Source: Candidatus Roseilinea sp. (GTDB taxonomy: Bacteria > Chloroflexota > Anaerolineae > J036 > Brachytrichaceae). From it: a DNA stretch of 64,000 nt. Of the stretch, positions 1 through 64,000 are shown piece after piece. The translations under genes were made by a program, and so were the position numbers. Numbering within the stretch: the stretch's first letter is position 1; every line of letters begins with the position of its first letter. The notes under the pieces were generated by a model that saw only the letters and a list, made by a program, of their open reading frames with translations, had not been told where the DNA came from and ran no database searches. Where the stretch lies: assembly GCA_026003755.1 (NCBI GenBank), contig BPHV01000001.1:124001-188000 (forward strand). The letters are read 5' to 3'.

Positions 1-15
1 CAGAAGTGACAGGAG

Positions 16-2481
16 TTAGACACGGTGGACTGTTGCCCACACATTGCGATACGCGTCGAGGTCACGCGTGACTTTGCGGCCAAGCTCGAGGTCGAGGTAC
101 AGCGTTGCAATCTCATAGGGGCGCATCTCAAAGCTAACGGCGCTCCACGTGCTTAAAACCTCCAGCGGTGGCTCTGCAGGTATTGGTGCCAGCCGGCTGA
201 TGGTTTCGCCGAGCAAATTAGTCTTGCGCGCGTCGGCAATGTGGCCCGGCAGGCGCAGTCGCACGCTTGTATCCTGACCGTTGAACTCGACGAGCCGTAA
301 CACAAATGGATATCGAATATCCCCAAGTTGGGCCTCCCGGTAAAATGCAGTGACGGCGACATTGTCGGCGTCACACCACACGCATCCGAAAGCCGGCGGC
401 AGCGTGATGGACGCTCGTTTCGGACGTTCTCCGTTTGTCTTCGGGAAGCAGCAAAGGACCGGGCGTGTAAATGCCTGTGCCAGCTTCCAGCGCTCTGCGT
501 GGTTGATGCGACCATGAGGTATTAGACGAATGCGCACATCGAGCTGGTCGTAGAAGAAATCCTCGTCCCATGGGTCATACATTGTTAGGATGTGAAGTAG
601 GCGATCGCCATCGCGCCGAAATGCCTGGCTTCCGTCGTGGAGCATTAGTAGTCCACGTTCACCTCCGACTGGGTCGGTCTCAACCAAGTCAACGAGCTGT
701 AGCGCCGTGAACGGGTTGTGCACTTCCTCGAACCACTGCTTCGAGGTCATCCAGTCCCCAGTTGGATACTTTTTGAGATATGTGCCATGGGGGGTGATCT
801 CGCTTACTCCGTAAGGGTGATCGTGGATAAGGGTGTAGGGAAATCGAACAGCGACCGATGTGCACAGCGCGGCGTTCATACCGCCATCCGGCCTGGGAAG
901 ATCGCACGCCGTGTAATGTAAATCTACACCGTCTTGATCTGGTGCTAAAGTAATCGTAATGGTGACAAGCGCCCCGTCGCGACCGAATCGGTTGATGCGA
1001 ATCGCGTCGCCTGTCAGGCCCACATCGGCCCGCTCGAAGCAATCCGTTATCCCGTTTCGCACCATCAACAAATCAATGAGCGGTTGCGTCGCATCCAGCA
1101 CGCCATCGGGGAAAGCTTCACCGGTGATTTGTGTGATCTTGCCGAGGTTGCAGTTGACAGTGACAGAGAGCGCACCGCGCCTTAAGGTAATCGTTCCATT
1201 GTCTTCGATCCGCTCGATAGACAGCAGACCATCGCCACGCATTTGTTCGGTGATGGCGCAGTAGCCGAATGGCGGGATGTTGTGAAGCTGAAACCTCTGA
1301 CCGCTTTCGGGATCAACGACGACCGCACTGCGCGGCCATCCGAGTGGGTTGTAGGCGACCGGACGACCGACACGGTGGGCGAGCAATTGCATCGTGCGAT
1401 TGATGACGTGATGGCTCAAACCGAGGCTGCGCTCGTAAGAACGCACGCCGATGAAACCGCACAGCCCCTCGCATTCGTCATTGTCATGATGCTGTGCAGC
1501 AAGCAGCTCGCGCCAGGCCTCTTCCAACTCCCAGACCGGATAAACGTCCCAGCTCGGGTAGGGACGCCCGAAGAATCCGGCCATGGCCGAGATTGACTCT
1601 GCGGCAAGTAACTGGTGCTCGCTTGCGCGGCTGAAGCGACGCATGCGATCGCCATTCTTTCCGAGGCTCACGCCGTGAAAGACATCGTCGAGTGCATATC
1701 GTCTGGGCGTGGCAACTTCCCGTGCCGACTCGAGAAATTCAGAGAGCGTAACCGGCCGTATATCGAAGCGAGGGTCGGCCAGCAGCGCACGCAATGGCGG
1801 CAAGATCACTTCTGATCGGCACATCCAGTCGGGGGAAGGCATGAGTTCCAGCCACTGCAGGATGAGCGGTAGCTTCATCTCGCACAACTGCGGGCTTTCG
1901 AGCAAGCCCTCGAAGTCTTCGGGCCACTGATGAAGATTGAGCGCGTTGCGCGGGGCAGTAAGTAGCTGGCTGCCGTCCAAGCCTTCCCACCAGACCGCCG
2001 ACACGCGCTCGGTTGGCATAACCGGCGTGTGCCACGTCCACTGAAAGAAGAGCGAGGCGTATTCGTAGCCTGCGCCTTTCAGAATTTGTGGAAGTTGAGG
2101 GAAGAAATCGAACTCTTCTTCCCAGAATGTGCGCGGGCGCACGCCGAGCAAGCGCATTACCGTGCGCACCCCAAAGATGCGCTGACGGATATTCGATTCC
2201 CCGCCATGGAACAAACCGTAAGGCTGGCCATACGATGCGCCTACGACTTCGATTTGCCCTTGCTGAACAGCGCGGCGCAACTCGGCCAATCCTTCGGGCG
2301 ATTCAGCAGCCAACTTCTCATAGCCAATCGCATCGAAGTTGACATTGCCTTTGACGCCGGCTTCGCGACACAGGCGCAACATGTCGCGTATGGAGCTGGG
2401 GAGCACATCGTAGCCCCATAGCCACTCCATGTCTACCCAGTGCATGTGGTTGCCAAAGGTGTAGTAAAGTGGAATACGCAT
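16..2481 (-). CDS. GH38-like glycoside hydrolase (alpha-mannosidase superfamily)
   Basis: A protein of 821 residues without signal peptide, so probably cytoplasmic. The N-terminus has a GH38-type metal motif (HMHW at residues 12-15, then D and E in VDMEW), compared with the family's HTHWDREW. A second family landmark, AQHHD, lies near residue 330. The family hydrolyses alpha-mannosides using zinc and an Asp nucleophile. Here the segment aligning with the nucleophile motif reads WEEEFDFF instead of W-x-P-D-x-F-G, so the catalytic assignment is uncertain. It is the last gene of the sugar-import operon, 37 bp after the MalG-type permease, which suggests it acts on the imported oligosaccharide. 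Family superfamily is fairly sure; substrate is inferred. Confidence 0.72.
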   Translation of the reverse strand: MRIPLYYTFGNHMHWVDMEWLWGYDVLPSSIRDMLRLCREAGVKGNVNFDAIGYEKLAAESPEGLAELRRAVQQGQIEVVGASYGQPYGLFHGGESNIRQRIFGVRTVMRLLGVRPRTFWEEEFDFFPQLPQILKGAGYEYASLFFQWTWHTPVMPTERVSAVWWEGLDGSQLLTAPRNALNLHQWPEDFEGLLESPQLCEMKLPLILQWLELMPSPDWMCRSEVILPPLRALLADPRFDIRPVTLSEFLESAREVATPRRYALDDVFHGVSLGKNGDRMRRFSRASEHQLLAAESISAMAGFFGRPYPSWDVYPVWELEEAWRELLAAQHHDNDECEGLCGFIGVRSYERSLGLSHHVINRTMQLLAHRVGRPVAYNPLGWPRSAVVVDPESGQRFQLHNIPPFGYCAITEQMRGDGLLSIERIEDNGTITLRRGALSVTVNCNLGKITQITGEAFPDGVLDATQPLIDLLMVRNGITDCFERADVGLTGDAIRINRFGRDGALVTITITLAPDQDGVDLHYTACDLPRPDGGMNAALCTSVAVRFPYTLIHDHPYGVSEITPHGTYLKKYPTGDWMTSKQWFEEVHNPFTALQLVDLVETDPVGGERGLLMLHDGSQAFRRDGDRLLHILTMYDPWDEDFFYDQLDVRIRLIPHGRINHAERWKLAQAFTRPVLCCFPKTNGERPKRASITLPPAFGCVWCDADNVAVTAFYREAQLGDIRYPFVLRLVEFNGQDTSVRLRLPGHIADARKTNLLGETISRLAPIPAEPPLEVLSTWSAVSFEMRPYEIATLYLDLELGRKVTRDLDAYRNVWATVHRV

Positions 2482-2518
2482 CTTAGCAGGCTACAGCGAG
2501 CGCAGGGCAATGGAACGG

Positions 2519-3367
2519 TTACTTGATCGCGCCGCGCGTCAGTCCACTCACAATCAGCTTTTGGAAGAGTAGGACCACGACGAGTATCGGCACGATCATC
2601 ACTACACTCATGGCGCTCAGGAGATCCCATGGCCGCCCGCCTCCGGCTGTAGGTTGTACCGCAAGCTCGACCAGGCCGACGCTGAGCGTTTTGTTCGACC
2701 CACTGGTAGCGAACACCAGCGGGTAGATCAGCTCATTCCAGGCGATGATGAAGTTGATGATGAACATCGTGACAAGTGCCGGGCGCATGATCGGCAACGT
2801 GATGAACCAGAAGAGTTGGGGCAAACGCGCGCCGTCCATGATCGCCGCTTCTTCGATCTCGTAAGGGATTTGGCGCAGAAAAGGAACCAGAATCCAAATT
2901 GTGAACGGGAGGACGAGGGACGACATTAGGATGACCAATCCGTGATAGGTATTGATCAAACCGGTGCTCTTGAACAACTCGAACAAAGGCACGAGTCCGC
3001 CGATCTGGGGTAGCGCAATTGACATGACGAAGACGATAAAGATGAGGTTCGCGCCGCGGAATTGGATGCGGGCCAGCGCATAGCTGGCGAGAAAGGCCGC
3101 CGCAACTGAGACCAGGCTTGAGCCTGCAGCGAATAACAGTGAATTAACGAAGTAGCGAGCAAGTGGAATGCTGTTAGCGAGTACTTGGTAGTTCTCGAGG
3201 GTAAAGGTGCTGAACCAGTAGCGCGGCGGGATAGTGAACAGCTCGTACTTCGGCGTGAACGATGACAGCACGATCCAGTAGAACGGGAAGAGCACGATAA
3301 ACAGGAAGATGAAAACCGCGATTGCCAGCAGTGCGCCGTCGGCCACGCGTGCTAAACGCATGTTCAC
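2519..3367 (-). CDS. CUT1 sugar ABC transporter permease, MalG type
   Basis: A 282-residue inner-membrane protein with about six hydrophobic segments. It carries the EAA loop of binding-protein-dependent permeases (EEAAIMDGARLPQLFWFITLP), where the ATPase docks. The N-terminal FIVLFPFYWIVLSSF segment and the length are typical of MalG/LacG-like subunits. Its ATG overlaps the end of the MalF-type gene by 4 bp, so the two are translationally coupled. No ATPase gene is in the operon, so a shared MsiK-like ATPase encoded elsewhere probably energises it. Confidence 0.92.
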   Translation of the reverse strand: MNMRLARVADGALLAIAVFIFLFIVLFPFYWIVLSSFTPKYELFTIPPRYWFSTFTLENYQVLANSIPLARYFVNSLLFAAGSSLVSVAAAFLASYALARIQFRGANLIFIVFVMSIALPQIGGLVPLFELFKSTGLINTYHGLVILMSSLVLPFTIWILVPFLRQIPYEIEEAAIMDGARLPQLFWFITLPIMRPALVTMFIINFIIAWNELIYPLVFATSGSNKTLSVGLVELAVQPTAGGGRPWDLLSAMSVVMIVPILVVVLLFQKLIVSGLTRGAIK

Positions 3368-4302
3368 AGCGATACCTCCACTTTACGAAACAGTAACAAG
3401 CCGATAATGCTGGCGATGCCGACGACGATGAACAGCACCATGCTGATCGCTGAGGCATAGCCGAAGTTGAGTGCGGTGAACGCGACTTGGTAAATGCGAT
3501 AGGCGAGCAACTGAGTTGCGAATCCCGGCCCGCCGCCCGTCATAGCGAAGACCAGGTCGAATGCAGCCAGCTGCCAAACTACCATAAACAGGCCGATGGT
3601 GACGATCTGCGGCATGATCAACGGCAGCGTGATGTAGAAGAACGCGGAGACGCGGTTCGTGCCATCCACCCTGCCGGCTTCATATAGGTCTTGCGGCACG
3701 CCTTGTAGGGCGGCTAAAAGTACCAGCCCAACGAACGGTGTGGATTTCCAGACATTCGTAGCGATGACTGCCGCACGCGCTCCCCAAAAATCCACCAGCC
3801 AGGGCACTTTCACCCCAATTGTTCGATAGAGCAAGTCGTTGATGACGCCGTACTGTGTGTCATACATCCACCGGAAGCCGATCGCAGCAACAACCATCGG
3901 GATAGCCCAAGGGATGAGGTTGATCGCTCGCACGACGCCGCGTCCGAAGAACGCGCGGTGCAGAATGAGCGCAATCGCCATTCCTAGCACAATCTCCAGT
4001 AGTGTCGAGATCGTGACAAATAGCACGGTAAAGCTGATGCTGCTGGTGACGGCGATGTCCCGCATCAAAGCCTGGAAGTTCTTTAGACCGGCGAACTGCT
4101 GAGGGGGAAAGGCGGGATTCCAGTCGTGGAAGCTCAGCCAGATCGTGTTGAAGAAGGGATAGACCGCAGTGAATAGGCGCAGCGCGACCGAGGGTAGCAG
4201 GAGTAGGCAGATGAGGATTGCGATGCGCCTTGTACGTTGCGTCAGGCGAAACCGCGCAGTTCGCGCGGGTATGGGCGCAAAAGTCGTGGGCGATTGTGTC
4301 AT
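3364..4302 (-). CDS. CUT1 sugar ABC transporter permease, MalF type
   Basis: A 312-residue membrane protein with six predicted helices. It has the EAA-type loop (YEAGRVDGTNRVSAFFYITLP) and the MTGGGPG motif near the C-terminus that marks MalF/UgpA-like subunits. The cytoplasmic N-terminus (about 30 residues, Arg-rich) precedes the first helix. It pairs with the downstream MalG-type protein, whose start overlaps its stop. A strong hairpin separates it from the binding-protein gene, which may lower its expression relative to that gene. Confidence 0.92.
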   Translation of the reverse strand: MTQSPTTFAPIPARTARFRLTQRTRRIAILICLLLLPSVALRLFTAVYPFFNTIWLSFHDWNPAFPPQQFAGLKNFQALMRDIAVTSSISFTVLFVTISTLLEIVLGMAIALILHRAFFGRGVVRAINLIPWAIPMVVAAIGFRWMYDTQYGVINDLLYRTIGVKVPWLVDFWGARAAVIATNVWKSTPFVGLVLLAALQGVPQDLYEAGRVDGTNRVSAFFYITLPLIMPQIVTIGLFMVVWQLAAFDLVFAMTGGGPGFATQLLAYRIYQVAFTALNFGYASAISMVLFIVVGIASIIGLLLFRKVEVSL

Positions 4303-4317
4303 TGAGATACGGGGGGA

Positions 4318-4350
4318 GGCGTCGAGACCTACAAGTGCAGGCTCGACGCC
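4318..4350 (-). promoter_or_regulatory. Intergenic hairpin after the binding-protein gene
   Basis: Arms GGCGTCGAG and CTCGACGCC (4318-4326 and 4342-4350) pair perfectly, and the loop can extend the stem by three more pairs around one bulge. There is no T-tract, so it is more likely an mRNA-stabilising or partial-attenuation element than a full terminator. It lies between the substrate-binding gene and the permease genes. Confidence 0.6.
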
Positions 4351-4371
4351 CCAGTATCGCGAAAGGAGACG

Positions 4372-5700
4372 CTAACCCAACGCCGCAATGCGTTCCTTGC
4401 CCTGCTTCATGGCTTCGGCCAGCGATATTTGCTTTGTGAGATACAGCGAAGCCATGTCGTCCACAACCGATTGAGCTTCGGCAACCTTGGGATGGAAAGG
4501 ACGCGGTGCAGGAACGTTGGCCTCGGCATATCGCTGCATGTAGACGGCCAGCCCTTCGTTGCCCATGACGGCCATGATGGACTTGCGAGGCATGACGAAC
4601 CAGCTTTGTCCCTTGGCGAGGATCGGCGCGTTCTCGTTGTTGGTAATGAAGGCTATCAAGTCAAGCGCCTCGGCTTTGTTTGGCGCAAACTTGGGCACAG
4701 AGAAGCCCCATCCGCCCCACCATGACTTGGCACCGGCGGGGCCGGCAGGCGGCAGGGTAATCTCAGCTCTGCCCTCCTGATACCAGTTCTTATTTCCACG
4801 TGCTACATCCCAGAAGAACGGCCACTGGCGCATGAAGGCGACGTGATCCTTCATGTATTCCTCATTTTGCTGCGTGTAGTCCATCGAAAGTGTGGTTTCC
4901 GGCATGATCTTGTGGGTGTGGATGAGATCGTAGGCGAATTGGAAGGCTTGTGCTGTCGCGTCGTCGAATTCGAAGACATTGCCCCCACTTTGGGCAGCCA
5001 GATAGGCCATATAAACGAATGCCAGCGCGGGCTTGATCAACGCCTCCATCGTGCCGAAGACCGGTGGATTGGTGAATTCCTTGCCGATCGCTATCACTTC
5101 GTCCCAGGTCTTGGGTGGTTCGATCTTCCTCTCGTCGAACCAGTCCTTTCGGTAGAAGGTGTATCCGATGGCGAACTCGTGGGGGACACGATAGCGCTTG
5201 CCGTTGAAGCTGTGCCACACTTCGATCTGTTGCTTGAATGACTCTGGAAAGTCGTCCCACGTTTCTTGAGGGATTACCTCGTCGAGCGGCTCCATCCAGC
5301 CGGCGCGATAGAATGATGGGCCGGAGTCATCTGCATCACTCATCACGTCCACCGGGCTGACGCCGGATTGGAATGCCGGCGTGTACTTGGTGATCATCTC
5401 GTTGCCGCTTACCGGCCCGCTTTCGAGGGTGACCTTGTGGCCGGTCATTTCTTCCCACTTAGCGAGGACGGGCTTCATTGCATCGTGGGCGAATCCCTGA
5501 ATTGCGAGCACCAGGGTTTTGCTCACCGTACCGGTGGCCGGAGCTTGGGTCGGCGATGGCTCTGCGGGTTGTTGAGGCGCACGCGCAGGCGGCGCGGCAC
5601 ATGCGCTCAGTCCGACGCCCATGCCTAAACCACCTGCTGCTAGTCCGGCGGCCTTAAGAAATTTTCGCCTTGAAATTCGGGTCACGGGTTTGTCTTTCAC
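4372..5700 (-). CDS. CUT1 sugar-binding lipoprotein (ABC transporter substrate-binding protein)
   Basis: A 442-residue extracellular sugar-binding protein. The N-terminus shows a twin-arginine-like stretch (RISRRKFLK), a hydrophobic helix and a lipobox ending in SAC, followed by a Pro/Ala linker, so it is exported, probably lipidated and tethered. The body resembles MalE/UgpB-family solute-binding proteins. The start is taken as GTG at 5700, because AGGAGG sits 6 nt upstream; a TTG seven codons further upstream would lie before this Shine-Dalgarno. It is the second gene after the LacI regulator and feeds the two downstream permeases. Confidence 0.9.
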   Translation of the reverse strand: MKDKPVTRISRRKFLKAAGLAAGGLGMGVGLSACAAPPARAPQQPAEPSPTQAPATGTVSKTLVLAIQGFAHDAMKPVLAKWEEMTGHKVTLESGPVSGNEMITKYTPAFQSGVSPVDVMSDADDSGPSFYRAGWMEPLDEVIPQETWDDFPESFKQQIEVWHSFNGKRYRVPHEFAIGYTFYRKDWFDERKIEPPKTWDEVIAIGKEFTNPPVFGTMEALIKPALAFVYMAYLAAQSGGNVFEFDDATAQAFQFAYDLIHTHKIMPETTLSMDYTQQNEEYMKDHVAFMRQWPFFWDVARGNKNWYQEGRAEITLPPAGPAGAKSWWGGWGFSVPKFAPNKAEALDLIAFITNNENAPILAKGQSWFVMPRKSIMAVMGNEGLAVYMQRYAEANVPAPRPFHPKVAEAQSVVDDMASLYLTKQISLAEAMKQGKERIAALG

Positions 5701-5779
5701 TTTTTGCCTCCTGGCTTCCAAAAAGTTAAGTTTTGTGGCGGAAATACCGCCGCTAAAACTGCTTGAACCGGCGCGATTG

Positions 5780-6781
5780 CTAAGTGATTGCCCGACAGCT
5801 CTCGCGAATGACCAGTCGGGTGGGTAGAACGACGCGGAGTGGTTCGGTGCGCCCGGCGTTGATGCGTTCGATCAAGAGTGACACGCTCACACGCGCAAAG
5901 TCCGCTTTGGGCGGCGCGATCGTGGTTAACGGTGGACACGTCATCGCTGCGATAGGTATGTCGTCAAACCCAACGATTGAAATGTCACCCGGAACACGCT
6001 TTCCCACTCGCCACAGATGATTCATCGCACCGATCGCCATCCGATCGTTTGTCGCAAATACGGCGCTGAGATCCGGGCAGCGTTGCAACAGCTCGGCCAT
6101 GACCTGCCTGCCGCTTTCGTAGGTGAAGTCGCCTCGGATGACGAGCTCCGAAGGAAGAGGGATGCCGGCCTCCTGCAGGGCCCTGCGCAACCCCACGATC
6201 CGATCTGCGCTCGGCGTTTCTTCGCGTGGTCCGGCGATGCACCCAATCTGCCGATGCCCCAGTTCGATCAAGTAGCGACCAACTAGGTAGCCGCCTTGCT
6301 CGTTATCGGTCACCACTTGGTCAATCGGCAGGTCGCTTAACTCGCGTGCGACTGTGACCACCGGGATGCCGGACCGGGCAATAGAGCTGAACTTCTCCCG
6401 TCGGTTGGCAGCTGAGATCAGGATGATGCCGTCTACACGTTTGGAAAGCAATGCTTCAATGTAAGCAGTCTCCTTTGCCTCCGACATATCGGAATTGCAC
6501 AAGATCACACTGTATCCCCTATCAAAGCCAGCATCTTCGACCGCCCGAGCAAGTTCTGCAAAATAGGGATTGGAATTGTCTGGCACGATCAAGCCGATCG
6601 TGCGCGTTTCGCCGCGCCTCAGACTGCGGGCCAGCGTGTTAGGCCGATAGCCAAGCTCAGTGATCGCCTCGGTGACTCGCTGCCGCGTGATCGGGTCAAC
6701 ATAACGAGTTCGGTTGATCACATGTGACACGGTGGTTACGGAGACTTTGGCGAGGTCCGCAACATCTTTTATGGTTACCAT
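5780..6781 (-). CDS. LacI-family transcriptional regulator
   Basis: A 333-residue repressor-type protein. Residues 1-55 form the LacI helix-turn-helix and hinge (MVTIKDVADLAKVSVTTVSH, then RQRVTEAITELGYRPN). The rest is a periplasmic-binding-protein-like ligand domain (TIGLIVPDNSNPYFAEL, VFATNDRMAIGAM, ISIVGFDDIP). ATG at 6781 is chosen because the HTH starts immediately there; the open frame runs 45 codons further upstream but crosses the promoter. It is the first gene of the sugar operon and probably represses itself and the transporter/glycosidase genes until the sugar binds. Confidence 0.95.
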   Translation of the reverse strand: MVTIKDVADLAKVSVTTVSHVINRTRYVDPITRQRVTEAITELGYRPNTLARSLRRGETRTIGLIVPDNSNPYFAELARAVEDAGFDRGYSVILCNSDMSEAKETAYIEALLSKRVDGIILISAANRREKFSSIARSGIPVVTVARELSDLPIDQVVTDNEQGGYLVGRYLIELGHRQIGCIAGPREETPSADRIVGLRRALQEAGIPLPSELVIRGDFTYESGRQVMAELLQRCPDLSAVFATNDRMAIGAMNHLWRVGKRVPGDISIVGFDDIPIAAMTCPPLTTIAPPKADFARVSVSLLIERINAGRTEPLRVVLPTRLVIRESCRAIT

Positions 6782-6800
6782 TTCATGAGCAATGCTTTGC

Positions 6801-6812
6801 GCAAACGATTGC
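6801..6812. promoter_or_regulatory. LacI-type operator at the transcription start
   Basis: GCAAACGATTGC is a near-perfect palindrome around a central CG, mismatched only at the A/A pair flanking it. This is the layout of LacI-family operators. It lies 7-18 bp past the -10 box of the regulator's promoter, where bound repressor would block initiation or early elongation. Confidence 0.65.
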
Positions 6813-6818
6813 TCGCAT

Positions 6819-6846
6819 ATTCTATGAGAATCGCGTCGCCTGTCAA
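6819..6846 (-). promoter_or_regulatory. Sigma-70-type promoter of the lacI-sugar operon
   Basis: On the minus strand TTGACA (6841-6846) and TAGAAT (6819-6824) are separated by 16 bp. The -35 is a perfect consensus and the -10 matches at five of six. It sits about 40 bp before the regulator's ATG and is flanked by two palindromes. Confidence 0.7.
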
Positions 6847-6848
6847 TT

Positions 6849-6860
6849 CGTTTACAAACG
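6849..6860. promoter_or_regulatory. Second operator-like palindrome upstream of -35
   Basis: CGTTTACAAACG has perfect 5-bp arms around a central AC. It lies 2 bp upstream of the -35 box of the lacI promoter. Its centre is about 48 bp from the downstream operator centre, so DNA looping between two repressor dimers is possible. Assignment to the same regulator is inference, because the central two bases differ from the CG-centred site. Confidence 0.45.
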
Positions 6861-6889
6861 GCGGGGTGTCTCTTTGAATGTAGGCGAGT

Positions 6890-7525
6890 TTGAACAAATG
6901 CCTCCCCGAGGGGCACAAGGCGGTATCTAGGCCGGTTGCACTAACGACAACCCCATCGCCCGCTCAGGTCCCGCCACGCGCTTTACCCCCGCGCATCCTC
7001 ACCAGGCGCTGCCGAGCCGGGCGCGACGATGTCGTCGTGCTGGCTTTACCTCGTGGCGGTGTACCGGTCGCCTACGAGATTGCAAGCGCGCCGAGAGTGC
7101 CGATGGATGTTTTCATCGTGCGCAAGTTAGTCGTGCCGGGCGAAGAGGAGCTGGCGATGGGTGCAATCGCTTTAGGTGGTATGCGCGTGCTCTCGCGTGA
7201 GCTGGGGGTAGAGCACCACGTGGGCATCACGGCCAGCGTGGACACCTTCTACGAGGGCCAGGAGCGCACCGGCTCGGCCAATCCGAATCTGCTGCGCGCC
7301 TTACGCGGCATCACCGAGGAGTATCGTCGCCTGAATGTGCTGAACTACGAGACGGAGAGCGGCACGCTGTTCAAGATGGGCGGCGTGTATAGCTTCGCCG
7401 CGGGTTGCATGTGCGGCGTGATCGCCCAGCGCACCGAGGCCGAGCGCGTTGTGTTGGAGGCCAAAGCGATCGCCGTCGAGAACGCGATCCGGGTGGCAGT
7501 GGAGGCGGCGATGCGGTTAGCCTGA
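6890..7525 (+). pseudogene. Chimeric relic: phosphoribosyltransferase N-part fused to uridine phosphorylase C-part
   Basis: The frame is open for 211 codons (TTG start) but joins pieces of two families. Residues about 45-105 match the N-terminal half of the intact phosphoribosyltransferase at 11413-12111 ([17 protein letters not shown], then [15 protein letters not shown]). It lacks the second half with the PRPP loop. From residue 106 (near 7205) it switches to the C-terminal third of a uridine-phosphorylase-like protein ([29 protein letters not shown]). The N-terminal 400 or more bases of the latter are missing. Neither enzyme could be functional alone. It is most simply the product of a deletion fusing two genes; whether the ORF is expressed is unknown. 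Confidence 0.75.
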
Positions 7526-7557
7526 GTGCTGCGCCGTCTGGCTCGCGCTGTCCGCTC

Positions 7558-8370
7558 TCAGATAATTGCCTTGCGCACCCGCGCCGAGATCGCCTCGCTG
7601 ATCAGCACCAGCACGAAGATCAAGACGAAGATCATCCCCACGCGGTCCCAGCGCAGCAGGTCCACCGAAGCGTTCAAGTTGAGGCCGATGCCGCCGGCGC
7701 CCACCAGCCCGAGCACCGTCGCTTCGCGGATGTTGATGTCCCAGCGGAAGATGCTGATGCCGGCGAAGCTCGGCAGCACCTGCGGCAGGTAGGCGTAGTC
7801 CAGAACTTGCAAGCGGTTCGCGCCGGTGGCGGTGATCGCCTCAATAGGCTCATAGCTTGTCTCCTCGATGGACTCGTAGGCCAGCTTGCCGATGAAGCCG
7901 ATCGAGCGCAGCGCGATGGCCAGGATGCCCGCCAGCACGCCCGGGCCGGTGATCGCTACCAGGATTAAGGCCCAAATCAGCGAATTGACCGAACGCGAGA
8001 TGACGATGATCAGCAAGGCGACATAGCGCAGGATAGGGTGGGGCGTGGTGTTGCGCGCCGCCACAAAGCTCAGCGGTAGGGCGATGCTCACCGCAAGCAG
8101 CGTGCCCAGCGTCGCGATGGTGATCGTGTCCCACAGCGGTTTCCAGAGCTGTTCGGCGTATGCCCAATCGGGCGGGAACATGCGCTGGAGAAACGCGCTG
8201 AGTTGCTGCGAAGCATCGGCGACGAACTCCCAGCGGGTGTTATTAGAGATCAACTGCCAGCACAGAAGCGTAATCGCTGTGCCCGTGATCCACCCCATCC
8301 ATATCTTCAGGCGCGTGGCCTTGTCGTAGCGTTGCCAAACTTTGGTGTTGTTTACAACGGTAACCGGCAT
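7558..8370 (-). CDS. phnE: Phosphonate/phosphite-type ABC transporter permease (second PhnE)
   Basis: A 270-residue inner-membrane permease. One N-terminal helix (residues 25-45) is followed by a periplasmic stretch and the MetI-like core with LWDTITIATLGTLLA. The PhnE signature region WDINIREATVLGLVGAGGIG lies near the C-terminus. It is the last gene of the phnD-phnC-phnE-phnE operon, 19 bp after the other permease, and the two probably form a heterodimer. Substrate could be phosphonate, phosphite or another phosphate analogue; no C-P lyase genes are nearby to decide. Confidence 0.9.
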   Translation of the reverse strand: MPVTVVNNTKVWQRYDKATRLKIWMGWITGTAITLLCWQLISNNTRWEFVADASQQLSAFLQRMFPPDWAYAEQLWKPLWDTITIATLGTLLAVSIALPLSFVAARNTTPHPILRYVALLIIVISRSVNSLIWALILVAITGPGVLAGILAIALRSIGFIGKLAYESIEETSYEPIEAITATGANRLQVLDYAYLPQVLPSFAGISIFRWDINIREATVLGLVGAGGIGLNLNASVDLLRWDRVGMIFVLIFVLVLISEAISARVRKAII

Positions 8371-8389
8371 GGATGTTCCTCAAAGGGGG

Positions 8390-9205
8390 CTATTGCAGCC
8401 TGCGGCGGATTTGGCCGGAGACCAGCTCCGTGGTCATTACCAGCGCGATGATGATGAACAGGATCGCGGCGGAGACGTCGTAATCGTAGCGGTTGAACGT
8501 GGTCTGCAGGGTCGAGCCGATGCCGCCCGCGCCGACGATGCCGACAATCGCTGATTCGCGCAGGTTGATGTCGAAACGATAAACGCTCAGTCCCACCAAG
8601 CGCGCGCTCACCTGGGGCATGACGGCGTAAGTGACCGTTTTCAGCCAGCCGGCGCCGGTCGCGCGGAGCGCCTCCAGCGGCGCCGGGTCAATTTCTTCGA
8701 TGTCTTCGGCCAACAGCTTGGCCATGAAGCCGATCGTGGCGAAGGCCAGCGTGCACACGCCTGCCAGCGGCCCAAAGCCAAACATCACCACGAAGGCGAT
8801 GGCAATCACGACCTCTTGAAAGGTGCGCGAGATGGTGATGATGCTGCGGCAGGCCAAATAGATCGGCGCCGGCGCGAGGTTGCGCGCCGCGCCGAGGCCG
8901 ACCGGCACCGACAGCAGCACGCCGGCCACGGTCGAAACGACGGTCATAGTCAGGCTCTCCAGCACGCCGATTTGAATGTCGTACCAGCGGGAGGCGAAAT
9001 CGGGTTGCAGGAAGCCTAAGAGTATCCGTCCGCCGCGCTCTAGGCCGCGCGCAATACGCGCGCCGTCCACCGGCACCGAGCTGATGGCCACCGCTAGGTA
9101 GGCCAACGTCCCGATGAGCAGCCCCCAACGCAGCCAGGGGTTGCGGATTAGCGGCGGCTTGCGCCAACGGCGGGAAGTGACGGACGAAGCAGTAAGCTCA
9201 GCCAT
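8390..9205 (-). CDS. phnE: Phosphonate/phosphite-type ABC transporter permease (first PhnE)
   Basis: A 271-residue membrane protein of the PhnE family. Landmarks are ESLTMTVVSTVAGVLLSVP, RTFQEVVIAI and the conserved RFDINLRESAIVGIVGAGGIG. An N-terminal helix at about residues 27-47 precedes a periplasmic segment. It begins 14 bp after the ATPase gene. Together with the following paralogous permease it should form the membrane channel of the importer. Confidence 0.92.
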   Translation of the reverse strand: MAELTASSVTSRRWRKPPLIRNPWLRWGLLIGTLAYLAVAISSVPVDGARIARGLERGGRILLGFLQPDFASRWYDIQIGVLESLTMTVVSTVAGVLLSVPVGLGAARNLAPAPIYLACRSIITISRTFQEVVIAIAFVVMFGFGPLAGVCTLAFATIGFMAKLLAEDIEEIDPAPLEALRATGAGWLKTVTYAVMPQVSARLVGLSVYRFDINLRESAIVGIVGAGGIGSTLQTTFNRYDYDVSAAILFIIIALVMTTELVSGQIRRRLQ

Positions 9206-9219
9206 AGGTATCGCGCGTT

Positions 9220-10044
9220 TTAGGTGGAAGCAGCGAATATCGGCGAAGGCTCAGGGTCCATCTCCTGGGTGGGATCCGCTCCGGCGACAACTTGGCCGGC
9301 GCCCCAGTCCTCTGCGCCGTAGATGTCGGTTAGCCGCTCCGGCGTCAGGCCCTCCGGCGGGCCGTCATAGACGATTTCACCGGCGCGCAAGCCGACGATG
9401 CGCTTGACGAATAGCTGGGCAAGCGGCACGTCGTGAATGTTGATGATGACGGCCAGGCCACGCTCGCGCGCCAGCTCGGTGATCAGTCGCATGATCTGGC
9501 GCGAGGTCTTGGGGTCCAGGCTGGCCGTCGGTTCATCTACCAGCAGCATATCCGGCGATTGGATTAACGCGCGGGCGATCCCCACCCGCTGGCGCTGGCC
9601 ACCGGACAGCTCATCCGCGCGCTTATCTACGAAATCGCTCAGCCCGACGCGCTCCAGCAGGGCAAACGCCTGCTCAACGTCGCGCTGTGGAAAGCGCCGG
9701 AACAAGCTCTGCCAGAAGTTGACGTAGCCCAGCCGGCCAGAGAGGACGTTCTCCATCACCGTCAGCCGCTCGACGAGCGCATACTCCTGGAAGATCATCC
9801 CGATGCGACGCCGCACCTGGCGGAGTCGTCGAGCATCCAGGGCGGTAATTTCGGTATCGTGCAGCCAGATCTTGCCGGAGGTCGGCTCCACCAGACGATT
9901 GACGCAGCGAATCAGCGTGCTCTTGCCGGCGCCGGACGGGCCGATCAACGCGACGACTTCGCCTTCGGTGACCGTGAGGTCTACCCCCCGCAGCGCGCGG
10001 TCGCCGGTGGGGTATTGCTTGACGAGCTTTTCGATGCGAAGCAT
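9220..10044 (-). CDS. phnC: Phosphonate/phosphite-type ABC transporter ATPase
   Basis: A 274-residue nucleotide-binding subunit. It has Walker A (GPSGAGKST), the ABC signature ([15 protein letters not shown]), Walker B ([12 protein letters not shown]) and the switch His (NIHDVPLA). Length and the motif [10 protein letters not shown] fit PhnC. It powers import through the two downstream PhnE-like permeases. Separated from phnD by 84 bp that hold a strong hairpin. Confidence 0.95.
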
Positions 10045-10071
10045 AAGCTAATTGAGTTTGCGGTAGAAAGT

Positions 10072-10104
10072 ACAAGGCGAGGGCTGTGGCACGCCTCGCC
10101 TTGT
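10072..10104 (-). promoter_or_regulatory. Hairpin between phnD and phnC
   Basis: Perfect 11-bp arms ACAAGGCGAGG (10072-10082) and CCTCGCCTTGT (10094-10104) with an 11-nt loop. There is no long T-tract downstream. Its position directly after the binding-protein gene suggests mRNA 3'-end protection or partial termination, giving more PhnD than ATPase and permease. Confidence 0.65.
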
Positions 10105-10128
10105 GCGTGTAGCGCTTGTCGCGTCGGT

Positions 10129-11208
10129 TTACGGGACGTACTTCACGCCCATCTGCTTATCAATTTCGCGGACGACGGCCCAATACTCCTTGTAGGTAAT
10201 GGGGATGAATTGGGCTTCGCCGGATTTTTGGAACTCATTCTGCAGCGAGCTGCCTTCCCAGTTGAAGCTAAAGAAGGCCTCGCGCACCTTCTCGGCCAGC
10301 TTGGGGTCCAGGTTGTAGATGTGGCCATACCCCGTTGTGGGGAAGGTCTGTGAGCGATAGATCGAGCGCACCTGATCTTGTTGGATCACACCGCGTGCGA
10401 TCATGCGCTTCATCACTGAGTTGGCGATGGCCGCTGCTTCGTAGTCCTTGTTCGCCACGCCGGAGATGGAGTTGTCGTGGCCGCCGGAGAAGACCGCTTT
10501 GTAGTCTCTGTCAACGACCATGTTGAACTGCGAGGCCATCAATGCCGACGGGGCCTTGTATCCGGAGTTAGATGTTGGCTCGGTGAAGGCGATGGTGCGG
10601 CCGCGCAGGTCTTCAACTTTCTGGATGTCGCTGTCGGCCGGGACGATGATCTCCATCTCGTAGCCGAACGAGCCATCCGCCTTGGCCATCATCGCGAAGG
10701 GGACAAACCCGGCGAAATTGACAGCCACCGGCACGCTACCGCTGTTGAAGCCAGAAACGTGTAATCGGCCGGCGCGCATTGCCTCAAGTTGAGCTGCGTT
10801 GGAGTCCACGGCGAAGAACTCCACCTTCTTGCCGGTCACCTTCTCCATGTGCGCCAGGAAGTCGGCCCAGGCCACGCGATACACCGACGGGTCTTCGACA
10901 GGGGTGTAGGCGAAGATCAGTGTGTCAGGGTTCACCCACTGCGCGGAGTCCTTGGGCGCGTCAGGGACGAGGTCGCCATCTTCGTCGCAGAAGCGCTTGT
11001 CCATCTCTGCGGGGCGCGGGCAGTCGGTGGTGGCCGGCGCGCCGGCGGCGCTGGCCGGCGCTTCGGTGGGCTTGGCGCTTTGTGCATCCGGCTGAGCAGG
11101 CTGAGCAGGCTGCGCCGGTTGCATAGGTTGTGCTGGCACCGCACAGGCCGCGATGAGCGCTGCAACGAGCGTACTTAACAAGCCAAGACGGGTCTTATGT
11201 TGAATCAT
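10129..11208 (-). CDS. phnD: Phosphonate/phosphite-type ABC transporter substrate-binding lipoprotein
   Basis: A 359-residue exported lipoprotein: hydrophobic leader with lipobox IAAC, then a repetitive QPAQPAQP linker encoded by short tandem DNA repeats. The body is PhnD-like (LIFAYTPVEDPSVYRVAW, GRTIAFTEPTSNSGY, GGHDNSISGVANKDYEAAA). Just after the linker a CDEDGDLVPDAP segment looks like a small Ca-binding DxDxD loop, flanked by two Cys. First gene of the operon, with a palindrome in the upstream region. Ligand class is family-based; the exact substrate is not decided by sequence. Confidence 0.92.
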   Translation of the reverse strand: MIQHKTRLGLLSTLVAALIAACAVPAQPMQPAQPAQPAQPDAQSAKPTEAPASAAGAPATTDCPRPAEMDKRFCDEDGDLVPDAPKDSAQWVNPDTLIFAYTPVEDPSVYRVAWADFLAHMEKVTGKKVEFFAVDSNAAQLEAMRAGRLHVSGFNSGSVPVAVNFAGFVPFAMMAKADGSFGYEMEIIVPADSDIQKVEDLRGRTIAFTEPTSNSGYKAPSALMASQFNMVVDRDYKAVFSGGHDNSISGVANKDYEAAAIANSVMKRMIARGVIQQDQVRSIYRSQTFPTTGYGHIYNLDPKLAEKVREAFFSFNWEGSSLQNEFQKSGEAQFIPITYKEYWAVVREIDKQMGVKYVP

Positions 11209-11291
11209 ATTGAATTGTAGCCTCCTTATGGTTTAGTCACTTGCCGACGGATTAGGATAGCCATTAAGATTATCTCCAGACAAAGGGTATG

Positions 11292-11311
11292 TTATCTTAA
11301 GGTTAAGATAA
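11292..11311. promoter_or_regulatory. Perfect 9-bp palindrome in the phnD / phosphoribosyltransferase divergent region
   Basis: TTATCTTAA-GG-TTAAGATAA: two perfect 9-bp arms with a 2-bp spacer. An additional related half-site (TTAAGAT at 11264-11270) lies 20 bp away. It sits about 85 bp upstream of phnD and about 100 bp upstream of the divergent gene at 11413. The AT-rich symmetric sequence suits a dimeric repressor or activator; the regulator is unknown. Confidence 0.6.
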
Positions 11312-11412
11312 AAGCAGTGCTCCGAGCAATACCGGCGAGTGGGTTTGCACGGATGATTATCCTTCAGGTCTTATAGCGATTTAACCTCTCTGGCTTAAGC
11401 TTCACTTGTTGA

Positions 11413-12111
11413 GTGAACATGCATCGCTTCCGAGATCGTTCCCAGGCCGGCCAGTTGCTGGCGTGGCGGTTGCGGCGCTACGCCGGGCGCAACGATGTTA
11501 TCGTGTTGGCGCTGCCGCGTGGTGGTGTACCCGTGGCCTACGCGATCGCGAGCGCGTTGAACGTGCCGCTCGATGTCTTCGTGGTGCGCAAGCTGGGCGT
11601 TCCAGGTGAAGAGGAGCTGGCGATGGGTGCGATTGCTTCGGGCGGCGTGCGCGTGCTCTCGCGCGAGCTGATCCAAGAGTTGGGGTTAACCGACGAGGAC
11701 GTCGAGCGTGTTACCGAACGCGAGTTGGCCGAGCTGCAGCGGCGTGAGCGCGTCTTTCGCGGTGATCATCCCTTCCCCAGCTTAGAAGGGAAGACCGTAA
11801 TCCTGGTGGACGACGGCATTGCTACTGGCGCAACGATGCGCGCCGCCATCCGCGCCGTGCGGGCGCATCGGCCGGCGCGGGTGAGTGTCGCCGTGCCGGT
11901 CGGTGCGCCGGAGGCTTTGAAATCGCTCCAGGATGAGGCCGATGAGCTGATCTGCCTGCTTTCTCCCGAAGTGCTGATGGGCATTGGCGCATGGTATCAG
12001 GACTTTAGCCAACTGTCCGATGCCGAAGTTATGGCTTATCTGCGGCGGTCCCACACCGGCGCGCATGCGATGAGCGCGGACGGACAGGCGCAGCCGACTA
12101 CTTTGCGTTAG
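11413..12111 (+). CDS. Phosphoribosyltransferase-fold protein
   Basis: A 232-residue type-I phosphoribosyltransferase. The PRPP-binding loop is [14 protein letters not shown] at about residues 134-147, preceded by the family stretch [19 protein letters not shown]. The C-terminal half ends with [13 protein letters not shown]. The family is widespread and usually left without a substrate. Start is GTG at 11413 or ATG at 11419; no clear Shine-Dalgarno is present. It runs tail to tail with pncB, overlapping by 4 bp. A truncated relative lies at 6890. Confidence 0.85.
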
Positions 12112-13682
12112 TGGATGGTGTGTTGCGTCCGCGCTTCTTCGATCAACGCCTGCTTGAGATCCCACAACTTTTGGCTGAGCGAGACGTGATAGGTGTGAGG
12201 ATTGATCAAGCGGCGCACGCCGGCGTCCAGCCGTTCGATGTCGCGTTGCCGGATCGCGCGCATCTCCTCGATTGTCGGCAACTCGCAGACCAATCGGCCC
12301 TCTCGCAGCACTTCGACCAAGAGCGGCTCGAAGCTCGAAATTTCATTGCTGCGCAAGCTGCGGAATTTGGTATGGTCGGTTGGGTGGCGCAGGGTAAGCC
12401 ATTCGAGCCGGCGCGGATTTTCTTCGTATAGGCACAAGAGATCGGCAATCGCCAAACCGCGACGGTCATACAGCCGCCAAACAGCCTTATTGCCCGGATT
12501 CAGTGTCTTCGCCGGCGTTTCTGAAATTTTGATCGCTGGAACCCACCTGCCATCATGCTCGACCGAGACCAGCTTATAAACGCCGTCCAGGGCAGGGTGA
12601 CCGTGCGACGTGATCAAGTTCGTGCCGACGCCGTAGACCAAACGCGCAATCACGCTTTCGGGATCCATGCCATAGCGCTGCGCCTCGTCGCGGATCTGCG
12701 CCGTGATTTGCCAGATCACCAGCTCATCGAGCTGGTTGGACAGCACGATGGACGTATTGGGAAAGCCGGCTTGGTCCAACATCTTGGCCGCCTGAATGCT
12801 CAAGTAGGCCAGGTCGCCGGAGTCGAGGCGGACGCCGATTGGCGTGTGCCCTTTGCGCCGCAGCTCCTCGAACACCTTGATGGCGTTCGGCAGGCCGCTC
12901 TCCAGCGTGTTGATCGTGTCCACCAGCAGCAGGCAATCGTCTGGATAGACCTCGGCATAAGCACGAAAGGCATCCAGCTCGCTGCCGCCCATGGCGATGA
13001 AGGCTTGCACCATGCTGTGGGCGTGGGTGCCTTTGGGCGGGAAGCCCAACGCGTGCGACATGCCAGCGTTCGACGAGAAGTCGGCGCCGCCGATCAGCGC
13101 AGCGCGCGTTCCGGCGTTTGCGCCGCGATCTTGCGCGCGCCGCAGGCCGAACTCCAGCACCGTTCGCCCCTGGCTGCTCTCGCGGATGCGCGCGGCTTTG
13201 GTCGCGATCAGCGTTTGAAAGTTGAGCTGGTTGAGGAGCGCACTCTCAAGGAGTTGAGCGATTGCCAGCGGACCCTCGACCACCGTAAGCGGCGCTAGGG
13301 GATGCACCACGTGGCCCTCGGGGATGGCGCGCAACGTGATCGCGTCGAAATTGCCATAGCGCTTCAACCAATCCAGAAAGTCTGTGCCGAATAAGGGTTG
13401 ACCGGCGCGTGTCTTTTGCGCTTTGAGATAAGCCAGGTCTTCGTCGCGGAATCGCGCGTGCTGCATCCATTCGATCAGCGTGCCTAGGCCGGCGTTCACA
13501 CAGTAGCCGGCTTGGTGTTTGCCGTAGTCGGGGTAGCTGCGGAAGAAGTGATCGAACTGCGCGGGGCGTTCGTGGATGCCGGCGCGGAAATACAGTTGCG
13601 CCATGGTGAGCTGATATTGATCTGTGAACAGAATGCCGTCGGCAACGGAATTAGATTTCATGGCGCGTTTAATCATAGCCAT
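12108..13682 (-). CDS. pncB: Nicotinate phosphoribosyltransferase
   Basis: A 524-residue enzyme that converts nicotinate and PRPP (with ATP) to nicotinate mononucleotide in NAD salvage. The N-terminus [18 protein letters not shown] and the motifs [22 protein letters not shown] and [13 protein letters not shown] are typical of NAPRTase. ATG at 13682 is favoured because GGTG lies 4 nt upstream. It ends within the last bases of the convergent phosphoribosyltransferase gene. Length fits the longer bacterial NAPRTase group. Confidence 0.95.
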
Positions 13683-14010
13683 CTTTCACCGCGTTTTTAA
13701 TGGCGCATGGTCTCATCCTCTACGAATGTCGCGTATGCCGCCGATCCCGCGTTAGAGCGAGAAGATAACCTGACTGTGCACACGCACGACCATCGCGTCC
13801 TGGCTTGCGAAGATCGCAGGGCGGCGTCGGCAGCGAGGAGGCGCTGGTCGCCGGCTTTCTTCATCTATGCCAGGCTGGGCGTCACCAGCCGCACCAAAGC
13901 AGTGAGTCGCGCGGCAGGGCTAGGGCTGCTTATCCTAAGCGCCAGGCCGCCTAGGCCATGCGCCTCGATATGTGAGGCGTCCCTGCGTTACTATGCGACC
14001 TGGGCGCGTG
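13683..14010. other. Intergenic region upstream of pncB
   Basis: No convincing gene is seen in these 328 bp; a plus-strand frame of about 107 codons has no recognisable domain and no Shine-Dalgarno. On the minus strand a short stem (CGCCTC/GAGGCG near 13970-13985) lies close after the stop of the large glycosidase-like gene and might aid termination. The pncB promoter is expected here but no strong -35/-10 pair stands out. Confidence 0.5.
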
Positions 14011-17001
14011 TTACGATATTTCTCGCTTGATCCGACGGCGAATCACCGCCCACAGGCTGAGCAGCACCAGATGCGCGAGAGCCCCGACGGGCAGCCTTCC
14101 CATGCCCTTCCACAGCGTTGTCGGTTGGGTGGCGCCGGGGATGCCGATCTGTTCGGCCGTCCAGGCCGAGTAGCGCACTCGCCCTTGCTCAGGCGCTTCA
14201 CACAAAGCGCGCACCTTGAAGTGATAGGCGACGCCGTCCTTCAACCCTGGGATGAAAAGACGCGTTGTTGCCTCCACCTGTTGCGTTTGCCAGGCGGTTT
14301 CGTCTTCTCGCCGAAAGGCGACTTCATAACCGGTCGCCAAATTGCCTGGTGGTGCGTCCCACACCAACACCACGCCACCTGACACAGGGTTGCACAAAAA
14401 CGCGGTCGGAGGTGAGAAGGGGGGCGGATCAATCAGCCGTTGCCGGCGCGCCTCAGCCTCACACGAAGCACGGAGGGATTCAGCAAGGTCCGCTTCGATC
14501 CCTGCAGGTGCGTGATGGATCACTGCTCCGGGGGGGTAGAAATGCAAGCCGGCGTCTGTCTGGATCCTATCGGGTGGCGCGTCGCCCGCATAAGGGGCGA
14601 GCATGAGCGAGAAGCGTAACGTCTGCCCATTGTAGGACGGACCGTTAGGCCTGAGCGCACCGCTAAAGGCAGTCAGCAAGCGTGCGCCGATGCCGTTACC
14701 GCCTAAGTGTTGGTAATCCAACATTCGGCCATAGTAAGAGCCGAACGGGTTGAGCGAGAGCACTTGCTGATGTTGCACTTGGCGCAGGCGCATGGGGCAA
14801 AAGGCCATGGAAGCGAGCGCGCTGGCATCTTGTCCAACCAATAACCCCATCTGGCCATCGGAGACGGCGACCCATCCATTGGTGACTTGATGGTTGAAGG
14901 CGTCGAGCTGGCCGTTGCGAGGATTGATCGCCCCGTAGTTCAAATCGTAGTAAGCAGTGATCCCCAGGTAGTTATGCTTCCATACGCGCAGCGGTCGTCC
15001 CGGGTGCGGGGTGAGGCGTGGCGTGATCTGAAAGGGCGCTGTCTCGATCCAGTTGAGGTCCATCAATCGGCGCAGCTTTTGGATCATGTTGTGAATGACA
15101 TCGGTCGGCGGCGTGTAAGCGTAGCGCACCGTCGCATCCACGTAGAGATAGGGCAGGGCGTCAAACAGGGTGAAGACGAAGATCAGTTCGCTCTCGTAGT
15201 TTCCCCTTTGCGTCTGCATCGGGATCGTGGTGCGCAGACATACGCGCTGTAGGCCGTCCCAGGTTTCATCGTTCAGCGGGCACAAGCTAAACCCTGCGGT
15301 CGGATAAGTCACCCGGCGCGAACCGTCCTGGTAAGTGATAAATGGTTTGAGAAAGTCTGGGCCGCCAATTTCACGCCCAAGGTAACGGAAGGACGCAATG
15401 CCGCTTTGGGTTGAGAAGAAGATTTCGAGCCACCGGTTGCGCAGTTGTGTGAGCGTGGGGGGTGGCGTCAGGGTGGCAGCCGATGGCAACAGGCGGTAGT
15501 CGTAATCGGCCTGATCACCTGTCTCGGCTACGAAGCGCACATGGCCTTGCTTTCTTCCGTCGGGCAACACGCGCACATCCGTCAGCGATGCTGGGACGGG
15601 CGCGCCGCTGGCGTGCTCCAGCCGAACCGTCGCGATGTCGCTGGGCAACACGACGGGCAAGGACACGGCGACATGCCCCTCTGGGATGGGCTGATGGCGC
15701 CGCGGTGGCGCGGGCACCAACTCGAAGGCATAGAGCGCGGTCGTCTTAGGGAGGGGGCGTGTGGCTTTTCGGACGCGGGCAGCGCGACGCTCGGCAGCTT
15801 CAGCGCGTGCGGCAGCGTTATTGAGTAACGCTAAAGCGCGCGCTTGGCGTTCCTCGTTAATGATCGGTGTGGACATGCCGAAATGGGTGGTTGAGAGGCC
15901 GATGAGCCGCTGGAAGAAAACCGAATCGCTGCCTTCCCACAACACGTTGCTCAGGTCGAGGCCGCTGCGTTGGGCCAACACTTCGGCGCGCAATGAGGCA
16001 AGGCGTGAGCGTTCTAGCGCGGTCCAGGCGAGCAGGCTGGAGAATTTCTCCGCCCACGAGTAATTGCCGTCAAAGCCGCCATCAGCTAAATCTTGACGGA
16101 CGAGCACTTCTCGCCGTGGCGGGTGGTTGGCTAGGTAGGCTGAGGGGACTGTCAGCTCCGCCCACGGGTATTTGTGGACGACGCGCAGGTATTCCTCGAT
16201 CCCGCCGGTGTTGGGGAACCAACGCAAGAATCCGGGCAGGCGAACCGGAAGCCAGGTTTCTAAGTCGGCATCGGCGTTGAGGTGCACCAGCACATCGGAA
16301 CGAATCTCGCCGCGCTGCTGCCGCGCGTGCAGGTCGAGCATCAGGTCTTCCAGGGAGACGAACTCGAACAAATCGGTCAACCCCAAGCAGGGAAAGAGCA
16401 CGAGCGGCGGCTGGTCCTCTCGTGTGCGGAACCACAAGGGGTTAAAGCGATCTTCCACAGGTAGCGGTGGAAGGAAGGCGCCCAGCGTGTTGAACGGCGT
16501 CAGGCTGTAGTAGAGCAGCACTCCCTCGATCCCGCAGGCTTTGAGGAGCGCCTCATGGCCGGTGGTGAACATGCACTCTTGCGGGCGATAGAACGGTGCG
16601 ACGCGGCCAAAGAGCTGTTTCAGCCCGCTCCCCCAGGGATTTTCAATGGCCCACGTCACCGCTGCCCTGAACTCGTCGGGCGTGGCGGCGTGGTTGGCGC
16701 CGTTGTTGAACGGCCCCAGGATGATCTCGTCCATGCCGGCCGATACCCGCGCGCGAATCCGCTCCAGAATGTCCGGGCAGTGTTCGGGGATGATCGTTTG
16801 GAGGGTCCAGTAGGCGTCCACATCCCAATAGACGCGCGCCGTCATGCCGGCGGCTTGGGCGTGGTCGAGGATGTCCAGTATTCCGCGGATCACGCGCATG
16901 TCCGTGCCGAAGCCGGCCTCGTCCGGCGTATCCCCACGCCACGAGTGATAAAAGTTGACATGCAATCCCAGCGTGACGTATACCTTGAAGTTGGTCTTCA
17001 C
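14011..17001 (-). CDS. Large glycosidase-like protein (GH38/GH57-type barrel) with fibronectin III domain
   Basis: A 996-residue protein without signal peptide. The N-terminal 400 residues resemble the deacetylase/glycosidase barrel shared by GH38 and GH57 ([32 protein letters not shown]). The middle is a beta-rich region. A fibronectin type III-like module occupies roughly residues 860-960 ([20 protein letters not shown]). The last 35 residues contain a hydrophobic stretch followed by RRRIKREIS, a possible tail anchor. Substrate is unknown, and catalytic residues cannot be assigned with confidence. It stands alone between pncB and an aldehyde dehydrogenase relic. Confidence 0.6.
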
Positions 17002-17065
17002 TTCGCTTTCTCAAGATGGACCAGGGGCGTCCACGTATTTACCTGGATTGTATGGCTTGACTATC

Positions 17066-17548
17066 ATGGCGCTGCAGTTGCTCCATCTCTATTTCTATCA
17101 GCGCCGTGCGCCTCGCATTCTGCGCCTGCATGCCGTCTTCCCGCGCCTGGGCCTACTGCGCGCCCATCGGATCGCTGCGCGGCCGGGCGGCGTCATCGGC
17201 ATCATCGCGCCATGGAACTATCCGTTCACACTGAGCATGAAACCGCCGATCGCGGCGCGGGTGGCCGGCAATGCCGTGGCGCTCAAGCCTAAGGATGCTG
17301 CCGTTGTCCTGGCGGATGTGCCTCTCGATCAAACCGCTTAAAGGGGGGTGTGGGATGCGTTGCTCAATGCGAGTCAGGCTTGCTTAGCCATTGAGCGCCT
17401 CTATGTCGAAGCCAGCATCGCCGAGGCGTTCGTCCGTGAGCTGGTCGAGAAGGCGAAGTCCCTGCGCGTCGGTCCGGCGTCTGATCCGGCCAATCAGGTT
17501 TGCGCTATCCCACCGAGGCGCAGATGGCTACCATGGAGGCGCGAGGAT
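17066..17548 (+). pseudogene. Aldehyde dehydrogenase relic
   Basis: Two pieces of an ALDH-superfamily protein are separated by a stop near 17339. The first has the NAD-site motif [19 protein letters not shown] and then GNAVALKP. The second starts at about 17350 and has the catalytic-Cys region ALLNASQACLAIERLYVEAS. Roughly 100 residues between them are missing, including the Rossmann GxTxxG and the catalytic Glu. A further frameshift is visible near 17500, where TEAQMATMEA continues in another frame. The C-terminal third is absent. It is clearly non-functional. Confidence 0.85.
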
Positions 17549-17648
17549 GGTCCTAGACGCGGTAACGGCTGAAGATTTGCCCCTGAGGCGAAGCACCCGG
17601 CGGGGTCCTGACAATCTGGGATGGCGCGATGGCGTGGATGAGCGCCGC

Positions 17649-18401
17649 TCATCGTTGCCTGATCGGCTCGACCTGAACGCGCCCGCTGAGGATGCGGTAG
17701 ATCGTGAGGAACCATACGCTGCCGCCAGCACCCCAGTAGACTGCTTGCGCCCATCCTTCGGAGCTATCCGTCCCGCTGCTCAGGCCGTGCCACAGGATCA
17801 TGGCGAACACAACGAAGCTCAGGTAGTGAAGGAGACGCCAGACGCGCTGCGTGATCAACCGTCGAACGTAAAAGGTGAACGTCACCACTACCATCAGATA
17901 GAACCCCACTTGTCCCAGTCCGACCTCCAGTGGCCGATAGCCCTGGCTTCCAAACGGCCGCAGCACCTGTTCCAGGGTGTAACCGATGTAACGATCACCC
18001 AGCAAAATCAGCGCATGGAACAGCGCAAATGCCAAACCCAGTAGGCTAACAAACTGGTGCAGTTCAAAAGCGATGAGATGCCCCGGCCAGGTGCGCGCCA
18101 GTTTGCCCGTCATCAGTAACCCGAAGACCGTGGAAAGCCAGAGTAGGCCGAAAGCGACAAACCCGCTGGCCCGCGATAGAAACCAATATGCCTTAGGGGA
18201 TTCACCCGATGCTGACTGGGCCAACGCGGGTAAATACTGTGGCAACAGCACGATTGCCAATCCAGCGCCAGCCGATGCGGCTATCAACATCGCCAGCAAC
18301 AGTGTTGGCGCATCCGAACGAGCGTCTAGGTCAATTTCTGGCCTTAGCCTTGAAGCTGAATCTCGCTTCGATGTGGGCTGGGGAGTAAGAGGTTGTGTCA
18401 T
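17649..18401 (-). CDS. Ferric-reductase-like transmembrane protein
   Basis: A 250-residue integral membrane protein with about six helices. It resembles the ferric reductase-like transmembrane domain (MsrQ/YedZ and NOX relatives) that holds b-type heme. Candidate heme-ligand histidines lie in HLIAFELHQFVSLLGLAFAL, FHALIL, LLHYLSF and ILWHG. It has no FAD/NAD domain, so it would need a partner electron donor. It follows apbE by 28 bp in the same operon, suggesting flavin- and heme-based electron transfer across the membrane. MsrP-like sulfoxide reductase is not found here. Confidence 0.8.
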   Translation of the reverse strand: MTQPLTPQPTSKRDSASRLRPEIDLDARSDAPTLLLAMLIAASAGAGLAIVLLPQYLPALAQSASGESPKAYWFLSRASGFVAFGLLWLSTVFGLLMTGKLARTWPGHLIAFELHQFVSLLGLAFALFHALILLGDRYIGYTLEQVLRPFGSQGYRPLEVGLGQVGFYLMVVVTFTFYVRRLITQRVWRLLHYLSFVVFAMILWHGLSSGTDSSEGWAQAVYWGAGGSVWFLTIYRILSGRVQVEPIRQR

Positions 18402-18429
18402 CGCGTGTTCGTGAGAACGATGTTTTGTT

Positions 18430-19362
18430 TCAGACCATCTGCACGGCTGAGTTGGGTGTGCTAATGATTCGACCGTCTTCGCAGACCAACAGCGCCATCA
18501 TGTTGCCCTGTTTTTCTATCCAAGCGAGCCCGGCCTCGCTTCCCAGGATGACGGCGACTTTTGCTGCTGTCTCTGCTTGCACTGCGGTGGGGGCGATCAC
18601 CGTCGCAGTTAACACATCGGTTTGCGCCGGCTGGCCTGTGCGTGGGTCAATCAGGTGATGGACCCAGCGGTCGCCGATGCGCCAGCGCCGATAATCGCGG
18701 CCAGAGGTGGCTACGCCGCCGGCTTGCAGGCTGATGACCCCTAATAGGGCGTCAGGCGTCGTCGCGGCGTTGGCCGGCGCTGCGATGCCGATGGGGAAGT
18801 CGGTTGCCCTGTCGGCTGCCGACACGATGGCTATGTCGCCGCCGGCGTCCACCAACGCCGGCCCATAAGCGGCCAGCCGACGGGCTGCCTGCTCGGCGCA
18901 CCAGCCCTTCGCCACGCCTCCTAGGTCCAGCAATACCCCGTGTGGCAACCTCACGGCGTGGCGGGTGGGATCTGCTTGGATCCTCCGCCAGCCGTCTGGG
19001 TTGCTCGGCGGCGCGTAAGTCAGCACGACAATATCATCACGGGACATCGCTTCAAACGGAAGCGCATAGCCGATGGACTGCATCGCGCCGAGCACGGTGG
19101 GGACGACCAATCCTTCAGTACGACGCGCAGCGTCTAGCGCAACATGCAACACTTCCCACAGGGTCGGGCTGACTTCCACCCATTGACCGGTTCGCGCGTT
19201 CAAGCGGCTGAGTTCACTGTCGGGCCGGAAGCGGCTGAGCTGGCCCTCCCATGCCGCAAACCACACCGGCACGTTGCGCAGTAGGTCGGTTGCTGCGTCC
19301 CCGGGAGCATCCACGACGGCACGCATTTGGCAGCCCATAGCGCGGAAGGCGATCTGTTGCAT
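18430..19362 (-). CDS. apbE: FAD:protein FMN transferase (ApbE family)
   Basis: A 310-residue ApbE-family protein that attaches FMN covalently to Ser/Thr of target proteins, using FAD and a metal. Motifs are AMGCQM at the N-terminus, LLDLGGVAKGWCAEQAARRL, LVDAGGDIAI and WVHHLIDPRTGQPA. The usual metal-site stretch DALSTA is replaced by AETAAK. No signal peptide or lipobox is visible, so it may act in the cytoplasm. Four bases separate it from the upstream small membrane-protein gene. No textbook flavinylation motif was found in the neighbouring proteins, so the substrate is unknown. Confidence 0.88.
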   Translation of the reverse strand: MQQIAFRAMGCQMRAVVDAPGDAATDLLRNVPVWFAAWEGQLSRFRPDSELSRLNARTGQWVEVSPTLWEVLHVALDAARRTEGLVVPTVLGAMQSIGYALPFEAMSRDDIVVLTYAPPSNPDGWRRIQADPTRHAVRLPHGVLLDLGGVAKGWCAEQAARRLAAYGPALVDAGGDIAIVSAADRATDFPIGIAAPANAATTPDALLGVISLQAGGVATSGRDYRRWRIGDRWVHHLIDPRTGQPAQTDVLTATVIAPTAVQAETAAKVAVILGSEAGLAWIEKQGNMMALLVCEDGRIISTPNSAVQMV

Positions 19363-19366
19363 GGCT

Positions 19367-19822
19367 TCAACGCGAGGATCGCGTTATCGCGACAGGACGG
19401 GGCGGTGGTGGTGGAGCAGCGACCACGCGTAGCTGCATCTGCGGTTGGGCTGGAGCCGGCGCGACCTGCGGTGCGGCTTGCTGCGGGCGAGGGGCCATCG
19501 CCGGCGGCGCAACGTTCTTGCTTGGCGCTGGGCGCTCCATGTTTATGCGTTTAGGCATATACAGCGGTGCCAGCGTGGGCAGCGGTTGGGAAACCGCCGG
19601 CAGGGAGGTGGCGACGACGTCAAGCGTGGGTGGCGGCGAGGGCAGGTCGGTTGGTTCTGCCGGGACCAATCCTGCCGTAGCAGCCTGTTGATGGCTGAGC
19701 CAAGCCCATCCAACTAATGTTGCAGCCAGTGACAATGAGCCGATCAGCGCTTTCAACGCTGTCGCCTGCTCCTGCTGTGCATCACGACCGGCGGATTCAG
19801 GGCGCAGTGCATCAGTCGTCAT
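19367..19822 (-). CDS. Small membrane protein with Pro/Ala-rich tail
   Basis: A 151-residue protein of unknown function. One hydrophobic segment lies at about residues 22-42 (ALIGSLSLAATLVGWAWLSH), followed by a long Pro/Ala/Gln-rich extracytoplasmic or flexible tail. ATG at 19822 is chosen. The frame is open upstream only because it runs through the low-complexity repeat of the preceding gene. Its start overlaps the end of the PepSY gene by 11 bp. Position in the operon suggests a role in the same redox complex, but this is inference. Confidence 0.6.
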   Translation of the reverse strand: MTTDALRPESAGRDAQQEQATALKALIGSLSLAATLVGWAWLSHQQAATAGLVPAEPTDLPSPPPTLDVVATSLPAVSQPLPTLAPLYMPKRINMERPAPSKNVAPPAMAPRPQQAAPQVAPAPAQPQMQLRVVAAPPPPPRPVAITRSSR

Positions 19823-20600
19823 GATCCTTCTTCTCCTTCTTCTCCTTCTTCTCCTTCTTCTCCTTCTTCTCCTTCTCCTTCTTCTCTTTGTGCTCTTTGT
19901 GCTCTTTGTGCTCCTGCTCCTCGTGTTCCTCCTCGTCATCGTCGTCGTAGTAGAAAGCCGCTGGCGACTGTGGTGACCATGCGCCGTTGTAGAGAACGGC
20001 GCCGCTGTTAGCGTCTACGTACACCATACCGGTGTTGAAGGGCACCTCGTATGCAATCGCGCCTTGGAAGTTCACCAACTCCGGTAGCCGCTGCGCTGCT
20101 GCGCCCGGGGCACTGGCCTGGGCAATCTCCAGCGCGCGTTGTGCCGAGATCGCAACTGTGGGCGCAGCGCTTTGTGGTGGTGCCGATACGCCCTGAACTT
20201 GGGCCTGAGCCTGGGATTGAGCCACGTCGGCGGGCGCCATGACAGGTTCGGCTTGGGCCTGGGCTAATTGTTCGAGCTGCCTTTCCATCTGCGCTAACTG
20301 TTGATTGGCTGCCTGAATGCGCTGGTTGGCCTCCTGAATCAAAGCCTGATACTGCGCTTCACGTGCCTTGGCCGCTTCGACCTCGGCCGAGGTCGTCGTT
20401 GCAGGCGCCGATGTCGTTGCAGGGGGCACAGGGGGAGCGATGACTTCTGCCGGAGCGTCTGCGGTTGGCGTTGGCATGGGCGGCGTGAGCGTGATGCTCA
20501 ACTGGCCGGCCAGCGCTCCCAGGCCGACCAGTGTAAATGCGGTCACGCTACCCGCGATCAGCAGCGCTGTGCGTTGATTGATGGTTCGTCCTTTCATCAT
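19812..20600 (-). CDS. PepSY-domain protein with acidic/lysine-rich C-terminal tail
   Basis: A 262-residue exported or membrane-anchored protein. A single N-terminal helix (LLIAGSVTAFTLVGLGALAG) is followed by a Pro/Thr linker and a coiled-coil stretch (EAQYQALIQEANQRIQAANQ). A PepSY-like domain follows (ISAQRALEIAQASAPG, GMVYVDANSGAVLYN). The last 45 residues are Asp/Glu then His/Lys/Glu repeats. ATG at 20600 (or the adjacent 20597) is chosen because AGGAG lies 4-7 nt upstream. It heads the operon with the small membrane protein, ApbE and ferric-reductase-like protein. Confidence 0.72.
   Translation of the reverse strand: MMKGRTINQRTALLIAGSVTAFTLVGLGALAGQLSITLTPPMPTPTADAPAEVIAPPVPPATTSAPATTTSAEVEAAKAREAQYQALIQEANQRIQAANQQLAQMERQLEQLAQAQAEPVMAPADVAQSQAQAQVQGVSAPPQSAAPTVAISAQRALEIAQASAPGAAAQRLPELVNFQGAIAYEVPFNTGMVYVDANSGAVLYNGAWSPQSPAAFYYDDDDEEEHEEQEHKEHKEHKEKKEKEKKEKKEKKEKKEKKDHDD
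19826..19918. repeat. Coding micro-satellite (TTCTCCTTC-type and TTTGTGCTC repeats)
   Basis: The 3' end of the PepSY gene is built of repeated TTCTCCTTC-like units and three TTTGTGCTC units (plus-strand reading). They encode the KKEKKE and KEHKEH tail. More than one reading frame is open across the stretch, so slippage would alter the tail without always stopping translation. Confidence 0.8.
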
Positions 20601-20712
20601 CTGTCTCCTGCTCATCAAAGATGCAAGATGCAGGATAAACAGCCATGGTAGCAATTGGGTAGGCTTACGCTGAGAAAACGTTCACTCACTTTTTACCCTT
20701 TTTCAACCCTTT

Positions 20713-20723
20713 CTCGGAGACAA
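20713..20723. repeat. Target-site duplication, left copy
   Basis: CTCGGAGACAA occurs here and again at 22306-22316, directly outside the two terminal inverted repeats of the insertion sequence. Confidence 0.85.
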
Positions 20724-22305
20724 GGGTCTATTTCAGTTTGGGGGCGAAGAATAGGCAGCAGACCACATCGCGTCAAAGGCGTGACCCATGACGGCCGCCC
20801 GAATCGGGAGCAGACGCTCGATGCCGGGACGGCTCCAGCGCATCCCGCTACCGGCGAAGCGATGACGGAATTGCTTGCAGGCGCTCTCGACCACGCCGCT
20901 GCCGATCGGCCAGCCATCTTCGCGCAGGCTCTGGTATTGCATGCGTCGCCGGTTGTTCCCGAAGTAGCCCGCTTCACGCCGTAGCATCTCGGCGTGCTGG
21001 GGATGGGTATGGGCGGCCTGACGGAGTCGAGCCGCAATCCGGTCGGCATGGCCCTGGAACAAGAGGGTTTCGTGGGCACGATACCAAGCCTGGGCCGCCG
21101 GGCTGCCTGCTGCGTGCAGGCCGTGAGCAACCTGCCACAGATGCTGGCTGGCGTGATACCAGTCCACGGCTTGTCGGCTGTCGTAGAAGTGCTCGCTGAG
21201 CAGATTCCAAATCCACGCGGCGCCATCGCCCAAGGCGATGGTGTCACGTGCCTGCGTCCAGCCGCGACGTTGGGCGGCCGTCCACAACACCTGGCCGAAC
21301 CGTTCCGGCCCGCCCAGATGGGCGACGTAGCCGGCGCGGACGGCGTGGGCCGTGTCAACCCACTCCTCGCTCTGGCGATCCCAAGTCGGCTGTAGCACGA
21401 CATCGAACACGCACCCCACCTTGAGTTCCTTCCAGCCTTCGCCACGCACATGAACCGTTGCTCCGTCCAGGGCGACACCCATCTTGCCCGGCACGGTCGC
21501 CGCCTCGGCGGTGCGCCCGCCGCCGTCCGCCAGGGCGCGTTGTGTGGCTTCTACCCCCCGAAAGCGCTCTCCCCATACCGCCACCCGCCGCCACACACTG
21601 CTGTCGGACATGACCAGCCCGCCCACCTGTCCCAGGATGCGCTCCGCTTCCTCAAACGTCACCAGCCCGCTCAGCCACACCGCCTGCTTGGCCACCTGTT
21701 CGCTCCAGTGCTTGTCCCACACCGCCAGCTGCCGATCGAGGGGGGAAAAGCCCGACGCGGCAGGCTTCACAGTAGTAGTATCCTCGCTGCACGGACAGGC
21801 TGCCCACGCGGCTCTCGACCGTGTTCCGCTTGCGGCCTTTGGAGTGCATCTCCCGCCCGCACTGCGGACAGACCGGCCCCGGCACCGGGCGGCTCGCCTC
21901 TTGCGCCTCGATCACGGTGACCGCCATCGCCTCGCTCATCCGCTTGCGCAGCTTCAGGATCACCTCCTCGATCTGCGTCAGCGTCGGCTGGCCGGCCTGT
22001 TCATTCCAGTCCAGCAATTCATCGATCACGGCCTCCGCTTCTCGCATCAGCACCGCTTTCATCTCGCCTCGCCGTGGCGAAGACGCTGACTTGCGCTGTG
22101 TCGTCGCCCTGGTCTCTTTCATGGCACACCTCCCGGATATAACTGTCCTCGCATTATGCCCGCAGCGGCCTGCGGCTTGTCGTCCCTCGCTGAGATGCCG
22201 GTCTGTCAATCCACGACGACGTCCGTGATCTTCGGATGTTCACGCGGGCGAGGTCAATCTGCGCGCTTTTTGAGTGCGCTCCTGCCCCAAAACTGAAATG
22301 CACCC
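20724..22305 (-). mobile_element. ISKra4-like insertion sequence, 1582 bp
   Basis: The element is bounded by imperfect 22-bp inverted repeats. The left end is 20724-20745 (GGGTCTATTTCAGTTTGGGG then GC). The right end, 22284-22305, reads GGGTGCATTTCAGTTTTGGG then GC on the other strand. The ends are flanked by an 11-bp direct repeat, CTCGGAGACAA. Inside is one transposase gene in two frames. It inserted between the divergent PepSY operon and response-regulator gene, leaving 19 bp between its right duplication and the regulator ATG. Confidence 0.92.
20733..22122 (-). pseudogene. ISKra4-family transposase, split by a +1 frameshift
   Basis: The first frame starts at ATG 22122, with GGAGG 6 nt upstream. 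It encodes an N-terminal part with a zinc-binding CPQCGREMHSKGRKR...CEAC region, and its own frame stops at 21652. The second frame (open from 21770) carries the catalytic part ([58 protein letters not shown]) and ends at 20733. Continuity of homology switches at a CCCCCC run (plus-strand G6 at 20740+1000, i.e. 21740-21745) and needs a +1 shift. This may be programmed frameshifting, a real mutation or a homopolymer error. If shifted, the protein would be about 460 residues, normal for the family. Confidence 0.85.
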
Positions 22306-22316
22306 CTCGGAGACAA
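22306..22316. repeat. Target-site duplication, right copy
   Basis: Second copy of CTCGGAGACAA flanking the insertion sequence; the left copy is at 20713-20723. Confidence 0.85.
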
Positions 22317-22335
22317 TAGCAAAGAGCGGATTAGC

Positions 22336-23013
22336 ATGCGCGTGCTCATCATCGAAGATGATCAGCAGTTGGCCCAACTCATCGCACGTGCGCTACGGCG
22401 GGAAGGCATTACCGCCGATTTGGCCTATGACGGTGAGACCGGGCTAGAGATGGCGCTCAGCGGAGCATACGACGTTGCAGTTGTGGACTGGATGCTGCCT
22501 GGGCGCAGCGGTCCGTCTATTTGTCTCGCTGTGCGTCGCGCGCGGCGCCCCTTGCCTGTGCTCATGCTCACCGCGCGTGGGCAGATCGAGGATCGCGTGC
22601 AGGGCCTAGATAGCGGCGCTGACGACTACTTGGTCAAGCCCTTTGCCTACGAAGAATTGCTGGCACGCTTGCGTGCACTCAGCCGCCGCTATGACATCGC
22701 CAGCCCCGATGGCACCGAGCTGCGCTGCGGTGACCTGCGCATGAACTTGGCCGAGCACCGCGTGTATCGCGGCGACACACTGATCGAACTCACACCGACC
22801 GAGTGGGAGTTGCTGGAATTTCTGATGCGCAATGCCAATCGCTCGCTCAGCCGTGAGCAAATCTTCAATCGCATCTGGGCCGCGGAGAGTGATGCGCAGC
22901 TCAAGATGGTGGACATCTACATCTCCTACTTGCGCCGCAAGTTGAATACTGCGCCTGGCTTGCCTGAACTGATTGAAACCGTGCGTGGCATAGGATACCG
23001 CCTGACATGCTGA
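22336..23013 (+). CDS. OmpR/PhoB-family response regulator
   Basis: A 225-residue two-component regulator. The receiver domain (residues 1-115) has the acidic pair in IIEDDQQLA, phospho-acceptor Asp in VAVVDWMLPG, Thr in LMLTARG and Lys in LVKPFAYEEL. The C-terminal winged helix has LTPTEWELLEFLMRNAN and the recognition stretch VDIYISYLRRKL. It overlaps the kinase start by 7 bp. An IS element lies immediately upstream and probably separates the gene from its native promoter. The divergent PepSY/ApbE operon is a likely regulatory target. Confidence 0.95.
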   Translation: MRVLIIEDDQQLAQLIARALRREGITADLAYDGETGLEMALSGAYDVAVVDWMLPGRSGPSICLAVRRARRPLPVLMLTARGQIEDRVQGLDSGADDYLVKPFAYEELLARLRALSRRYDIASPDGTELRCGDLRMNLAEHRVYRGDTLIELTPTEWELLEFLMRNANRSLSREQIFNRIWAAESDAQLKMVDIYISYLRRKLNTAPGLPELIETVRGIGYRLTC

Positions 23014-24432
23014 GCGAAAGGCAGTTGCTCAATCGGCTACGCCTCTGGCTCACCGGCGTTTACATCGCCGCTGCGTTAAGTTTTATTGTGATTTTGGCCG
23101 GGCTGAGTGTGGCGCTGCTGCGCTTTTACTTTCAAAGCTCCATAGATAGCTCCTTGCGCAATCGCATGGCGCTGGAGTATGCAATGCTGGGTGTGCCCAT
23201 ACCTGCTGAGCTGGAGCGCTCATACCTGGAGTGGATGCGCTTGCGCGCTCCGGTGTTCGCCCCTCCGGTTAAGGGCGAACACGATCGTGAGCCCGGCGAG
23301 GCACAAGACGAAGAGCACGACGATGAGGAAGCGTTGCATAGCTACGCACCTGGCAACTCCAACAACCCATTGGCCGCGCAGGGCAACATGCCGGTCGAGG
23401 ATTTGGTCAGCGTATTCGTGATTCGGCTGGACCCGACAGGCCGGGTGCTCGTCCCCTCCGCCGTAGCGCCGGCCGGCTTTAGCCCCAATCTCGACGCAAT
23501 CGCAACCGCCCGCCGCTATGGCGTAGACTGGCGCACGGTCTGGACCGTCACCGGCGAGCCGGTTCGCCTGCTCACCTACGCTGTACAGCAACCCCATGTC
23601 ACGCTTTACCTCCAAGCTGGTCGTTCTCTTCTCGAGCAAGATGCCATCGCGCGCCAGTTTGTCATCGGCTTGCTGCTGGGCGGCGGGATGTTGGTCCTTG
23701 TGGCGGCTTGGGTAAGCTGGAGCATAGCCGGCCGCGCGATCCGGCCGGTACGGGAGACCTGGGCGCGTCAGCGCGAGTTTATTGCCAATGCCAGCCATGA
23801 GCTGCGCGCTCCTCTCTCGCTCATTCAACTAAGCGCTGAGTTGGCGACTCGCCCCGACACACCCCCGGATGAACGTCGGGAGCTGGCCGGCGATGTGTTG
23901 CGCGAAACACGCCACATGATCAGGTTGGTGAACGACCTCTTGCTGCTCTCGCGCGCCGACGCCGGCCGGTTGCCGCTTCGCATCGAGGGCTTCCCGTTGC
24001 AGCATGTGCTGGACGACCTGGCCCGTATCTGGGGGCGTGCGTGTGCCGAGCACGCCCTCACGCTTGAAGTAGAGCCGACGGCGGCCAGTGTGCGCGCCGA
24101 TGCAGACTATGTGCGCCACGTGCTCATGAGCGTGCTGGACAATGCCCTGCGCTATACCCCGCCCGGCGGGTCGCATTCGCCTGCAAGTTGCGCCGCGTGG
24201 TCGCTGGGTGGACATCACTGTTAGCGACAGCGGACCGGGCGTTCCCCCTCAGCACCTTCCGCACATATTCGAGCGTTTCTATCAGGCTGATCCGGCCCGC
24301 AGCGACAAAGCGCATGCCGGCTTGGGGCTTGCCCTTGTGAAGACCTTGGTCGAGGCGATGGGCGGCCAGGTGCGCGCGGACAACAGCATTGCGGGGGGTC
24401 TTATCGTCACAATCTCCCTCGCTGGGGGATAG
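23007..24432 (+). pseudogene. Sensor histidine kinase, frameshifted in the ATPase domain
   Basis: The 5' frame (23007-24224, 405 codons) has two membrane helices around a periplasmic domain rich in E/D/H, the H-box (FIANASHELRAPLSLIQLSAE) and the N-box (VLDNALRYTPPGG). It then goes out of frame. The rest of the ATPase domain continues in another frame to 24432: VDITVSDSGPGVPP, IFERFYQADPARS, GLGLALVKTLVEAMGGQV. One extra base in the GGG at 24168-24170 explains it. As read, the kinase lacks its ATP lid and would be inactive. A sequencing error cannot be excluded. Confidence 0.88.
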
Positions 24433-24467
24433 CCGCAACCCGATGCCCGCTTCTTCGCCTTGCGCAC

Positions 24468-25097
24468 CTATGACGATGAAGTGCGGTTGCCGGCGCTGGC
24501 GCCGTCCTTGCTCCAGGCAGAGGGTAGCGCGGATCGCATGTGAGCACACAACTCAGGAAAGAAAGTGCGAAAATCGCTGTGCAGCTCGGCGTAGTGGTCG
24601 AGTAATTGCATGCCGGCTTCGCCTAGCCGGTTGGGGCGGCTCAATCGGTGCGACATGCGCTGCAAGATGCTCGCGATGCCTGTGGGTGTCGCATACGCCC
24701 CTAGCCAATCGTCTTGCACCATGCGCTGTAAGCCGATGCGCACAGGCGCCGGCAGCCGGTGCGCGTAATCGGTGAACTGCGCGTACACCTCGGCGATCCA
24801 CTGCGTCAGCGGCGTAGTGCAGTGATGCGACCAATCCATCGCCAGGAAGTGATCGTAGAACACGTCCACCAGCACGGCGGCGTAGCGCCTGAAGGGCGGT
24901 TCGATTCGCGCTTTGCTACGGGCGACGACCGGATGCTTGTCGGTGTAGAGGTCAATCAGGCGGTGGCTGGCGAATCCGCGTTGGATGCCCGGGCTGAACT
25001 GTGCGCGCGCTTCGCCCTTCACCCAATCGGCGATGACGTTGCCGATGCGATGTTCGATGTCGTCATCGGACAGAAAGAGGTGAGCTAGCCAGTTCAT
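24468..25097 (-). CDS. acpH: Acyl carrier protein phosphodiesterase (AcpH family)
   Basis: A 209-residue protein with the AcpH start MNWLAHLFLSDDD and the HD-like metal residues in GNVIADWVKG, HRLIDLYTDKHPVV and VDVFYDHFLA. The family removes 4'-phosphopantetheine from holo-ACP. It overlaps by 4 bp (ATGA) the end of the small membrane protein gene upstream of it, forming a two-gene operon. The C-terminal 20 residues are Ser/Ala/Lys-rich and not conserved. Confidence 0.85.
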   Translation of the reverse strand: MNWLAHLFLSDDDIEHRIGNVIADWVKGEARAQFSPGIQRGFASHRLIDLYTDKHPVVARSKARIEPPFRRYAAVLVDVFYDHFLAMDWSHHCTTPLTQWIAEVYAQFTDYAHRLPAPVRIGLQRMVQDDWLGAYATPTGIASILQRMSHRLSRPNRLGEAGMQLLDHYAELHSDFRTFFPELCAHMRSALPSAWSKDGASAGNRTSSS

Positions 25098-25489
25098 CCG
25101 ATGAGGGATAGAAAGATGGCCAAGGCAGTTGCCAGCGCGCCGAATGTAAACGACTTCATGGCGATCTTCGCAGCGCGTTCGTTTAACGCCTGTCTCTCGG
25201 CTTCGTCCTCGATGGCCTCGATGCCGCTATCCAGGTTGCGCACGCCGCGACGCGCAAACGCCACGCACGTCTTCTCGCGCCACTGGATCACGCCGGTGGC
25301 GCCGGCGAAGAAAATCGGCAGCAGGGCTAGGTTTACCCACCATGGCGCGGCGGCCGCACGCATCAGCACGAATGCAATCACACCGACCGTCATCCCGGCG
25401 ATTCCGATGATGAGTCGCTTTTGCCGCTCCTGGGGGCCGATGTTGAAGCAGGCTTCGCTCGAGGCGAGGGAGTTGCTGGCTTGGCTCAT
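25094..25489 (-). CDS. Small membrane protein of unknown function
   Basis: A 131-residue protein with three probable helices: about 28-45 (IGIAGMTVGVIAFVLM), 50-66 (WWVNLALLPIFFAGATG) and 113-130. Between helices 2 and 3 lies a cytoplasmic loop with a Cys (REKTCVAFARRGVRNLD) and an acidic stretch. It precedes and overlaps acpH by 4 bp. No function can be assigned from sequence. Confidence 0.65.
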   Translation of the reverse strand: MSQASNSLASSEACFNIGPQERQKRLIIGIAGMTVGVIAFVLMRAAAAPWWVNLALLPIFFAGATGVIQWREKTCVAFARRGVRNLDSGIEAIEDEAERQALNERAAKIAMKSFTFGALATALAIFLSLIG

Positions 25490-25557
25490 GCGAAAATGGG
25501 TTGCCTTGGGTATTCAGGCGGTGAGTTTAGGCGAATCGTCTGAGAGGCTGATGAGCG

Positions 25558-26172
25558 ATGGATCGCCTCAAGCGCTGGTTGGAATTCAACCGCTGGTATC
25601 TGCGCCGCGAACGGCCGCCCTGGGATACAGGCGTCTCGCCACCAGAGCTGCTTGCGTTCATCGAGGCGCATCCACCTGGACGCGCGCTCGATCTAGGCTG
25701 CGGCACGGGCACGAATGTCATCACCCTGGCACAGCGTGGCTGGCAAGTGACCGGCGTTGATTTTGCCGTCAAGGCCATCATGGAGGCCAAGCGCAAGGCG
25801 CGCGAAGCCGGCGTGCAGGCCGACCTGCGCTTGGGCGATGTGACGCGGCTCAGCGCGCTGGCCGGACCGTTCGATTTGATCCTCGACATCGGCTGCTTCC
25901 ATGGCTTGCCAGCCGATGGCCGATCGGCCTATGCGCGCCATGTCAAGCGCCTTCTCGCGCCGGAGGGGACGTTCCTGCTCTACGTCATGTTCAAAGCCGA
26001 TGCGCAGTCGCCGCGCAGCGGCATCCTGGCAACGGACCTTGCGATCTTCGCGCCGGAACTGGCGCTGGTTGCCCGTGCGGATGGCGTGGACGCAGCGCGC
26101 GGCCGGCCATCGGCCTGGTTGATGTATCGCTCCCCATCAAGCGTTGCTACAATAGCAAAGTCGCGCGCTTAG
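25558..26172 (+). CDS. Class I SAM-dependent methyltransferase
   Basis: A 204-residue methyltransferase. The SAM-binding glycine motif is RALDLGCGTGTNV at about residues 42-54, with the acidic motif II in VTGVDFAVKAI. Motif IV is FDLILDIGCFHGL. N-terminal WYLRRERPPWDTG resembles thiopurine/tellurite-type small-molecule methyltransferases, but no substrate can be claimed. It is divergent from the acpH operon. Confidence 0.85.
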   Translation: MDRLKRWLEFNRWYLRRERPPWDTGVSPPELLAFIEAHPPGRALDLGCGTGTNVITLAQRGWQVTGVDFAVKAIMEAKRKAREAGVQADLRLGDVTRLSALAGPFDLILDIGCFHGLPADGRSAYARHVKRLLAPEGTFLLYVMFKADAQSPRSGILATDLAIFAPELALVARADGVDAARGRPSAWLMYRSPSSVATIAKSRA

Positions 26173-26215
26173 GGTGAATGTTTGAGCGCCGGATAGGCGC
26201 TCATCGGAGGTGCAG

Positions 26216-26776
26216 GTGTTCATCCCGCTGCTTCTGTTGCTACTTTTGGCGCTGATCGCGAGCGTGATTGTGCTCGGGCTGGCCGTCCCCTGTGTTGTGC
26301 TTGCCCGCCGCTGCCGATCCGAGCGCCTGCCGGCCAGGATGCCGGAGGGGCAATATGCCGCTGACGCCGTCCGACTGGTAGACGAAATCCGGGACGCGCT
26401 CAAGTCCTGTCCGATTCCCTACGAGCAGAAGACCGCGCTGCTGCGCCAGGTGCGCGACGTGGCCGGCAATGTGAATCGCGCAGTGGGCAAGCTCAATCGC
26501 CTGCGTCGCATCAAAAAGATCGCCAAGCGATCAGAGGAGGCTGCTCACGTGCTTAGCGAGATCGAGGTGATGGAGCGCAGCATCGTCGGCGAATTGCGCC
26601 GCACCCACGAGACGCTGCTGGCCGTGCCGGTGACACTGATGAAGGTGGATGTCGCTCGCGGCGAGCGCAACTTCGATCGCATCATTGCCGAGCTGGGCGA
26701 GGCCAATCGCCGGCTGAACGACCTGGCCGAAAGTTACCGCGAAGTCCGCACTGCACAAACCCCCAGCTACTCATAG
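26216..26776 (+). CDS. Membrane-anchored coiled-coil protein of unknown function
   Basis: A 186-residue protein with one N-terminal helix (MFIPLLLLLLLALIASVIVLG) and a charged alpha-helical remainder likely to form coiled coil. GTG at 26216 is chosen because GGAGG ends 5 nt upstream; a GTG two codons earlier overlaps this Shine-Dalgarno. Its stop codon lies inside the presumed start of dinB, so the two are probably coupled. Function unknown. Confidence 0.65.
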   Translation: MFIPLLLLLLLALIASVIVLGLAVPCVVLARRCRSERLPARMPEGQYAADAVRLVDEIRDALKSCPIPYEQKTALLRQVRDVAGNVNRAVGKLNRLRRIKKIAKRSEEAAHVLSEIEVMERSIVGELRRTHETLLAVPVTLMKVDVARGERNFDRIIAELGEANRRLNDLAESYREVRTAQTPSYS

Positions 26777-27957
26777 CCGAGCGCACGATTCTTCACCTCG
26801 ACCTCGACGCCTTCTTCTGCGCCGTCGAGGAGCTGCGCAATCCCTCGCTGCGCGGCAAGCCGTTCATCGTTGGCGGCCGCCCCGACCAACGCGGTGTGGT
26901 GTCATCGGCGTCGTATCCCGCGCGCCGTTTTGGTGTGCGCAACGCGATGCCCACATCACAGGCGATGCGCCTGTGCCCTGGCCTGATCATCGTATCCGGC
27001 TCGCGCGCACATTACGCCGAATACGCGAGGCGCGTGATGGGCCTGCTGCGGGAGTATGGCGGCGCGTTACAGCAAATCTCGATTGACGAAGCCTTCCTCG
27101 ACGCGACCGGACTGACGCAAGACCCGCGGGCGCTGGCGTTGGAGATTCAATCCCGCATCCGCGATGAAGTGGGCTTGCCGGCCTCGATCGGCGTCGCGAC
27201 GAGCAAGCTGGTCGCGAAGATGGCCAGCGGGCGTGCCAAGCCGACCGGCGTGCTGGTCGTCGCTCCCGGTCAAGAGGCCGAGTTCCTCGCGCCAATGCCT
27301 GTTGGCGAGTTGTGGGGCATCGGCCCGGCGACTGCAGCGCGTTTGGAACAGATCGGTATTGCGACGATCGGCGACCTGCAACGGGCCTCGCCGCAGTCGC
27401 TTCGCTCCGTCTTTCGGGATCATGCCGCGTCTATGGTCGCACGCGCGCGTGGCCTGGACAGTTCGCCGGTGCACGCCGAACGCGCGGTCAAGTCCATCAG
27501 CGAGGAGCGCACCTTTGCCCGCGATGTGCGCGATCCGGAGACCCTGCGCCAGATGCTGCTGGCGCTCAGCGATGAGGTGGCTGCGCGATTGCGCGCACAC
27601 AACCGCTTCGCCCGCACCGTCCATCTCAAGCTGCGTTGGCACGATTTCTACACCGTCACCCGTCAGACGACGCTCCTTGTGCCGACGCAGCTAGGCGAGG
27701 AGATCTTCGCCGCAGTCGAGCCGTTGTGGCGGCAGGCGTGGCTGGGTCGGGGCGGCGGCCGCAACCGACAGCGCGGCGCCCCGATTCGCCTGATCGGCGT
27801 TGGCGTGAGCGGCCTGAGCGAAGGATGGCAGATAGCTCTGTTCGGCGATCCGCAACGCGAAGCCCGGCAGGCGCTGGCGCATGTGCTTGACGAACTGCGG
27901 GCGCAATACGGCAAGCACATCGTGCGCCGCGCGGGCTTACTGCGGCTTGGCCGATGA
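26773..27957 (+). CDS. dinB: DNA polymerase IV (Y family)
   Basis: A translesion polymerase of about 394 residues. The catalytic N-terminus is intact: ILHLDLDAFFCAVEEL (metal Asp, steric-gate region), then SSASYPARRFGVRNAMP and the second acidic site QQISIDEAFLDATG. The thumb/HhH (GELWGIGPATAARLEQIGI) and little-finger regions follow. There is no ATG, GTG or TTG in frame before the catalytic Asp. The nearest, GTG 26896, would delete it. The likely start is ATA at 26773, overlapping the upstream TAG, or ATT at 26788. Either a rare start codon or an error is involved. Confidence 0.85.
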   Translation: MAERTILHLDLDAFFCAVEELRNPSLRGKPFIVGGRPDQRGVVSSASYPARRFGVRNAMPTSQAMRLCPGLIIVSGSRAHYAEYARRVMGLLREYGGALQQISIDEAFLDATGLTQDPRALALEIQSRIRDEVGLPASIGVATSKLVAKMASGRAKPTGVLVVAPGQEAEFLAPMPVGELWGIGPATAARLEQIGIATIGDLQRASPQSLRSVFRDHAASMVARARGLDSSPVHAERAVKSISEERTFARDVRDPETLRQMLLALSDEVAARLRAHNRFARTVHLKLRWHDFYTVTRQTTLLVPTQLGEEIFAAVEPLWRQAWLGRGGGRNRQRGAPIRLIGVGVSGLSEGWQIALFGDPQREARQALAHVLDELRAQYGKHIVRRAGLLRLGR

Positions 27958-28068
27958 GCCGTTTGCTAAATCCAGTGCCTTTGCCAAAATACAGCCCGCA
28001 TGCGACGATCCGGAAATCCAGCAAACACAAACCCACCGGTTCACTCTCGCCACGGAGCAAATTAACCC

Positions 28069-28881
28069 ATGCAACTTCTTCCTTCCAACAGCGTTGCACT
28101 GGTCACCGGCTCGGGCCGCGGCCTGGGCCGAGCCATCGCTGAAAAGCTGGCCGGCGCCGGCGCCGCCATCATCCTTCACGATCATCGGCCGGAGTCGCCG
28201 TCGGTCTTTGGCGAAGCGCCCAACCTCGACGCTGTAGTTGCCCAGTTTCGCGCGCGCGGCGCCAAGGTCGTCGGTGTGACGGCTGATGTGGCCGACTACG
28301 AGGCGATGAAGCGCGCAGTGCAGGCCGGCGAAGCAGCGCTTGGGCCGATCACTATTCTGGTCAACTGCGCCGGCGGCGACATCGGCGCGAGTGGCAAGGG
28401 TAAGCCGGATCCGAACGATGCGCTCGGCATCTCCCCTGAGGATTTGCAGGCCATCTTCAACCGCAACCTGATCGGCACGATCCAGGTATGCAAGCTGGTC
28501 GTGCCGGGCATGCTTGCCCGCAGGCGCGGCGCGATCATCAACATCGCGTCGGTGGCGGCGTTGTTCGGGGTCGAGCGCGAGGTCGCGTACGCCGTGGCCA
28601 AGGCCGGAATCACCCACTACACGCGCTGCTTGGCCCTCGCGTGCCGGCGCGCAGGGGTGCGCGCCAACGTGATCGCGCCCGGCCCGACCAAAACGGCGCG
28701 CTTCCTGGCCACGCGCGTCGTGGATCCGGCCAAGATGGACGAGACGCAGCCCTCGCTCGACCGCTACGCCAACCCGGCCGAGGTCGCCGACGCGACGTTG
28801 TTCCTGGCCAGCGACCTGGCGCGCTTCGTCACCGGTCAGGTGTTAGCCGTGGACGGCGGCATGACCTTGCATCCGTATTAG
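28069..28881 (+). CDS. Short-chain dehydrogenase/reductase
   Basis: A 270-residue classical SDR. It has the NAD(P) motif TGSGRGLGRAIA at about residues 12-23, NCAGGDIG, the catalytic Ser in INIASVAALFG and the YxxxK motif in YAVAKAG. The C-terminal half has VIAPGPTKTARF and ends FVTGQVLAVDGGMTLHPY. It precedes a CUT2 transporter and FGGY kinase, fitting a polyol or sugar dehydrogenase that makes the ketose for the kinase. Other SDR roles, such as beta-ketoacyl reduction, cannot be excluded. Confidence 0.85.
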   Translation: MQLLPSNSVALVTGSGRGLGRAIAEKLAGAGAAIILHDHRPESPSVFGEAPNLDAVVAQFRARGAKVVGVTADVADYEAMKRAVQAGEAALGPITILVNCAGGDIGASGKGKPDPNDALGISPEDLQAIFNRNLIGTIQVCKLVVPGMLARRRGAIINIASVAALFGVEREVAYAVAKAGITHYTRCLALACRRAGVRANVIAPGPTKTARFLATRVVDPAKMDETQPSLDRYANPAEVADATLFLASDLARFVTGQVLAVDGGMTLHPY

Positions 28882-28954
28882 CGCAGACTGCATCGCCTTT
28901 ACTGCATCTACGCCAAGCCAACGGAGTGAACGACGCCAGCCTCTGCTCTAGACC

Positions 28955-29000
28955 GGGTTTAGCGCGGATTTTTTAATATCCAAAAAATCTGCGCTAACCC
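28955..29000. repeat. Long inverted repeat between SDR and ABC operon
   Basis: Arms GGGTTTAGCGCGGATTTTTT and AAAAAATCTGCGCTAACCC pair over about 19 bp with one mismatch and one bulged T; the loop is 7 nt. The A/T pairs are next to the loop, not at the base, so it is not a standard terminator. It could be an mRNA structure or a remnant of a repeat element. Confidence 0.65.
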
Positions 29001-29052
29001 TCTATCTTGGCGGCGTTGCAAGATAGGGCAACCCGGCATATAGGTTATCGCA

Positions 29053-30561
29053 ATGGTTGACGAGAAGCCCCTGCTTGTGATGCAGGACATTGTTAAACAA
29101 TACTCCGGCGTGCTGGCGGTCAACCACGCCAGCCTCTCGCTGCTGCCCGGAGAAGTCCACGGCTTGGTTGGGGGGAACGGCGCCGGCAAGTCCACCCTGA
29201 TCAAGATCATGGCCGGCGTGGTGCGCCCGGATCATGGGCAAATCTTGCTGGACGGGGCGCGGCTCGATCTGCGCGACGGCAGCGGCGCCTATCGCCATGG
29301 CCTCTCCTTCATCCACCAGGAGCCAAATCTGGTGCCATATCTCAGTGGGGCAGAGAACATCTTCCTCGGGAGGTCATACCCTAAAACGCGCTTCGGCACG
29401 ATTGACTGGCAGGCGCTCAACCGGCGCGCCGACGCGATCATGCGCGGTCTGGGCATGCGCATCCGGGTGGACGTGCCGGTCGGTCGTCTCTCCCGCGGCG
29501 AACAGGCGATGATCTCGCTGGGACGGGCGTTTGTCGGCGATGCGCGCATCATCGTCATGGATGAGCCTACCGCCGCCCTCACCGAGGAAGAGAGCCGCAG
29601 CCTGTTCCGCGTCATTCGCGCGTTGAAGGCGCGTGGCCGCACGGTGTTGTATGTCTCTCATCGCCTGGATGAGATCTTCGAGATCTGCGACCGGGTGACC
29701 GTGATGCGAGACGGCAGCGTAGTGGGCAGCTATCCGATCGGCGGCTTGAGCCAGAGCGAGATGATCCGCCTGATGATCGGTCGCCGTCTCGGCGAGGGCA
29801 TGCCATCGGCTCTGAACCGGAGTGGCCGCGTGTTCTTCCGCGCCGAGACGATGGCCGGCGGCTCGGTTCAAGGCGTAAGTTTCGACCTTCGCGAGGGCGA
29901 AATCCTCGGCTTGGCCGGCTTGGTCGGCGCCGGCCGTAGCGAGGTGCTCCATCTTCTATACGGCTCGATCCGGCTGAAGGGCGGGCGGATGTGGATGGAC
30001 GATAAGCCGTTTGCGCCGCGCAGCCCGGCCGAGGCGATTCGCGCTGGCCTGGCGATGGTTCCGGAGGAGCGCCACCAACAGGGCCTGGTCTTGAACCGCT
30101 CGGTGTTACAGAACATCACCCTGCCGGCGCTCGACCGGTTCACGCGCCGTGCGTTCTTCGTCAACCGCGCTGCCGAGCGAGTCGCCGGACAAACGCTCGC
30201 CCGACGCGTGCAATTGAAAGCTGCCTCGCTCGATCAGCGGGTCAATCAACTGTCCGGTGGCAACCAGCAAAAAGTGGTGTTCGCGCGCTGGCTGCACGCT
30301 CCCCCGCGCATGCTGCTGCTGGACGAACCGACCCGCGGCGTGGACGTGGCCGCGCGCTTTGAGATTTATCGCATCATCCGCGAGCTGGCGGCGGCGGGCG
30401 TCGGCATCGTGCTGGTGTCATCCGACTTATCAGAGCTCCTGAGCCTAGCCGACCGATTAATCGTGCTGCGCGAGGGGCGGCAGTTGGCAGAATTGCCCAC
30501 CGCAGGCATGAGTCAGGAAACGCTCTTGCATTATTGCTACGGAGAGGTGCCGCGTGCGTGA
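29053..30561 (+). CDS. CUT2 sugar ABC transporter ATPase (RbsA/MglA type)
   Basis: A 502-residue protein with two fused nucleotide-binding domains. The first has [12 protein letters not shown], the signature LSRGEQAMI and IIVMDEPTAALT. The second has the degenerate P-loop GLVGAGRSEVLHLLYG, the signature LSGGNQQKVVFARWL and LLLDEPTRGVD. This is the RbsA/XylG layout, energising import of pentoses, hexoses or polyols. It overlaps the permease by 8 bp. Confidence 0.95.
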   Translation: MVDEKPLLVMQDIVKQYSGVLAVNHASLSLLPGEVHGLVGGNGAGKSTLIKIMAGVVRPDHGQILLDGARLDLRDGSGAYRHGLSFIHQEPNLVPYLSGAENIFLGRSYPKTRFGTIDWQALNRRADAIMRGLGMRIRVDVPVGRLSRGEQAMISLGRAFVGDARIIVMDEPTAALTEEESRSLFRVIRALKARGRTVLYVSHRLDEIFEICDRVTVMRDGSVVGSYPIGGLSQSEMIRLMIGRRLGEGMPSALNRSGRVFFRAETMAGGSVQGVSFDLREGEILGLAGLVGAGRSEVLHLLYGSIRLKGGRMWMDDKPFAPRSPAEAIRAGLAMVPEERHQQGLVLNRSVLQNITLPALDRFTRRAFFVNRAAERVAGQTLARRVQLKAASLDQRVNQLSGGNQQKVVFARWLHAPPRMLLLDEPTRGVDVAARFEIYRIIRELAAAGVGIVLVSSDLSELLSLADRLIVLREGRQLAELPTAGMSQETLLHYCYGEVPRA

Positions 30562-31549
30562 AGGAAGACTGCTTCGGGCGATTGCTGCGCCTTGGGCAAG
30601 GCTGACCCGAGCGCAAAGCCTGCTCTGGGCGCGCAAATGGGGGACGCTGGTCGGCTTTGCGGCGCTGGTGATCTTCTTCTCTCTGCTGAGACCGAGCGTC
30701 TTTCCCACCGTTCAGAACTGGAGCAACATCATCGAGCAGGTGGCCACGCTGGCCATCGTCTCGGTGATGGTGACCGCGGTGATGGTGACCGGCGACTTTG
30801 ACCTTTCGGTTGGCGCGCTGGCCAGCCTGGCCGGCGTGGTCGCCGTTGATCTGATGGCTAACCACGGCGTGCCGGTCATGCTGGCGATCTTGATTGCCCT
30901 GTTGGTGGGTGTTGTCGGCGGGGCGATGAACGGGCTATTGGTGGCTTACGGTGGCTTGTCGGCGTTCGTGGCCACGCTGGCTACGATGACCGCCTATGGT
31001 GGGGTGGCGCTGCTGTACACCGATGGAGCCACCCTCTTCTCCGGCATACCGGAGAGCTTTCGCTGGCTAGGGCAGGGGGACGTCGCCGGCATTCCCACGC
31101 CGGTGATCGTGATGCTGGTGATGGTCTTCCTGGCCTGGCTGCTAATGGAGCACACGGTGTTCGGGCGGCGCCTGTATGCGATCGGCGGGAACGCCGAAGC
31201 CTCTTATCTGGTAGGCATCGCCGTTCAGCGCCTGCGCCTGGCCGCCTTCGTGCTTTCCGGATTCGGAGCGGCGCTCTCGGGGGTGATTCTCGCCAGCCGG
31301 CTCTTCTCCGCGCACCCTCAGGCCGGCAACCCGTTCATGCTCGGCGCGGCGGCGGCGGTATTTCTAGGCGCAACTGCCTTTCGCGAAGGCGAGCCTCACG
31401 TCCTCGGGACGGTTCTAGGCGTGCTGATTATGGGTGTTCTGGGCAACGGCCTGAACATTCTAGGCGTCAACTCATATATCCAGTCCATCCTGACGGGCGT
31501 GATCATCGTGCTGGCGGTGCTAATTTCCAGCCTCTCGCGGAGGCGTTAG
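30554..31549 (+). CDS. CUT2 sugar ABC transporter permease (RbsC type)
   Basis: A 331-residue membrane protein with eight to ten helices. It carries RbsC/XylH-family stretches: VMVTGDFDLSVGALASLAGV, LVAYGGLSAFVATLATM, and GGNAEASYLVGI with the following helices. GTG start at 30554 lies inside the ATPase 3' end. It forms the channel with the ATPase and the binding protein at 33180. Confidence 0.95.
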   Translation: MREGRLLRAIAAPWARLTRAQSLLWARKWGTLVGFAALVIFFSLLRPSVFPTVQNWSNIIEQVATLAIVSVMVTAVMVTGDFDLSVGALASLAGVVAVDLMANHGVPVMLAILIALLVGVVGGAMNGLLVAYGGLSAFVATLATMTAYGGVALLYTDGATLFSGIPESFRWLGQGDVAGIPTPVIVMLVMVFLAWLLMEHTVFGRRLYAIGGNAEASYLVGIAVQRLRLAAFVLSGFGAALSGVILASRLFSAHPQAGNPFMLGAAAAVFLGATAFREGEPHVLGTVLGVLIMGVLGNGLNILGVNSYIQSILTGVIIVLAVLISSLSRRR

Positions 31550-31597
31550 TCCTTCATTGAAGGCATCGCGGAAGGTATCGCGAAAAGGGAGAGGCGT

Positions 31598-33112
31598 ATG
31601 GAAGCCATCATCGCGCTGGACATCGGCACGACGGCGGCCAAGGCGGTCTGCGTGGATCGCAACGGTTGCGTCTTAGCCCGCGCACAGGCCGGCTATGGTT
31701 CGGTTTCGCGCGGCCCCGAAGTCGAGCAAAACGCCACCGACTGGTGGGAGGCTGCTCGGTCGTGCCTGAAGTCCATCATGCATCAAATGCCCGACGGCGT
31801 TTGGGCGGCGGCGCTGGTGCTAAGCGGTCAGATGCAGGATGTGATCCTCATGGACGAGCGGGAGGCGCTCGCGCCGGTCATTTTGTACTCGGATGTGCGC
31901 GCCCAAGCCGAAGCCGACGAAGTGCTGCGCGCCATCGGCGAAGATCGGCTGATCGCGGCGACCGGCAATCTGCAAGACGCTTCCGGCCTGCTGGCCAAGC
32001 TGTTGTGGATCAAACGCCACAAGACGGAGTGGTATCAAAATACTCTGACGCTGCTGATCGGCGCGCACGACTACATCGCCGCAAAGCTGTGCGGTGAGCG
32101 CGTCACCGACGCTACCACTGCTTCGACGACCGGCCTGTTCCACCTGCAGGAGAACCGTTGGGCGACCGAGTTGCTGGAGGCGCTAAACCTGCGCACGGAT
32201 TGGCTGCCCCGGCTCGACCTGGCGAACAAGCCGGTTGGTCGGGTCAGCCGAACCGCTGCCAAGCTTACCGATCTGCCGGAAGGTCTGCCCGTCTTCCATG
32301 GGGTAGGGGATGCCGCGGCGACGACGCTGGGTGCCGGCGCCGGCGAAGAAGGCCGCTGGTATGTTTATCTGGGCACAAGCGGCTGGCTGGCCGCCACGGT
32401 GGACGCCCTGCCGGTGGATCCGCGCACCGGCATCTTCAATCTGCGCCATCCCGATGCGCAGCGCCTCATCCTGATCGGCCCAATGCTCACGGCCGCAGGT
32501 AATTTCGAGTGGCTGGTCCGCCAGTTCGGACCGTTGGAGCGGAGACGATCCGCCGACGAGGATGCGCACACGCTGCTGAACCAGGCGGCGGAATTGGCTT
32601 CGCCCGGCTGTGGCGGCGTGCTCTACTTGCCCTATCTGAGCGGGGAGCGCGCGCCGTTCCGCGATGGTCGGGCGCGCGGCGTGTTCTTCGGCTTGTCACC
32701 TTCAACCGGCCGGGTTGATTTGTATCGCGCGGTGCTGGAGGGGGTGGCGTTCGCTATGCGCACGATCCGCGATGCGATGCCGTCAGCCGATCAGATCAAG
32801 CATATTAGCCTGGTGGGAGGCGGAGCGCGTTCCGCGCTCTGGCCGCAGATCTTCGCCGATGTCTTTGGCCGGCCGGTGCAGGTGTTAGCCCAGCCGGATG
32901 ACGTAGGGGGCCGAGGCGCAGTGCTGCTGGCTGCTAAAGCCCTCGGTTGGCACAGCAACCTGAATCCTCCGGAGTACTTCCCCGTCGAAAGGATCTACCG
33001 GCCGATTGTGCAGAATCAGCGATGTTACGATAATCTCTACCGTGTTTTCTGTGGCTTGTATCCTGCATTGAAGGATAGCTTTAGCCTGCTCGCTTCAGCA
33101 AAGTGTGATTGA
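31598..33112 (+). CDS. FGGY-family carbohydrate kinase (xylulokinase-like)
   Basis: A 504-residue kinase of the FGGY family. The N-terminal phosphate motif is ALDIGTTAAKAV. LSGQMQDVILMDE is the substrate region. VFHGVGDAAATTLGAG holds the catalytic Asp, and VGGGARSALWPQIFADVF is the C-terminal ATP-site motif. It should phosphorylate a ketose such as xylulose or a related sugar made by the upstream SDR. It sits between permease and binding protein in the operon. Shine-Dalgarno GGGAGAGG is close to ATG 31598. Confidence 0.88.
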   Translation: MEAIIALDIGTTAAKAVCVDRNGCVLARAQAGYGSVSRGPEVEQNATDWWEAARSCLKSIMHQMPDGVWAAALVLSGQMQDVILMDEREALAPVILYSDVRAQAEADEVLRAIGEDRLIAATGNLQDASGLLAKLLWIKRHKTEWYQNTLTLLIGAHDYIAAKLCGERVTDATTASTTGLFHLQENRWATELLEALNLRTDWLPRLDLANKPVGRVSRTAAKLTDLPEGLPVFHGVGDAAATTLGAGAGEEGRWYVYLGTSGWLAATVDALPVDPRTGIFNLRHPDAQRLILIGPMLTAAGNFEWLVRQFGPLERRRSADEDAHTLLNQAAELASPGCGGVLYLPYLSGERAPFRDGRARGVFFGLSPSTGRVDLYRAVLEGVAFAMRTIRDAMPSADQIKHISLVGGGARSALWPQIFADVFGRPVQVLAQPDDVGGRGAVLLAAKALGWHSNLNPPEYFPVERIYRPIVQNQRCYDNLYRVFCGLYPALKDSFSLLASAKCD

Positions 33113-33179
33113 ACCGGCGCAGGGCCTTTCCCGCCGGAGACGACCATTGCTCACTTTTGATTGAGAGGAGGACTTCGTA

Positions 33180-34124
<945 letters not shown>

Positions 34125-34135
34125 TTTGCTGTTCG

Positions 34136-34480
34136 GGGCGGCGCGACCCATGGCCAATACCCGGCCTTAGGCTCATAGGCGTACCGGCCCAAACGATTCT
34201 AGACAGATCTTGGCCGGCGAAGATGTAGCGAGTTGGACCGACCGATGGGAGGTAGGGCCCAAGCGCGTTGAACACGCGCACCTCCCAGCGCATCTTCGCC
34301 GGCCCGGGCCGCTGTGGGTGATAGGTCGAAGGGCCACGGTGCGCAGAACTTCGCGCCGACGTATTGGCCGTTGTGCCACATCTCGGCCGCGCTGCGCACG
34401 CGTCCTAAGTCGAGGACGAGTTTCTCCGGTAGCTTAGCCGGATGTGGGAACGGTAGGCGTAGACCGTCCTCCGAGCAGCG
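34136..34480 (-). pseudogene. Relic of a large glycoside hydrolase (galactose-binding-like C-terminal domain)
   Basis: On the minus strand a protein-like piece reads LPFPHPAKLPEKLVLDLGRV, RSAAEMWHNGQYVGAKFCAP and WPFDLSP. It then shifts frame and continues as EVRVFNALGPYLPSVGP and TRYIFAGQDLSRIV. This pattern (LVLDLGRV...WxNGxxVG...APW.FD...LEVRV.N.LG) is typical of the sugar-binding end of GH2/GH106-like glycosidases. No start, no catalytic domain and at least one frameshift are present, so it is a dead remnant. Confidence 0.65.
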
Positions 34481-34596
34481 ACGTAATCGCGCACAACCTA
34501 TAATTCGAAAGATCGGGCTAATTGGCTAGGCATAAAGTATTGTGCTGGCTTAAAGCACTCTCTGAGCCGTTAGTCAACAAGAGGAAGGTTGAGAAG

Positions 34597-36258
34597 ATGA
34601 AGACGACCAAACACAATACGCTACTGATCGGTCTGACCGTTGCCCTGGGGCTGACGTTGGCGGCGTGCGCGCAGCCGGTGGCGCCGGCGCAGCCGGCTCA
34701 GCCGGCCGCGCCGGTGACGCCCACCGAGGCACCGTCGGCGCCTGCCGAAGCAAAAGTGCTTGTGGTCGGTTTGCCCAAAGCCGATACACGCACACTCGAC
34801 CCGCACCGGCAGTACGAGATTACGCCGCCGCAGATCATGCGCGCCGCCTACGAGACGCTCGTCACGTTGCCTGACAAGGGGGCGACGATTGACCGTGTGG
34901 AGCCGCTGCTGGCCGAGTCTTATACGATCTCTGACGATGCGCTGGTGTATACCTTCAAGCTGCGCAGCGACGTGAAGTTCGCCAGCGGCAACCCGATGAC
35001 TGCTGAGGATGTCGTGTTCTCGTTCAAGCGCATGGGCGCGCTGCAGGACAACCCGGCCTGGCTATATAACGACCATGTCGCGAGCATCGAAGCCCCCGAC
35101 GCCTCAACAGTGAAGATCACGCTGAAAGAGCCAAATGCGGCGTTTCTGTCCATGTTAGTGTCGCCCAACTTCGCTGTGGTGGATTCCAAGGTGGTCAAGG
35201 AGCAAGGCGGCACGGATGCCGATGACGCCAAAGACACCGACAAAGCGACCGACTGGCTGGACAACAACTCCGCGGGCACCGGCCCTTACACGATTAAAGA
35301 GTGGAAGCGCGGCGAGCAGGTGGTGATCGAGCGCAACCCGAACTACTGGCGCGGGCCGGTTCCATTCGACCGCATCATCTTCCGCGAAATCCCCGACGAT
35401 GCGGCGCGCCAGCAAGCGCTGGAGCGCGGCGATATTGACATCGCCGTCGGCCTCGACGTGGACGCCATCAAGCGCCTGGAGGGCAACCCTGATCTGCAGA
35501 TCATCGTCGGCAACACGCTGGACATGACTTATCTGGCGCTGACGATGAATGCGGAGCTATCCCAGCCGTTGGCTGATAAGCGCGTGCGCCAGGCGATCAA
35601 ACTGGCGGTTGACTATGACGGCATCATCAACGGCCTGCTCGGCGGCATGGCCCTGCATCTGCCGACCATCATCCCGTTGGGCTTGTTGGGCACTGACCCG
35701 GCCTTGGCGCCGAAGCGGGACGTGGCGCAAGCCAAGGCACTGCTCAAAGAAGCCGGTTACGAGAACGGCTTTGAGCTGACGATGGTCTATCCCGGCGAGC
35801 GCAAGATGAGCAACGTCATCCTGGCCGACACACTGGTGGCGAAACTGCAAGAGGACTTTGCCGAGGTGGGCATCAAGCTCAACGTCGAGCCGCGCGACGC
35901 CAGCACCTGGCGCGCCGACTACCGCGCCGGCAAGCTCGCCGCCACCATCGCCGACTGGACGCCGGACTTCCTCGACCCGCATGGCTGGGCGCCGGCCTTT
36001 GCCGTGGAAGGCGCGTCGGCTGCCAAGCGCGTGTACTACGTGAACAAAGAGGCTGAAGCGCTCGCCTTGGATGTCGCCAAGATCACCGACTCGGCCAAGC
36101 GCGCCGAAATGTATCGCAAGCTGCAGGAAATCATGCTTGACGATGCGGCGTTCATCGGCCTGATCCAGCCCAAAGTGCAGATCGTCGCCTCGGCAAAGTT
36201 GAAGGACGTGATCTACAACCCGGTGTACTTCCTGGACTATTACTTCATGTCGCAGTAA
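34597..36258 (+). CDS. Peptide/nickel-type ABC transporter substrate-binding lipoprotein (family 5)
   Basis: A 553-residue exported binding protein. A signal peptide with lipobox LAAC precedes the QPAQPAAPVTPTEAPSAP linker. The body has the family-5 features TLDPHRQYEI, YETLVTL, LRSDVKFASGNPMTAEDVVFSFKR split over the N-lobe, and AIKLAVDYDGIINGLLGG. ATG at 34597 is chosen because AGGAAGG lies 8 nt upstream; the frame is open 25 codons further. Ligand may be an oligopeptide or another small molecule. Followed by two DppBC-type permeases. Confidence 0.9.
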   Translation: MKTTKHNTLLIGLTVALGLTLAACAQPVAPAQPAQPAAPVTPTEAPSAPAEAKVLVVGLPKADTRTLDPHRQYEITPPQIMRAAYETLVTLPDKGATIDRVEPLLAESYTISDDALVYTFKLRSDVKFASGNPMTAEDVVFSFKRMGALQDNPAWLYNDHVASIEAPDASTVKITLKEPNAAFLSMLVSPNFAVVDSKVVKEQGGTDADDAKDTDKATDWLDNNSAGTGPYTIKEWKRGEQVVIERNPNYWRGPVPFDRIIFREIPDDAARQQALERGDIDIAVGLDVDAIKRLEGNPDLQIIVGNTLDMTYLALTMNAELSQPLADKRVRQAIKLAVDYDGIINGLLGGMALHLPTIIPLGLLGTDPALAPKRDVAQAKALLKEAGYENGFELTMVYPGERKMSNVILADTLVAKLQEDFAEVGIKLNVEPRDASTWRADYRAGKLAATIADWTPDFLDPHGWAPAFAVEGASAAKRVYYVNKEAEALALDVAKITDSAKRAEMYRKLQEIMLDDAAFIGLIQPKVQIVASAKLKDVIYNPVYFLDYYFMSQ

Positions 36259-36262
36259 GTTG

Positions 36263-36304
36263 AGGAGAGAGGGGAGCCCTCGGCCGTGGGTGGCTCCTCT
36301 CTCT
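36263..36304 (+). promoter_or_regulatory. Hairpin after the peptide-binding-protein gene
   Basis: GAGAGAGGGGAGCC and GGCTCCTCTCTC form a stem of about 12 bp with a small bulge and a 13-nt loop. It starts 4 bp after the stop codon. No T-tract follows, so partial termination or mRNA protection within the operon is likely. Confidence 0.6.
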
Positions 36305-36382
36305 GGAAGCCGCATCCGGCGCGCTGCAGCCTAGCCGTGCGCCGATGATGCGCCCTGATATGGATATCGCCTCAACCCCCGC

Positions 36383-37402
36383 ATGTCACTGCTCGCTTAT
36401 CTCATCCGCCGAATCCTTATCACGGTTCCCCTTTTACTCCTGGTGACGTTACTCGGCTTTGTCATCACCTACCTGATCCCCGCCGACCCGTTGGCGATGG
36501 TGCTGTCCGAGCGCGCCATGGCCAATCCGCAGATCGTGCAAGCCTACCGTGAGCGCTGGGGGCTGGATAAGCCGCCGCACGAGCGCTACCTGACCTACAT
36601 CGGCAACCTCATCCGTGGGGACCTGGGCGAATCCATCGTCACGCAGCAATCGGTTTCGGCGGACATCGCGCGCTATTTCCCGGCCACAGTGGAGCTTGCG
36701 GTCACCGCGACGCTCATCGCCGTGGCGTTAGGTGTGCCGCTGGGCGTGATCGCCGCCGTGAAACGCGAGACGCTCTTGGATCATTTGGCGCGGATCGCCT
36801 CGTTGATCGGCGTATGCGTGCCGGTGTTCTGGCTGGGGTTGTTGGCCTTGTCGCTGTTCTACTATCGTTTGCAGTGGATGCCGGGCCCAGGGCGCGTCAA
36901 TGCGCGCTTGGATCTTCCGCCGGTCGTCACCGGTTTGCTGACGGTGGACAGCATCCTGGCCGGGCGGGGCGATGTGCTCGCCAGCGCGCTCCATCACTTG
37001 ATGCTGCCCGCGCTGGTGCTCGGCGCATACAGCATGAGCCTGATCACGCGCATCGTGCGCTCGGCCATGATCGAAGTGCTGCAACAGGACTACATCCGCA
37101 CGGCGCGGGCCAAAGGGCTGGTCGAGCGCGTCGTTGTGATGCGCCATGCGCTGCGCAACGCGGCGCTGCCGGCTGTGACGGCCATCGGCCTGGCCTTCGG
37201 CAACCTGATGGCCGGCGCAGTGATGACCGAGACGGTGTTTGCTTGGCCCGGCATCGGGCGCTACGCCGTCGAATCGGCGACGAAACTCGACTTCGCACCG
37301 ATCATGGGGGTGACGCTGCTGGTCGCGGTGATCTACATCGGGATCAATTTCGTGGTGGACGTCTCGTACGCGCTGCTCAACCCGCGCGTGCGATTGTCGT
37401 GA
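36383..37402 (+). CDS. Peptide/nickel-type ABC transporter permease (DppB type)
   Basis: A 339-residue membrane protein. N-terminal LLAYLIRRILITVPLLLLV and GFVITYLIPADPL are typical of DppB/OppB. The EAA-loop region is QDYIRTARAKGLVERVVVMRHALRNAALP. GAVMTETVFAWPGIGRYAV follows. It begins 124 bp after the binding-protein gene and is followed after one base by the DppC-type partner. Confidence 0.93.
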   Translation: MSLLAYLIRRILITVPLLLLVTLLGFVITYLIPADPLAMVLSERAMANPQIVQAYRERWGLDKPPHERYLTYIGNLIRGDLGESIVTQQSVSADIARYFPATVELAVTATLIAVALGVPLGVIAAVKRETLLDHLARIASLIGVCVPVFWLGLLALSLFYYRLQWMPGPGRVNARLDLPPVVTGLLTVDSILAGRGDVLASALHHLMLPALVLGAYSMSLITRIVRSAMIEVLQQDYIRTARAKGLVERVVVMRHALRNAALPAVTAIGLAFGNLMAGAVMTETVFAWPGIGRYAVESATKLDFAPIMGVTLLVAVIYIGINFVVDVSYALLNPRVRLS

Positions 37403-37403
37403 C

Positions 37404-38297
37404 ATGGCCGTTGCTTCCGCGTATCCCGCCGCGCCGGCGCTGATCACCGAACGCGTGGCTGTGCTTAGGCGCAGATGGCGTCGTTGGCTGCGCAACCGCG
37501 CTGCGATGATCGGTGGCGTGATTGTGCTGTTTTGGCTCTGCATGGCGTTGATGGCGCCGTTCATTGCGCCATACTCGCCCACGGCGCAGCGCGTGGCCAA
37601 CCGGTTGAAGCCGCCCAACGCGCAGCACGTGTTCGGCACCGACGAGCTGGGACGCGACATTTTCAGCCGTGTTCTGTATGGCGCGCGCGTCTCGCTGCCG
37701 GTAGCACTGGCCGTCGTGGCCATGAGCGGCGCGCTGGGGGTGCTGCTGGGCGCTATCGCCGGCTACACCGGCGGATTGCTTGATGAGAGCATCATGCGCG
37801 TCGCCGACGCCGTGTTGGCCTTCCCATCGCTGATCCTGGCCATTGCGATCACCGCTGCGCTCGGGCCGGGGTTGCAGAATGCCGCGCTGGCCATTGCGCT
37901 GGTGTTGTGGCCGGAGTACGCGCGGCTGATCCGCAGCCAGGTGATCGCCCTGCGCGAGATGGAATTCGTCAGCGCGGCGACGGCGCTCGGGGCGACGCGT
38001 CGCCGCGCGCTCTTCAAACACATTCTGCCGAACGCCCTTCCGCTCATGCTGGTTAAGGCGAGCCTCGACATGGGGAACGCGATTTTGCTGACCGCTTCGC
38101 TCTCCTTTGTGGGGCTGGGCGCCGTGCCACCAACACCTGAATGGGGTGCGATGGTCGCTGCCGGCCGGCACAAGTTCTTCGAATGGTGGCTGGCGGCCTT
38201 CCCGGGCCTGGCTATCTTCTCCGCGGTCATCGGGTTCAACTTCCTAGGCGATGGCCTGCGCGACCTGCTCGACCCGCGCATGAGCCGGCGCGGGTAA
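37404..38297 (+). CDS. Peptide/nickel-type ABC transporter permease (DppC type)
   Basis: A 297-residue membrane protein with the DppC N-terminal region (FWLCMALMAPFIAPYSP), HVFGTDELGRDIFSRVLYGARVS, the EAA-type loop MEFVSAATALGATRRRALFKHILPN and the terminal GDGLRDLLDPRM. ATG 37404 lies directly after the DppB-type stop. No DppD/DppF ATPase genes follow; the next gene is on the other strand, so ATPases must be encoded elsewhere. Confidence 0.93.
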   Translation: MAVASAYPAAPALITERVAVLRRRWRRWLRNRAAMIGGVIVLFWLCMALMAPFIAPYSPTAQRVANRLKPPNAQHVFGTDELGRDIFSRVLYGARVSLPVALAVVAMSGALGVLLGAIAGYTGGLLDESIMRVADAVLAFPSLILAIAITAALGPGLQNAALAIALVLWPEYARLIRSQVIALREMEFVSAATALGATRRRALFKHILPNALPLMLVKASLDMGNAILLTASLSFVGLGAVPPTPEWGAMVAAGRHKFFEWWLAAFPGLAIFSAVIGFNFLGDGLRDLLDPRMSRRG

Positions 38298-38334
38298 GGC
38301 GCGGCGCAGACCTGCCGAGGGCGCGAACATGCGG

Positions 38335-39426
38335 TCACTTGCCGGCAATGGCCGCCAGTGTCTGCAACGTGACCAGGATCTTGCGGTCTAGGCCGGCGTA
38401 GCTTAAGTGGAAGTCCTTGTCGCCCTCGTCAATCAAGCCGTTGTTCGGTAGATCGCGCGTGGCAGCCCAAAAGTCGAGCAATGGCACGTCGTACTCACGC
38501 GCCAGCCGGCGGATGATGTTGTTGATGTAGCCGGATGGTGCGCCGGCGAGGGTCTCGATGTCGTCAGCCTTGGTCATCAGCACCGGCAGGACCCCTTTGT
38601 TCAAGGCATGCTCGATGATCGGCCGGTAGTGCTTCTCAAAGTCCCGCCAGGTGTATTGCTCTTGCGTGCCGAGCGAGATAAACACGATGCTGGCGCGCGA
38701 TACCCACAGCTCGCACTCGAACGGGCCCATCGTTGTGCCGCACAGCGCGCCGTCGGCCCAGGTCGGATCCATCATCGCGTGTGAGCCAAATCCGCCTTGC
38801 GCCGCCAGGCTTACCCGACCGAATGACGTTGCGAAGCGTTGCGTGATTGCTTGCAGTCGTGGCTCGAGGGTGCTGGCGTCGAATTGACCGCTGGCCAGTC
38901 GTCGCAGGTACACCGATGGCTGTGAGTTGCAGTCGCCTGCGACGGTGAACAGGTTCAAGTCCTTGCCGGCGCGCGCGCTGTTTTGCCAAATTGCGCGCTG
39001 CTTCGGCGTGATGCGCGGGATCCAGGCTGGGAAGGGCGCGCTGCGCCGAGCCGTCGTCGCGGTTTGGGACGGCTTGAGGGGCGCGCTGATCACCGGGGCA
39101 GCTTTCAAATCGCCCGAATAAAGCGCGCCGAGGTCGGCCAACAGCCAGGTGCCTGTGGATTTGCCGGCGTCCGGCACGGCCAGTTGCCACCAGGTGTCGT
39201 CCGCTGTGCGTCCGATCACATTGTAGAACTGCCCCTTAAACACCGGCAGGGTGTTGCCGGCGACTAAGCTCGGGGTGCGACGCAGCCAAGCCTGCTCTGC
39301 CGTGATGGTGATCTTGGGCGGCAGTGAAGCTTGTGATTGGGCAGGATGTAAGCTGACCAACGCCGCCAGTTTGCACGCAAGCAACGCCGCTAAGATGCGG
39401 CGATGATAACCTGGTGTATTGCTCAT
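38335..39426 (-). CDS. Secreted SGNH-like protein with SH3-like N-terminal region (paralogue 2)
   Basis: A 363-residue exported protein (signal peptide LAALLACKLAALVSLHPAQSQA). The N-terminal 100 residues resemble a bacterial SH3-like wall-binding module (AWLRRTPSLV, TWWQLAV, GTWLLADLGA). The C-terminal part looks SGNH/GDSL-like: AGDCN at the usual GDS position, VLPVLMTKADDIE, and DFHLS near the end. The Ser nucleophile position is Cys. AGGAG lies 8 nt before ATG 39426, inside the end of the paralogous upstream gene, so they are coupled. Enzyme activity is unproven. Confidence 0.65.
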   Translation of the reverse strand: MSNTPGYHRRILAALLACKLAALVSLHPAQSQASLPPKITITAEQAWLRRTPSLVAGNTLPVFKGQFYNVIGRTADDTWWQLAVPDAGKSTGTWLLADLGALYSGDLKAAPVISAPLKPSQTATTARRSAPFPAWIPRITPKQRAIWQNSARAGKDLNLFTVAGDCNSQPSVYLRRLASGQFDASTLEPRLQAITQRFATSFGRVSLAAQGGFGSHAMMDPTWADGALCGTTMGPFECELWVSRASIVFISLGTQEQYTWRDFEKHYRPIIEHALNKGVLPVLMTKADDIETLAGAPSGYINNIIRRLAREYDVPLLDFWAATRDLPNNGLIDEGDKDFHLSYAGLDRKILVTLQTLAAIAGK

Positions 39427-39430
39427 GTCA

Positions 39431-40675
39431 TCACTCCTTTAGGTATCGTGTTGGCGCGGGCGGGGGCGGCGGTGGCGTGGCGGACGCTCGCGCTGTTGCC
39501 TGAGGCCGCTTGGTGGGGGCTGGGCGCGGCGGCGTCTTCGGTTGCGGGCTTGCCTGCGGCGTTGGGCTTAAACGAGGAAACTGGGCCAGCGTCTGCAAGG
39601 TCAGGAGAATGCGTGCGTCCATGCCTACCTCGTTGACATGAAAAGGCTCAATAAATTGCAGACTGGCGTTTCGCTCGGCGACCAGGCCGCCATTGGGAAG
39701 CTGTCGGGCGGCCAGTGCAAAGTCAATGACCGGCAAGCCATACTCTGCGCCGAGCTTGCGCACCACCCCGTTGATGTAGTCGGCCGGCGCGCCGCCCTGC
39801 TGCGACTCAAGCGCGTCAGCTTTGGTCATGAGCAGCGGCAGCACCTTCAAGCCCAACGCATACTCAATGATGGCGCGATAGTGCTTCTCAAAGTCGCGCC
39901 AGGTGAATGTGTCTCCTGTGCCGAGCGCGATCAGCAGGAGGCTGGCGTTGGAGAGTCGCAACTCACAGGCAAGTGGCCCTTCATCGCTCTTGCACTGCTT
40001 AGGATCGGCCCACATAGGGTCAAAGGCCATCGTCGTGTTAAAACTGCCGCTGGTCGCAACGCTCACTCGATGAAATGCTGTAGCAAAGGTGCGCACGGTG
40101 TTTTTGAGCTCCGGATAGGGGGTCAGGTCAAATGCCCCGGAAGCGAGGCGACCGAAGAACACAGGATGCTCAGCGTTGCAGTCGCCGAGCACAGCGACCA
40201 TACCGGGTGTTCGGCCAGCTTGGACCGCGTCACGGTAACGGCGCTGTGTCGCGCTGCTGATCGTCGGCACGCCGGGCAAGCGTAGCCGCGGCGGCGGCGG
40301 CGCCGGACTGATCTCTTGGCTCAGCGGTAGCTGGGTAATGTCCATGCCATCGGCAAAGCGCACTGCATTTCGACTGACCCATGCACGGGTGTAGCCATAG
40401 TTCACTAGCACCCAGGCGTTTGACTCGTCGCGGGCGATCGCCGCGAAGCACTGGAACTTCAACATGCGTCCCACGGCAGGCGATTGCCAACTGTTTTCAA
40501 GACGCGCAAACGCGCCGTCTATGTCAATCATCACCTGGGGTGTTTGCGCGTCGCCACACACGAAATCAATCGCATGCGCCGGACCGACGCTCCCAGCGGC
40601 GCTGAGCGCAATCAGCATGATCACTGCGGCGACGCGGTTTGTAATGCCTGGTCTCATCTCAGGTGTTCCGCTCAT
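39431..40675 (-). CDS. Secreted SGNH-like protein (paralogue 1)
   Basis: A protein of about 414 residues, paralogous to the following gene over most of its length (FTWRDFEKHYRAIIEYALG, LPLLMTKADALE, YINGVVRKLGAEYGLPVIDF). It has a signal peptide ending near GPAHA, a wall-binding-like N-terminal region, LGDCN in place of GDS, and PFHVNEVG near the end. The C-terminal 55 residues are a Pro/Ala/Thr-rich tail. Start could be ATG 40675 or ATG 40657. It is divergent from the lipoprotein gene at 40699 with almost no spacer. Confidence 0.65.
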   Translation of the reverse strand: MSGTPEMRPGITNRVAAVIMLIALSAAGSVGPAHAIDFVCGDAQTPQVMIDIDGAFARLENSWQSPAVGRMLKFQCFAAIARDESNAWVLVNYGYTRAWVSRNAVRFADGMDITQLPLSQEISPAPPPPRLRLPGVPTISSATQRRYRDAVQAGRTPGMVAVLGDCNAEHPVFFGRLASGAFDLTPYPELKNTVRTFATAFHRVSVATSGSFNTTMAFDPMWADPKQCKSDEGPLACELRLSNASLLLIALGTGDTFTWRDFEKHYRAIIEYALGLKVLPLLMTKADALESQQGGAPADYINGVVRKLGAEYGLPVIDFALAARQLPNGGLVAERNASLQFIEPFHVNEVGMDARILLTLQTLAQFPRLSPTPQASPQPKTPPRPAPTKRPQATARASATPPPPPPAPTRYLKE

Positions 40676-40698
40676 GTGCAACAAGTAGAATCGCGCCT

Positions 40699-41205
40699 AT
40701 GCTGCGCCTGTTGATTGTAAGCGTTCTTGTGCTCGGCCTCGCGTCATGTTCCCCTGCGCCGGCTGCGACGCCGGCCGCAACGGATATACCTGAGCCCACC
40801 GCAACCCCCGCTCCAACGCCCACCCCTTCGGCCGTAGCTGCGGAAACGCGAGACGGGTCGCCCCGCCAGCGCTCGGTGTGGGACACTCAGGTCAGCCCGG
40901 GCGAGGCGCTTGGCCAATGCGCTGGCAGCGCGCCATTGCCGGTGTATGGGCTCGTGCAGATCACTCCGCTGGAGGATGGGCTTGAGTGGCGCAACCAAGA
41001 GCCGCAAGCATATCGTATGAAGCGGGTCGCTCCCGGGGTTTACCGTTTCGCCGGACCGAGCGCCGTCAACGATGGTGTGGTGACGATGACCGTGACCTTT
41101 TTAGAAGAGAAATCGCTGTCTATGGTGCGCGAGTTCACGCCCAATGCGGCGCCGAGCTGCACCTATCGCCACGAATACACCGGCGAGTTCAAGTGGTTCC
41201 GTTGA
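40699..41205 (+). CDS. Small lipoprotein of unknown function
   Basis: A 168-residue protein with a lipoprotein signal (MLRLLIVSVLVLGLASC) and a long Pro/Thr/Ala linker typical of surface lipoproteins. The folded part starts near residue 50 and has two Cys (GQCAGSAP and PSCTYRHEY) that could form a disulfide. No family recognised. ATG 40699 is chosen because the signal peptide starts there. Confidence 0.65.
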   Translation: MLRLLIVSVLVLGLASCSPAPAATPAATDIPEPTATPAPTPTPSAVAAETRDGSPRQRSVWDTQVSPGEALGQCAGSAPLPVYGLVQITPLEDGLEWRNQEPQAYRMKRVAPGVYRFAGPSAVNDGVVTMTVTFLEEKSLSMVREFTPNAAPSCTYRHEYTGEFKWFR

Positions 41206-41321
41206 CGGGCAATGCTTGGTTGAGCTTGCCTGGGGCGAGTTTCCAACGACCCAATCGCGTGTGGCTGCGAGCTACGGTTTTCGCCGCTGTGCGCGCACAG
41301 GCGTAGCAGCCGGTGCGATGC

Positions 41322-42356
41322 CTACAAGATTAACATGGCGTCGCCGAACGAATAGAACCGATAGCGCTCGCGAATCGCCAGTGCATAGGTGCAGCGCATG
41401 AAGTCCATCCCCATGAATGCGCCGATCATGGCCAGCAGGGTGCTGCGGGGGAGGTGGAAGTTGGTGATCAGTGCGTCCACGACTTTCCATTCATAGCCGG
41501 GGGTGATGTAGAGCGAGGTAAACCCGCTGAACGGTTGAACGCGAGGGAGATCGCTCGCTTGCACGAGCGTCCGGCCGCTGCTCTCCAACACACGCGCGCT
41601 CGTCGTTCCCACAGCGATGATCCGCCTCCCCCGCGCGCGCGTTTCGTTGATGGCCTCAGCCGTGGCCGGCGGCAGCGTGCACCACTCGGTATGAATCTTG
41701 TGCGCTTCCACCGTCTCTTCTTCGATCGGTTTGAACGTGTCCAAGCCGATGTGTAGGGTCACGAAGGCAATCTGCACACCCATCGCCTGGATGCGTTCGA
41801 GCAATTGCGGCGTGAAATGCAAGCCGGCCGTTGGCGCAGCCGCCGAGCCGGCCACGCGCGCGTAGACGGTTTGGTAGCGCGCCGGGTCGCGGAGTTGCTC
41901 GCGGATGTAGGGCGGCAGCGGCGTCTCGCCCAAAGCGTCGAGGTGTGGCTCGATCGGCTCGCTGAAGCGCACGACGAAAGCGGCCTCGCCGGATCGCGCG
42001 ACGACCTCGGCGCTGAGTTGTCTCCCATCTTCGCCTGCCGGGAAGGTGATCTGTCGCACGTTGCGCCCGCCGACCAGTGCCTCCCACGTCACATCGTCCA
42101 GTTTGCGCAGGAGCAACACTTCTACCTGGCCGCCGGTTGGCTTGCGGCCGTGCAACCGAGCATTGATCACGCTCGTGTCGTTGGCGACGAGCAGGTCGCC
42201 GGGGCGCAGAAATTCCGGCAGGTCGTAGAAATGCCGGTGCTGGTGCGTCTGCGTTGCGCGGTCGCACACCAACAAGCGCGACGCATCGCGCGGCTCGACC
42301 GGCTGCTGCGCGATCAGCTCCGGCGGCAGTTCGTAGTCGAGTTCTGAGATGTGCAT
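41322..42356 (-). CDS. queA: S-adenosylmethionine:tRNA ribosyltransferase-isomerase
   Basis: A 344-residue QueA, which transfers and isomerises the ribose of SAM onto 7-aminomethyl-7-deazaguanine in tRNA to make epoxyqueuosine. Motifs are LDYELPPELIAQQP, DASRLLV, LVANDTSVINARL, TAGLHFTP, HIGLDTFKP and HLPRSTLLAMIGAFMG. ATG 42356 is preferred to a TTG six codons upstream, since the protein normally starts at this point. No other queuosine genes are in the window. Confidence 0.96.
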   Translation of the reverse strand: MHISELDYELPPELIAQQPVEPRDASRLLVCDRATQTHQHRHFYDLPEFLRPGDLLVANDTSVINARLHGRKPTGGQVEVLLLRKLDDVTWEALVGGRNVRQITFPAGEDGRQLSAEVVARSGEAAFVVRFSEPIEPHLDALGETPLPPYIREQLRDPARYQTVYARVAGSAAAPTAGLHFTPQLLERIQAMGVQIAFVTLHIGLDTFKPIEEETVEAHKIHTEWCTLPPATAEAINETRARGRRIIAVGTTSARVLESSGRTLVQASDLPRVQPFSGFTSLYITPGYEWKVVDALITNFHLPRSTLLAMIGAFMGMDFMRCTYALAIRERYRFYSFGDAMLIL

Positions 42357-42947
42357 GGTCGCTTTGTAACGCAAGTGTAAAGGTACATTTGACTACGGGC
42401 TGCGCGACGATGTGCTGCGTCGCTCGTGCTTTAGCTTTGGCGTTCACGCCGGGGCGTCTTGTCATACCCTACCGGTGTACACGTTGGGTGAGATCATGGC
42501 GCATCACATGCACATCATCCGCGCCCTAAATCAAGAACGCCCCATTGTGCTCAGGATCACCGTCAACGTAGTTCCCAAGACCAGCGTCTGTGGTTAGGAA
42601 CGTCCGAAATACCAGGCTTGCATCACGACGGTCGGTGACCCGGCGTTGGTGGGGTGGTGTGGGTGCAGGCGCACGGTCAGGTGCACTGCACCCTATCAGG
42701 GAATGTGCTGGATGCTGTATGCCAGGCGGCGGGTGGAAAAGCTTAGCTTCCAACCGTCACGCGCCGGAATGAGGACAGACGGAGCGATTTTCATGCGTCA
42801 TGAGCGATGGGACAGCCTGTTGGCCACGTGGGCAAACCCGTCAGCGCCATTCGGATCACTTGGACGCAGTGATGTGGGAGGACATGGGCGCGGATGCACT
42901 GTCATCCTTGCCTACATTGAAAGAGCCCCCCGCGCCTTCAGTGAACC
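42357..42947. other. Gene-free region between queA and the tRNA-tuf operon
   Basis: About 590 bp without a supportable gene. Several short frames exist, none with a recognised domain or Shine-Dalgarno. A small stem with arms TGGAA/TTCCA lies near 42734-42752. The GC-rich stretch 42640-42720 could encode structured RNA, but I could not match it to SRP, RNase P, tmRNA or 6S RNA. Confidence 0.4.
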
Positions 42948-42977
42948 TTGACGTCTGCCGTCAAATAAAGGTAGAAT
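42948..42977 (+). promoter_or_regulatory. Promoter of the tRNA-tuf operon
   Basis: TTGACG (42948-42953) and TAGAAT (42972-42977) are separated by 18 bp and sit about 40 bp before the first tRNA. This fits a strong housekeeping promoter for a stable-RNA operon. Confidence 0.7.
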
Positions 42978-43018
42978 CATGTGCTATTAGGCACTGAAGC
43001 ATCTGTTCAACCGGCTGC

Positions 43019-43091
43019 GCCGATGTAGCTCAACAGGCAGAGCAACCGATTTGTAATCGGTAGGTTACGGGTTCAATTCCCGTCGTCGGCT
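43019..43091 (+). tRNA. tRNA-Thr (anticodon TGT)
   Basis: A 73-nt cloverleaf. Acceptor arms GCCGATG/CGTCGGC pair with one G-T. The anticodon stem ACCGA/TCGGT holds the loop TTTGTAA, giving anticodon TGT. The T-loop is GTTCAATTC. CCA is not encoded. Confidence 0.96.
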
Positions 43092-43100
43092 AGTAGTTCT

Positions 43101-43183
43101 GGGTCGATGTCCCGAGCGGCAAAGGGGGCGGACTGTAAATCCGCTGGCATTCGCCTTCGCAGGTTCGAGTCCTGCTCGGCCCA
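43101..43183 (+). tRNA. tRNA-Tyr (anticodon GTA)
   Basis: An 83-nt class II tRNA with a long variable arm. Acceptor GGGTCGA pairs with TCGGCCC. The anticodon loop CTGTAAA lies between GCGGA and TCCGC, giving GTA. The T-loop GTTCGAGTC is intact. CCA is not encoded: the 3' end is ...CCCA followed by TTG. Confidence 0.96.
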
Positions 43184-43190
43184 TTGAATC

Positions 43191-43263
43191 GCCCACATAG
43201 CTCAGTAGGTAGAGCACACCCTTGGTAAGGGTGAGGTCACCGGTTCGATCCCGGTTGTGGGCT
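43191..43263 (+). tRNA. tRNA-Thr (anticodon GGT)
   Basis: A 73-nt cloverleaf with acceptor GCCCACA/TGTGGGC and anticodon loop TTGGTAA between CACCC and GGGTG, giving GGT. The T-loop GTTCGATCC is intact. It lies 115 bp before tuf, in the common bacterial tRNA(Thr)-Tyr-Thr-tuf order. Confidence 0.96.
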
Positions 43264-43378
43264 TTGGCTGGGCGCGCCGGCAATTGGCAATCGGTAAGTG
43301 ATGAACGCGCCAGATGCCCATCGTCGGTCCGCCAAAGGGGTTAGCCATACATTCTTAGTTACAAAAGCATAGCGAACC

Positions 43379-44578
43379 ATGTCGAAGGAGAAATTCATAC
43401 GGACGAAGCCGCACGTGAACGTTGGGACGATGGGGCACATTGACCACGGGAAGACGACGTTGACGGCGGCGATCACGAAGGTGCTGGCGCTGAAGGGGAA
43501 GGCGCAGTTCATGGCGTATGACCAGATAGACAAGGCGCCGGAGGAGCGGGAGCGCGGGATCACGATCTCGATAGCGCACGTGGAATATGAGACGGACAAG
43601 CGGCACTACGCGCACGTGGACATGCCTGGGCACCGGGACTACATCAAGAACATGATCACGGGTGCGGCGCAGGTGGACGGGGCGATTTTGGTGGTGGCGG
43701 CGCCGGAGGGGCCGATGCCGCAGACGAAGGAGCACGTGCTGCTGGCGCGGCAGGTGGAAGTGCCGAGCATCGTGGTGTTTTTGAACAAGGTGGACATGAT
43801 GGACGACCCGGAGCTTTTGGAGTTGGTGGAGATGGAGCTGCGGGAGCTGCTGAACAAGTATGGGTATCCTGGGGACGAGACGCCGATTGTGCGCGGGAGC
43901 GCGAAGCAGGCGTTGGACAGTCCGAGCACGGACATCAACGCGCCGGAGTATAAGTGCATATTGGAGTTGATGGACGTGGTGGACAACTACATTCCGACGC
44001 CGGTGCGCGCGGTGGACAAGCCGTTCATGATGCCGATTGAGGACGTGTTCAGCATCAAGGGGCGAGGGACGGTGGTGACGGGGCGCGTGGAGCGCGGGAC
44101 GCTGAAAGTGGGGGACACGGTGGAGATCGTGGGGCTGCGGGAGACGCGGAGCACGGTGGTGACTGGGTTGGAGATGTTCCACAAGGTGCTGGACGTGGCG
44201 GAAGCGGGGGACAACTGCGGGGTGTTGCTGCGCGGGATCGAGCGGGACGATGTGGAGCGGGGGATGGTGCTGGCGAAGCCTGGGAGCATCAAGCCGCACA
44301 GCGAGTTTGAGGCGCAGGTGTATGTGTTGAGGAAGGATGAGGGGGGGCGGCACAAGTCGTTTTTCAGCGGGTATCGGCCGCAGTTTTACATTCGGACGAT
44401 GGACGTGACAGGGGAAGTGCAGTTGCCGGAGGGGGTGGAGATGGTGATGCCTGGGGACAACGTGACGATGCGGGTGAAGCTGATTGCGCCGGTGGCGCTG
44501 GAGCAAGGGTCGCGGTTTGCGATCCGTGAAGGGGGGTTGACGGTGGGGGCCGGCACGATCACGAAGGTGTTTGATTAG
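43379..44578 (+). CDS. tuf: Elongation factor Tu
   Basis: A 399-residue EF-Tu, the GTPase that delivers aminoacyl-tRNA to the ribosome. G1 is [14 protein letters not shown], switch I includes [14 protein letters not shown], and G4 is NKVDMMDD. The G3 region reads [12 protein letters not shown] instead of the usual DCPGHADYVKNM. Domains 2 and 3 are complete ([13 protein letters not shown] to [15 protein letters not shown]). Two oddities: codons end overwhelmingly in G (GGG, ACG, GTG, CGG), unlike the neighbouring ribosomal genes. There is also no Shine-Dalgarno before ATG 43379. Confidence 0.98.
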
Positions 44579-44592
44579 CCCCCGCGCCGCTG

Positions 44593-44646
44593 ATTCCCGA
44601 CTCCCTCGCGCCTCATCGCTGCCAGGAGTCGGGAATATCGGGAATA
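44593..44646 (+). terminator. Hairpin after tuf
   Basis: Perfect 12-bp arms ATTCCCGACTCC (44593-44604) and GGAGTCGGGAAT (44635-44646) around a 30-nt loop. It follows the tuf stop by 15 bp. No strong T-run is present, so termination may be partial and the downstream tRNA-Trp may be read through. Confidence 0.55.
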
Positions 44647-44667
44647 GATGGATAATTAGGGATGTGA

Positions 44668-44740
44668 AGGGCAGTAGCTCAATAGGTAGAGCACTCGACT
44701 CCAAATCGAGCGGTTGTGGGTTCAAGTCCTGCCTGCCCTG
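44668..44740 (+). tRNA. tRNA-Trp (anticodon CCA)
   Basis: A 73-nt cloverleaf with acceptor AGGGCAG/CTGCCCT and anticodon loop CTCCAAA between CTCGA and TCGAG, giving CCA. It sits between tuf and secE as in many bacteria. The rpmG gene often found at this place is absent. Confidence 0.96.
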
Positions 44741-44754
44741 TAACGATGAGCGAC

Positions 44755-44786
44755 TAGGGGTGTCCTGCGGTGGGCAGACACCCCTA
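44755..44786 (+). promoter_or_regulatory. Hairpin between tRNA-Trp and secE
   Basis: Perfect 10-bp arms TAGGGGTGTC and GACACCCCTA with a 12-nt loop, ending 15 bp before the secE ATG. There is no T-tract. It may be an RNA-processing site separating the tRNA from the mRNA, or a 5' structure of secE. Confidence 0.5.
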
Positions 44787-44801
44787 AGAGTGTGATGACC
44801 G

Positions 44802-45119
44802 ATGGCAAATCAAGACGTTGCTGAAAAGAAGTCGTCCGGCGGCTCCAGCTTGATCGAACCGATCCGCGACTATATGCGCGAGACGCTGGGCGAGCTGCGT
44901 AAGGTGCACTGGCCGACGCGCGCAGAAGCGCGCAACCTGACCACAGTGGTGCTGGCAGTGACCTTCACCATGGCCATCTTCCTCGGCCTGTTTGACTTCC
45001 TTTTCGGCCGCTTGGTCGAAGAGATTTTGCTATCTAACATCATCGCTATTGCGATTGCCATAGTCATCGTGCTTTCGATCATCGTGCTGGTCGTATTCGC
45101 CAGCCGAGATCGTCGGTGA
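44802..45119 (+). CDS. secE: Protein translocase subunit SecE
   Basis: A 105-residue SecE, the small essential partner of SecY in the plasma membrane. The amphipathic helix and conserved ETLGELRKVHWPTRAEARN precede a helix LTTVVLAVTFTMAIFLGLFDFLFG. A second hydrophobic stretch, IIAIAIAIVIVLSIIVLVV, lies at the C-terminus. That additional helix is longer than in the one-helix minimal SecE. It is followed by nusG after 17 bp, the usual order. Confidence 0.95.
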   Translation: MANQDVAEKKSSGGSSLIEPIRDYMRETLGELRKVHWPTRAEARNLTTVVLAVTFTMAIFLGLFDFLFGRLVEEILLSNIIAIAIAIVIVLSIIVLVVFASRDRR

Positions 45120-45136
45120 ATGAGGCGTAATACGAG

Positions 45137-46309
45137 ATGAATTTTGAGTTTGAGAATGCCCACAAGGCTGAGCAGCCCGCAGGCGCATCGCAGGGCGAAG
45201 ACGGCGCAACACCCAATGCGCCTCTGGCCGGTCAGGCATCGCCGCAGCCTGATATGACGCGCACAGAGCAGCCGGTTGAGTCAAGCGAGGATGCCTCAGG
45301 CGTTTTTGGGGCAGAGGCGGAAGCAGAAGCTGTGCTGACCCTCTCTCAGGCAGAGCCGCGGCCCATCGCGACCACGGAGGCGCTGACCGACTCGGAATCG
45401 TCGGCGGCGCCGGGGATGGATAGCGGTGCTCAGGCCGAGCAACTGGATGCGGCGTCTGCTCAGCCGATGGTTGAATCGCCTACGTTCGTAGCGCCGCCGG
45501 GCCAACCTCAGGCGGCGTTGATCGAGCCAAGCACCGAACAATCGCCCGCGGAGGATATATCTCAATCGCAGCCAACCGAGGCAACCCCTGTTGACGTTGC
45601 GGCGCGTGGTGAAGCCGAGGAAGAAGAAATCGTCATTCGGCCGCCGAAACGGCGCAGCAAAGCTACCAAGTCCGATAAGCCGAAGCCGCCGCGTAAATCG
45701 GCGAAGAAAGCCGAAAAGCTGCCCGATCCAGGCGACGGCACCGGTTATGAGGCCCCCTACATGCCCGAAGGCGTTGAGTCGCCCGACGAGCCGCAGTGGT
45801 ATGCCATCCATTGCTACTCCGGTTATGAAAATAAGGTAAAGCACAACCTGGAGCAGCGCATTGAAACGATGGGCATGGCCGACAAGATCTTTGAAGTCAT
45901 CGTGCCCACCGAAGACGAAATCGAAGTGCGCGATGGCAAGCGTCGCACGGTTGAGCGCCGCATTTTCCCCGGTTACGTCATGGTGCGTATGAAGATGAGC
46001 GAGGATTCATGGCATGTGGTGCGCAATACCCCTGGCGTGACGCGCTTCATCGGCATGGGCAACCGGCCTCAACCGCTCAGCCCACAAGAGGTTGACCAGA
46101 TCTTGCATCGCATGGAAGCGGAGGCGCCTAAGATCAAGGTCAACTTCCGCGTGGGTCAGAAAGTGCGCATCATTGACGGCCCCTTCGCCGATTTCGTGGG
46201 CTTGGTGGATAAGATAGACACCGAGCGCGCCAAAGTGACCGTGCTGGTCTCCTTCTTCGGACGCGACACACCGGTTGAGCTGGACTTTTTGCAAGTGGAG
46301 AAGATGTAG
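45137..46309 (+). CDS. nusG: Transcription termination/antitermination factor NusG with a long N-terminal extension
   Basis: A 390-residue protein; the standard NusG is about 180. The last 172 residues are a normal NGN domain (PQWYAIHCYSGYENKVKHNL, FPGYVMVRMKM, NTPGVTRFIGMG) and KOW domain (FRVGQKVRIIDGPFADFVG). Residues 1-218 are an Ala/Gln/Glu/Pro/Ser-rich disordered-looking extension. It ends in an acidic run (EAEEEEIVI) and a basic patch (RRSKATKSDKPKPPRKSAKK). The frame is continuous and no internal Shine-Dalgarno with ATG stands out before the NGN domain. Function of the extension is unknown. Confidence 0.95.
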   Translation: MNFEFENAHKAEQPAGASQGEDGATPNAPLAGQASPQPDMTRTEQPVESSEDASGVFGAEAEAEAVLTLSQAEPRPIATTEALTDSESSAAPGMDSGAQAEQLDAASAQPMVESPTFVAPPGQPQAALIEPSTEQSPAEDISQSQPTEATPVDVAARGEAEEEEIVIRPPKRRSKATKSDKPKPPRKSAKKAEKLPDPGDGTGYEAPYMPEGVESPDEPQWYAIHCYSGYENKVKHNLEQRIETMGMADKIFEVIVPTEDEIEVRDGKRRTVERRIFPGYVMVRMKMSEDSWHVVRNTPGVTRFIGMGNRPQPLSPQEVDQILHRMEAEAPKIKVNFRVGQKVRIIDGPFADFVGLVDKIDTERAKVTVLVSFFGRDTPVELDFLQVEKM

Positions 46310-46346
46310 CGCTTTCACCCGCTCCGCATCGGGTGAGGGCGATACG

Positions 46347-46374
46347 GTGGGAGAGCACGCGCTCGTTTGACCAC
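46347..46374 (+). promoter_or_regulatory. L1-binding-site mimic upstream of rplK
   Basis: GTGGGAGAGC-acgc-GCTCGTTTGACCAC folds as two stems (GTGG/CCAC and GAGC/GCTC) around an asymmetric internal loop. This resembles the ribosomal protein L1 site in 23S rRNA helix 77. It ends 2 bp before the rplK Shine-Dalgarno, where bound L1 would block translation. Confidence 0.65.
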
Positions 46375-46386
46375 AAGGAGTGAATC

Positions 46387-46812
46387 ATGGCAAAGAAAGT
46401 CAAGTCAATTGTCAGCATTCAGATCGAGGCCGGCAAGGCTAGCCCTGCGCCGCCTATCGGCCCATCGCTCGCGCCGCATGGCATCAACCTGATGATGTTC
46501 TGCAAGGAATACAACGCGCGCACGGCCTCGATGGCCGGCTACATTATCCCGGCCAAGATCACCGTTTATACGGACAACTCGTTCACCTTCACGCTGGGCA
46601 CGCCGCCAACTGCGCAGCTCATTCGCAAGGCGGCCGGCATCGAAAAAGGTTCAGCGATGCCGAACCGCAACAAAGTCGGCAAGATCACCCGGGCGCAGGT
46701 CAAGGAAATCGCTGAAATGAAGATGAAGGACCTGAACGCGATTGACCTGGAAGGCGCGATGAAGCAGGTGATCGGCACGGCGCGCAGCATGGGCGTGGAG
46801 GTTGTGGACTGA
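46387..46812 (+). CDS. rplK: 50S ribosomal protein L11
   Basis: A 141-residue L11. N-terminal [41 protein letters not shown] is shared family sequence, read here in pieces. [28 protein letters not shown] closes the rRNA-binding domain. AAGGAG is 7 nt before ATG 46387. It is part of the nusG-rplK-rplA transcription unit. Confidence 0.97.
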
Positions 46813-46848
46813 GGGTGCTGCATGGTTTGGCGCATGCGCCCCAGTAGC

Positions 46849-46877
46849 GTGGGAGAGCGTCGGCTCGTTGGAACCAC
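46849..46877 (+). promoter_or_regulatory. Second L1-binding-site mimic, upstream of rplA
   Basis: GTGGGAGAGC-gtcg-GCTCGTTGGAACCAC repeats the element before rplK, including the adjacent CCACAAGGAGTGA. The stems GTGG/CCAC and GAGC/GCTC are kept although the loop bases differ. This supports selection on RNA structure. Confidence 0.65.
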
Positions 46878-46891
46878 AAGGAGTGATCTCG

Positions 46892-47605
46892 ATGGCAAAA
46901 GCAGGTAAGAAGTATCTCGCGGCAGCAGCAAAAGTAGATCGGAATAAGTTGTATTCAACCAGCGAAGCGGTGCAACTCGTCAAGGACACCAGCTTCACTA
47001 AGTTTGATGCGACCGTTGAGTGCCACATCCGTTTGGGCGTGGACCCGCGCCAAGCCGATCAGCAGGTGCGCGGTGTGGTCGTGCTGCCCCATGGCCTGGG
47101 CAAAACGGTGCGCGTGCTCGTCTTCGCGCAAGGGGAAGGCGCGCGCATCGCGCAAGAAGCTGGCGCCGACATCGTGGCCGACACCGACGAGTGGATTAAG
47201 AAGATCCAGGATGGCTTCACCGATTTTGATGTGGCGATCGCCACGCCCGACATGATGGGCAAGGTCGGCCGCTTAGGTAAAGTGCTCGGCCCGCGCGGAC
47301 TAATGCCTAACCCGAAAGCCGGCACTGTGGTGCCCCCCGACGACATCCCGCGCGTGATCAAAGAAGCGCGCGCCGGCCGCGTCGAGTTCCGCCTGGACAA
47401 GACAGGGAACCTCCACGTGCCGGTGGGCAAAGTGAGCTTCTCGCCTCAGGCGCTCAACGAAAATCTCAACGCCTTCCTTGACGCGGTGAACAAGGCGAAG
47501 CCCGCAGCAGCCAAAGGCACTTTCGTGAAGCGCATCACGTTGACTTCAACGATGGGGCCGGGCGTGCGCGTGGATCCCAACCTCGCCGCGCGCGCATCCG
47601 CATAA
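46892..47605 (+). CDS. rplA: 50S ribosomal protein L1
   Basis: A 237-residue L1 of the ribosomal stalk. Landmarks are [28 protein letters not shown]-like [37 protein letters not shown] and [11 protein letters not shown], ending [12 protein letters not shown] 46892 is chosen because AAGGAG lies 9 nt upstream; an open stretch of 30 codons before it covers the L1 control element. L1 is the likely autorepressor acting on the two leader hairpins. Confidence 0.97.
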
Positions 47606-47634
47606 ATGCGCGCCGCAGAGCATGGACGGGGTTG

Positions 47635-47643
47635 TGGTATAAT
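47635..47643 (+). promoter_or_regulatory. Extended -10 promoter of rplJ-rplL
   Basis: TGGTATAAT is a perfect extended -10 (TGnTATAAT), 30 bp after the rplA stop. No clear -35 is visible. It would start an mRNA leader of about 195 nt ahead of rplJ. Confidence 0.75.
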
Positions 47644-47649
47644 TTGCTC

Positions 47650-47844
47650 CCTGCGATTGCCGGTGACTACGGGCCTCCCTCGCGAAGAGGGATGTAAACG
47701 GCGCCCGTATAGGCGAGAGGCATAAGCGAACGAATGAGCGCGCAGGCGTTAGCCTGCGGCGCCCGAACGGAGCGTTGTGCGCCTCGGCCGGTCACCGGCT
47801 GAGGCGCAGTTCATTTTTCCTTCGCTGTGAAAGGAGGTGAAGAC
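47650..47844 (+). ncRNA. L10-type ribosomal leader of rplJ-rplL
   Basis: The segment between the promoter and rplJ is rich in hairpins, for example CCCTC-gcgaa-GAGGG near 47676-47690. The position and the features match the bacterial L10 leader, an mRNA site bound by the L10-(L12)4 complex for autoregulation. Family assignment rests on position and gross features; a covariance-model search would settle it. Confidence 0.65.
47779..47818 (+). terminator. Attenuator-like terminator in the rplJ leader
   Basis: GCGCCTC.GCCGGT and ACCGGC.GAGGCGC form a 13-bp stem (one mismatch) with a one-base loop centre, followed by CATTTTTCC. It has the form of an intrinsic terminator 26 bp before rplJ, so leader attenuation is plausible. 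Confidence 0.65.
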
Positions 47845-48378
47845 TTGGCAATCTCAAGAGAGAAAAAGGAACGCATCGTCGCCGAATATGCCGAGCTGAT
47901 CGGCAAGAGCCAGGCGATGATCATTACGCATTACGGCGGCTTGAAGATGCCCGAACTCGACAAGGTGCGCAGCCAGATGCGCAGCGCGCAGGCCGAGTTC
48001 CACGTCACGAAGAATACGCTGGTGAAGCGCGCGTTGAAAAACGCCGGCTACGATGTGCCCGCCGAATGGTTGACCGGCACTACCGCTATGAGCTTTTGCT
48101 TCAAGGATCCGGCGGCCGTGGCCAAAGCCCTGAACGAGCTGACCAAGGAGTTTGAGAAGCTCGAGGTCGTCGGCGGCGTGTTGAGCGGCAAGGCCATCAC
48201 GAAAGAAGAAGTCGAAGCCTTAGCGTCGCTGCCTTCGCTGGACACGCTGCGCGCGCAGATCATCGGCGCCATCTCGGCGCCGGCGTCGAACCTCGTCGGT
48301 GTGCTGAACGCAGCAATCGGCGGCGTGATGTACGCGTTGCAGGCGCGGATTGACAAGGAAACGCCCAAAGAGGCGTGA
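47845..48378 (+). CDS. rplJ: 50S ribosomal protein L10
   Basis: A 177-residue L10, base of the L7/L12 stalk. AISREKKERIVAEYAELIGK and RSAQAEFHVTKNTLVKRAL are family landmarks. GAISAPASNLVGVLNAAIGGVMYALQA leads into the L12-binding helix. TTG 47845 is chosen because AGGAGG lies 7 nt upstream; a GTG at 47827 precedes that Shine-Dalgarno and cannot use it. Confidence 0.96.
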   Translation: MAISREKKERIVAEYAELIGKSQAMIITHYGGLKMPELDKVRSQMRSAQAEFHVTKNTLVKRALKNAGYDVPAEWLTGTTAMSFCFKDPAAVAKALNELTKEFEKLEVVGGVLSGKAITKEEVEALASLPSLDTLRAQIIGAISAPASNLVGVLNAAIGGVMYALQARIDKETPKEA

Positions 48379-48380
48379 GT

Positions 48381-48428
48381 AGAGATTAGAGAAGAGATTA
48401 GAGAAGAGAAGAGATTAGAGACTAGAGA
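48381..48428. repeat. Purine-rich tandem repeat between rplJ and rplL
   Basis: Units of AGAGATTAGAGA / AGAAGAGATTAG are repeated about four times on the plus strand, filling most of the 67-bp spacer. It is nearly pyrimidine-free and ends just before the rplL Shine-Dalgarno (GAGGAG). Confidence 0.8.
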
Positions 48429-48445
48429 AACGAGGAGAAACAGCA

Positions 48446-48832
48446 ATGGCAGATTTGAACGCGATCGTCGAACAATTAAACAACCTGACGCTGCTGGAAG
48501 CAGCTCAGTTGAAGAAGATGCTGGAAGAAAAGTGGGGCGTGACGGCTGCGGCCGCGCCGGTCATGGTTGCCGGTGCTGTGCCGGCAGCCGCCGGCGCCGC
48601 GCCCGCCCCGGCCGAGGAGAAGACCGAGTTCGATGTGGTGTTTGAGGACGTCGGCCCCAAGAAGATCGAAGTGATCAAGGTCGTGCGCGCCATCACCAAC
48701 CTCGGTTTGAAGGAGGCCAAGGACCTGGTCGAAGCCCCTAAGTCGGTGGTTCAGTCCGGCGTTTCAAAAGAGGTGGCCGAAGAAACCAAGAAGAAGCTCG
48801 AGGAAGTCGGCGCCAAGGTCATCATCCGGTGA
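48446..48832 (+). CDS. rplL: 50S ribosomal protein L7/L12
   Basis: A 128-residue L7/L12. The N-terminal dimerisation part is [21 protein letters not shown]. An Ala/Pro hinge follows ([12 protein letters not shown]). The C-terminal factor-binding domain has [20 protein letters not shown] and [18 protein letters not shown], with [19 protein letters not shown] at the end. Last gene of the unit; a strong terminator follows. Confidence 0.97.
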
Positions 48833-48864
48833 GCGCTGCCAAGCGCAGCGCGCTGTTTGCGTCT

Positions 48865-48901
48865 GGGGCGAAGCACCGATCAGCGAGTGCTTCGCCCCTT
48901 T
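48865..48901 (+). terminator. Terminator after rplL
   Basis: Perfect 12-bp stem GGGGCGAAGCAC/GTGCTTCGCCCC with a 10-nt loop, followed by TTTGATTT. It ends just before the next gene and probably closes the ribosomal-protein operon. Confidence 0.85.
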
Positions 48902-48912
48902 GATTTGCCGCG

Positions 48913-49938
48913 ATGTGGTCGCAAGTCGCAGACGCAAGTGCGTGGGACGCAGCGTTGCGCGCGCTACCCGCGCCGCATCTGCTCCAATCGTGGGCCTGGG
49001 GCGAACTCAAGTCGCGCTGGGGATGGACGGCGGAGCGTTGGCTGCTGCGCGGCGCGGCCGGCGTTCCTCGTGCGGCCGTACAAGTGTTGACCCGCCGCAT
49101 GAGCCGGCTGCCCGTCTGCGTGCTCTACGCGCCCCGCGGGCCGGTCGCCGCCGACGACGAGGCGTTCGACGCAGCGCTGGCGCTGCTCGAGCAGCGGGCG
49201 CGAGTGAAGCGCGCGATCTGGGTGAAGGCTGATGGCGATCCGCCCTCGGCCGGCGAGGGCGATGCGCTCGACCGTTGCCGGGCCTTGCTCGCCGCGCGTG
49301 GCTGGCGCTACTCATCTACGCAGGTCCAGTTTCGCAACACGATGCACACCGACCTGCGCCGGAGTGATGAGGCGTTGCTTGCGGCAATGAAGCCGAAGAC
49401 GCGCTATAACGTGCGTCTGGCGGAGAGGCGCGGCGTGCAGGTGCGCCTCGTTGCGCCGATCGGCGACGCCGACGCACGCCTGCTCTACGCCATGTATGCC
49501 GAGACCGCCCGTCGGGATGGATTTGCTATCCGCGAAGCGGCCTACTACGCCGATGTATGGCGGACGATGAACAGCGCGGCGTTCATTGCCGAGCGCGAAG
49601 GGCAGGCGCTGGCCGGCCTGGTGCTGCTCCGCTTCGGCGACCGCGCGTGGTATTTCTACGGCATGTCGCGCGCGGTGGGGCGCGAGCATATGCCCAACTA
49701 TTTGTTGCAGTGGGTAGCGATGCGCTGGGCGCGCGACCAGGGCTGCGTCGTCTATGACTGGTGGGGTGCGCCGGACGTGCGCGACGCGCGTGACCCACTC
49801 TGGGGCGTGTATCGCTTCAAAGAAGGCTTCGGGGCGCGCTTCGTCGAGGGCCTCGGCGCGTGGGACTACATGCCGTCGCATGCGGGACATCTCCTTGAGA
49901 TGCTGCTACGCATCACTTCACGGCTGATGAGACAATAG
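48913..49938 (+). CDS. FemAB-like aminoacyltransferase (peptidoglycan-bridge family, GNAT fold)
   Basis: A 341-residue protein resembling FemX/FmhB-type transferases, which add amino acids to lipid II from aminoacyl-tRNA. LLQSWAWGELKSRWGW is the conserved N-terminal region. MKPKTRYNVRLAERRGV matches the family's KTRYNIRLAxRKGV. WYFYGMSR, NYLLQWVAMRWARDQGC and YDWWGAP follow, with VYRFKEGFGARFVE near the end. The presence in a Chloroflexota genome need not mean a cell-wall role. Confidence 0.85.
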   Translation: MWSQVADASAWDAALRALPAPHLLQSWAWGELKSRWGWTAERWLLRGAAGVPRAAVQVLTRRMSRLPVCVLYAPRGPVAADDEAFDAALALLEQRARVKRAIWVKADGDPPSAGEGDALDRCRALLAARGWRYSSTQVQFRNTMHTDLRRSDEALLAAMKPKTRYNVRLAERRGVQVRLVAPIGDADARLLYAMYAETARRDGFAIREAAYYADVWRTMNSAAFIAEREGQALAGLVLLRFGDRAWYFYGMSRAVGREHMPNYLLQWVAMRWARDQGCVVYDWWGAPDVRDARDPLWGVYRFKEGFGARFVEGLGAWDYMPSHAGHLLEMLLRITSRLMRQ

Positions 49939-49966
49939 GGCAACTCCAATCGTCACAGGTTCAACG

Positions 49967-50725
49967 ATGCGAAGACAGTTTGTTGCTGGCAATTGGAAGA
50001 TGAATAAGACGGTGCACGAGGCCTACGATCTCGCCATCGAGCTGATCACCGGCCTGCGCGCTGTGCGCGAAACCGAGGTGGCGTTGTGTCCGCCTTTCGT
50101 GGCGTTGACGGCGGTCAAGTCAGCCATTGCCAACACGATGATTCGGCTCGGCGCGCAGAACATGCACGATCAAGACCGAGGCGCGTTCACCGGCGAAATC
50201 TCGCCGGTGATGCTGGCCGGCTTGGCCGACTACGTCATCCTCGGCCATTCTGAGCGGCGCCAACATTTCGGCGAAAGCGACGCTTTCATCAACCGCAAGG
50301 TGCTCGCTGCGCTGCGACACGGCCTGCGGCCCATCCTGTGCATTGGCGAGACGCTGGAGCAGAACGAGCGCGGCGAGACCGAGGCGGTGCTGGCACGGCA
50401 GTTGCTTGCCGCCCTGGCCGGCGTCGCCGCCGAAGATGCAACGAAGGTCGTCATCGCTTACGAGCCGGTGTGGGCTATCGGTACCGGCCGGGCGGCCACA
50501 GCAGACGACGCCCAGCAGCGCTGCGCTTTTGTGCGCGCCCAGCTTCGCGACTTGTTCGGGGCGCCGGCCGAGGAGATGCGCATCCAGTACGGCGGCAGTG
50601 TCACGCCGGCGAACGCGCCTGAAATCTTGCGCCAGCCCGACGTGGACGGCGCCCTGGTGGGCGGTGCGAGCCTGAAGGCCGATGACTTCATCGCCATCGT
50701 CCGGGCCGCTAAGGGAAACTTGTGA
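49967..50725 (+). CDS. tpiA: Triosephosphate isomerase
   Basis: A 252-residue enzyme of glycolysis and gluconeogenesis. AGNWKMNKT holds the Asn/Lys of the active site. The catalytic His is in VILGHSERRQHF, and the catalytic Glu is in AYEPVWAIGTGRAAT. Loop residues YGGSVTPANA and VGGASLKADDF bind phosphate. Length is standard. Confidence 0.98.
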   Translation: MRRQFVAGNWKMNKTVHEAYDLAIELITGLRAVRETEVALCPPFVALTAVKSAIANTMIRLGAQNMHDQDRGAFTGEISPVMLAGLADYVILGHSERRQHFGESDAFINRKVLAALRHGLRPILCIGETLEQNERGETEAVLARQLLAALAGVAAEDATKVVIAYEPVWAIGTGRAATADDAQQRCAFVRAQLRDLFGAPAEEMRIQYGGSVTPANAPEILRQPDVDGALVGGASLKADDFIAIVRAAKGNL

Positions 50726-50795
50726 AGTTAATGCCCCTGCGTCCCTCCGCGAGAGGCGCAGGGCCAGGGACGCCCGGCCTGGCGCACTGCCCGTT

Positions 50796-51548
50796 ATGCT
50801 CTCCGCCTTACTCCTCTTCCTGATAGCTTTTGGCGCAGTGCTGGTGCTGGAGCGATTTGTGCATCGGCGCTTGCAGGAAGTCTTTTTGCTGCTCACCGGG
50901 CATGTCGAGGCGGCGACGTTGCTCTACTCGCTGGTGCTGCTGCCGGGCGTGGCGCTACACGAGATCAGCCATGCGTTGATGGCGGCCCTGCTGGGCGTGC
51001 GCGTGCGGCGCCTCTCGCTGCAGCCAGAGCGGCAGCGCAACGGCGTGGTGCGCTTGGGTTACGTGGAGGTGTTGCGCAGCGATGCTTTGCGCACCAGCCT
51101 GATCGGCGCTGCGCCGTTGTTCGCTGGGCTGGGCGCGCTCCTTTTGATTGGTGCGCTGGTGTTCGACCTTGGCGCGATGCAGTCAGCATTGATGGACGGC
51201 AGCGCTCGCAGCATCTTCGACCGGCTGCTGGCCCTGCCGGACGCGACCGATTCATGGCTATGGATCTATATGGTCTTTGCCATTGCCAACAGCATGATGC
51301 CGTCATCTTCGGATACGCAGTCGTGGCCGCCGGTGATTGGGTTCATGGCTGTCTTCAGTGCGGGGCTGCTGCTGATCGGCGGCGCCAGTTTCGTCTCGGC
51401 GATCGCGCCGTTTGCCCAGGATGCGGCTCGTTGGTTGACGGCCGTATTCGCCCTCACGGCGTTTATTGACCTGGTGGTGATTGCTGCCCTCGCGATGCTA
51501 GCCCGGGGCATCGGCTTGTTCACCGGCCGCCGGGTGGAGTTCAAGTGA
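50796..51548 (+). CDS. Membrane protein with HExxH motif (M50-like)
   Basis: A 250-residue integral membrane protein with about six helices. The motif HEISH lies in a hydrophobic helix (LLPGVALHEISHALMAALLG), the layout of intramembrane metalloproteases and their non-peptidase relatives. A second metal-ligand motif is not obvious (NSMMPSSSDTQSWPP is the candidate region, with Asp). ATG 50796 is chosen because the frame before it overlaps tpiA. Peptidase activity is unproven. Confidence 0.7.
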   Translation: MLSALLLFLIAFGAVLVLERFVHRRLQEVFLLLTGHVEAATLLYSLVLLPGVALHEISHALMAALLGVRVRRLSLQPERQRNGVVRLGYVEVLRSDALRTSLIGAAPLFAGLGALLLIGALVFDLGAMQSALMDGSARSIFDRLLALPDATDSWLWIYMVFAIANSMMPSSSDTQSWPPVIGFMAVFSAGLLLIGGASFVSAIAPFAQDAARWLTAVFALTAFIDLVVIAALAMLARGIGLFTGRRVEFK

Positions 51549-51616
51549 CGATGCGCCGGGCTGCGCGCACCGATGAGCGCTGTGCGCTGCTTCCTTCCGT
51601 GAAGTAGCATTGGGGC

Positions 51617-52363
51617 GTGAACTTCACGTCGTTCGATCAACTGCTCCGCCTGGATGCGCACTGCGCGTTGGCGACGGCGCAGGGTGCTGCGCTGCTCATC
51701 TTTGGCGATTGTGCCGATGCGCTGGCCCAGCAATTGACGGCGCATCAAGCGATCGTTGGCCCGCCGGCGAAGGTGCGCATGCTGTTCGGATTGCCCATGC
51801 TGACTGCGCCGTTCCCGCTCTTCGTTGGGGCGGTGATGACCGAGCGCAATACGCTGCTCGATCAGATGTCGGCCTTCGCTTGGATAGAGGATAACTACAT
51901 CGAGCAGCCGCGCGCTGAAGTGTTCGGCCTGACGCCGTTCGGCGAGCAGCCGGTGTTGTTCATGCGCGACTTCGACATGGACCGGCCGCCGGAGGTGTGG
52001 TTGCAGGCGCCTCAGCCGATGGGGTGGGTGCGCGTAGTTGGTGCGGCGATCGCTACGTCGCGTCACGCGGTTGAGGCGCAATGGCTCCCACCGGACGAGG
52101 CGGCGCTGGCGCTGATGGCGCTCGATCTGCCGGCGGATGCGCAGCCGTTCGTTGAATCGTTGGCGATGGATGTGGCGCGCGGTGTCCCGCTCAAGGCGGC
52201 GCTGCGCCAGCGCCGCAAGACAACCGATCCCGCTTTGATGTACGTGTGCGATGGGTGGCGCGTGTTCTCGCGGTCAGCCGGCGTGGTGAAGCTTAATCCG
52301 CTTCAGCACTCGCCGGATCGGGTCGAGGATGTGCTCAGGCTTGCCCCGCCCAGACGTTGGTGA
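51617..52363 (+). CDS. Protein of unknown function
   Basis: A 248-residue protein, probably cytoplasmic, with no signal or membrane helices. GTG 51617 is the likely start (GGGG a few bases before). Regular alternation (AALLIFGDCADALAQQLTAH, FGLTPFGEQPVLFMRDF) suggests an alpha/beta fold, but no family was recognised. It lies downstream of the HExxH membrane protein and convergent with the Zn-ribbon gene. Confidence 0.6.
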   Translation: MNFTSFDQLLRLDAHCALATAQGAALLIFGDCADALAQQLTAHQAIVGPPAKVRMLFGLPMLTAPFPLFVGAVMTERNTLLDQMSAFAWIEDNYIEQPRAEVFGLTPFGEQPVLFMRDFDMDRPPEVWLQAPQPMGWVRVVGAAIATSRHAVEAQWLPPDEAALALMALDLPADAQPFVESLAMDVARGVPLKAALRQRRKTTDPALMYVCDGWRVFSRSAGVVKLNPLQHSPDRVEDVLRLAPPRRW

Positions 52364-52366
52364 CGA

Positions 52367-52729
52367 TTAAAGTAAATCGCGCAGGTCGCCGGTATGCGCT
52401 CGCAGTAATCGTCGGAGGCGCGCTACGTCGGCGTCGCTGATGGGCGGCAGGCAAGCGAAGAACGCACGCTCGATGGAAGTCAGTTCGGAAGCGGTGGGGG
52501 CGAGCCTGAGTGCGCGCTGCGCTGTGATCAGGCTGCCCGTGCCGCACCGATGGCACTGTACGGCGAGCGTGATCCGATCGCAGCGTTGGCGGACCAGGTG
52601 GATGGCGGATGGCTCGTAGGGTGAGCCACACAGGGGACAGGTCAGGTCTCCCGCGAGTAGTTCGATGATTTGAGAATCGCTATCCGTTTCGAGTTCCAGA
52701 TCGAGCCACTCGTCGCGGTTGTAGTCCAC
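52367..52729 (-). CDS. Small zinc-ribbon-like protein
   Basis: A 120-residue acidic protein. Two CxxC knuckles (CPLCGSPYEP and CHRCGTGS) separated by about 29 residues suggest a zinc ribbon. The acidic start (DEWLDLELETDSDSQI) precedes it. No function recognised. It is 21 bp downstream of rplI, in the same direction, so it may share its transcript. Confidence 0.7.
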   Translation of the reverse strand: MDYNRDEWLDLELETDSDSQIIELLAGDLTCPLCGSPYEPSAIHLVRQRCDRITLAVQCHRCGTGSLITAQRALRLAPTASELTSIERAFFACLPPISDADVARLRRLLRAHTGDLRDLL

Positions 52730-52750
52730 CTATCCCCTCCTTTTAGGTTC

Positions 52751-53290
52751 TCAGCCGGCCGGCTCCGTCTTTTCGGCTTCCGGCGTCACTTCCGGTGTGA
52801 TTGGTTCGGCCTGCGCAGACGGATTCGCCGCTGCGTTGGCGGTGCCCTCTTGTTGCACAATGACGGTGACGGCGGGCGCAACTTCTGCGCTCAAGCGCAC
52901 CGGCACGGTGTAGGCGCCGACTTCGCGGATCGGCTCGCGCAGCATGACCTTGCGCTTGTCGAAGGGGTTGCCGAGGTTCTTCGCGATCGCATCGGCGATC
53001 TGCGCCGATGTGATCGAGCCATAGAGCTTGCCTTTCTCGCCGACGCGGACGTTGAAGGTGAGCGTCATCCTGGCGAGCACCTGGGCGAGCGCTTCGACAT
53101 CCGCCTTTTCGCGCGCGCGCTTCTCGATGGCGGCTTGCTTGATGCGCTCGGCGCGCTTGACCGCCGCCGGCGTTGCCAGCACGGCTAATCCGCGCGGCAG
53201 CAGGTAATTGCGACCGTAGCCGTCGGCGACGGTTTTCACTTCGCCGGCTAGGCCGAGGTTATACACGTCTTGCAGAAGTAAGACTTTCAT
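52751..53290 (-). CDS. rplI: 50S ribosomal protein L9
   Basis: A 179-residue L9. The N-terminal rRNA-binding domain MKVLLLQDVYNLGLAGEVKT, VADGYGRNYLLPRGLA is typical. GKLYGSITSAQIADAI opens the C-terminal domain. The last 30 residues are an Ala/Pro/Glu-rich tail beyond the usual end of about 150 residues. The rpsF, ssb and rpsR genes often beside rplI are not here. Confidence 0.96.
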   Translation of the reverse strand: MKVLLLQDVYNLGLAGEVKTVADGYGRNYLLPRGLAVLATPAAVKRAERIKQAAIEKRAREKADVEALAQVLARMTLTFNVRVGEKGKLYGSITSAQIADAIAKNLGNPFDKRKVMLREPIREVGAYTVPVRLSAEVAPAVTVIVQQEGTANAAANPSAQAEPITPEVTPEAEKTEPAG

Positions 53291-53425
53291 CGCGTTTCCG
53301 TGTTTGCCTGTCGCATCTTTCTCTGAATGACAAACGGCGCGATTATAACCACATTTTCATGCCAGGCGGGGCATCTTTCTGCGTGGGCGAGCAGGAGGCG
53401 CAGGTGTTGCCAAAACCTGCAAATC

Positions 53426-55585
53426 TCATCCTTTCACGCTGCCCGCCGTCAACCCTTCCACTAGGAAGCGCTGGGCGAAGATGTAGAAGCCGACCACCGG
53501 GATGGACATGATGAGCGAGGCGGCCATCAATTGACCGTATGGATACAGGTCGGCGAAGACCAGCTTCTGCAAACCGACCGGCAGCGTGATCAGCTTCTCG
53601 CTGGTCAGGAAGATGAAGGCATACAGGAACTCGTTCCACGCGTTGGTGAAGGCAATCAGCGTGACGGCGAGCAGCGCCGGCGCCGCCAGCGGCAGCGTGA
53701 TGCGCCAGAACGCGCCGAAGCGGTTCGCCCCGTCAATCATGGCTGCCTCTTCCAGATCCTCAGGGATCGAGCGGTAATAGCCCATCATCACCCATGTTGC
53801 GAATGGCATCAGGAAGGTGGGATAGGTCAGGATTAACGCCATGTGCGTGTTGATCGCGCCTAGACTGGTCAAGATGCGATACATGGGGATGAACATCAGC
53901 GAGCCAGGCAGCAGATAGGTGATCAACAGCACGGTGGTCAGTGCGCCGGCGCTGCGGAACTTCAACCGCGCCAGCGCGTAGCCGCCTAGGGCAGCGAAGA
54001 ACACCGAGAGCGCCGTCGTGATGAGCGCGATCGTGACCGTGTTGCGGAACCAGAGCACATACTGCGTCTTGTTCAAGAGAGTATCGAACTGGGTCAGCAC
54101 CCAAGGGTCGGGCCAGAAGAGCGAGGCGCGCTGCTGGATCTGCAGATCGCCCTTGAACGCGGTGATGATGACGAAGTAGAACGGAAACAGGACGAAGAAC
54201 AGGAACGGCGAGAGCATGAGCAGCCGAAATGCGACGCCGAGCCGCGCGCGCATCGCCGACGATAGGTTGCGATCGGCCAGCAGACTCAGCCCATGCCCTG
54301 CGATGCCGATCACGACAGCCGCGGCCACGGCTGCCAGCACGCGCACCATCCCATCCACCGGATCGCCGCTGCTGAGCGCGGCGAGGATGATGAGCGGCGT
54401 CACGCCGGCAAGGATCAGCCACGGTGCTGCGCGCGTGGAGAGAAAGGCCGCAAATCGGCCGAACGCAAACAGCACGGCACAGATTACGGCGGTGATCAGG
54501 CCGCAAATCAGCAGGCCGACGATCCCGACGGTGCTCAGCGTCGCTGCGGCAGCGACGACGATGGCCGCGCCGGCGATCGCCCAGGGCAGGGCACGGCCCG
54601 CTGCTTTCAGCCAGGGTTTGCTGGTCTCGCGCGGCGCGCTGCGATCCACGCCCTGGCGCATAAAGCGGGCCAGCAAGAAGATAAAAATAGCGAGAAACGG
54701 CGCAGTCATCAGCGACACGGCTGCACCCGGACCGAAGCGGTTTTGCAGCAGCGCTCGCTCATAGGCTAGGATGGAATATACGCGCGTCTCGCCGCCTGGG
54801 CCGCCGCCGGTCATCAGGTAGATCAGGCCGAAGGTGTTGAACGTGCTGATGGTCGAGAGCAGCACCGTCACGGCGATCACGTAGCGCAGGCTGGGCAGCG
54901 TGATGTTGAAGAAGCGCTGTATGCCGTTGGCCCCATCCACTTCTGAGGCCTCGTATAGCTCTTTGTCAATCGCCTTGAGGCCGGCGAGCAGCAGCATGGT
55001 GAAGAACGGGATGCCCTTCCAAATGTTGACCGCGATCACGCTGGCTAGTGCTAGGCCGGGTTCGGACAACCATCCCACGTCGCGATTGATGATGCCCAGG
55101 CCTCTGAGCAGCGGGTTCAGTGTGCCGAATAGGGGATCGAAGATGCCGCGCCAGGTCAGCGCTGTGACTACTTCCGGCACAATCCAGGGCAGGAGCATGA
55201 TGCCGGCGAGCACGTTGCGCAGCGGTAACTTGCTGTTCAACAGCGAGGCGATGGCCAGACCAACAACGAGCTTGGCCGCTACCGAAATTACCGTGAAGCG
55301 GATTGTGTTACTGATCGAGCCGGTGAACTGGGTGTCGGTCAGCAAGCGCCGGTAGTTCTCCAGCCCGACGAATACTTCCTGGCGGTTGATCGTGCGGACG
55401 AACATGCTCATGTAGACCGCGTTGAGGAATGGATACAGGATCAACCCCGCCATCAGGGTGACCATCGGCGCGACGAACAACACTGCGATCTTCCAGTCCT
55501 TACCCAGCCATCGCTCCAGCCGCTTATTCAGGCTGATCGCTTGAGATTGTGCCAGCCGGGTCGGTGCGGTCATCTGTTGAGCCAT
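53426..55585 (-). CDS. Fused CUT1 sugar ABC transporter permease (MalF-MalG in one protein)
   Basis: A 719-residue membrane protein. Residues 1-310 are a complete MalF-type permease (KIAVLFVAPMVTLMAGLILYP, EAA loop YEASEVDGANGIQRFFNITLP, MTGGGPGGE). Residues about 330-440 add four hydrophobic helices of unknown origin (AIAGAAIVVAAAATLSTVG, GIVGLLICGLITAVICAVLF). Residues 450-719 are a complete MalG-type permease (FFVLFPFYFVIITAF, EEAAMIDGANRFGAFWRITLP). The frame is continuous. It follows its binding-protein gene; no ATPase gene is present. The fusion would fix 1:1 stoichiometry. Confidence 0.9.
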   Translation of the reverse strand: MAQQMTAPTRLAQSQAISLNKRLERWLGKDWKIAVLFVAPMVTLMAGLILYPFLNAVYMSMFVRTINRQEVFVGLENYRRLLTDTQFTGSISNTIRFTVISVAAKLVVGLAIASLLNSKLPLRNVLAGIMLLPWIVPEVVTALTWRGIFDPLFGTLNPLLRGLGIINRDVGWLSEPGLALASVIAVNIWKGIPFFTMLLLAGLKAIDKELYEASEVDGANGIQRFFNITLPSLRYVIAVTVLLSTISTFNTFGLIYLMTGGGPGGETRVYSILAYERALLQNRFGPGAAVSLMTAPFLAIFIFLLARFMRQGVDRSAPRETSKPWLKAAGRALPWAIAGAAIVVAAAATLSTVGIVGLLICGLITAVICAVLFAFGRFAAFLSTRAAPWLILAGVTPLIILAALSSGDPVDGMVRVLAAVAAAVVIGIAGHGLSLLADRNLSSAMRARLGVAFRLLMLSPFLFFVLFPFYFVIITAFKGDLQIQQRASLFWPDPWVLTQFDTLLNKTQYVLWFRNTVTIALITTALSVFFAALGGYALARLKFRSAGALTTVLLITYLLPGSLMFIPMYRILTSLGAINTHMALILTYPTFLMPFATWVMMGYYRSIPEDLEEAAMIDGANRFGAFWRITLPLAAPALLAVTLIAFTNAWNEFLYAFIFLTSEKLITLPVGLQKLVFADLYPYGQLMAASLIMSIPVVGFYIFAQRFLVEGLTAGSVKG

Positions 55586-55607
55586 GTCTTCCTCCGCTCC
55601 TGGTCCG

Positions 55608-55664
55608 ACTCCCGACTCACCACTTCCCTCAGGAGTCGGAATGAGGGAGTGATAAGTCGGGAGT
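55608..55664 (-). promoter_or_regulatory. Hairpin between binding-protein and fused permease genes
   Basis: Outer arms ACTCCCGACT/AGTCGGGAGT (10 bp, perfect) and inner arms CACTTCCCTC/GAGGGAGTG (one bulge) form a long interrupted stem. It lies directly after the binding-protein stop. Its core resembles the hairpin after tuf at 44593-44646. Confidence 0.6.
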
Positions 55665-55678
55665 GGGGGTAGGATGCA

Positions 55679-57106
55679 CTAACTCTGCGGCAGGCCCTTC
55701 TCTTCGAAGATGGCGATGCCCTTCTCGGTGGCGTCCTTGACGGCCTCGGCAGCGGTCATCTTGCCGGTGATGACGTTGGCCATCATCTCGCTCAGGAAGC
55801 CGGTGGCGAACCAGGCGTCGGTCGCGGCGTTTGGCTGCGCCGGATACGAGAAGCCGGTGTAGTCGGTCGGATTGAACATGATCTCCTTGAGCGCCGGGAA
55901 GGCCGGCTCAAGCTTGAGCAGGTCGTCGGTCCAGTTGTTCTTGTAGGCCGGCATGAACAATCCGCCACCTAATCCCGACAGCGGCGTGAACCGCGCTGGG
56001 TCAATGAAGTGCAAAATGATTTGTTTGGCGACATCGCGGTTCTTGACCCCTTTGAAGATGGTGTACCACTGTGCGCCGCCGGTGCCGAGCTCGATTGAGC
56101 CGTCGTTGGTTAGCGGGAAGCGCACCACCGCCGTGTTCGGATAAACCGGGTTGTTGTCGCGCTTGGCCGCGGCATAGACGCTGAAGGCGTTCTGGGTCAT
56201 GGCGATCTTGCCGGCCAGATATGCCTCGTTGTTGCTCGGATCGGTCCAGCTCTCCACGCCGGGTGGCAGGATGGGCTTGTATTTCTCGTCGGTATAGATG
56301 GTAGCCAGCCACTCCACGCCGGCGATGGTCTCCGGCGAATTGAAGGTGATCTTGGTGCCGGTCTCGTCTACCGCGCGGCCGCCGAAGGCCTGGAACGCTG
56401 TCTGGATCAAGCCGTGGCCGTCACCGCTCCGGTTGACGGTCAGGCCCCAGCCATACATCTCCTTGGAAGGATCGGACATCTTAATGGCTGCATCGAGCCG
56501 ATCTTGCAGCTTTGGCAGTTGTTTGACGTCTACGCCGGCGGCTTCGGCGACGTCGCGTCGCACAAACCACGCGCCGGCAGTCGTGATGAATGGCACCGAC
56601 CACCACTTCTCGTCGAAGCGCGCATTGCGCGGCACGCTGGCCGGCACGATTTCGCCGTATTTGCCGACCAGTTCATCCACGATGTCTGTGACGTCCTCGA
56701 CGATGTCCGAGTCGTACATCACAGACACGCTGTTGCCATGATAAGCAAGGTCGGGCGGGTTGCCCGCGGCTACCGCTGCCTGCATCTTGGCCACAAAGTC
56801 GCCGAACAACTCGGGGTTGACCGTGGAGACATCGGGCGTGTAGCCCAGGCTGGCGATGAATTCCTCAGTCTGCTTCTTCAGCTCCTCTTCCAGCGCCTTG
56901 AAATATTCCTGGCGGTGCAGCACTTGAACGGTGCCGCCGGCCGGCGCTGCAGGCGCTTCAGTGGGCGCGGGGGCTTCGGTCACATTCGGCGCCGCTGGCT
57001 GAGCGGGAGCGGCCGGTGCGGCGCAGGCAGCGAGCGCTGTGCTGGCCCCGGCGATCGCGGACAGGCGAAGTAATTGGCGTCGGGTGAGCTTAGTCTCTTT
57101 CTTCAC
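55679..57106 (-). CDS. CUT1 sugar-binding lipoprotein
   Basis: A 475-residue exported sugar-binding protein with twin-Arg-like LTRRQLLRL, a hydrophobic helix and lipobox ALAAC. A Pro/Ala/Glu linker follows. The body is MalE/UgpB-like (YHGNSVSVMYDSDIVEDVTD, KIAMTQNAFSVYAAAKRDNN, FMPAYKNNWTDDL). GTG 57106 is chosen because AGGAGG lies 8 nt upstream. First gene of the operon with the fused permease. Confidence 0.92.
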   Translation of the reverse strand: MKKETKLTRRQLLRLSAIAGASTALAACAAPAAPAQPAAPNVTEAPAPTEAPAAPAGGTVQVLHRQEYFKALEEELKKQTEEFIASLGYTPDVSTVNPELFGDFVAKMQAAVAAGNPPDLAYHGNSVSVMYDSDIVEDVTDIVDELVGKYGEIVPASVPRNARFDEKWWSVPFITTAGAWFVRRDVAEAAGVDVKQLPKLQDRLDAAIKMSDPSKEMYGWGLTVNRSGDGHGLIQTAFQAFGGRAVDETGTKITFNSPETIAGVEWLATIYTDEKYKPILPPGVESWTDPSNNEAYLAGKIAMTQNAFSVYAAAKRDNNPVYPNTAVVRFPLTNDGSIELGTGGAQWYTIFKGVKNRDVAKQIILHFIDPARFTPLSGLGGGLFMPAYKNNWTDDLLKLEPAFPALKEIMFNPTDYTGFSYPAQPNAATDAWFATGFLSEMMANVITGKMTAAEAVKDATEKGIAIFEEKGLPQS

Positions 57107-57354
57107 TTTGATATCCTCCTGAAACTGGATTATGAGATTTGCGCTGTTTGAAAGTCTCGTCGTCGAGTGCATCTGCGTCTGGCGCTATCGCGCGCTGATG
57201 ACCCTGGTTAGGTCGAAATGCGATAGCTTCTCTATCTGGATATGCTCGGCGAGCTAAGATGAAGCGATCACCTCCTTATCGATCTGTGCGTGCGGCAGAC
57301 CTTTACGGATGACAGTAGTGTAGAAGGATAAGCCCGATCGCACAAATGGGCGTC
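57107..57354. other. Upstream region of the second CUT1 operon
   Basis: 248 bp without a gene, between the binding-protein start and the end of the methyltransferase gene, both on the minus strand. The operon promoter is expected here. I see no clear palindromic operator, and no regulator gene is adjacent. Confidence 0.4.
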
Positions 57355-58215
57355 TCATCGATCCGACCCTTCAGTGGTTGAGTTCAACTTGCGTCCGAGG
57401 ACCAGCAGGCCACCGCCGCAGTCGGCAACGCGAGCATCGTAATACGGGCGGAGTTTGGCGATGAGCTGGTTGTATATAAGTCGGGCCATCAATGGCTGAT
57501 AGCCCAGCGGGCGCAGGCGCGGGGAAGCTAATATGCTGAAGAGCGAACGTCGCCCGATGCCGTAGGCGCGGTTCATGCGATCCCACTGTTGCTCAGCTTC
57601 TGGTGAGACGTAGTAGCGCACCTCGATGAGTTTGACGTTCACCGTGGCGAGGAGCACACGCCATTCGTCGGCGGTATGGTAGTGGTAGTGCGCGAAGCGC
57701 TGATCCACATCACGGGCATAGCGCGCGGCGGCTTCCTTTGTCGGCGCGGTGCGCACACCGTCGAGCAGATCGTGGAAGCGGTCGCTGGGAACGGTGAGCA
57801 CAAGCAGGCCACCGGGTCGCAGCACGCGTGCCAGCTCTGGCAGCACGTTCTGTGGATCTGGGATGTGCTCGATCACCGAGTTGACATGCACCGTGCCGAA
57901 GGCGCCATCGCGATAGGGTAAGTGGTGTCCATCGGCGAACTGCACGCCATGGCAGTACACGCCGCTGTCGCGCGCGGCCGGCAATTCCCCTTTGGCGATG
58001 TCGCAGCCATAGATGCCGTCTTGCTTACCGAAGATCGCTTCGGTGAAAAGGCCGTCGCCGCAGCCGAAGTCGAGCATGGGCGCCGGAAAGTCGAGCGTGC
58101 TCAGCGCCCTGGCCTCGATCGCGCGCCACAGGGCAACCGGCGGCGCAAACCAGTAGCGTCTTAGGAGGTAGGAGAGGAAATCCCTGTCACGATGGACGTA
58201 TAGGGTGTCGGGCAT
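57355..58215 (-). CDS. SAM-dependent methyltransferase
   Basis: A 286-residue class I methyltransferase. SAM motif I is MLDFGCGDGLFTEAI, motif II is IYGCDIAKGEL, and motif IV/V includes FGTVHVNSVIEHIPDPQNVL and ARVLRPGGLLVLTVPS. ATG 58215 is chosen because the conserved protein begins shortly after; the upstream open frame is non-conserved and antisense to the next gene. Substrate unknown; it resembles UbiE/type-11 enzymes used on lipids or sugars. Confidence 0.85.
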   Translation of the reverse strand: MPDTLYVHRDRDFLSYLLRRYWFAPPVALWRAIEARALSTLDFPAPMLDFGCGDGLFTEAIFGKQDGIYGCDIAKGELPAARDSGVYCHGVQFADGHHLPYRDGAFGTVHVNSVIEHIPDPQNVLPELARVLRPGGLLVLTVPSDRFHDLLDGVRTAPTKEAAARYARDVDQRFAHYHYHTADEWRVLLATVNVKLIEVRYYVSPEAEQQWDRMNRAYGIGRRSLFSILASPRLRPLGYQPLMARLIYNQLIAKLRPYYDARVADCGGGLLVLGRKLNSTTEGSDR

Positions 58216-58332
58216 TGGGGCGATTATAGGTTTGAGACTCGAGATTGGAAATTGCTGGTTGCGAAAGTAGGTTAGGATTGGGCAGAACGGATCGAAAAAT
58301 TGGCAATCCGAAATCCACGATCGCAAATCGAG

Positions 58333-59211
58333 ATGATTTTCCTCAAACTCGGCGGTTCCCTGATCACCGACAAGACTCAGGCCAACACCCCTCGCCTGGA
58401 TGTGATTCGCCGCTTGGCGCGGGAGATTCAGGATTGGAGATTGGCGATGGCGCGCCATCCGTCCTCTCCCCGTTGCGATGTCCGATTGCTCATCGGTCAC
58501 GGCAGCGGGTCGTTCGGTCATGCAGCGGCGAAGCGATATGGCACGCGCGCCGGTGTGCGCGATGCGGAGGGCTGGCGCGGCTTCGCCGAGGTGTCGGTGG
58601 CCGCAGCTCGCTTGAACCGCATCGTGGCCGACGCGTTGCACGAAGCCGGCGTGCCGGTGATCAGCTTTTGTCCCTCGGCCAGCGCGCGCTGCGTGGATGG
58701 ACGGCTGGTCTACCTCGACGACGCGCCGATCCGGGCAGCGCTCGATCACGGCATTGTCCCGCTGGTGATGGGGGACGTGGCATTCGATGATAGGCGCGGC
58801 GGGACGATCGTCTCGACCGAGGAAGTGTTTGCCTATCTCGCCAATGTTCTATCGGTGGCGCATGTGCTGTTGGCTGGCGAAACCGAAGGTGTGTATCGCT
58901 ATTTTGAGCCGCGGAGTCGTGAGGGTGGGCAGAGGGTTGACATCATTCCACGCATCACACCGCTGAACTGGGATGCGGTTCGCGGCAACGTGGGCGGCTC
59001 GCGCGGGGCGGATGTGACCGGCGGCATGGCGAGCAAGGTGCGCGACATGCTCGCACTCGTTGCGGCGCATCCGACGACGATCGTGCGCATCTTCTCCGGC
59101 CTGGTCGAGGGCAACGTCACGCGCGCGCTGCGCGGCGAGCCCATCGGCACAGAAATTATCGCAACGGACGATGCACGGCTGGTCGGGCCGGGCGCGCCGG
59201 TGAACGTTTAG
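58333..59211 (+). CDS. Isopentenyl phosphate kinase (amino-acid-kinase family)
   Basis: A 292-residue kinase. FLKLGGSLITDK is the N-terminal phosphate-binding Lys/Gly motif. GHGSGSFGHAAAKRYGT contains the His that distinguishes isopentenyl phosphate kinase from other members of the family. GDVAFD and VTGGMASKVRDML complete the nucleotide site. The enzyme makes isopentenyl diphosphate from isopentenyl phosphate in alternative mevalonate pathways of archaea and some Chloroflexota. ATG 58333 is chosen because the fold starts there. No other mevalonate genes are in the window. Confidence 0.85.
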   Translation: MIFLKLGGSLITDKTQANTPRLDVIRRLAREIQDWRLAMARHPSSPRCDVRLLIGHGSGSFGHAAAKRYGTRAGVRDAEGWRGFAEVSVAAARLNRIVADALHEAGVPVISFCPSASARCVDGRLVYLDDAPIRAALDHGIVPLVMGDVAFDDRRGGTIVSTEEVFAYLANVLSVAHVLLAGETEGVYRYFEPRSREGGQRVDIIPRITPLNWDAVRGNVGGSRGADVTGGMASKVRDMLALVAAHPTTIVRIFSGLVEGNVTRALRGEPIGTEIIATDDARLVGPGAPVNV

Positions 59212-59244
59212 CCGGCGCACGGTGCAGTCGTTCGCGCGCGTTGG

Positions 59245-59697
59245 TCATGAGATTGCTGTGCCGTCTGATTCGAAGAATTTGAACTGCACGTGGCCCACGC
59301 GAATCACGTCGCCATCCTTCAGCCGGCTGCGCATCACCGGCCGGTCGTTGACGAACGTGCCGTTGCGGCTGAGGTTATCCTCGATCCACCAAGCCTGATC
59401 TTCGGCGCGCCAGAGCACCTGAGCGTGTCGCGCGCTAGCAAATTCGTCGTCGGCGTGCACCAAACAGTTCGGATCGCGTCCGATCCACGCTGCCCAGCGG
59501 ATCGCATAGCAACGTTCCAAAGCGGGGTCTGCTTTGTCGCCTGTTAGCCGCAGCAGCCGGGATGTGGGGACGGGGGGCGCAGGCGCTGAATTGCGTTCTT
59601 TCAACAGCGCCCATAGTAATGCGCCGAGGAATGCGTACAACGCGACGACGATCAGTATGCGCAGCGCGAACACTACGCCATCCATGCCCGTCAGCAT
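59245..59697 (-). CDS. Membrane-anchored FHA-domain protein
   Basis: A 150-residue protein with one N-terminal helix (VVFALRILIVVALYAFLGALLWALL). The FHA domain follows at about residues 50-145 (WIGRDPNCLVHADDEFASARHAQV, WWIEDNLSRNGTFVNDRPV). FHA domains bind phosphothreonine peptides, so it may read Ser/Thr kinase signals at the membrane. ATG 59697 overlaps the stop of the upstream beta-propeller gene by 7 bp. Confidence 0.88.
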   Translation of the reverse strand: MLTGMDGVVFALRILIVVALYAFLGALLWALLKERNSAPAPPVPTSRLLRLTGDKADPALERCYAIRWAAWIGRDPNCLVHADDEFASARHAQVLWRAEDQAWWIEDNLSRNGTFVNDRPVMRSRLKDGDVIRVGHVQFKFFESDGTAIS

Positions 59698-60989
59698 TGA
59701 CTCCAGAAAGCCATGTTGCCTTCGGCGATTGGCCTGGGCGGGCCGCCTCGGCGGGGCGTTGGCACAACATAGATGAGCGGGCGTTCGTCGCCTGCTTCGT
59801 CGCGCTTGGCCATCGGCAGCACGATGGCGTCGCTGTCGGGCGACCAGATGCGGTGGCTGAGGGCATACTGGTCGAAGAAGGGCAGAAAATAGTTGACGAA
59901 TGCCTCGACCGGCTCGAATGTGGTGATGAGCCAATGCTCATCTTGCTCGATGTCTACCACCCAGAGGTTGAACCACAGCGCGCGTAATTCTGTGATCTCC
60001 TCGGCTTCGCGCTCGGACTCGATTTCCGCACCATCCCGAGACCCGCCATTGCGTGCGGCTGTGTCTGCATTCGGCAGGATATGGTGTCGGACGTGTTCGG
60101 CGATGTGCGCCAGGGTGAAGTAAGCGATGTGGCGGCCGTTTGGCGACCAGAAGAAAGCCAGCACGATGTCGTCGGTGAGCAGGGTCACCTTGCCGGTCGT
60201 TGCATCCAACACACGCAGTGGGCCGTAATACGTGCGCACCGGTTCGGTAGGGCTGATGTAGGCGAGCTGGTCGCGCGTTGGGCTCCAGCTCATCGCGGCG
60301 ACGCCGTGGTGCGGCACGAGCAGGCGGTTGTCCGCGCTGCGACCATCTACGACGAGGTGTAGTTCCCCAGCTCGGCTGACTTGACCAAAAGCCCAGAAGC
60401 GTCCGCTGCGGGCGATGCCCGGCGCCTGAAACAACCCGGGACGGGCGAGGCTGGCATGGCCGCGGGTAGGGTTGAACGGATCGATGAACTTGAGCTGTGA
60501 GCCTTCCTCGCTGGCCGTTCCGGTGTGCAGCAAGATGCGTTTGCCGTCGGCGCTCCAGTCCCAGAAGCACGGTCGGCCGGTTGCGACCAGGCGGCTGGAC
60601 GCTTGGCCGAAAGGAGAGAACGTCGCATCCGTCACCGGCGCGATGTGTAGCCCGAGCGATTGTTCATCCGGGCGGTTGGTGATAAAGCTCAGGTGATGGC
60701 CATCAGGCGACCAGAACACGTAAACCGGCGCTTCATGGTCGCTTTCGTAGATCGCGTGGGGCGGGGAAGGGCGGAGGGCATCGCCGGCTTGATCCTCGAA
60801 CACGAACACGCCGGCGCGATCAGGCGCGCCGCCTACCGCGGCGATGCGTCGGCCATCGGGTGACCATGCCGGGAATTGAAAGTGGTGATCGCCGAAGGTG
60901 AGCCGGCGGCGATCGCTGCCATCCGGCGAAATGGTCTCCAACTCGCCGTTCGGGTTAATGAACGCAATACGGTTCACACGCTGAGGCAT
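59691..60989 (-). CDS. TolB-like WD40/PD40 beta-propeller protein
   Basis: A 432-residue protein with repeated propeller blades carrying the PD40 motif: FPAWSPDGRRIAAVGG, VFWSPDGHHLSFITN, WDWSADGKRILLHTG, MSWSPTRDQLAYIS, FFWSPNGRHIAYFT and RIWSPDSDAIVLPM. No signal peptide is visible. Such proteins are binding scaffolds, sometimes linked to peptidases. It is coupled to the membrane FHA protein. Confidence 0.85.
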   Translation of the reverse strand: MPQRVNRIAFINPNGELETISPDGSDRRRLTFGDHHFQFPAWSPDGRRIAAVGGAPDRAGVFVFEDQAGDALRPSPPHAIYESDHEAPVYVFWSPDGHHLSFITNRPDEQSLGLHIAPVTDATFSPFGQASSRLVATGRPCFWDWSADGKRILLHTGTASEEGSQLKFIDPFNPTRGHASLARPGLFQAPGIARSGRFWAFGQVSRAGELHLVVDGRSADNRLLVPHHGVAAMSWSPTRDQLAYISPTEPVRTYYGPLRVLDATTGKVTLLTDDIVLAFFWSPNGRHIAYFTLAHIAEHVRHHILPNADTAARNGGSRDGAEIESEREAEEITELRALWFNLWVVDIEQDEHWLITTFEPVEAFVNYFLPFFDQYALSHRIWSPDSDAIVLPMAKRDEAGDERPLIYVVPTPRRGGPPRPIAEGNMAFWSQC

Positions 60990-61047
60990 GGCTGACTCGG
61001 ATTTGACGCAATCTTAGCGCAGTCCCCTGAGGGCATGCCCAGCGCCC

Positions 61048-62895
61048 TCAAGGCCGCCAGACGAATGTGACCAGCACGATAATGAGAATGATGCAGACCA
61101 GTGTGAGCGGCACGCCGACGCGGGGGTAGTCGCTGGCCTGGTAGCCGCCTGCGCCCATCACGAACGTGTTCACGGGGTGTGCGCTCGGCGTGATGAACGT
61201 GAGCGAGCAGCCCAATGCGACGAACATCGCCATCGCACGCGGGTCGCTGCCGATCGCTTGCGCTGTGCTGATCGCGATCGGCGCGAGCACGACGGCGGTG
61301 ACCTGGCCGGACATCACCTGTGCGAGCAGCATCGTCAGCGTCAGCAGCCCGGCGCCGACTGCGACCGGCCCAAAGTCGGAGAGCAACGCGGTGATGACGC
61401 GTCCCAGCGCATCTGCGGCGCCGGTGCGCTGCATGGCAATGCTGACCGGCAGCATGCCGGCGATCAGGAACACTGCGCGCCACTCGATTGCACGATAGGC
61501 TTCGTCCATCGAGAGGCAGCCGACCAGGACCATGGCCAGCGCGCCCAGCATCGTCGCCAGCGCGATGGGCATGATGTCCAGCGCTGCTGCGGTCAGCGCG
61601 ACGATCAGGATGACGACCGCAAATACGGCGCGGTCGGCGCGCACCGGTGCATCTTCGGCCGCCGGCGGCCGCAGCACGAGGAAGTCGGAGTCGCTCTGCA
61701 GCAGCGAGATGGCTTCGCGCGAGCCATGCACCAGCATGGCATCGCCGAACTCCAATGGGATGGTCGCCAGGTCGGTGCGCACGGAGCGGCCACCATGCCA
61801 GAGCGCCAGCACGCTGGCTCCGAACTTCTCTCGGAAGCGCAACTGACGCAGCGTCTGGCCGATGGCGCGTGAACGCGGCGCCGGTATCACTTCGACCAGC
61901 GAAACGTCGTTGGAGGTGATCTCACCCTCGAACGGGCTATCCGGCTCGACGATTGCGCCGTATTGCCTGAGTTGTTCGGCGCGTTCGCGGCGGCCGATGA
62001 CCAGCAACGTGTCGTGGGCGCGGATGATTTCATCCGGCGAAGGGGCGAGCACAGTCTGGCCGTTGCGCAACACGGCCATGACGCTCATGCCGTATTGCTT
62101 GCCGATGCCGCTGTCGACGATGCGCTGGTTGACCAAACTGGAGGTGGGCGGAATGCGCACCCGGTTCAGGCGCTGAAAGAGTTCATACGACTCGGTCAGC
62201 ACATGGCTGTTGGCGCGCGCCGGATCGAGCGCCGCCGGGTCACGCGTCGGCAGCAGCCGCCGGCCGAGCGTGAGCATGAAGAGTATGCCGGCGAAGGTAA
62301 CCGGCACGCCGACCGGTGCGAAGTCGAGCAGACCGTAGCCGCGCTGTCCACTGACCGTGAGCGCCTCGGAAACGACGATGTTGGCGGTGGTGAGCAGTGT
62401 CGCCATGCCGCCGAGCGATGTCGCGAACGCCATCGGCATCATGATCTTTGAAGGGATCAACTTGCGGCGCTTTACGGCGTCCACTGCGCCCGGCAACAGC
62501 ACGGCGGCGGCGGCGATGTTGTTCATGAACAGCGAGAGACAGGCGCCGCTGCTCATCACCAGCGCGATCATGCCGCGTTCGCCGCCCCGGTTGGCCTGGG
62601 CTAAAACTCGCCCAAATGCGCGCGTGACGCCGGTGCGCTGCAACCCTTGCGCCAGGATGAAGATGCCGATGATGGTGACGACCGCCGAGCTGCTGAAGCC
62701 GATGAAGACTTCGTGCGGTTCGATGATGCCGGTCAGGCCGAGCGACAACGCGACGCCGATGGCGACCAGGTCCGGTCGCAGGCGATCGGTTAGCATGAGC
62801 GCGAACGCAATCACAAGGATCACGGTCAGCGCTACAACCGGCGAGATGGACGTCAACACAGGCAAGCTGAGGCTATTTGTCCAATTGACTGCCAT
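61048..62895 (-). CDS. SLC13/DASS-type anion transporter with RCK_C domains
   Basis: A 615-residue membrane transporter. The N-terminal half has helices such as VVTIIGIFILAQGLQRTGVTR and MNNIAAAAVLLPG. Two TrkA-C (RCK_C)-like domains lie in the middle (YGMSVMAVLRNGQTVLAPS and FGASVLALWHGGRSVRTDL). The C-terminal half repeats the transport fold (GMLPVSIAMQRTGAADALG, FITPSAHPVNTFVMGAGGY). This layout is found in sodium/sulfate or dicarboxylate symporters of the SLC13 group. Substrate cannot be read from sequence. Confidence 0.88.
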   Translation of the reverse strand: MAVNWTNSLSLPVLTSISPVVALTVILVIAFALMLTDRLRPDLVAIGVALSLGLTGIIEPHEVFIGFSSSAVVTIIGIFILAQGLQRTGVTRAFGRVLAQANRGGERGMIALVMSSGACLSLFMNNIAAAAVLLPGAVDAVKRRKLIPSKIMMPMAFATSLGGMATLLTTANIVVSEALTVSGQRGYGLLDFAPVGVPVTFAGILFMLTLGRRLLPTRDPAALDPARANSHVLTESYELFQRLNRVRIPPTSSLVNQRIVDSGIGKQYGMSVMAVLRNGQTVLAPSPDEIIRAHDTLLVIGRRERAEQLRQYGAIVEPDSPFEGEITSNDVSLVEVIPAPRSRAIGQTLRQLRFREKFGASVLALWHGGRSVRTDLATIPLEFGDAMLVHGSREAISLLQSDSDFLVLRPPAAEDAPVRADRAVFAVVILIVALTAAALDIMPIALATMLGALAMVLVGCLSMDEAYRAIEWRAVFLIAGMLPVSIAMQRTGAADALGRVITALLSDFGPVAVGAGLLTLTMLLAQVMSGQVTAVVLAPIAISTAQAIGSDPRAMAMFVALGCSLTFITPSAHPVNTFVMGAGGYQASDYPRVGVPLTLVCIILIIVLVTFVWRP

Positions 62896-62910
62896 CTTGA
62901 GCTTCCCGGC

Positions 62911-63666
62911 TCAGGCACCCAGGGTCAGGGTTGCTGCCTGGCCATCGGGCGCCTTGCTCTCGCGGGCCGGCGGGTCGCGTTTCTCCAGGAAGATGACCTT
63001 GAACGCTTCTGCCGGCGCCAATCCCTTGCCTTCCTGGAGCGCCCAGTCGCGGATGCGCTGCGCTATCTCTTCGCCGACCTGGCTTTTGTGTTGCAGCAAC
63101 GCGCGCACCTTCAGCTCGAGCGTGTCGCTGATGTCCACCCACGTGTCGGGGTCGTCCACCCATTGGATCCACACTTCGCGCACTTTGTGCGCCGGGCCGA
63201 GTTCGGGATACATCAGCGGCATGGCCGCGACCGGCGCGATGGCATCTAACGTGGCGATGCCGACCGCGCGATGATCGGGATGGTTGATGTACTCCTTGCC
63301 GCTGTACATGCGCGTGGGGTCCATGGCGATCACCACCTCAGGCTTGTGCTTGCGAATCATGCGCACGAGGTCTTTGCGCAGCTCAAGCGTGGGCATCACC
63401 TCGCCGTCGTTGTAGCGCAGGAACTCGACTTCGTGCACGCCGCAGATCTCGGCGGCGGCGCGCTGCTCGCGCTCGCGTATCTCGGCGATCGTCTCGCGGG
63501 TGAGCGTGGCATTGTGCGTGCCGCCGTTGCCGCTGGTGACCAGGACGTAGATAATTCGCGCGCCGCGCTTGGCCCACTTAGCGCAGGTGCCGGCGCAGCC
63601 GAATTCGATGTCGTCGGGATGAGCCGCGATGACCATCGCCGAGGTCGGGATGAACTCGTCGTGCAT
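62911..63666 (-). CDS. PIG-L family deacetylase
   Basis: A 251-residue zinc-dependent deacetylase. AAHPDDIEFGCAGT holds the zinc ligands and catalytic Asp, and NHPDHRAVG supplies the third zinc His. VTSGNGGTHNATLT and YNDGEVMP are family positions. The family deacetylates N-acetylglucosamine-type groups, as in MshB or BshB. Which substrate it uses here is unknown. It is 15 bp upstream of the SLC13-type transporter gene, same strand. Confidence 0.92.
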   Translation of the reverse strand: MHDEFIPTSAMVIAAHPDDIEFGCAGTCAKWAKRGARIIYVLVTSGNGGTHNATLTRETIAEIREREQRAAAEICGVHEVEFLRYNDGEVMPTLELRKDLVRMIRKHKPEVVIAMDPTRMYSGKEYINHPDHRAVGIATLDAIAPVAAMPLMYPELGPAHKVREVWIQWVDDPDTWVDISDTLELKVRALLQHKSQVGEEIAQRIRDWALQEGKGLAPAEAFKVIFLEKRDPPARESKAPDGQAATLTLGA

Positions 63667-63696
63667 ACCGCAGCGGCGATTCTACAACTTGCTTGT

Positions 63697-64000
63697 CTAC
63701 TTCGTCACGGTCACCTTGCTGACCCCGCGCGATTGATCTGGGTTGTGGCCTAGTTGCAAGGAGAGGTTTAAGGCAAGCAACTGCCCAACGGCGATAAATG
63801 CGATGGGGGCTGAGCAAGCTGGATGGCGCATCCACCACCAGCGCGTTGAGCATGGGATGATCGGGAAGCGCTGCTGCGGCGGGCGAAGTGGCCAAGCAGA
63901 AGATCCGTCCGCCCCGTTCGAGGATGCGCGCGATGACCTGGACCGTCGTCGCTTGCGTCTCGTCGTGATTGAGCAGGATGATGACCGGATACCCCGGCTC
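63697..64000 (-). pseudogene. SIS-domain protein, C-terminal part (5' end outside window), with frameshift
   Basis: On the minus strand the edge enters a SIS-domain sequence (GYPVIILLNHDETQATTVQV, GGRIFCLATSPAAAA). It goes out of frame at a CCCCC run (plus-strand G5, 63805-63809). It resumes as IAFIAVGQLLALNLSLQLGH, NPDQSRGVSKVTVTK and a stop at 63697. One extra base explains it. The ending LGHNPDQSRGVSKVT is typical of GlmS-like/AgaS-like isomerases. Either a recent mutation or a homopolymer error. Confidence 0.75.

Follow-up and report, generated by a model that had tools for sequence, protein, structure and literature searches.

A subfamily of ApbE proteins with no predicted signal peptide, a tail protein with a single transmembrane (TM) helix and a ferric-reductase-like membrane protein (FRD) are shown by sequence comparison to form a conserved module. 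In Candidatus Roseilinea (source assembly of 3.34 Mb in 5 contigs), the operon carrying this module is most simply read as a putative transmembrane flavin/heme electron-transfer unit, and we consider it likely that the operon works in this way with the tail protein as the substrate of ApbE. The features concerned lie in the window, that is, the whole stretch of 64,000 nucleotides analysed:

17649..18401, minus strand: FRD, ferric-reductase/MsrQ-like membrane protein, 250 aa (Pfam PF01794; four invariant His)
18430..19362, minus strand: ApbE-family protein, 310 aa, without signal peptide (Pfam PF02424)
19367..19822, minus strand: tail protein ("linker"), 151 aa, single TM helix (AF2; recurs beside ApbE)
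19370..19384, minus strand: C-terminal tag T147-R148-S149-S150-R151 with candidate FMN acceptor S150 (tail motif, codons)
19812..20597, minus strand: PepSY protein, 261 aa, one TM helix and a PF03413 domain at residues 149-202 (Pfam, alignment)
22336..23013, plus strand: response regulator of a divergent two-component system (Pfam)
23007..24224, plus strand: sensor kinase with an acidic/His-rich extracytosolic loop, frame broken near the 3' end (Pfam HisKA)

Results

The operon consists of four genes, all on the minus strand, and according to the ORF list of the window adjacent genes either overlap (PepSY and tail genes, by 11 nt) or sit no more than 28 nt apart (4 nt from the tail gene to apbE and 28 nt from apbE to the FRD gene), which bears out the tight packing reported in the preliminary description. 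The Lys/Glu/His-rich end of the PepSY protein and the Pro-rich tail of its neighbour described there are both real in the translations, and the standard flavinylation motif D-x-x-[ST]-G-A-[ST] is indeed absent: the tail protein ends in TRSSR, which keeps [ST]xx[ST] and has no Asp. As for the electron-transfer unit that had been suggested, the part that stands is a conserved ApbE/ferric-reductase set accompanied by one exported single-TM protein; the presence of heme and FMN and the flow of electrons are what we infer.

The search for the same gene set in other Chloroflexota that had been called for found the neighbourhood conserved. FRD, ApbE and PepSY occurred together in 5/5 other loci retrieved by the FRD search, and the linker was recognisable by BLAST in four of these five; this conservation goes far beyond chance. 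FRD relatives 79% identical to the window FRD are carried by Ca. Roseilinea. ApbE matches were found in 27 of 60 relatives and in 231 of 400 Chloroflexota genomes. From these and further searches 144 loci (L037-L180) were compiled; most encode top-ranking matches of the window ApbE, and the Chloroflexota draw is represented by its stronger matches. The linker-ApbE-FRD core recurs across Chloroflexota, where the tail was found in at least one locus for 28 of the 29 families sampled, and on plasmids of Actinomycetota, Bacillota, Deinococcota and Pseudomonadota; of the 112 loci with a tail, 105 have FRD no farther than 2.2 kb away. PepSY and the two-component system are accessories to this core. 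A PepSY domain was present in 16/28, 1/12 and 33/104 loci of three sets and can be missing (as in L042 and L043), a response regulator was nearby in 22 of 28 wide loci, and gene order varies among the wide loci, L037 reading tail-FRD-PepSY-tail-ApbE. On plasmids, 22 loci (12, then 10) were fetched by similarity and taxon spread among the 70 matches listed, and both FRD and tail were present in 12 of them. One plasmid of Psychrobacter carries the operon as PepSY, tail (ending in RTRSSQ), ApbE, FRD and VIT.

The window ApbE, the only one in its genome, matches Pfam PF02424 above the cut-off (2.5e-52) and FAD:protein FMN transferases in the PDB (2e-22). It keeps the HH.IDP and TSG motifs, and the metal-site pair D..T is replaced by E..K (AETAAK rather than AD..[AS]T). 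The corresponding metal ligands of E. coli ApbE are D280 and T284 according to the available excerpt of PMC4767422, the column match resting on the motif and alignments. Among 112 tail loci the pair was E..K in 86, D..K and N..T in 11 each and one of three others in single loci, the last sequence being cut off; a D..R pair belongs to L118, which is left out of the 112 (below). As most of these proteins have Lys in place of the metal-site Thr, and usually Glu in place of the Asp, their activity is not assured. Canonical D..T ApbEs were encoded in 5/144 loci, none of the five with a tail; the partner is an FMN_bind-like protein with VSGATLT in L054 and a DUF2271 protein in L067 and L068. In a tree of 152 ApbEs, built without the short L053 sequence and read with hand-called tail status (below), a branch supported at 97 set the 12 canonical sequences apart from the others. 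The open frame of the window ApbE is just 7 codons longer than the ORF (317 versus 310 aa), and the stop of the tail gene lies within 60 nt of, or overlaps, the ApbE domain in 94 of 112 loci, so that a signal peptide would need to be encoded inside the tail gene. ApbE is therefore taken to be cytosolic, as no signal peptide is present.

The FRD scores 23.6 bits (5.7e-5) against Pfam Ferric_reduct (PF01794), under the 28-bit cut-off. H115, H129, H192 and H205 are invariant in all 13 sequences aligned (from Chloroflexota, Pseudomonadota, Bacillota, Deinococcota and Actinomycetota), which supports the heme fold and leaves the FRD assignment hardly in doubt. The protein has about six TM helices, also seen in an AF2 model of low confidence (pLDDT 53), and no NAD domain. 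MsrQ-like systems are recognised by the joint occurrence of a PF01794-type membrane protein and either ApbE or FMN_bind; FRD, with its Pfam score below the gathering cut-off, likewise shares an operon with ApbE.

The tail protein matches no Pfam or NCBIfam family. It comprises a predicted cytosolic N-terminus, one TM helix, a Pro/Ala-rich arm of about 100 aa and a conserved C-terminus. AF2 models one helix (residues 9-50) and a remainder without structure, confidence climbing again solely over the last ~20 residues (block means 67, 79, 62). By charge, 103 of 112 tail proteins are N-in; their outer parts (median 80 residues) consist to 78.5% of P, A, S, T, G, Q, N and V, and the arm spans 25 to 356 residues in sampled proteins. 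Across phyla the tail proteins share the C-terminal tag and one TM helix and no other part, and the RSSR end recurs upstream of ApbE even where the rest of the linker is unalignable. The gene tables of the Rhodococcus (L071), Gordonia and Streptomyces records do not list the tail gene. In L146 and L173, the tail is fused behind a cytosolic reductase (FAD_binding_6, NAD_binding_1, Fer2), followed by the TM helix and linker and ending in SGVS or SGTS, an arrangement that fits both the N-in topology and a role in electron transfer along a chain.

Using a fixed rule (a TM ORF ending -220 to +45 nt from the ApbE domain start, with terminal [ST]..S.{0,2}), the tag was found in 112 of 144 ApbE loci, against a background of 47 of 960 TM ORFs elsewhere on the same strand. 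L118 had been dropped from an initial 113 loci because its motif was false, being the end of FRD; a separate tail adjoins FRD there. Seven loci (L106, L112, L041, L073, L047, L048 and L118) were called tail-bearing by hand, giving 119/144, the set used for the tree, the Fisher test below and the count of misses: no tail was found in 20 of 139 non-canonical loci, three of them (L053, L122 and L179) cut at the contig start. The misses include four related loci (L077, L078, L080 and L084) for which neither FRD nor tail was found nearby. The plasmid controls without tail comprise L067 and L068, which belong to the five canonical loci, and seven additional loci, in all of which (7/7) the scan found the tail absent; L195 (C. 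metallidurans) stands outside both the upstream-tail scan and the controls. Two actinobacterial FRD loci among the ten later plasmid loci do have tails, ending in ARSAGS and TTRAS.

The tag consensus is [ST]-[RGSK]-[SGA]-S followed by 0-2 residues. The rule itself fixes the residue at -3, the acceptor and how far it lies from the C-terminus. Positions left free by the rule are biased as well: -2 (R in 56 and G in 31 of 112), -1 (S in 61, G in 29) and -7 (Pro in 81). With Thr allowed, the acceptor was Ser in 112 of 113. Near-canonical tags occurred as SGGS (16), TGGS (5) and SGAS (1) among 113, and other taxa provided TRGS (Deinococcus), TRTS (Paenibacillus), TRAS (Arthrobacter), SAGS (Rhodococcus), SKASGG (Mycolicibacterium), TAAS (Gordonia) and TRSGGS (Streptomyces). 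Judged by these residues, the tag is a relaxed form of [ST]GA[ST], the known flavinylation motif, and its conservation turns what had been described as a membrane linker into the best candidate target of ApbE.

Searches for FMN_bind, DUF2271 and DUF3570 found none of these substrate families in the operon or the window genome. FMN_bind was missing from 146 of 231 ApbE-bearing Chloroflexota genomes. It was absent from 69 of 87 tail-bearing and 10 of 17 tail-less genomes, with no significant link between tail presence and FMN_bind absence (Fisher p 0.12); P-values here overstate independence, because the loci share ancestry and were selected for resembling the window ApbE.

The PepSY protein scores 22.1 bits (1.9e-4) against PF03413, under the cut-off of 24, and has a coiled-coil-like stretch and the K/E/H-rich end already mentioned; it is possibly metal-binding. 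The Thr of an N-terminal QRTA common to PepSY proteins was considered as an acceptor and rejected, as it is not invariant. A RExxE-type iron-sensing motif occurs in the sensor loop of the window kinase and is not general among relatives. We take this motif to be linked to BqsS; the portion of the open-access literature available to us yielded nothing on such a link.

Other features of the relatives point to metals. VIT transporters lie near the operon in Psychrobacter and Deinococcus, the Streptomyces operon adjoins a heavy-metal P-type ATPase and its exported partners are Met-rich, and the PepSY tails and sensor loops of relatives are acidic/His-rich. The likely function of the operon, as far as gene content and composition can indicate, is metal reduction.

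Discussion

We propose that cytosolic ApbE would move FMN from FAD onto the final Ser within the tag, which is S150 in the window, and that the tail would be threaded out across the membrane after flavinylation. With a cytosolic enzyme and an extracytosolic tail, modification would have to precede export, for which we know of no direct precedent. FRD would then accept electrons from quinol or a cytosolic reductase (quinol being a guess by analogy with MsrQ), pass them over the membrane through two hemes and hand them to FMN at the tip of the flexible arm, which would deliver them outside, where the acceptor would most likely be a metal (Fe/Cu). In the weakest part of the proposal, the acidic/His-rich PepSY protein would bind the metal and the two-component system would sense it.

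Several observations weigh against the tail as substrate, among them the non-canonical loci in which no tail was found and the non-significant link between tail presence and FMN_bind absence. According to the available excerpts of PMC12052999, canonical ApbEs favour Thr over Ser, with Asp six residues ahead of the acceptor, and the tail has a Ser acceptor and no such Asp; moreover, the Thr-to-Lys change in the ApbE metal site speaks against FMN transfer to the tail. On the other hand, the same excerpts report that a 7-residue ApbE tag performs best at a protein terminus. In the parts of the open-access literature available to us, no description of such a tail or such an ApbE substrate was found.

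The altered metal site would also suit a different reading, which we think improbable but the most serious competitor: instead of an FMN site, the tag may be a signal for docking or sorting that is read by FRD, by a protease or by an assembly factor, with ApbE modifying something encoded elsewhere or acting as a flavin carrier. The R or K behind the Ser in 55 of 112 tails resembles a binding motif, and in L037, L038, L047, L048 and L118 the tail gene adjoins FRD instead of, or besides, ApbE. Against this, the tag retains the [ST]xx[ST] framework on which ApbE sites are built, has G, A or S in between and is almost canonical in some lineages, and the three known substrate families searched for are lacking from the window genome.

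It is distinctly less probable that ApbE flavinylates the PepSY protein or FRD and that the tail is only a spacer. PepSY does contain DANSGAV, a near match to D-x-x-[ST]-G-A-[ST], but with Val at the acceptor position; V, I or L occupied this position in 64/64 readable of 73 PepSY domains and S or T never, so that PepSY was rejected as the target, and many tail loci have no PepSY. The PepSY profile was made without L045. As for FRD, its alignment shows no conserved [ST]GA[ST].

Least credible by a wide margin is that translational coupling accounts for the conserved end, the tail codons holding the ApbE ribosome-binding site: the tail gene usually adjoins that of ApbE, with a median gap of 9 nt, but in 25 of 113 loci at least 30 nt separate the two, tails end alike also away from ApbE, and the acceptor codon is TCN with a free third base in 108 of 113 (TCG 45, TCC 28, TCA 22, TCT 13; the window tag reads ACG CGA TCC TCG CGT), a Shine-Dalgarno core lying inside the tag in only 10 of 113. 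The varying third bases and few Shine-Dalgarno cores indicate selection on the peptide rather than on the ApbE ribosome site, and these codon data led us to reject the artefact for most loci.

The flavinylated-tail system would be related to, and distinct from, several known ones. The MsrQ-like flavinylation systems of Meheust et al. 2021 (PMC8238504, used here in excerpts) likewise cluster a PF01794 protein with ApbE and sometimes include VIT (VIT1 in 153 of 1797 clusters), as do some relatives here. They typically include an FMN-binding-domain gene, whereas the window operon has a domain-less tail protein, and for their collection genes lacking both a signal peptide and a lipidation site were discarded, whereas the ApbE here is signal-less. 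The "PepSY-like" flavin systems in the same excerpts consist of PF03929/PF16357 proteins with three TM helices. The analogy with flavin-based redox systems drawn in the preliminary description fails, because the window protein has one TM helix and a soluble PF03413 domain; it matches neither PF03929 nor PF16357 and is not a three-TM heme-binding PepSY-TM protein. FMN_red substrates resemble the tail proteins in that their motif-like sequences sit on a C-terminal extension without structure, but FMN_red and Flavodoxin_4 substrates are folded flavoproteins, mostly from Firmicutes (PMC11334425, excerpts), and the tail proteins lack a folded domain. The cytosolic ApbE of Klebsiella also has no signal peptide, yet its target is a soluble fumarate reductase, compared with a membrane-anchored candidate ending outside here, and the artificial "flavin-tag", in which ApbE needs no more than a short terminal motif, is an engineered tool of which the tails would be the natural counterpart (both from the excerpts of PMC12052999).

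Flavinylation surveys left "orphan" ApbEs without a substrate and set signal-less ApbEs aside, according to the excerpts of PMC8238504. For such enzymes the tail offers a specific candidate substrate, present in 28 of the 29 Chloroflexota families sampled and in four other phyla, and our reading predicts one modified residue per tail. The chances seem evenly balanced that these tails represent widespread, unrecognised flavoproteins without a flavin-binding fold, in which FMN-Ser would sit no more than 3 residues from the C-terminus of a disordered tethered arm, loaded in the cytosol by a metal-site-variant ApbE before export and without FAD export, the arm moving electrons from a two-heme FRD to the exterior. 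If this is true, covalent flavin redox carriers need no folded domain, and a cytosolic ApbE can supply extracytosolic flavins.

Genes flanking the operon

The operon is separated from the divergent two-component system by an insertion sequence, and the features around it are as follows.

14011-17001, 996-aa protein with an fn3 domain at its C-terminus (Pfam)
16955-17572, aldehyde dehydrogenase gene fragments in separate ORFs (Pfam Aldedh)
20724-22305, insertion sequence of 1.58 kb with 22-nt imperfect terminal inverted repeats
23007-24432, plus strand, sensor kinase gene with a broken frame (break near 24142-24224)

The transposase of the insertion sequence is split over two overlapping frames (20733-21770 and 21652-22209), and the element lies ~127 nt upstream of the PepSY gene. 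The insertion is absent at this spot from the loci of close relatives compared with the window, and it may have altered the operon promoter. Past its break, the sensor kinase continues its C-terminal ATPase part in a different frame, reflecting either gene decay or an assembly error. On the FRD side, the aldehyde dehydrogenase fragments are a pseudogene adjoining the operon, and by eye the N-terminal sequence of the 996-aa protein gives the impression of a glycoside hydrolase.

Related proteins at other loci

At the comparison locus L065 (4365-5650), two Streptomyces proteins start with MK[HQ]RTALAVAGAVAA, as Chloroflexota PepSY proteins do. Both contain Met/Gly-rich stretches, no PepSY domain is visible in either, and they are possibly copper-binding relatives.

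The mutually related ApbEs of loci L077, L078, L080 and L084 are all of the E..K type and lack the tail. No FRD was found near these four ApbEs, and three of the genomes carry FMN_bind. This may be an instance of substrate switching.

Follow-up and report, generated by a model that had tools for sequence, protein, structure and literature searches.

Importers of the CUT1 family are built around two membrane proteins with 6-8 helices each (TCDB survey, PMC3654945). An earlier note on a 64,000-nucleotide stretch of DNA from Candidatus Roseilinea sp. (here called the window) reported that one uninterrupted frame at 53426-55585 holds both permease domains, MalF-like and MalG-like, joined by a linker with additional hydrophobic helices. 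The locus thus raises three questions: whether the fusion is genuine, what kind of transporter it would serve, and what the added helices contribute.

A single frame for both permease halves

The frame occupies the coordinates reported, on the minus strand, running from an ATG at 55585, preceded by a strong ribosome-binding site (GGAGCGGAGGAAGAC-ATG), to a stop at 53426, a total of 719 codons; the plus strand of the same interval contains many stops. Pfam detects two BPD_transp_1 stretches in the 719-residue product (E 1.5e-32), and NCBIfam models align residues 71-263 to MalF and residues 445-719 to MalG, confirming that a single frame carries both permease domains. Based on these matches and on conserved alignment columns, the MalF/UgpA-type half comprises residues 1-310 (54656-55585, minus strand; BPD_transp_1 at 106-308) and the MalG/UgpE-type half residues 453-719 (53429-54229, minus strand). 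The EAA loops of both halves are intact, at about residues 209-231 (ELYEASEVDGANGIQRFFNITLP) and 608-632 (PEDLEEAAMIDGANRFGAFWRITLP), and their cores, EASEVDGA...LP and EEAAMIDGA...LP, vary little or not at all among 25 sequences.

The premise that CUT1 permeases are normally separate agrees with the published survey and with the source genome itself, where no second fused CUT1 permease was found and each of the other pairs inspected is encoded by two genes, among them a split pair elsewhere in the window (2519-3367 and 3364-4302) that serves as an internal control. The same regularity favours reading the fusion as a sequencing or assembly artefact, in which a stop or frameshift between two genes was missed. 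Against this, the search for orthologues that the earlier note proposed recovered full-length, stop-free frames of 719 codons in five further Candidatus Roseilinea genomes (L009-L013), 90-96% identical and with the same 142-residue linker; these come from several independent assemblies, and about 20 more distant genomes also encode a fused form. As no separating frameshift or stop was seen in any of the five, we reject the artefact, whose probability we regard as practically nil. Public copies of the long-linker gene include L038-L040 and L043. Contig ends interrupt the gene in one genome of the genus (G020), and two of the nine genus genomes, source genome counted (G018 and G024), gave no match at E 1e-60.

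A fused variant of the CUT1 type

Maltose transport is not indicated by the family names. Scores fall far below the NCBIfam maltose equivalog cut-offs for both MalF (138 vs 392 bits) and MalG (142 vs 261 bits), ruling out identity with maltose MalFG; taken with the sugar-acid enzymes encoded beside relatives (see below), these scores make 'MalF/MalG' a family resemblance only. Identity with PhnU2, a fused permease for 2-aminoethylphosphonate, was likewise ruled out (TIGR03262, 99.5 bits vs a cut-off of 593).

The solved structures nearest by sequence are headed by SugB, SugA, MalG, MalF and AlgM (AlgM1/AlgM2), and the predicted model of the permease matches SugA/SugB. With the corresponding CUT1 importers (LpqY-SugABC, MalFGK2 and AlgM1M2SS), its nearest solved relatives by both sequence and fold, the Roseilinea protein shares two BPD_transp_1 halves with EAA loops, a MalF-like half preceding a MalG-like half, and a binding protein encoded alongside; it differs in being one chain rather than two, in its 142-residue, four-helix linker and in an operon that lacks an ATPase gene. 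A single 719-residue frame departs from the definition of CUT1 systems by two separate membrane proteins with 6-8 helices each. We call the permease a fused variant of the CUT1 type, since the two-protein criterion describes organization, not homology.

Natural single-chain permeases with a twelve-helix core made of two fused halves are known in other subfamilies, among them FbpB/FutB (iron), PhnU2 and ThiP; FutB-type iron permeases have twelve helices in two six-helix repeats (PMC3654945). Thermus FbpB (9j4r) aligns with the permease model over 675 columns as one chain, although its resolved chain, at 490 residues, leaves no room for four linker helices of this kind. No fused CUT1 permease was found among open-access papers. 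Given the placement by fold and sequence, the single-chain precedent and the two intact EAA loops, we infer that the 719-residue protein would by itself form the entire pore of a type I importer.

Four predicted helices in the linker

Taken to start where the MalF half stops and to run up to the first helix of the MalG half, the linker comprises residues 311-452 (54230-54655, minus strand), 142 residues in all, slightly longer than the 110-130 estimated by the earlier note. The four extra helices described there are supported: a Kyte-Doolittle profile (19-residue window) contains four segments at 1.6 or above between the halves (residues 332-350, 355-373, 386-404 and 412-430). Combining hydropathy with loop charges, we place the predicted transmembrane helices, all encoded on the minus strand, at residues 332-350 (helix a, 54536-54592), 355-375 (helix b, 54461-54523), 387-404 (helix c, 54374-54427) and 414-436 (helix d, 54278-54346).

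Across six orthologues, the successive loops of the linker contain 6-7 (inside), 0 (outside), 2 (inside), 0 (outside) and 3-5 (inside) lysine and arginine residues, a pattern that fits the positive-inside rule for two predicted hairpins with both ends of the linker in the cytoplasm. In the CUT1 fold, the last helix of the MalF half exits into the cytoplasm, and the first helix of the MalG half enters from there. Any even number of added helices (zero, two or four) is therefore topology-neutral. The suggestion that the linker helices keep the topology correct did not survive this comparison: the flanking ends of both halves are cytoplasmic, and about 20 fused relatives lack helix hairpins, ruling out a requirement for these helices in topology. 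An AlphaFold2 prediction of the permease does form helices in the linker; pLDDT there is mostly below 50 (below 50 throughout residues 312-409), too low for their packing to be interpreted.

Fused relatives in other bacteria

Fused relatives occur in 15 of 251 genomes sampled across Chloroflexota, source genome counted (E 1e-150); no plasmid-borne copy was found at E 1e-80. Forms of about 630-690 residues with a short linker are present in other Chloroflexota, in Devosia, Rhodobacteraceae and Wenxinia, and in two metagenome bins with other labels. The named short-linker forms share the same fusion in the same order (49-73% overall identity), but their linker is only ∼70-77 residues long and has a single amphipathic, semi-hydrophobic segment, in contrast to the 142 residues and four helices of Roseilinea. 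Many short linkers carry a D-hydrophobic-LPFEW motif around the amphipathic segment, and a short linker was predicted, with modest confidence, to form a single 38-residue helix.

In a tree of both halves, with support values taken from newick bipartitions and split references restricted to those fetched for the analysis, fused sequences are separated from the sampled split pairs (support 100, branch 0.66), and long-linker sequences from all others (support 100, branch 0.16). With no fused form falling among the sampled split pairs, the fusion looks old and shared with other bacteria; since a short linker is found in each of the nearest relatives of the long-linker clade, the four-helix linker is most simply read as derived within a single clade of the hot-spring genus Roseilinea.

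Two of the relatives have unusual frames. In Devosia sp. 67-54 (L046:5539-7887), the frame of the fused permease stays open for ∼128 codons before its start, which is probably no more than a long open frame at high G+C. In the bin labelled Gracilibacteria (L049:1829-3806), the fused permease is split over two frames; both the label and the quality of this sequence are doubtful.

Constraint on the linker and its possible role

The linker is constrained, but about four times more loosely than the permease halves (dN/dS of 0.13-0.40 vs 0.03-0.08). No convincing Pfam family matches it (best E 0.037, below the cut-off), and no convincing homologue was found elsewhere in 28 genomes of the family, where a single marginal match (E 0.008, in G020) was the only trace; derivation from another protein of these genomes is not supported on this basis. 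Internal similarity between the two hairpins (RALPWAI.. and RAAPWLI..; alignment score 43 vs 32 ± 5.5 for shuffled sequences, p ∼0.05) weakly suggests that one may be a tandem duplicate of the other, an origin that this score does not establish.

These observations bear on whether the helices have a function of their own, such as docking a partner protein, helping the pore to withstand heat or controlling the ATPase. Such a function would fit their retention in every long-linker genome, the purifying selection (dN/dS at most 0.40) and the near invariance of helices a (ALPWAIAGAAIVVAA) and c (PWLILAGVTPLII); it sits poorly with the looser constraint relative to the halves, with relatives in the same family that are 72-73% identical and lack the four helices, and with the scarcity of related sequences, no family and no clear homologue elsewhere in the 28 genomes having been found. 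On balance we judge it unlikely. The boldest version of this idea takes the linker for a functional module that only Roseilinea has acquired and that, as a membrane scaffold between the two permease halves, alters coupling or brings in a partner. This appears to us quite improbable; to our knowledge, no inter-subunit module of this kind has been described in a CUT1 importer, and this would be the first.

Alternatively, the linker may be neutral, two hydrophobic hairpins having been gained by chance and tolerated because their helices are even in number. A genus-restricted, fast-evolving segment with no homologues is what this history would leave, but length is exactly 142 residues in all aligned long-linker forms and dN/dS is well below 1, features that upkeep of topology alone could nevertheless explain; we consider strict neutrality possible, if on the unlikely side. 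A mostly passive linker, the reading that we prefer, must itself be weighed against the maintained hydrophobicity and purifying selection, which would fit a specific role as well.

Operon context, ATPase and substrate

The permease gene is the second of a pair. Directly upstream, on the same strand and 93 bases away, lies a gene for a substrate-binding protein (SBP_bac_8; 55679-57172, minus strand) with a leader that resembles twin-arginine and lipoprotein signals (RRQLLRLS...LAAC), an arrangement also found in relatives (e.g. L038 and L041). The gap contains a strong predicted RNA hairpin (55598-55674, minus strand; -51.5 kcal/mol, z -4.9), and a hairpin was predicted at the same place in all six relatives checked (z -3.3 to -6.9), several of them with unrelated sequence, and hence in all seven genomes checked. 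In Escherichia coli, a structure in the malE-malF gap shields the malE segment of the transcript, yielding more binding protein than permease (PMC5927463); the natural inference is that the Roseilinea hairpin may be used in the same way. A scan for sigma-70-type promoters around the operon returned nothing.

The pair stands alone beside a gene resembling that for ribosomal protein L9, with neither a catabolic gene nor an ATPase gene beside it. MalK-like genes occur elsewhere in the genome, and their pairing with the permease is a candidate assignment only. The best candidate, C2:35634-36713, has no permease gene within about 5 kb (open frames inspected in the surrounding 10 kb); which ATPase serves the fused permease is a guess. 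ATPases shared among several sugar importers are documented (PMC7658222).

Genes neighbouring the permease in short-linker relatives encode, among others, galactonate/mannonate-dehydratase-like enolases, RraA-like aldolases, a UxuA-like protein and a UgpC-type ATPase. Drawn from relatives that are 50-65% identical, the sugar-acid enzymes among these neighbours point to sugar acids, or oligosaccharides containing them, as the putative substrates.

Proposed mechanism and significance

Probably, then, the Roseilinea gene encodes, in a single chain, the permease core of a CUT1-type importer that depends on a binding protein; the gene for its ATPase would lie elsewhere, and the added helices would be mostly passive. 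In the mechanism that we propose, this one chain would provide the whole membrane core of a type I ABC importer: the upstream lipoprotein-type binding protein would deliver its substrate, which may be a sugar but is more likely a sugar acid or an oligosaccharide, to a pseudo-symmetric pore formed by the two fused halves, and each half would engage, through its EAA loop, one molecule of a MalK/UgpC-type ATPase that also serves other importers. A single origin of the fusion is probable, predating the point at which the sampled Chloroflexota and alphaproteobacterial forms diverged or exchanged the gene, with an ancestral linker that would have been short and cytoplasmic and contained one predicted amphipathic helix. 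In one Roseilinea clade, this linker may have been replaced by, or expanded into, two transmembrane hairpins that leave the topology unchanged and would act mainly as a tether, fixing a 1:1 stoichiometry and holding the halves together.

Though uncommon, the fusion is spread broadly over the phylogeny and represents a variant of a known machine, not a new one; the four-helix linker is a genus-level elaboration of probably modest importance. The finding documents an apparently monophyletic single-chain branch of CUT1 permeases, present in at least two phyla and with two kinds of linker. As the fused chain locks both the stoichiometry and the order of the halves, it offers a handy scaffold for studying each half separately, through asymmetric mutants or single-molecule work, and the naturally short and long linkers lend themselves to a swap experiment on what an inter-subunit linker may contain.

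Other transport genes in the window

The split permease pair used above as a control belongs to an otherwise ordinary CUT1 system (2519-5721, minus strand), in which the permease genes overlap by four bases and the binding-protein gene lies upstream. Adjacent to it are a large gene resembling that for an alpha-mannosidase (16-2481) and one for a LacI-type regulator (5780-6916); all names in this region were given by eye. Two adjacent permease genes at 7558-9205 (minus strand), also classified by eye, resemble those for phosphonate permeases of the PhnE type.
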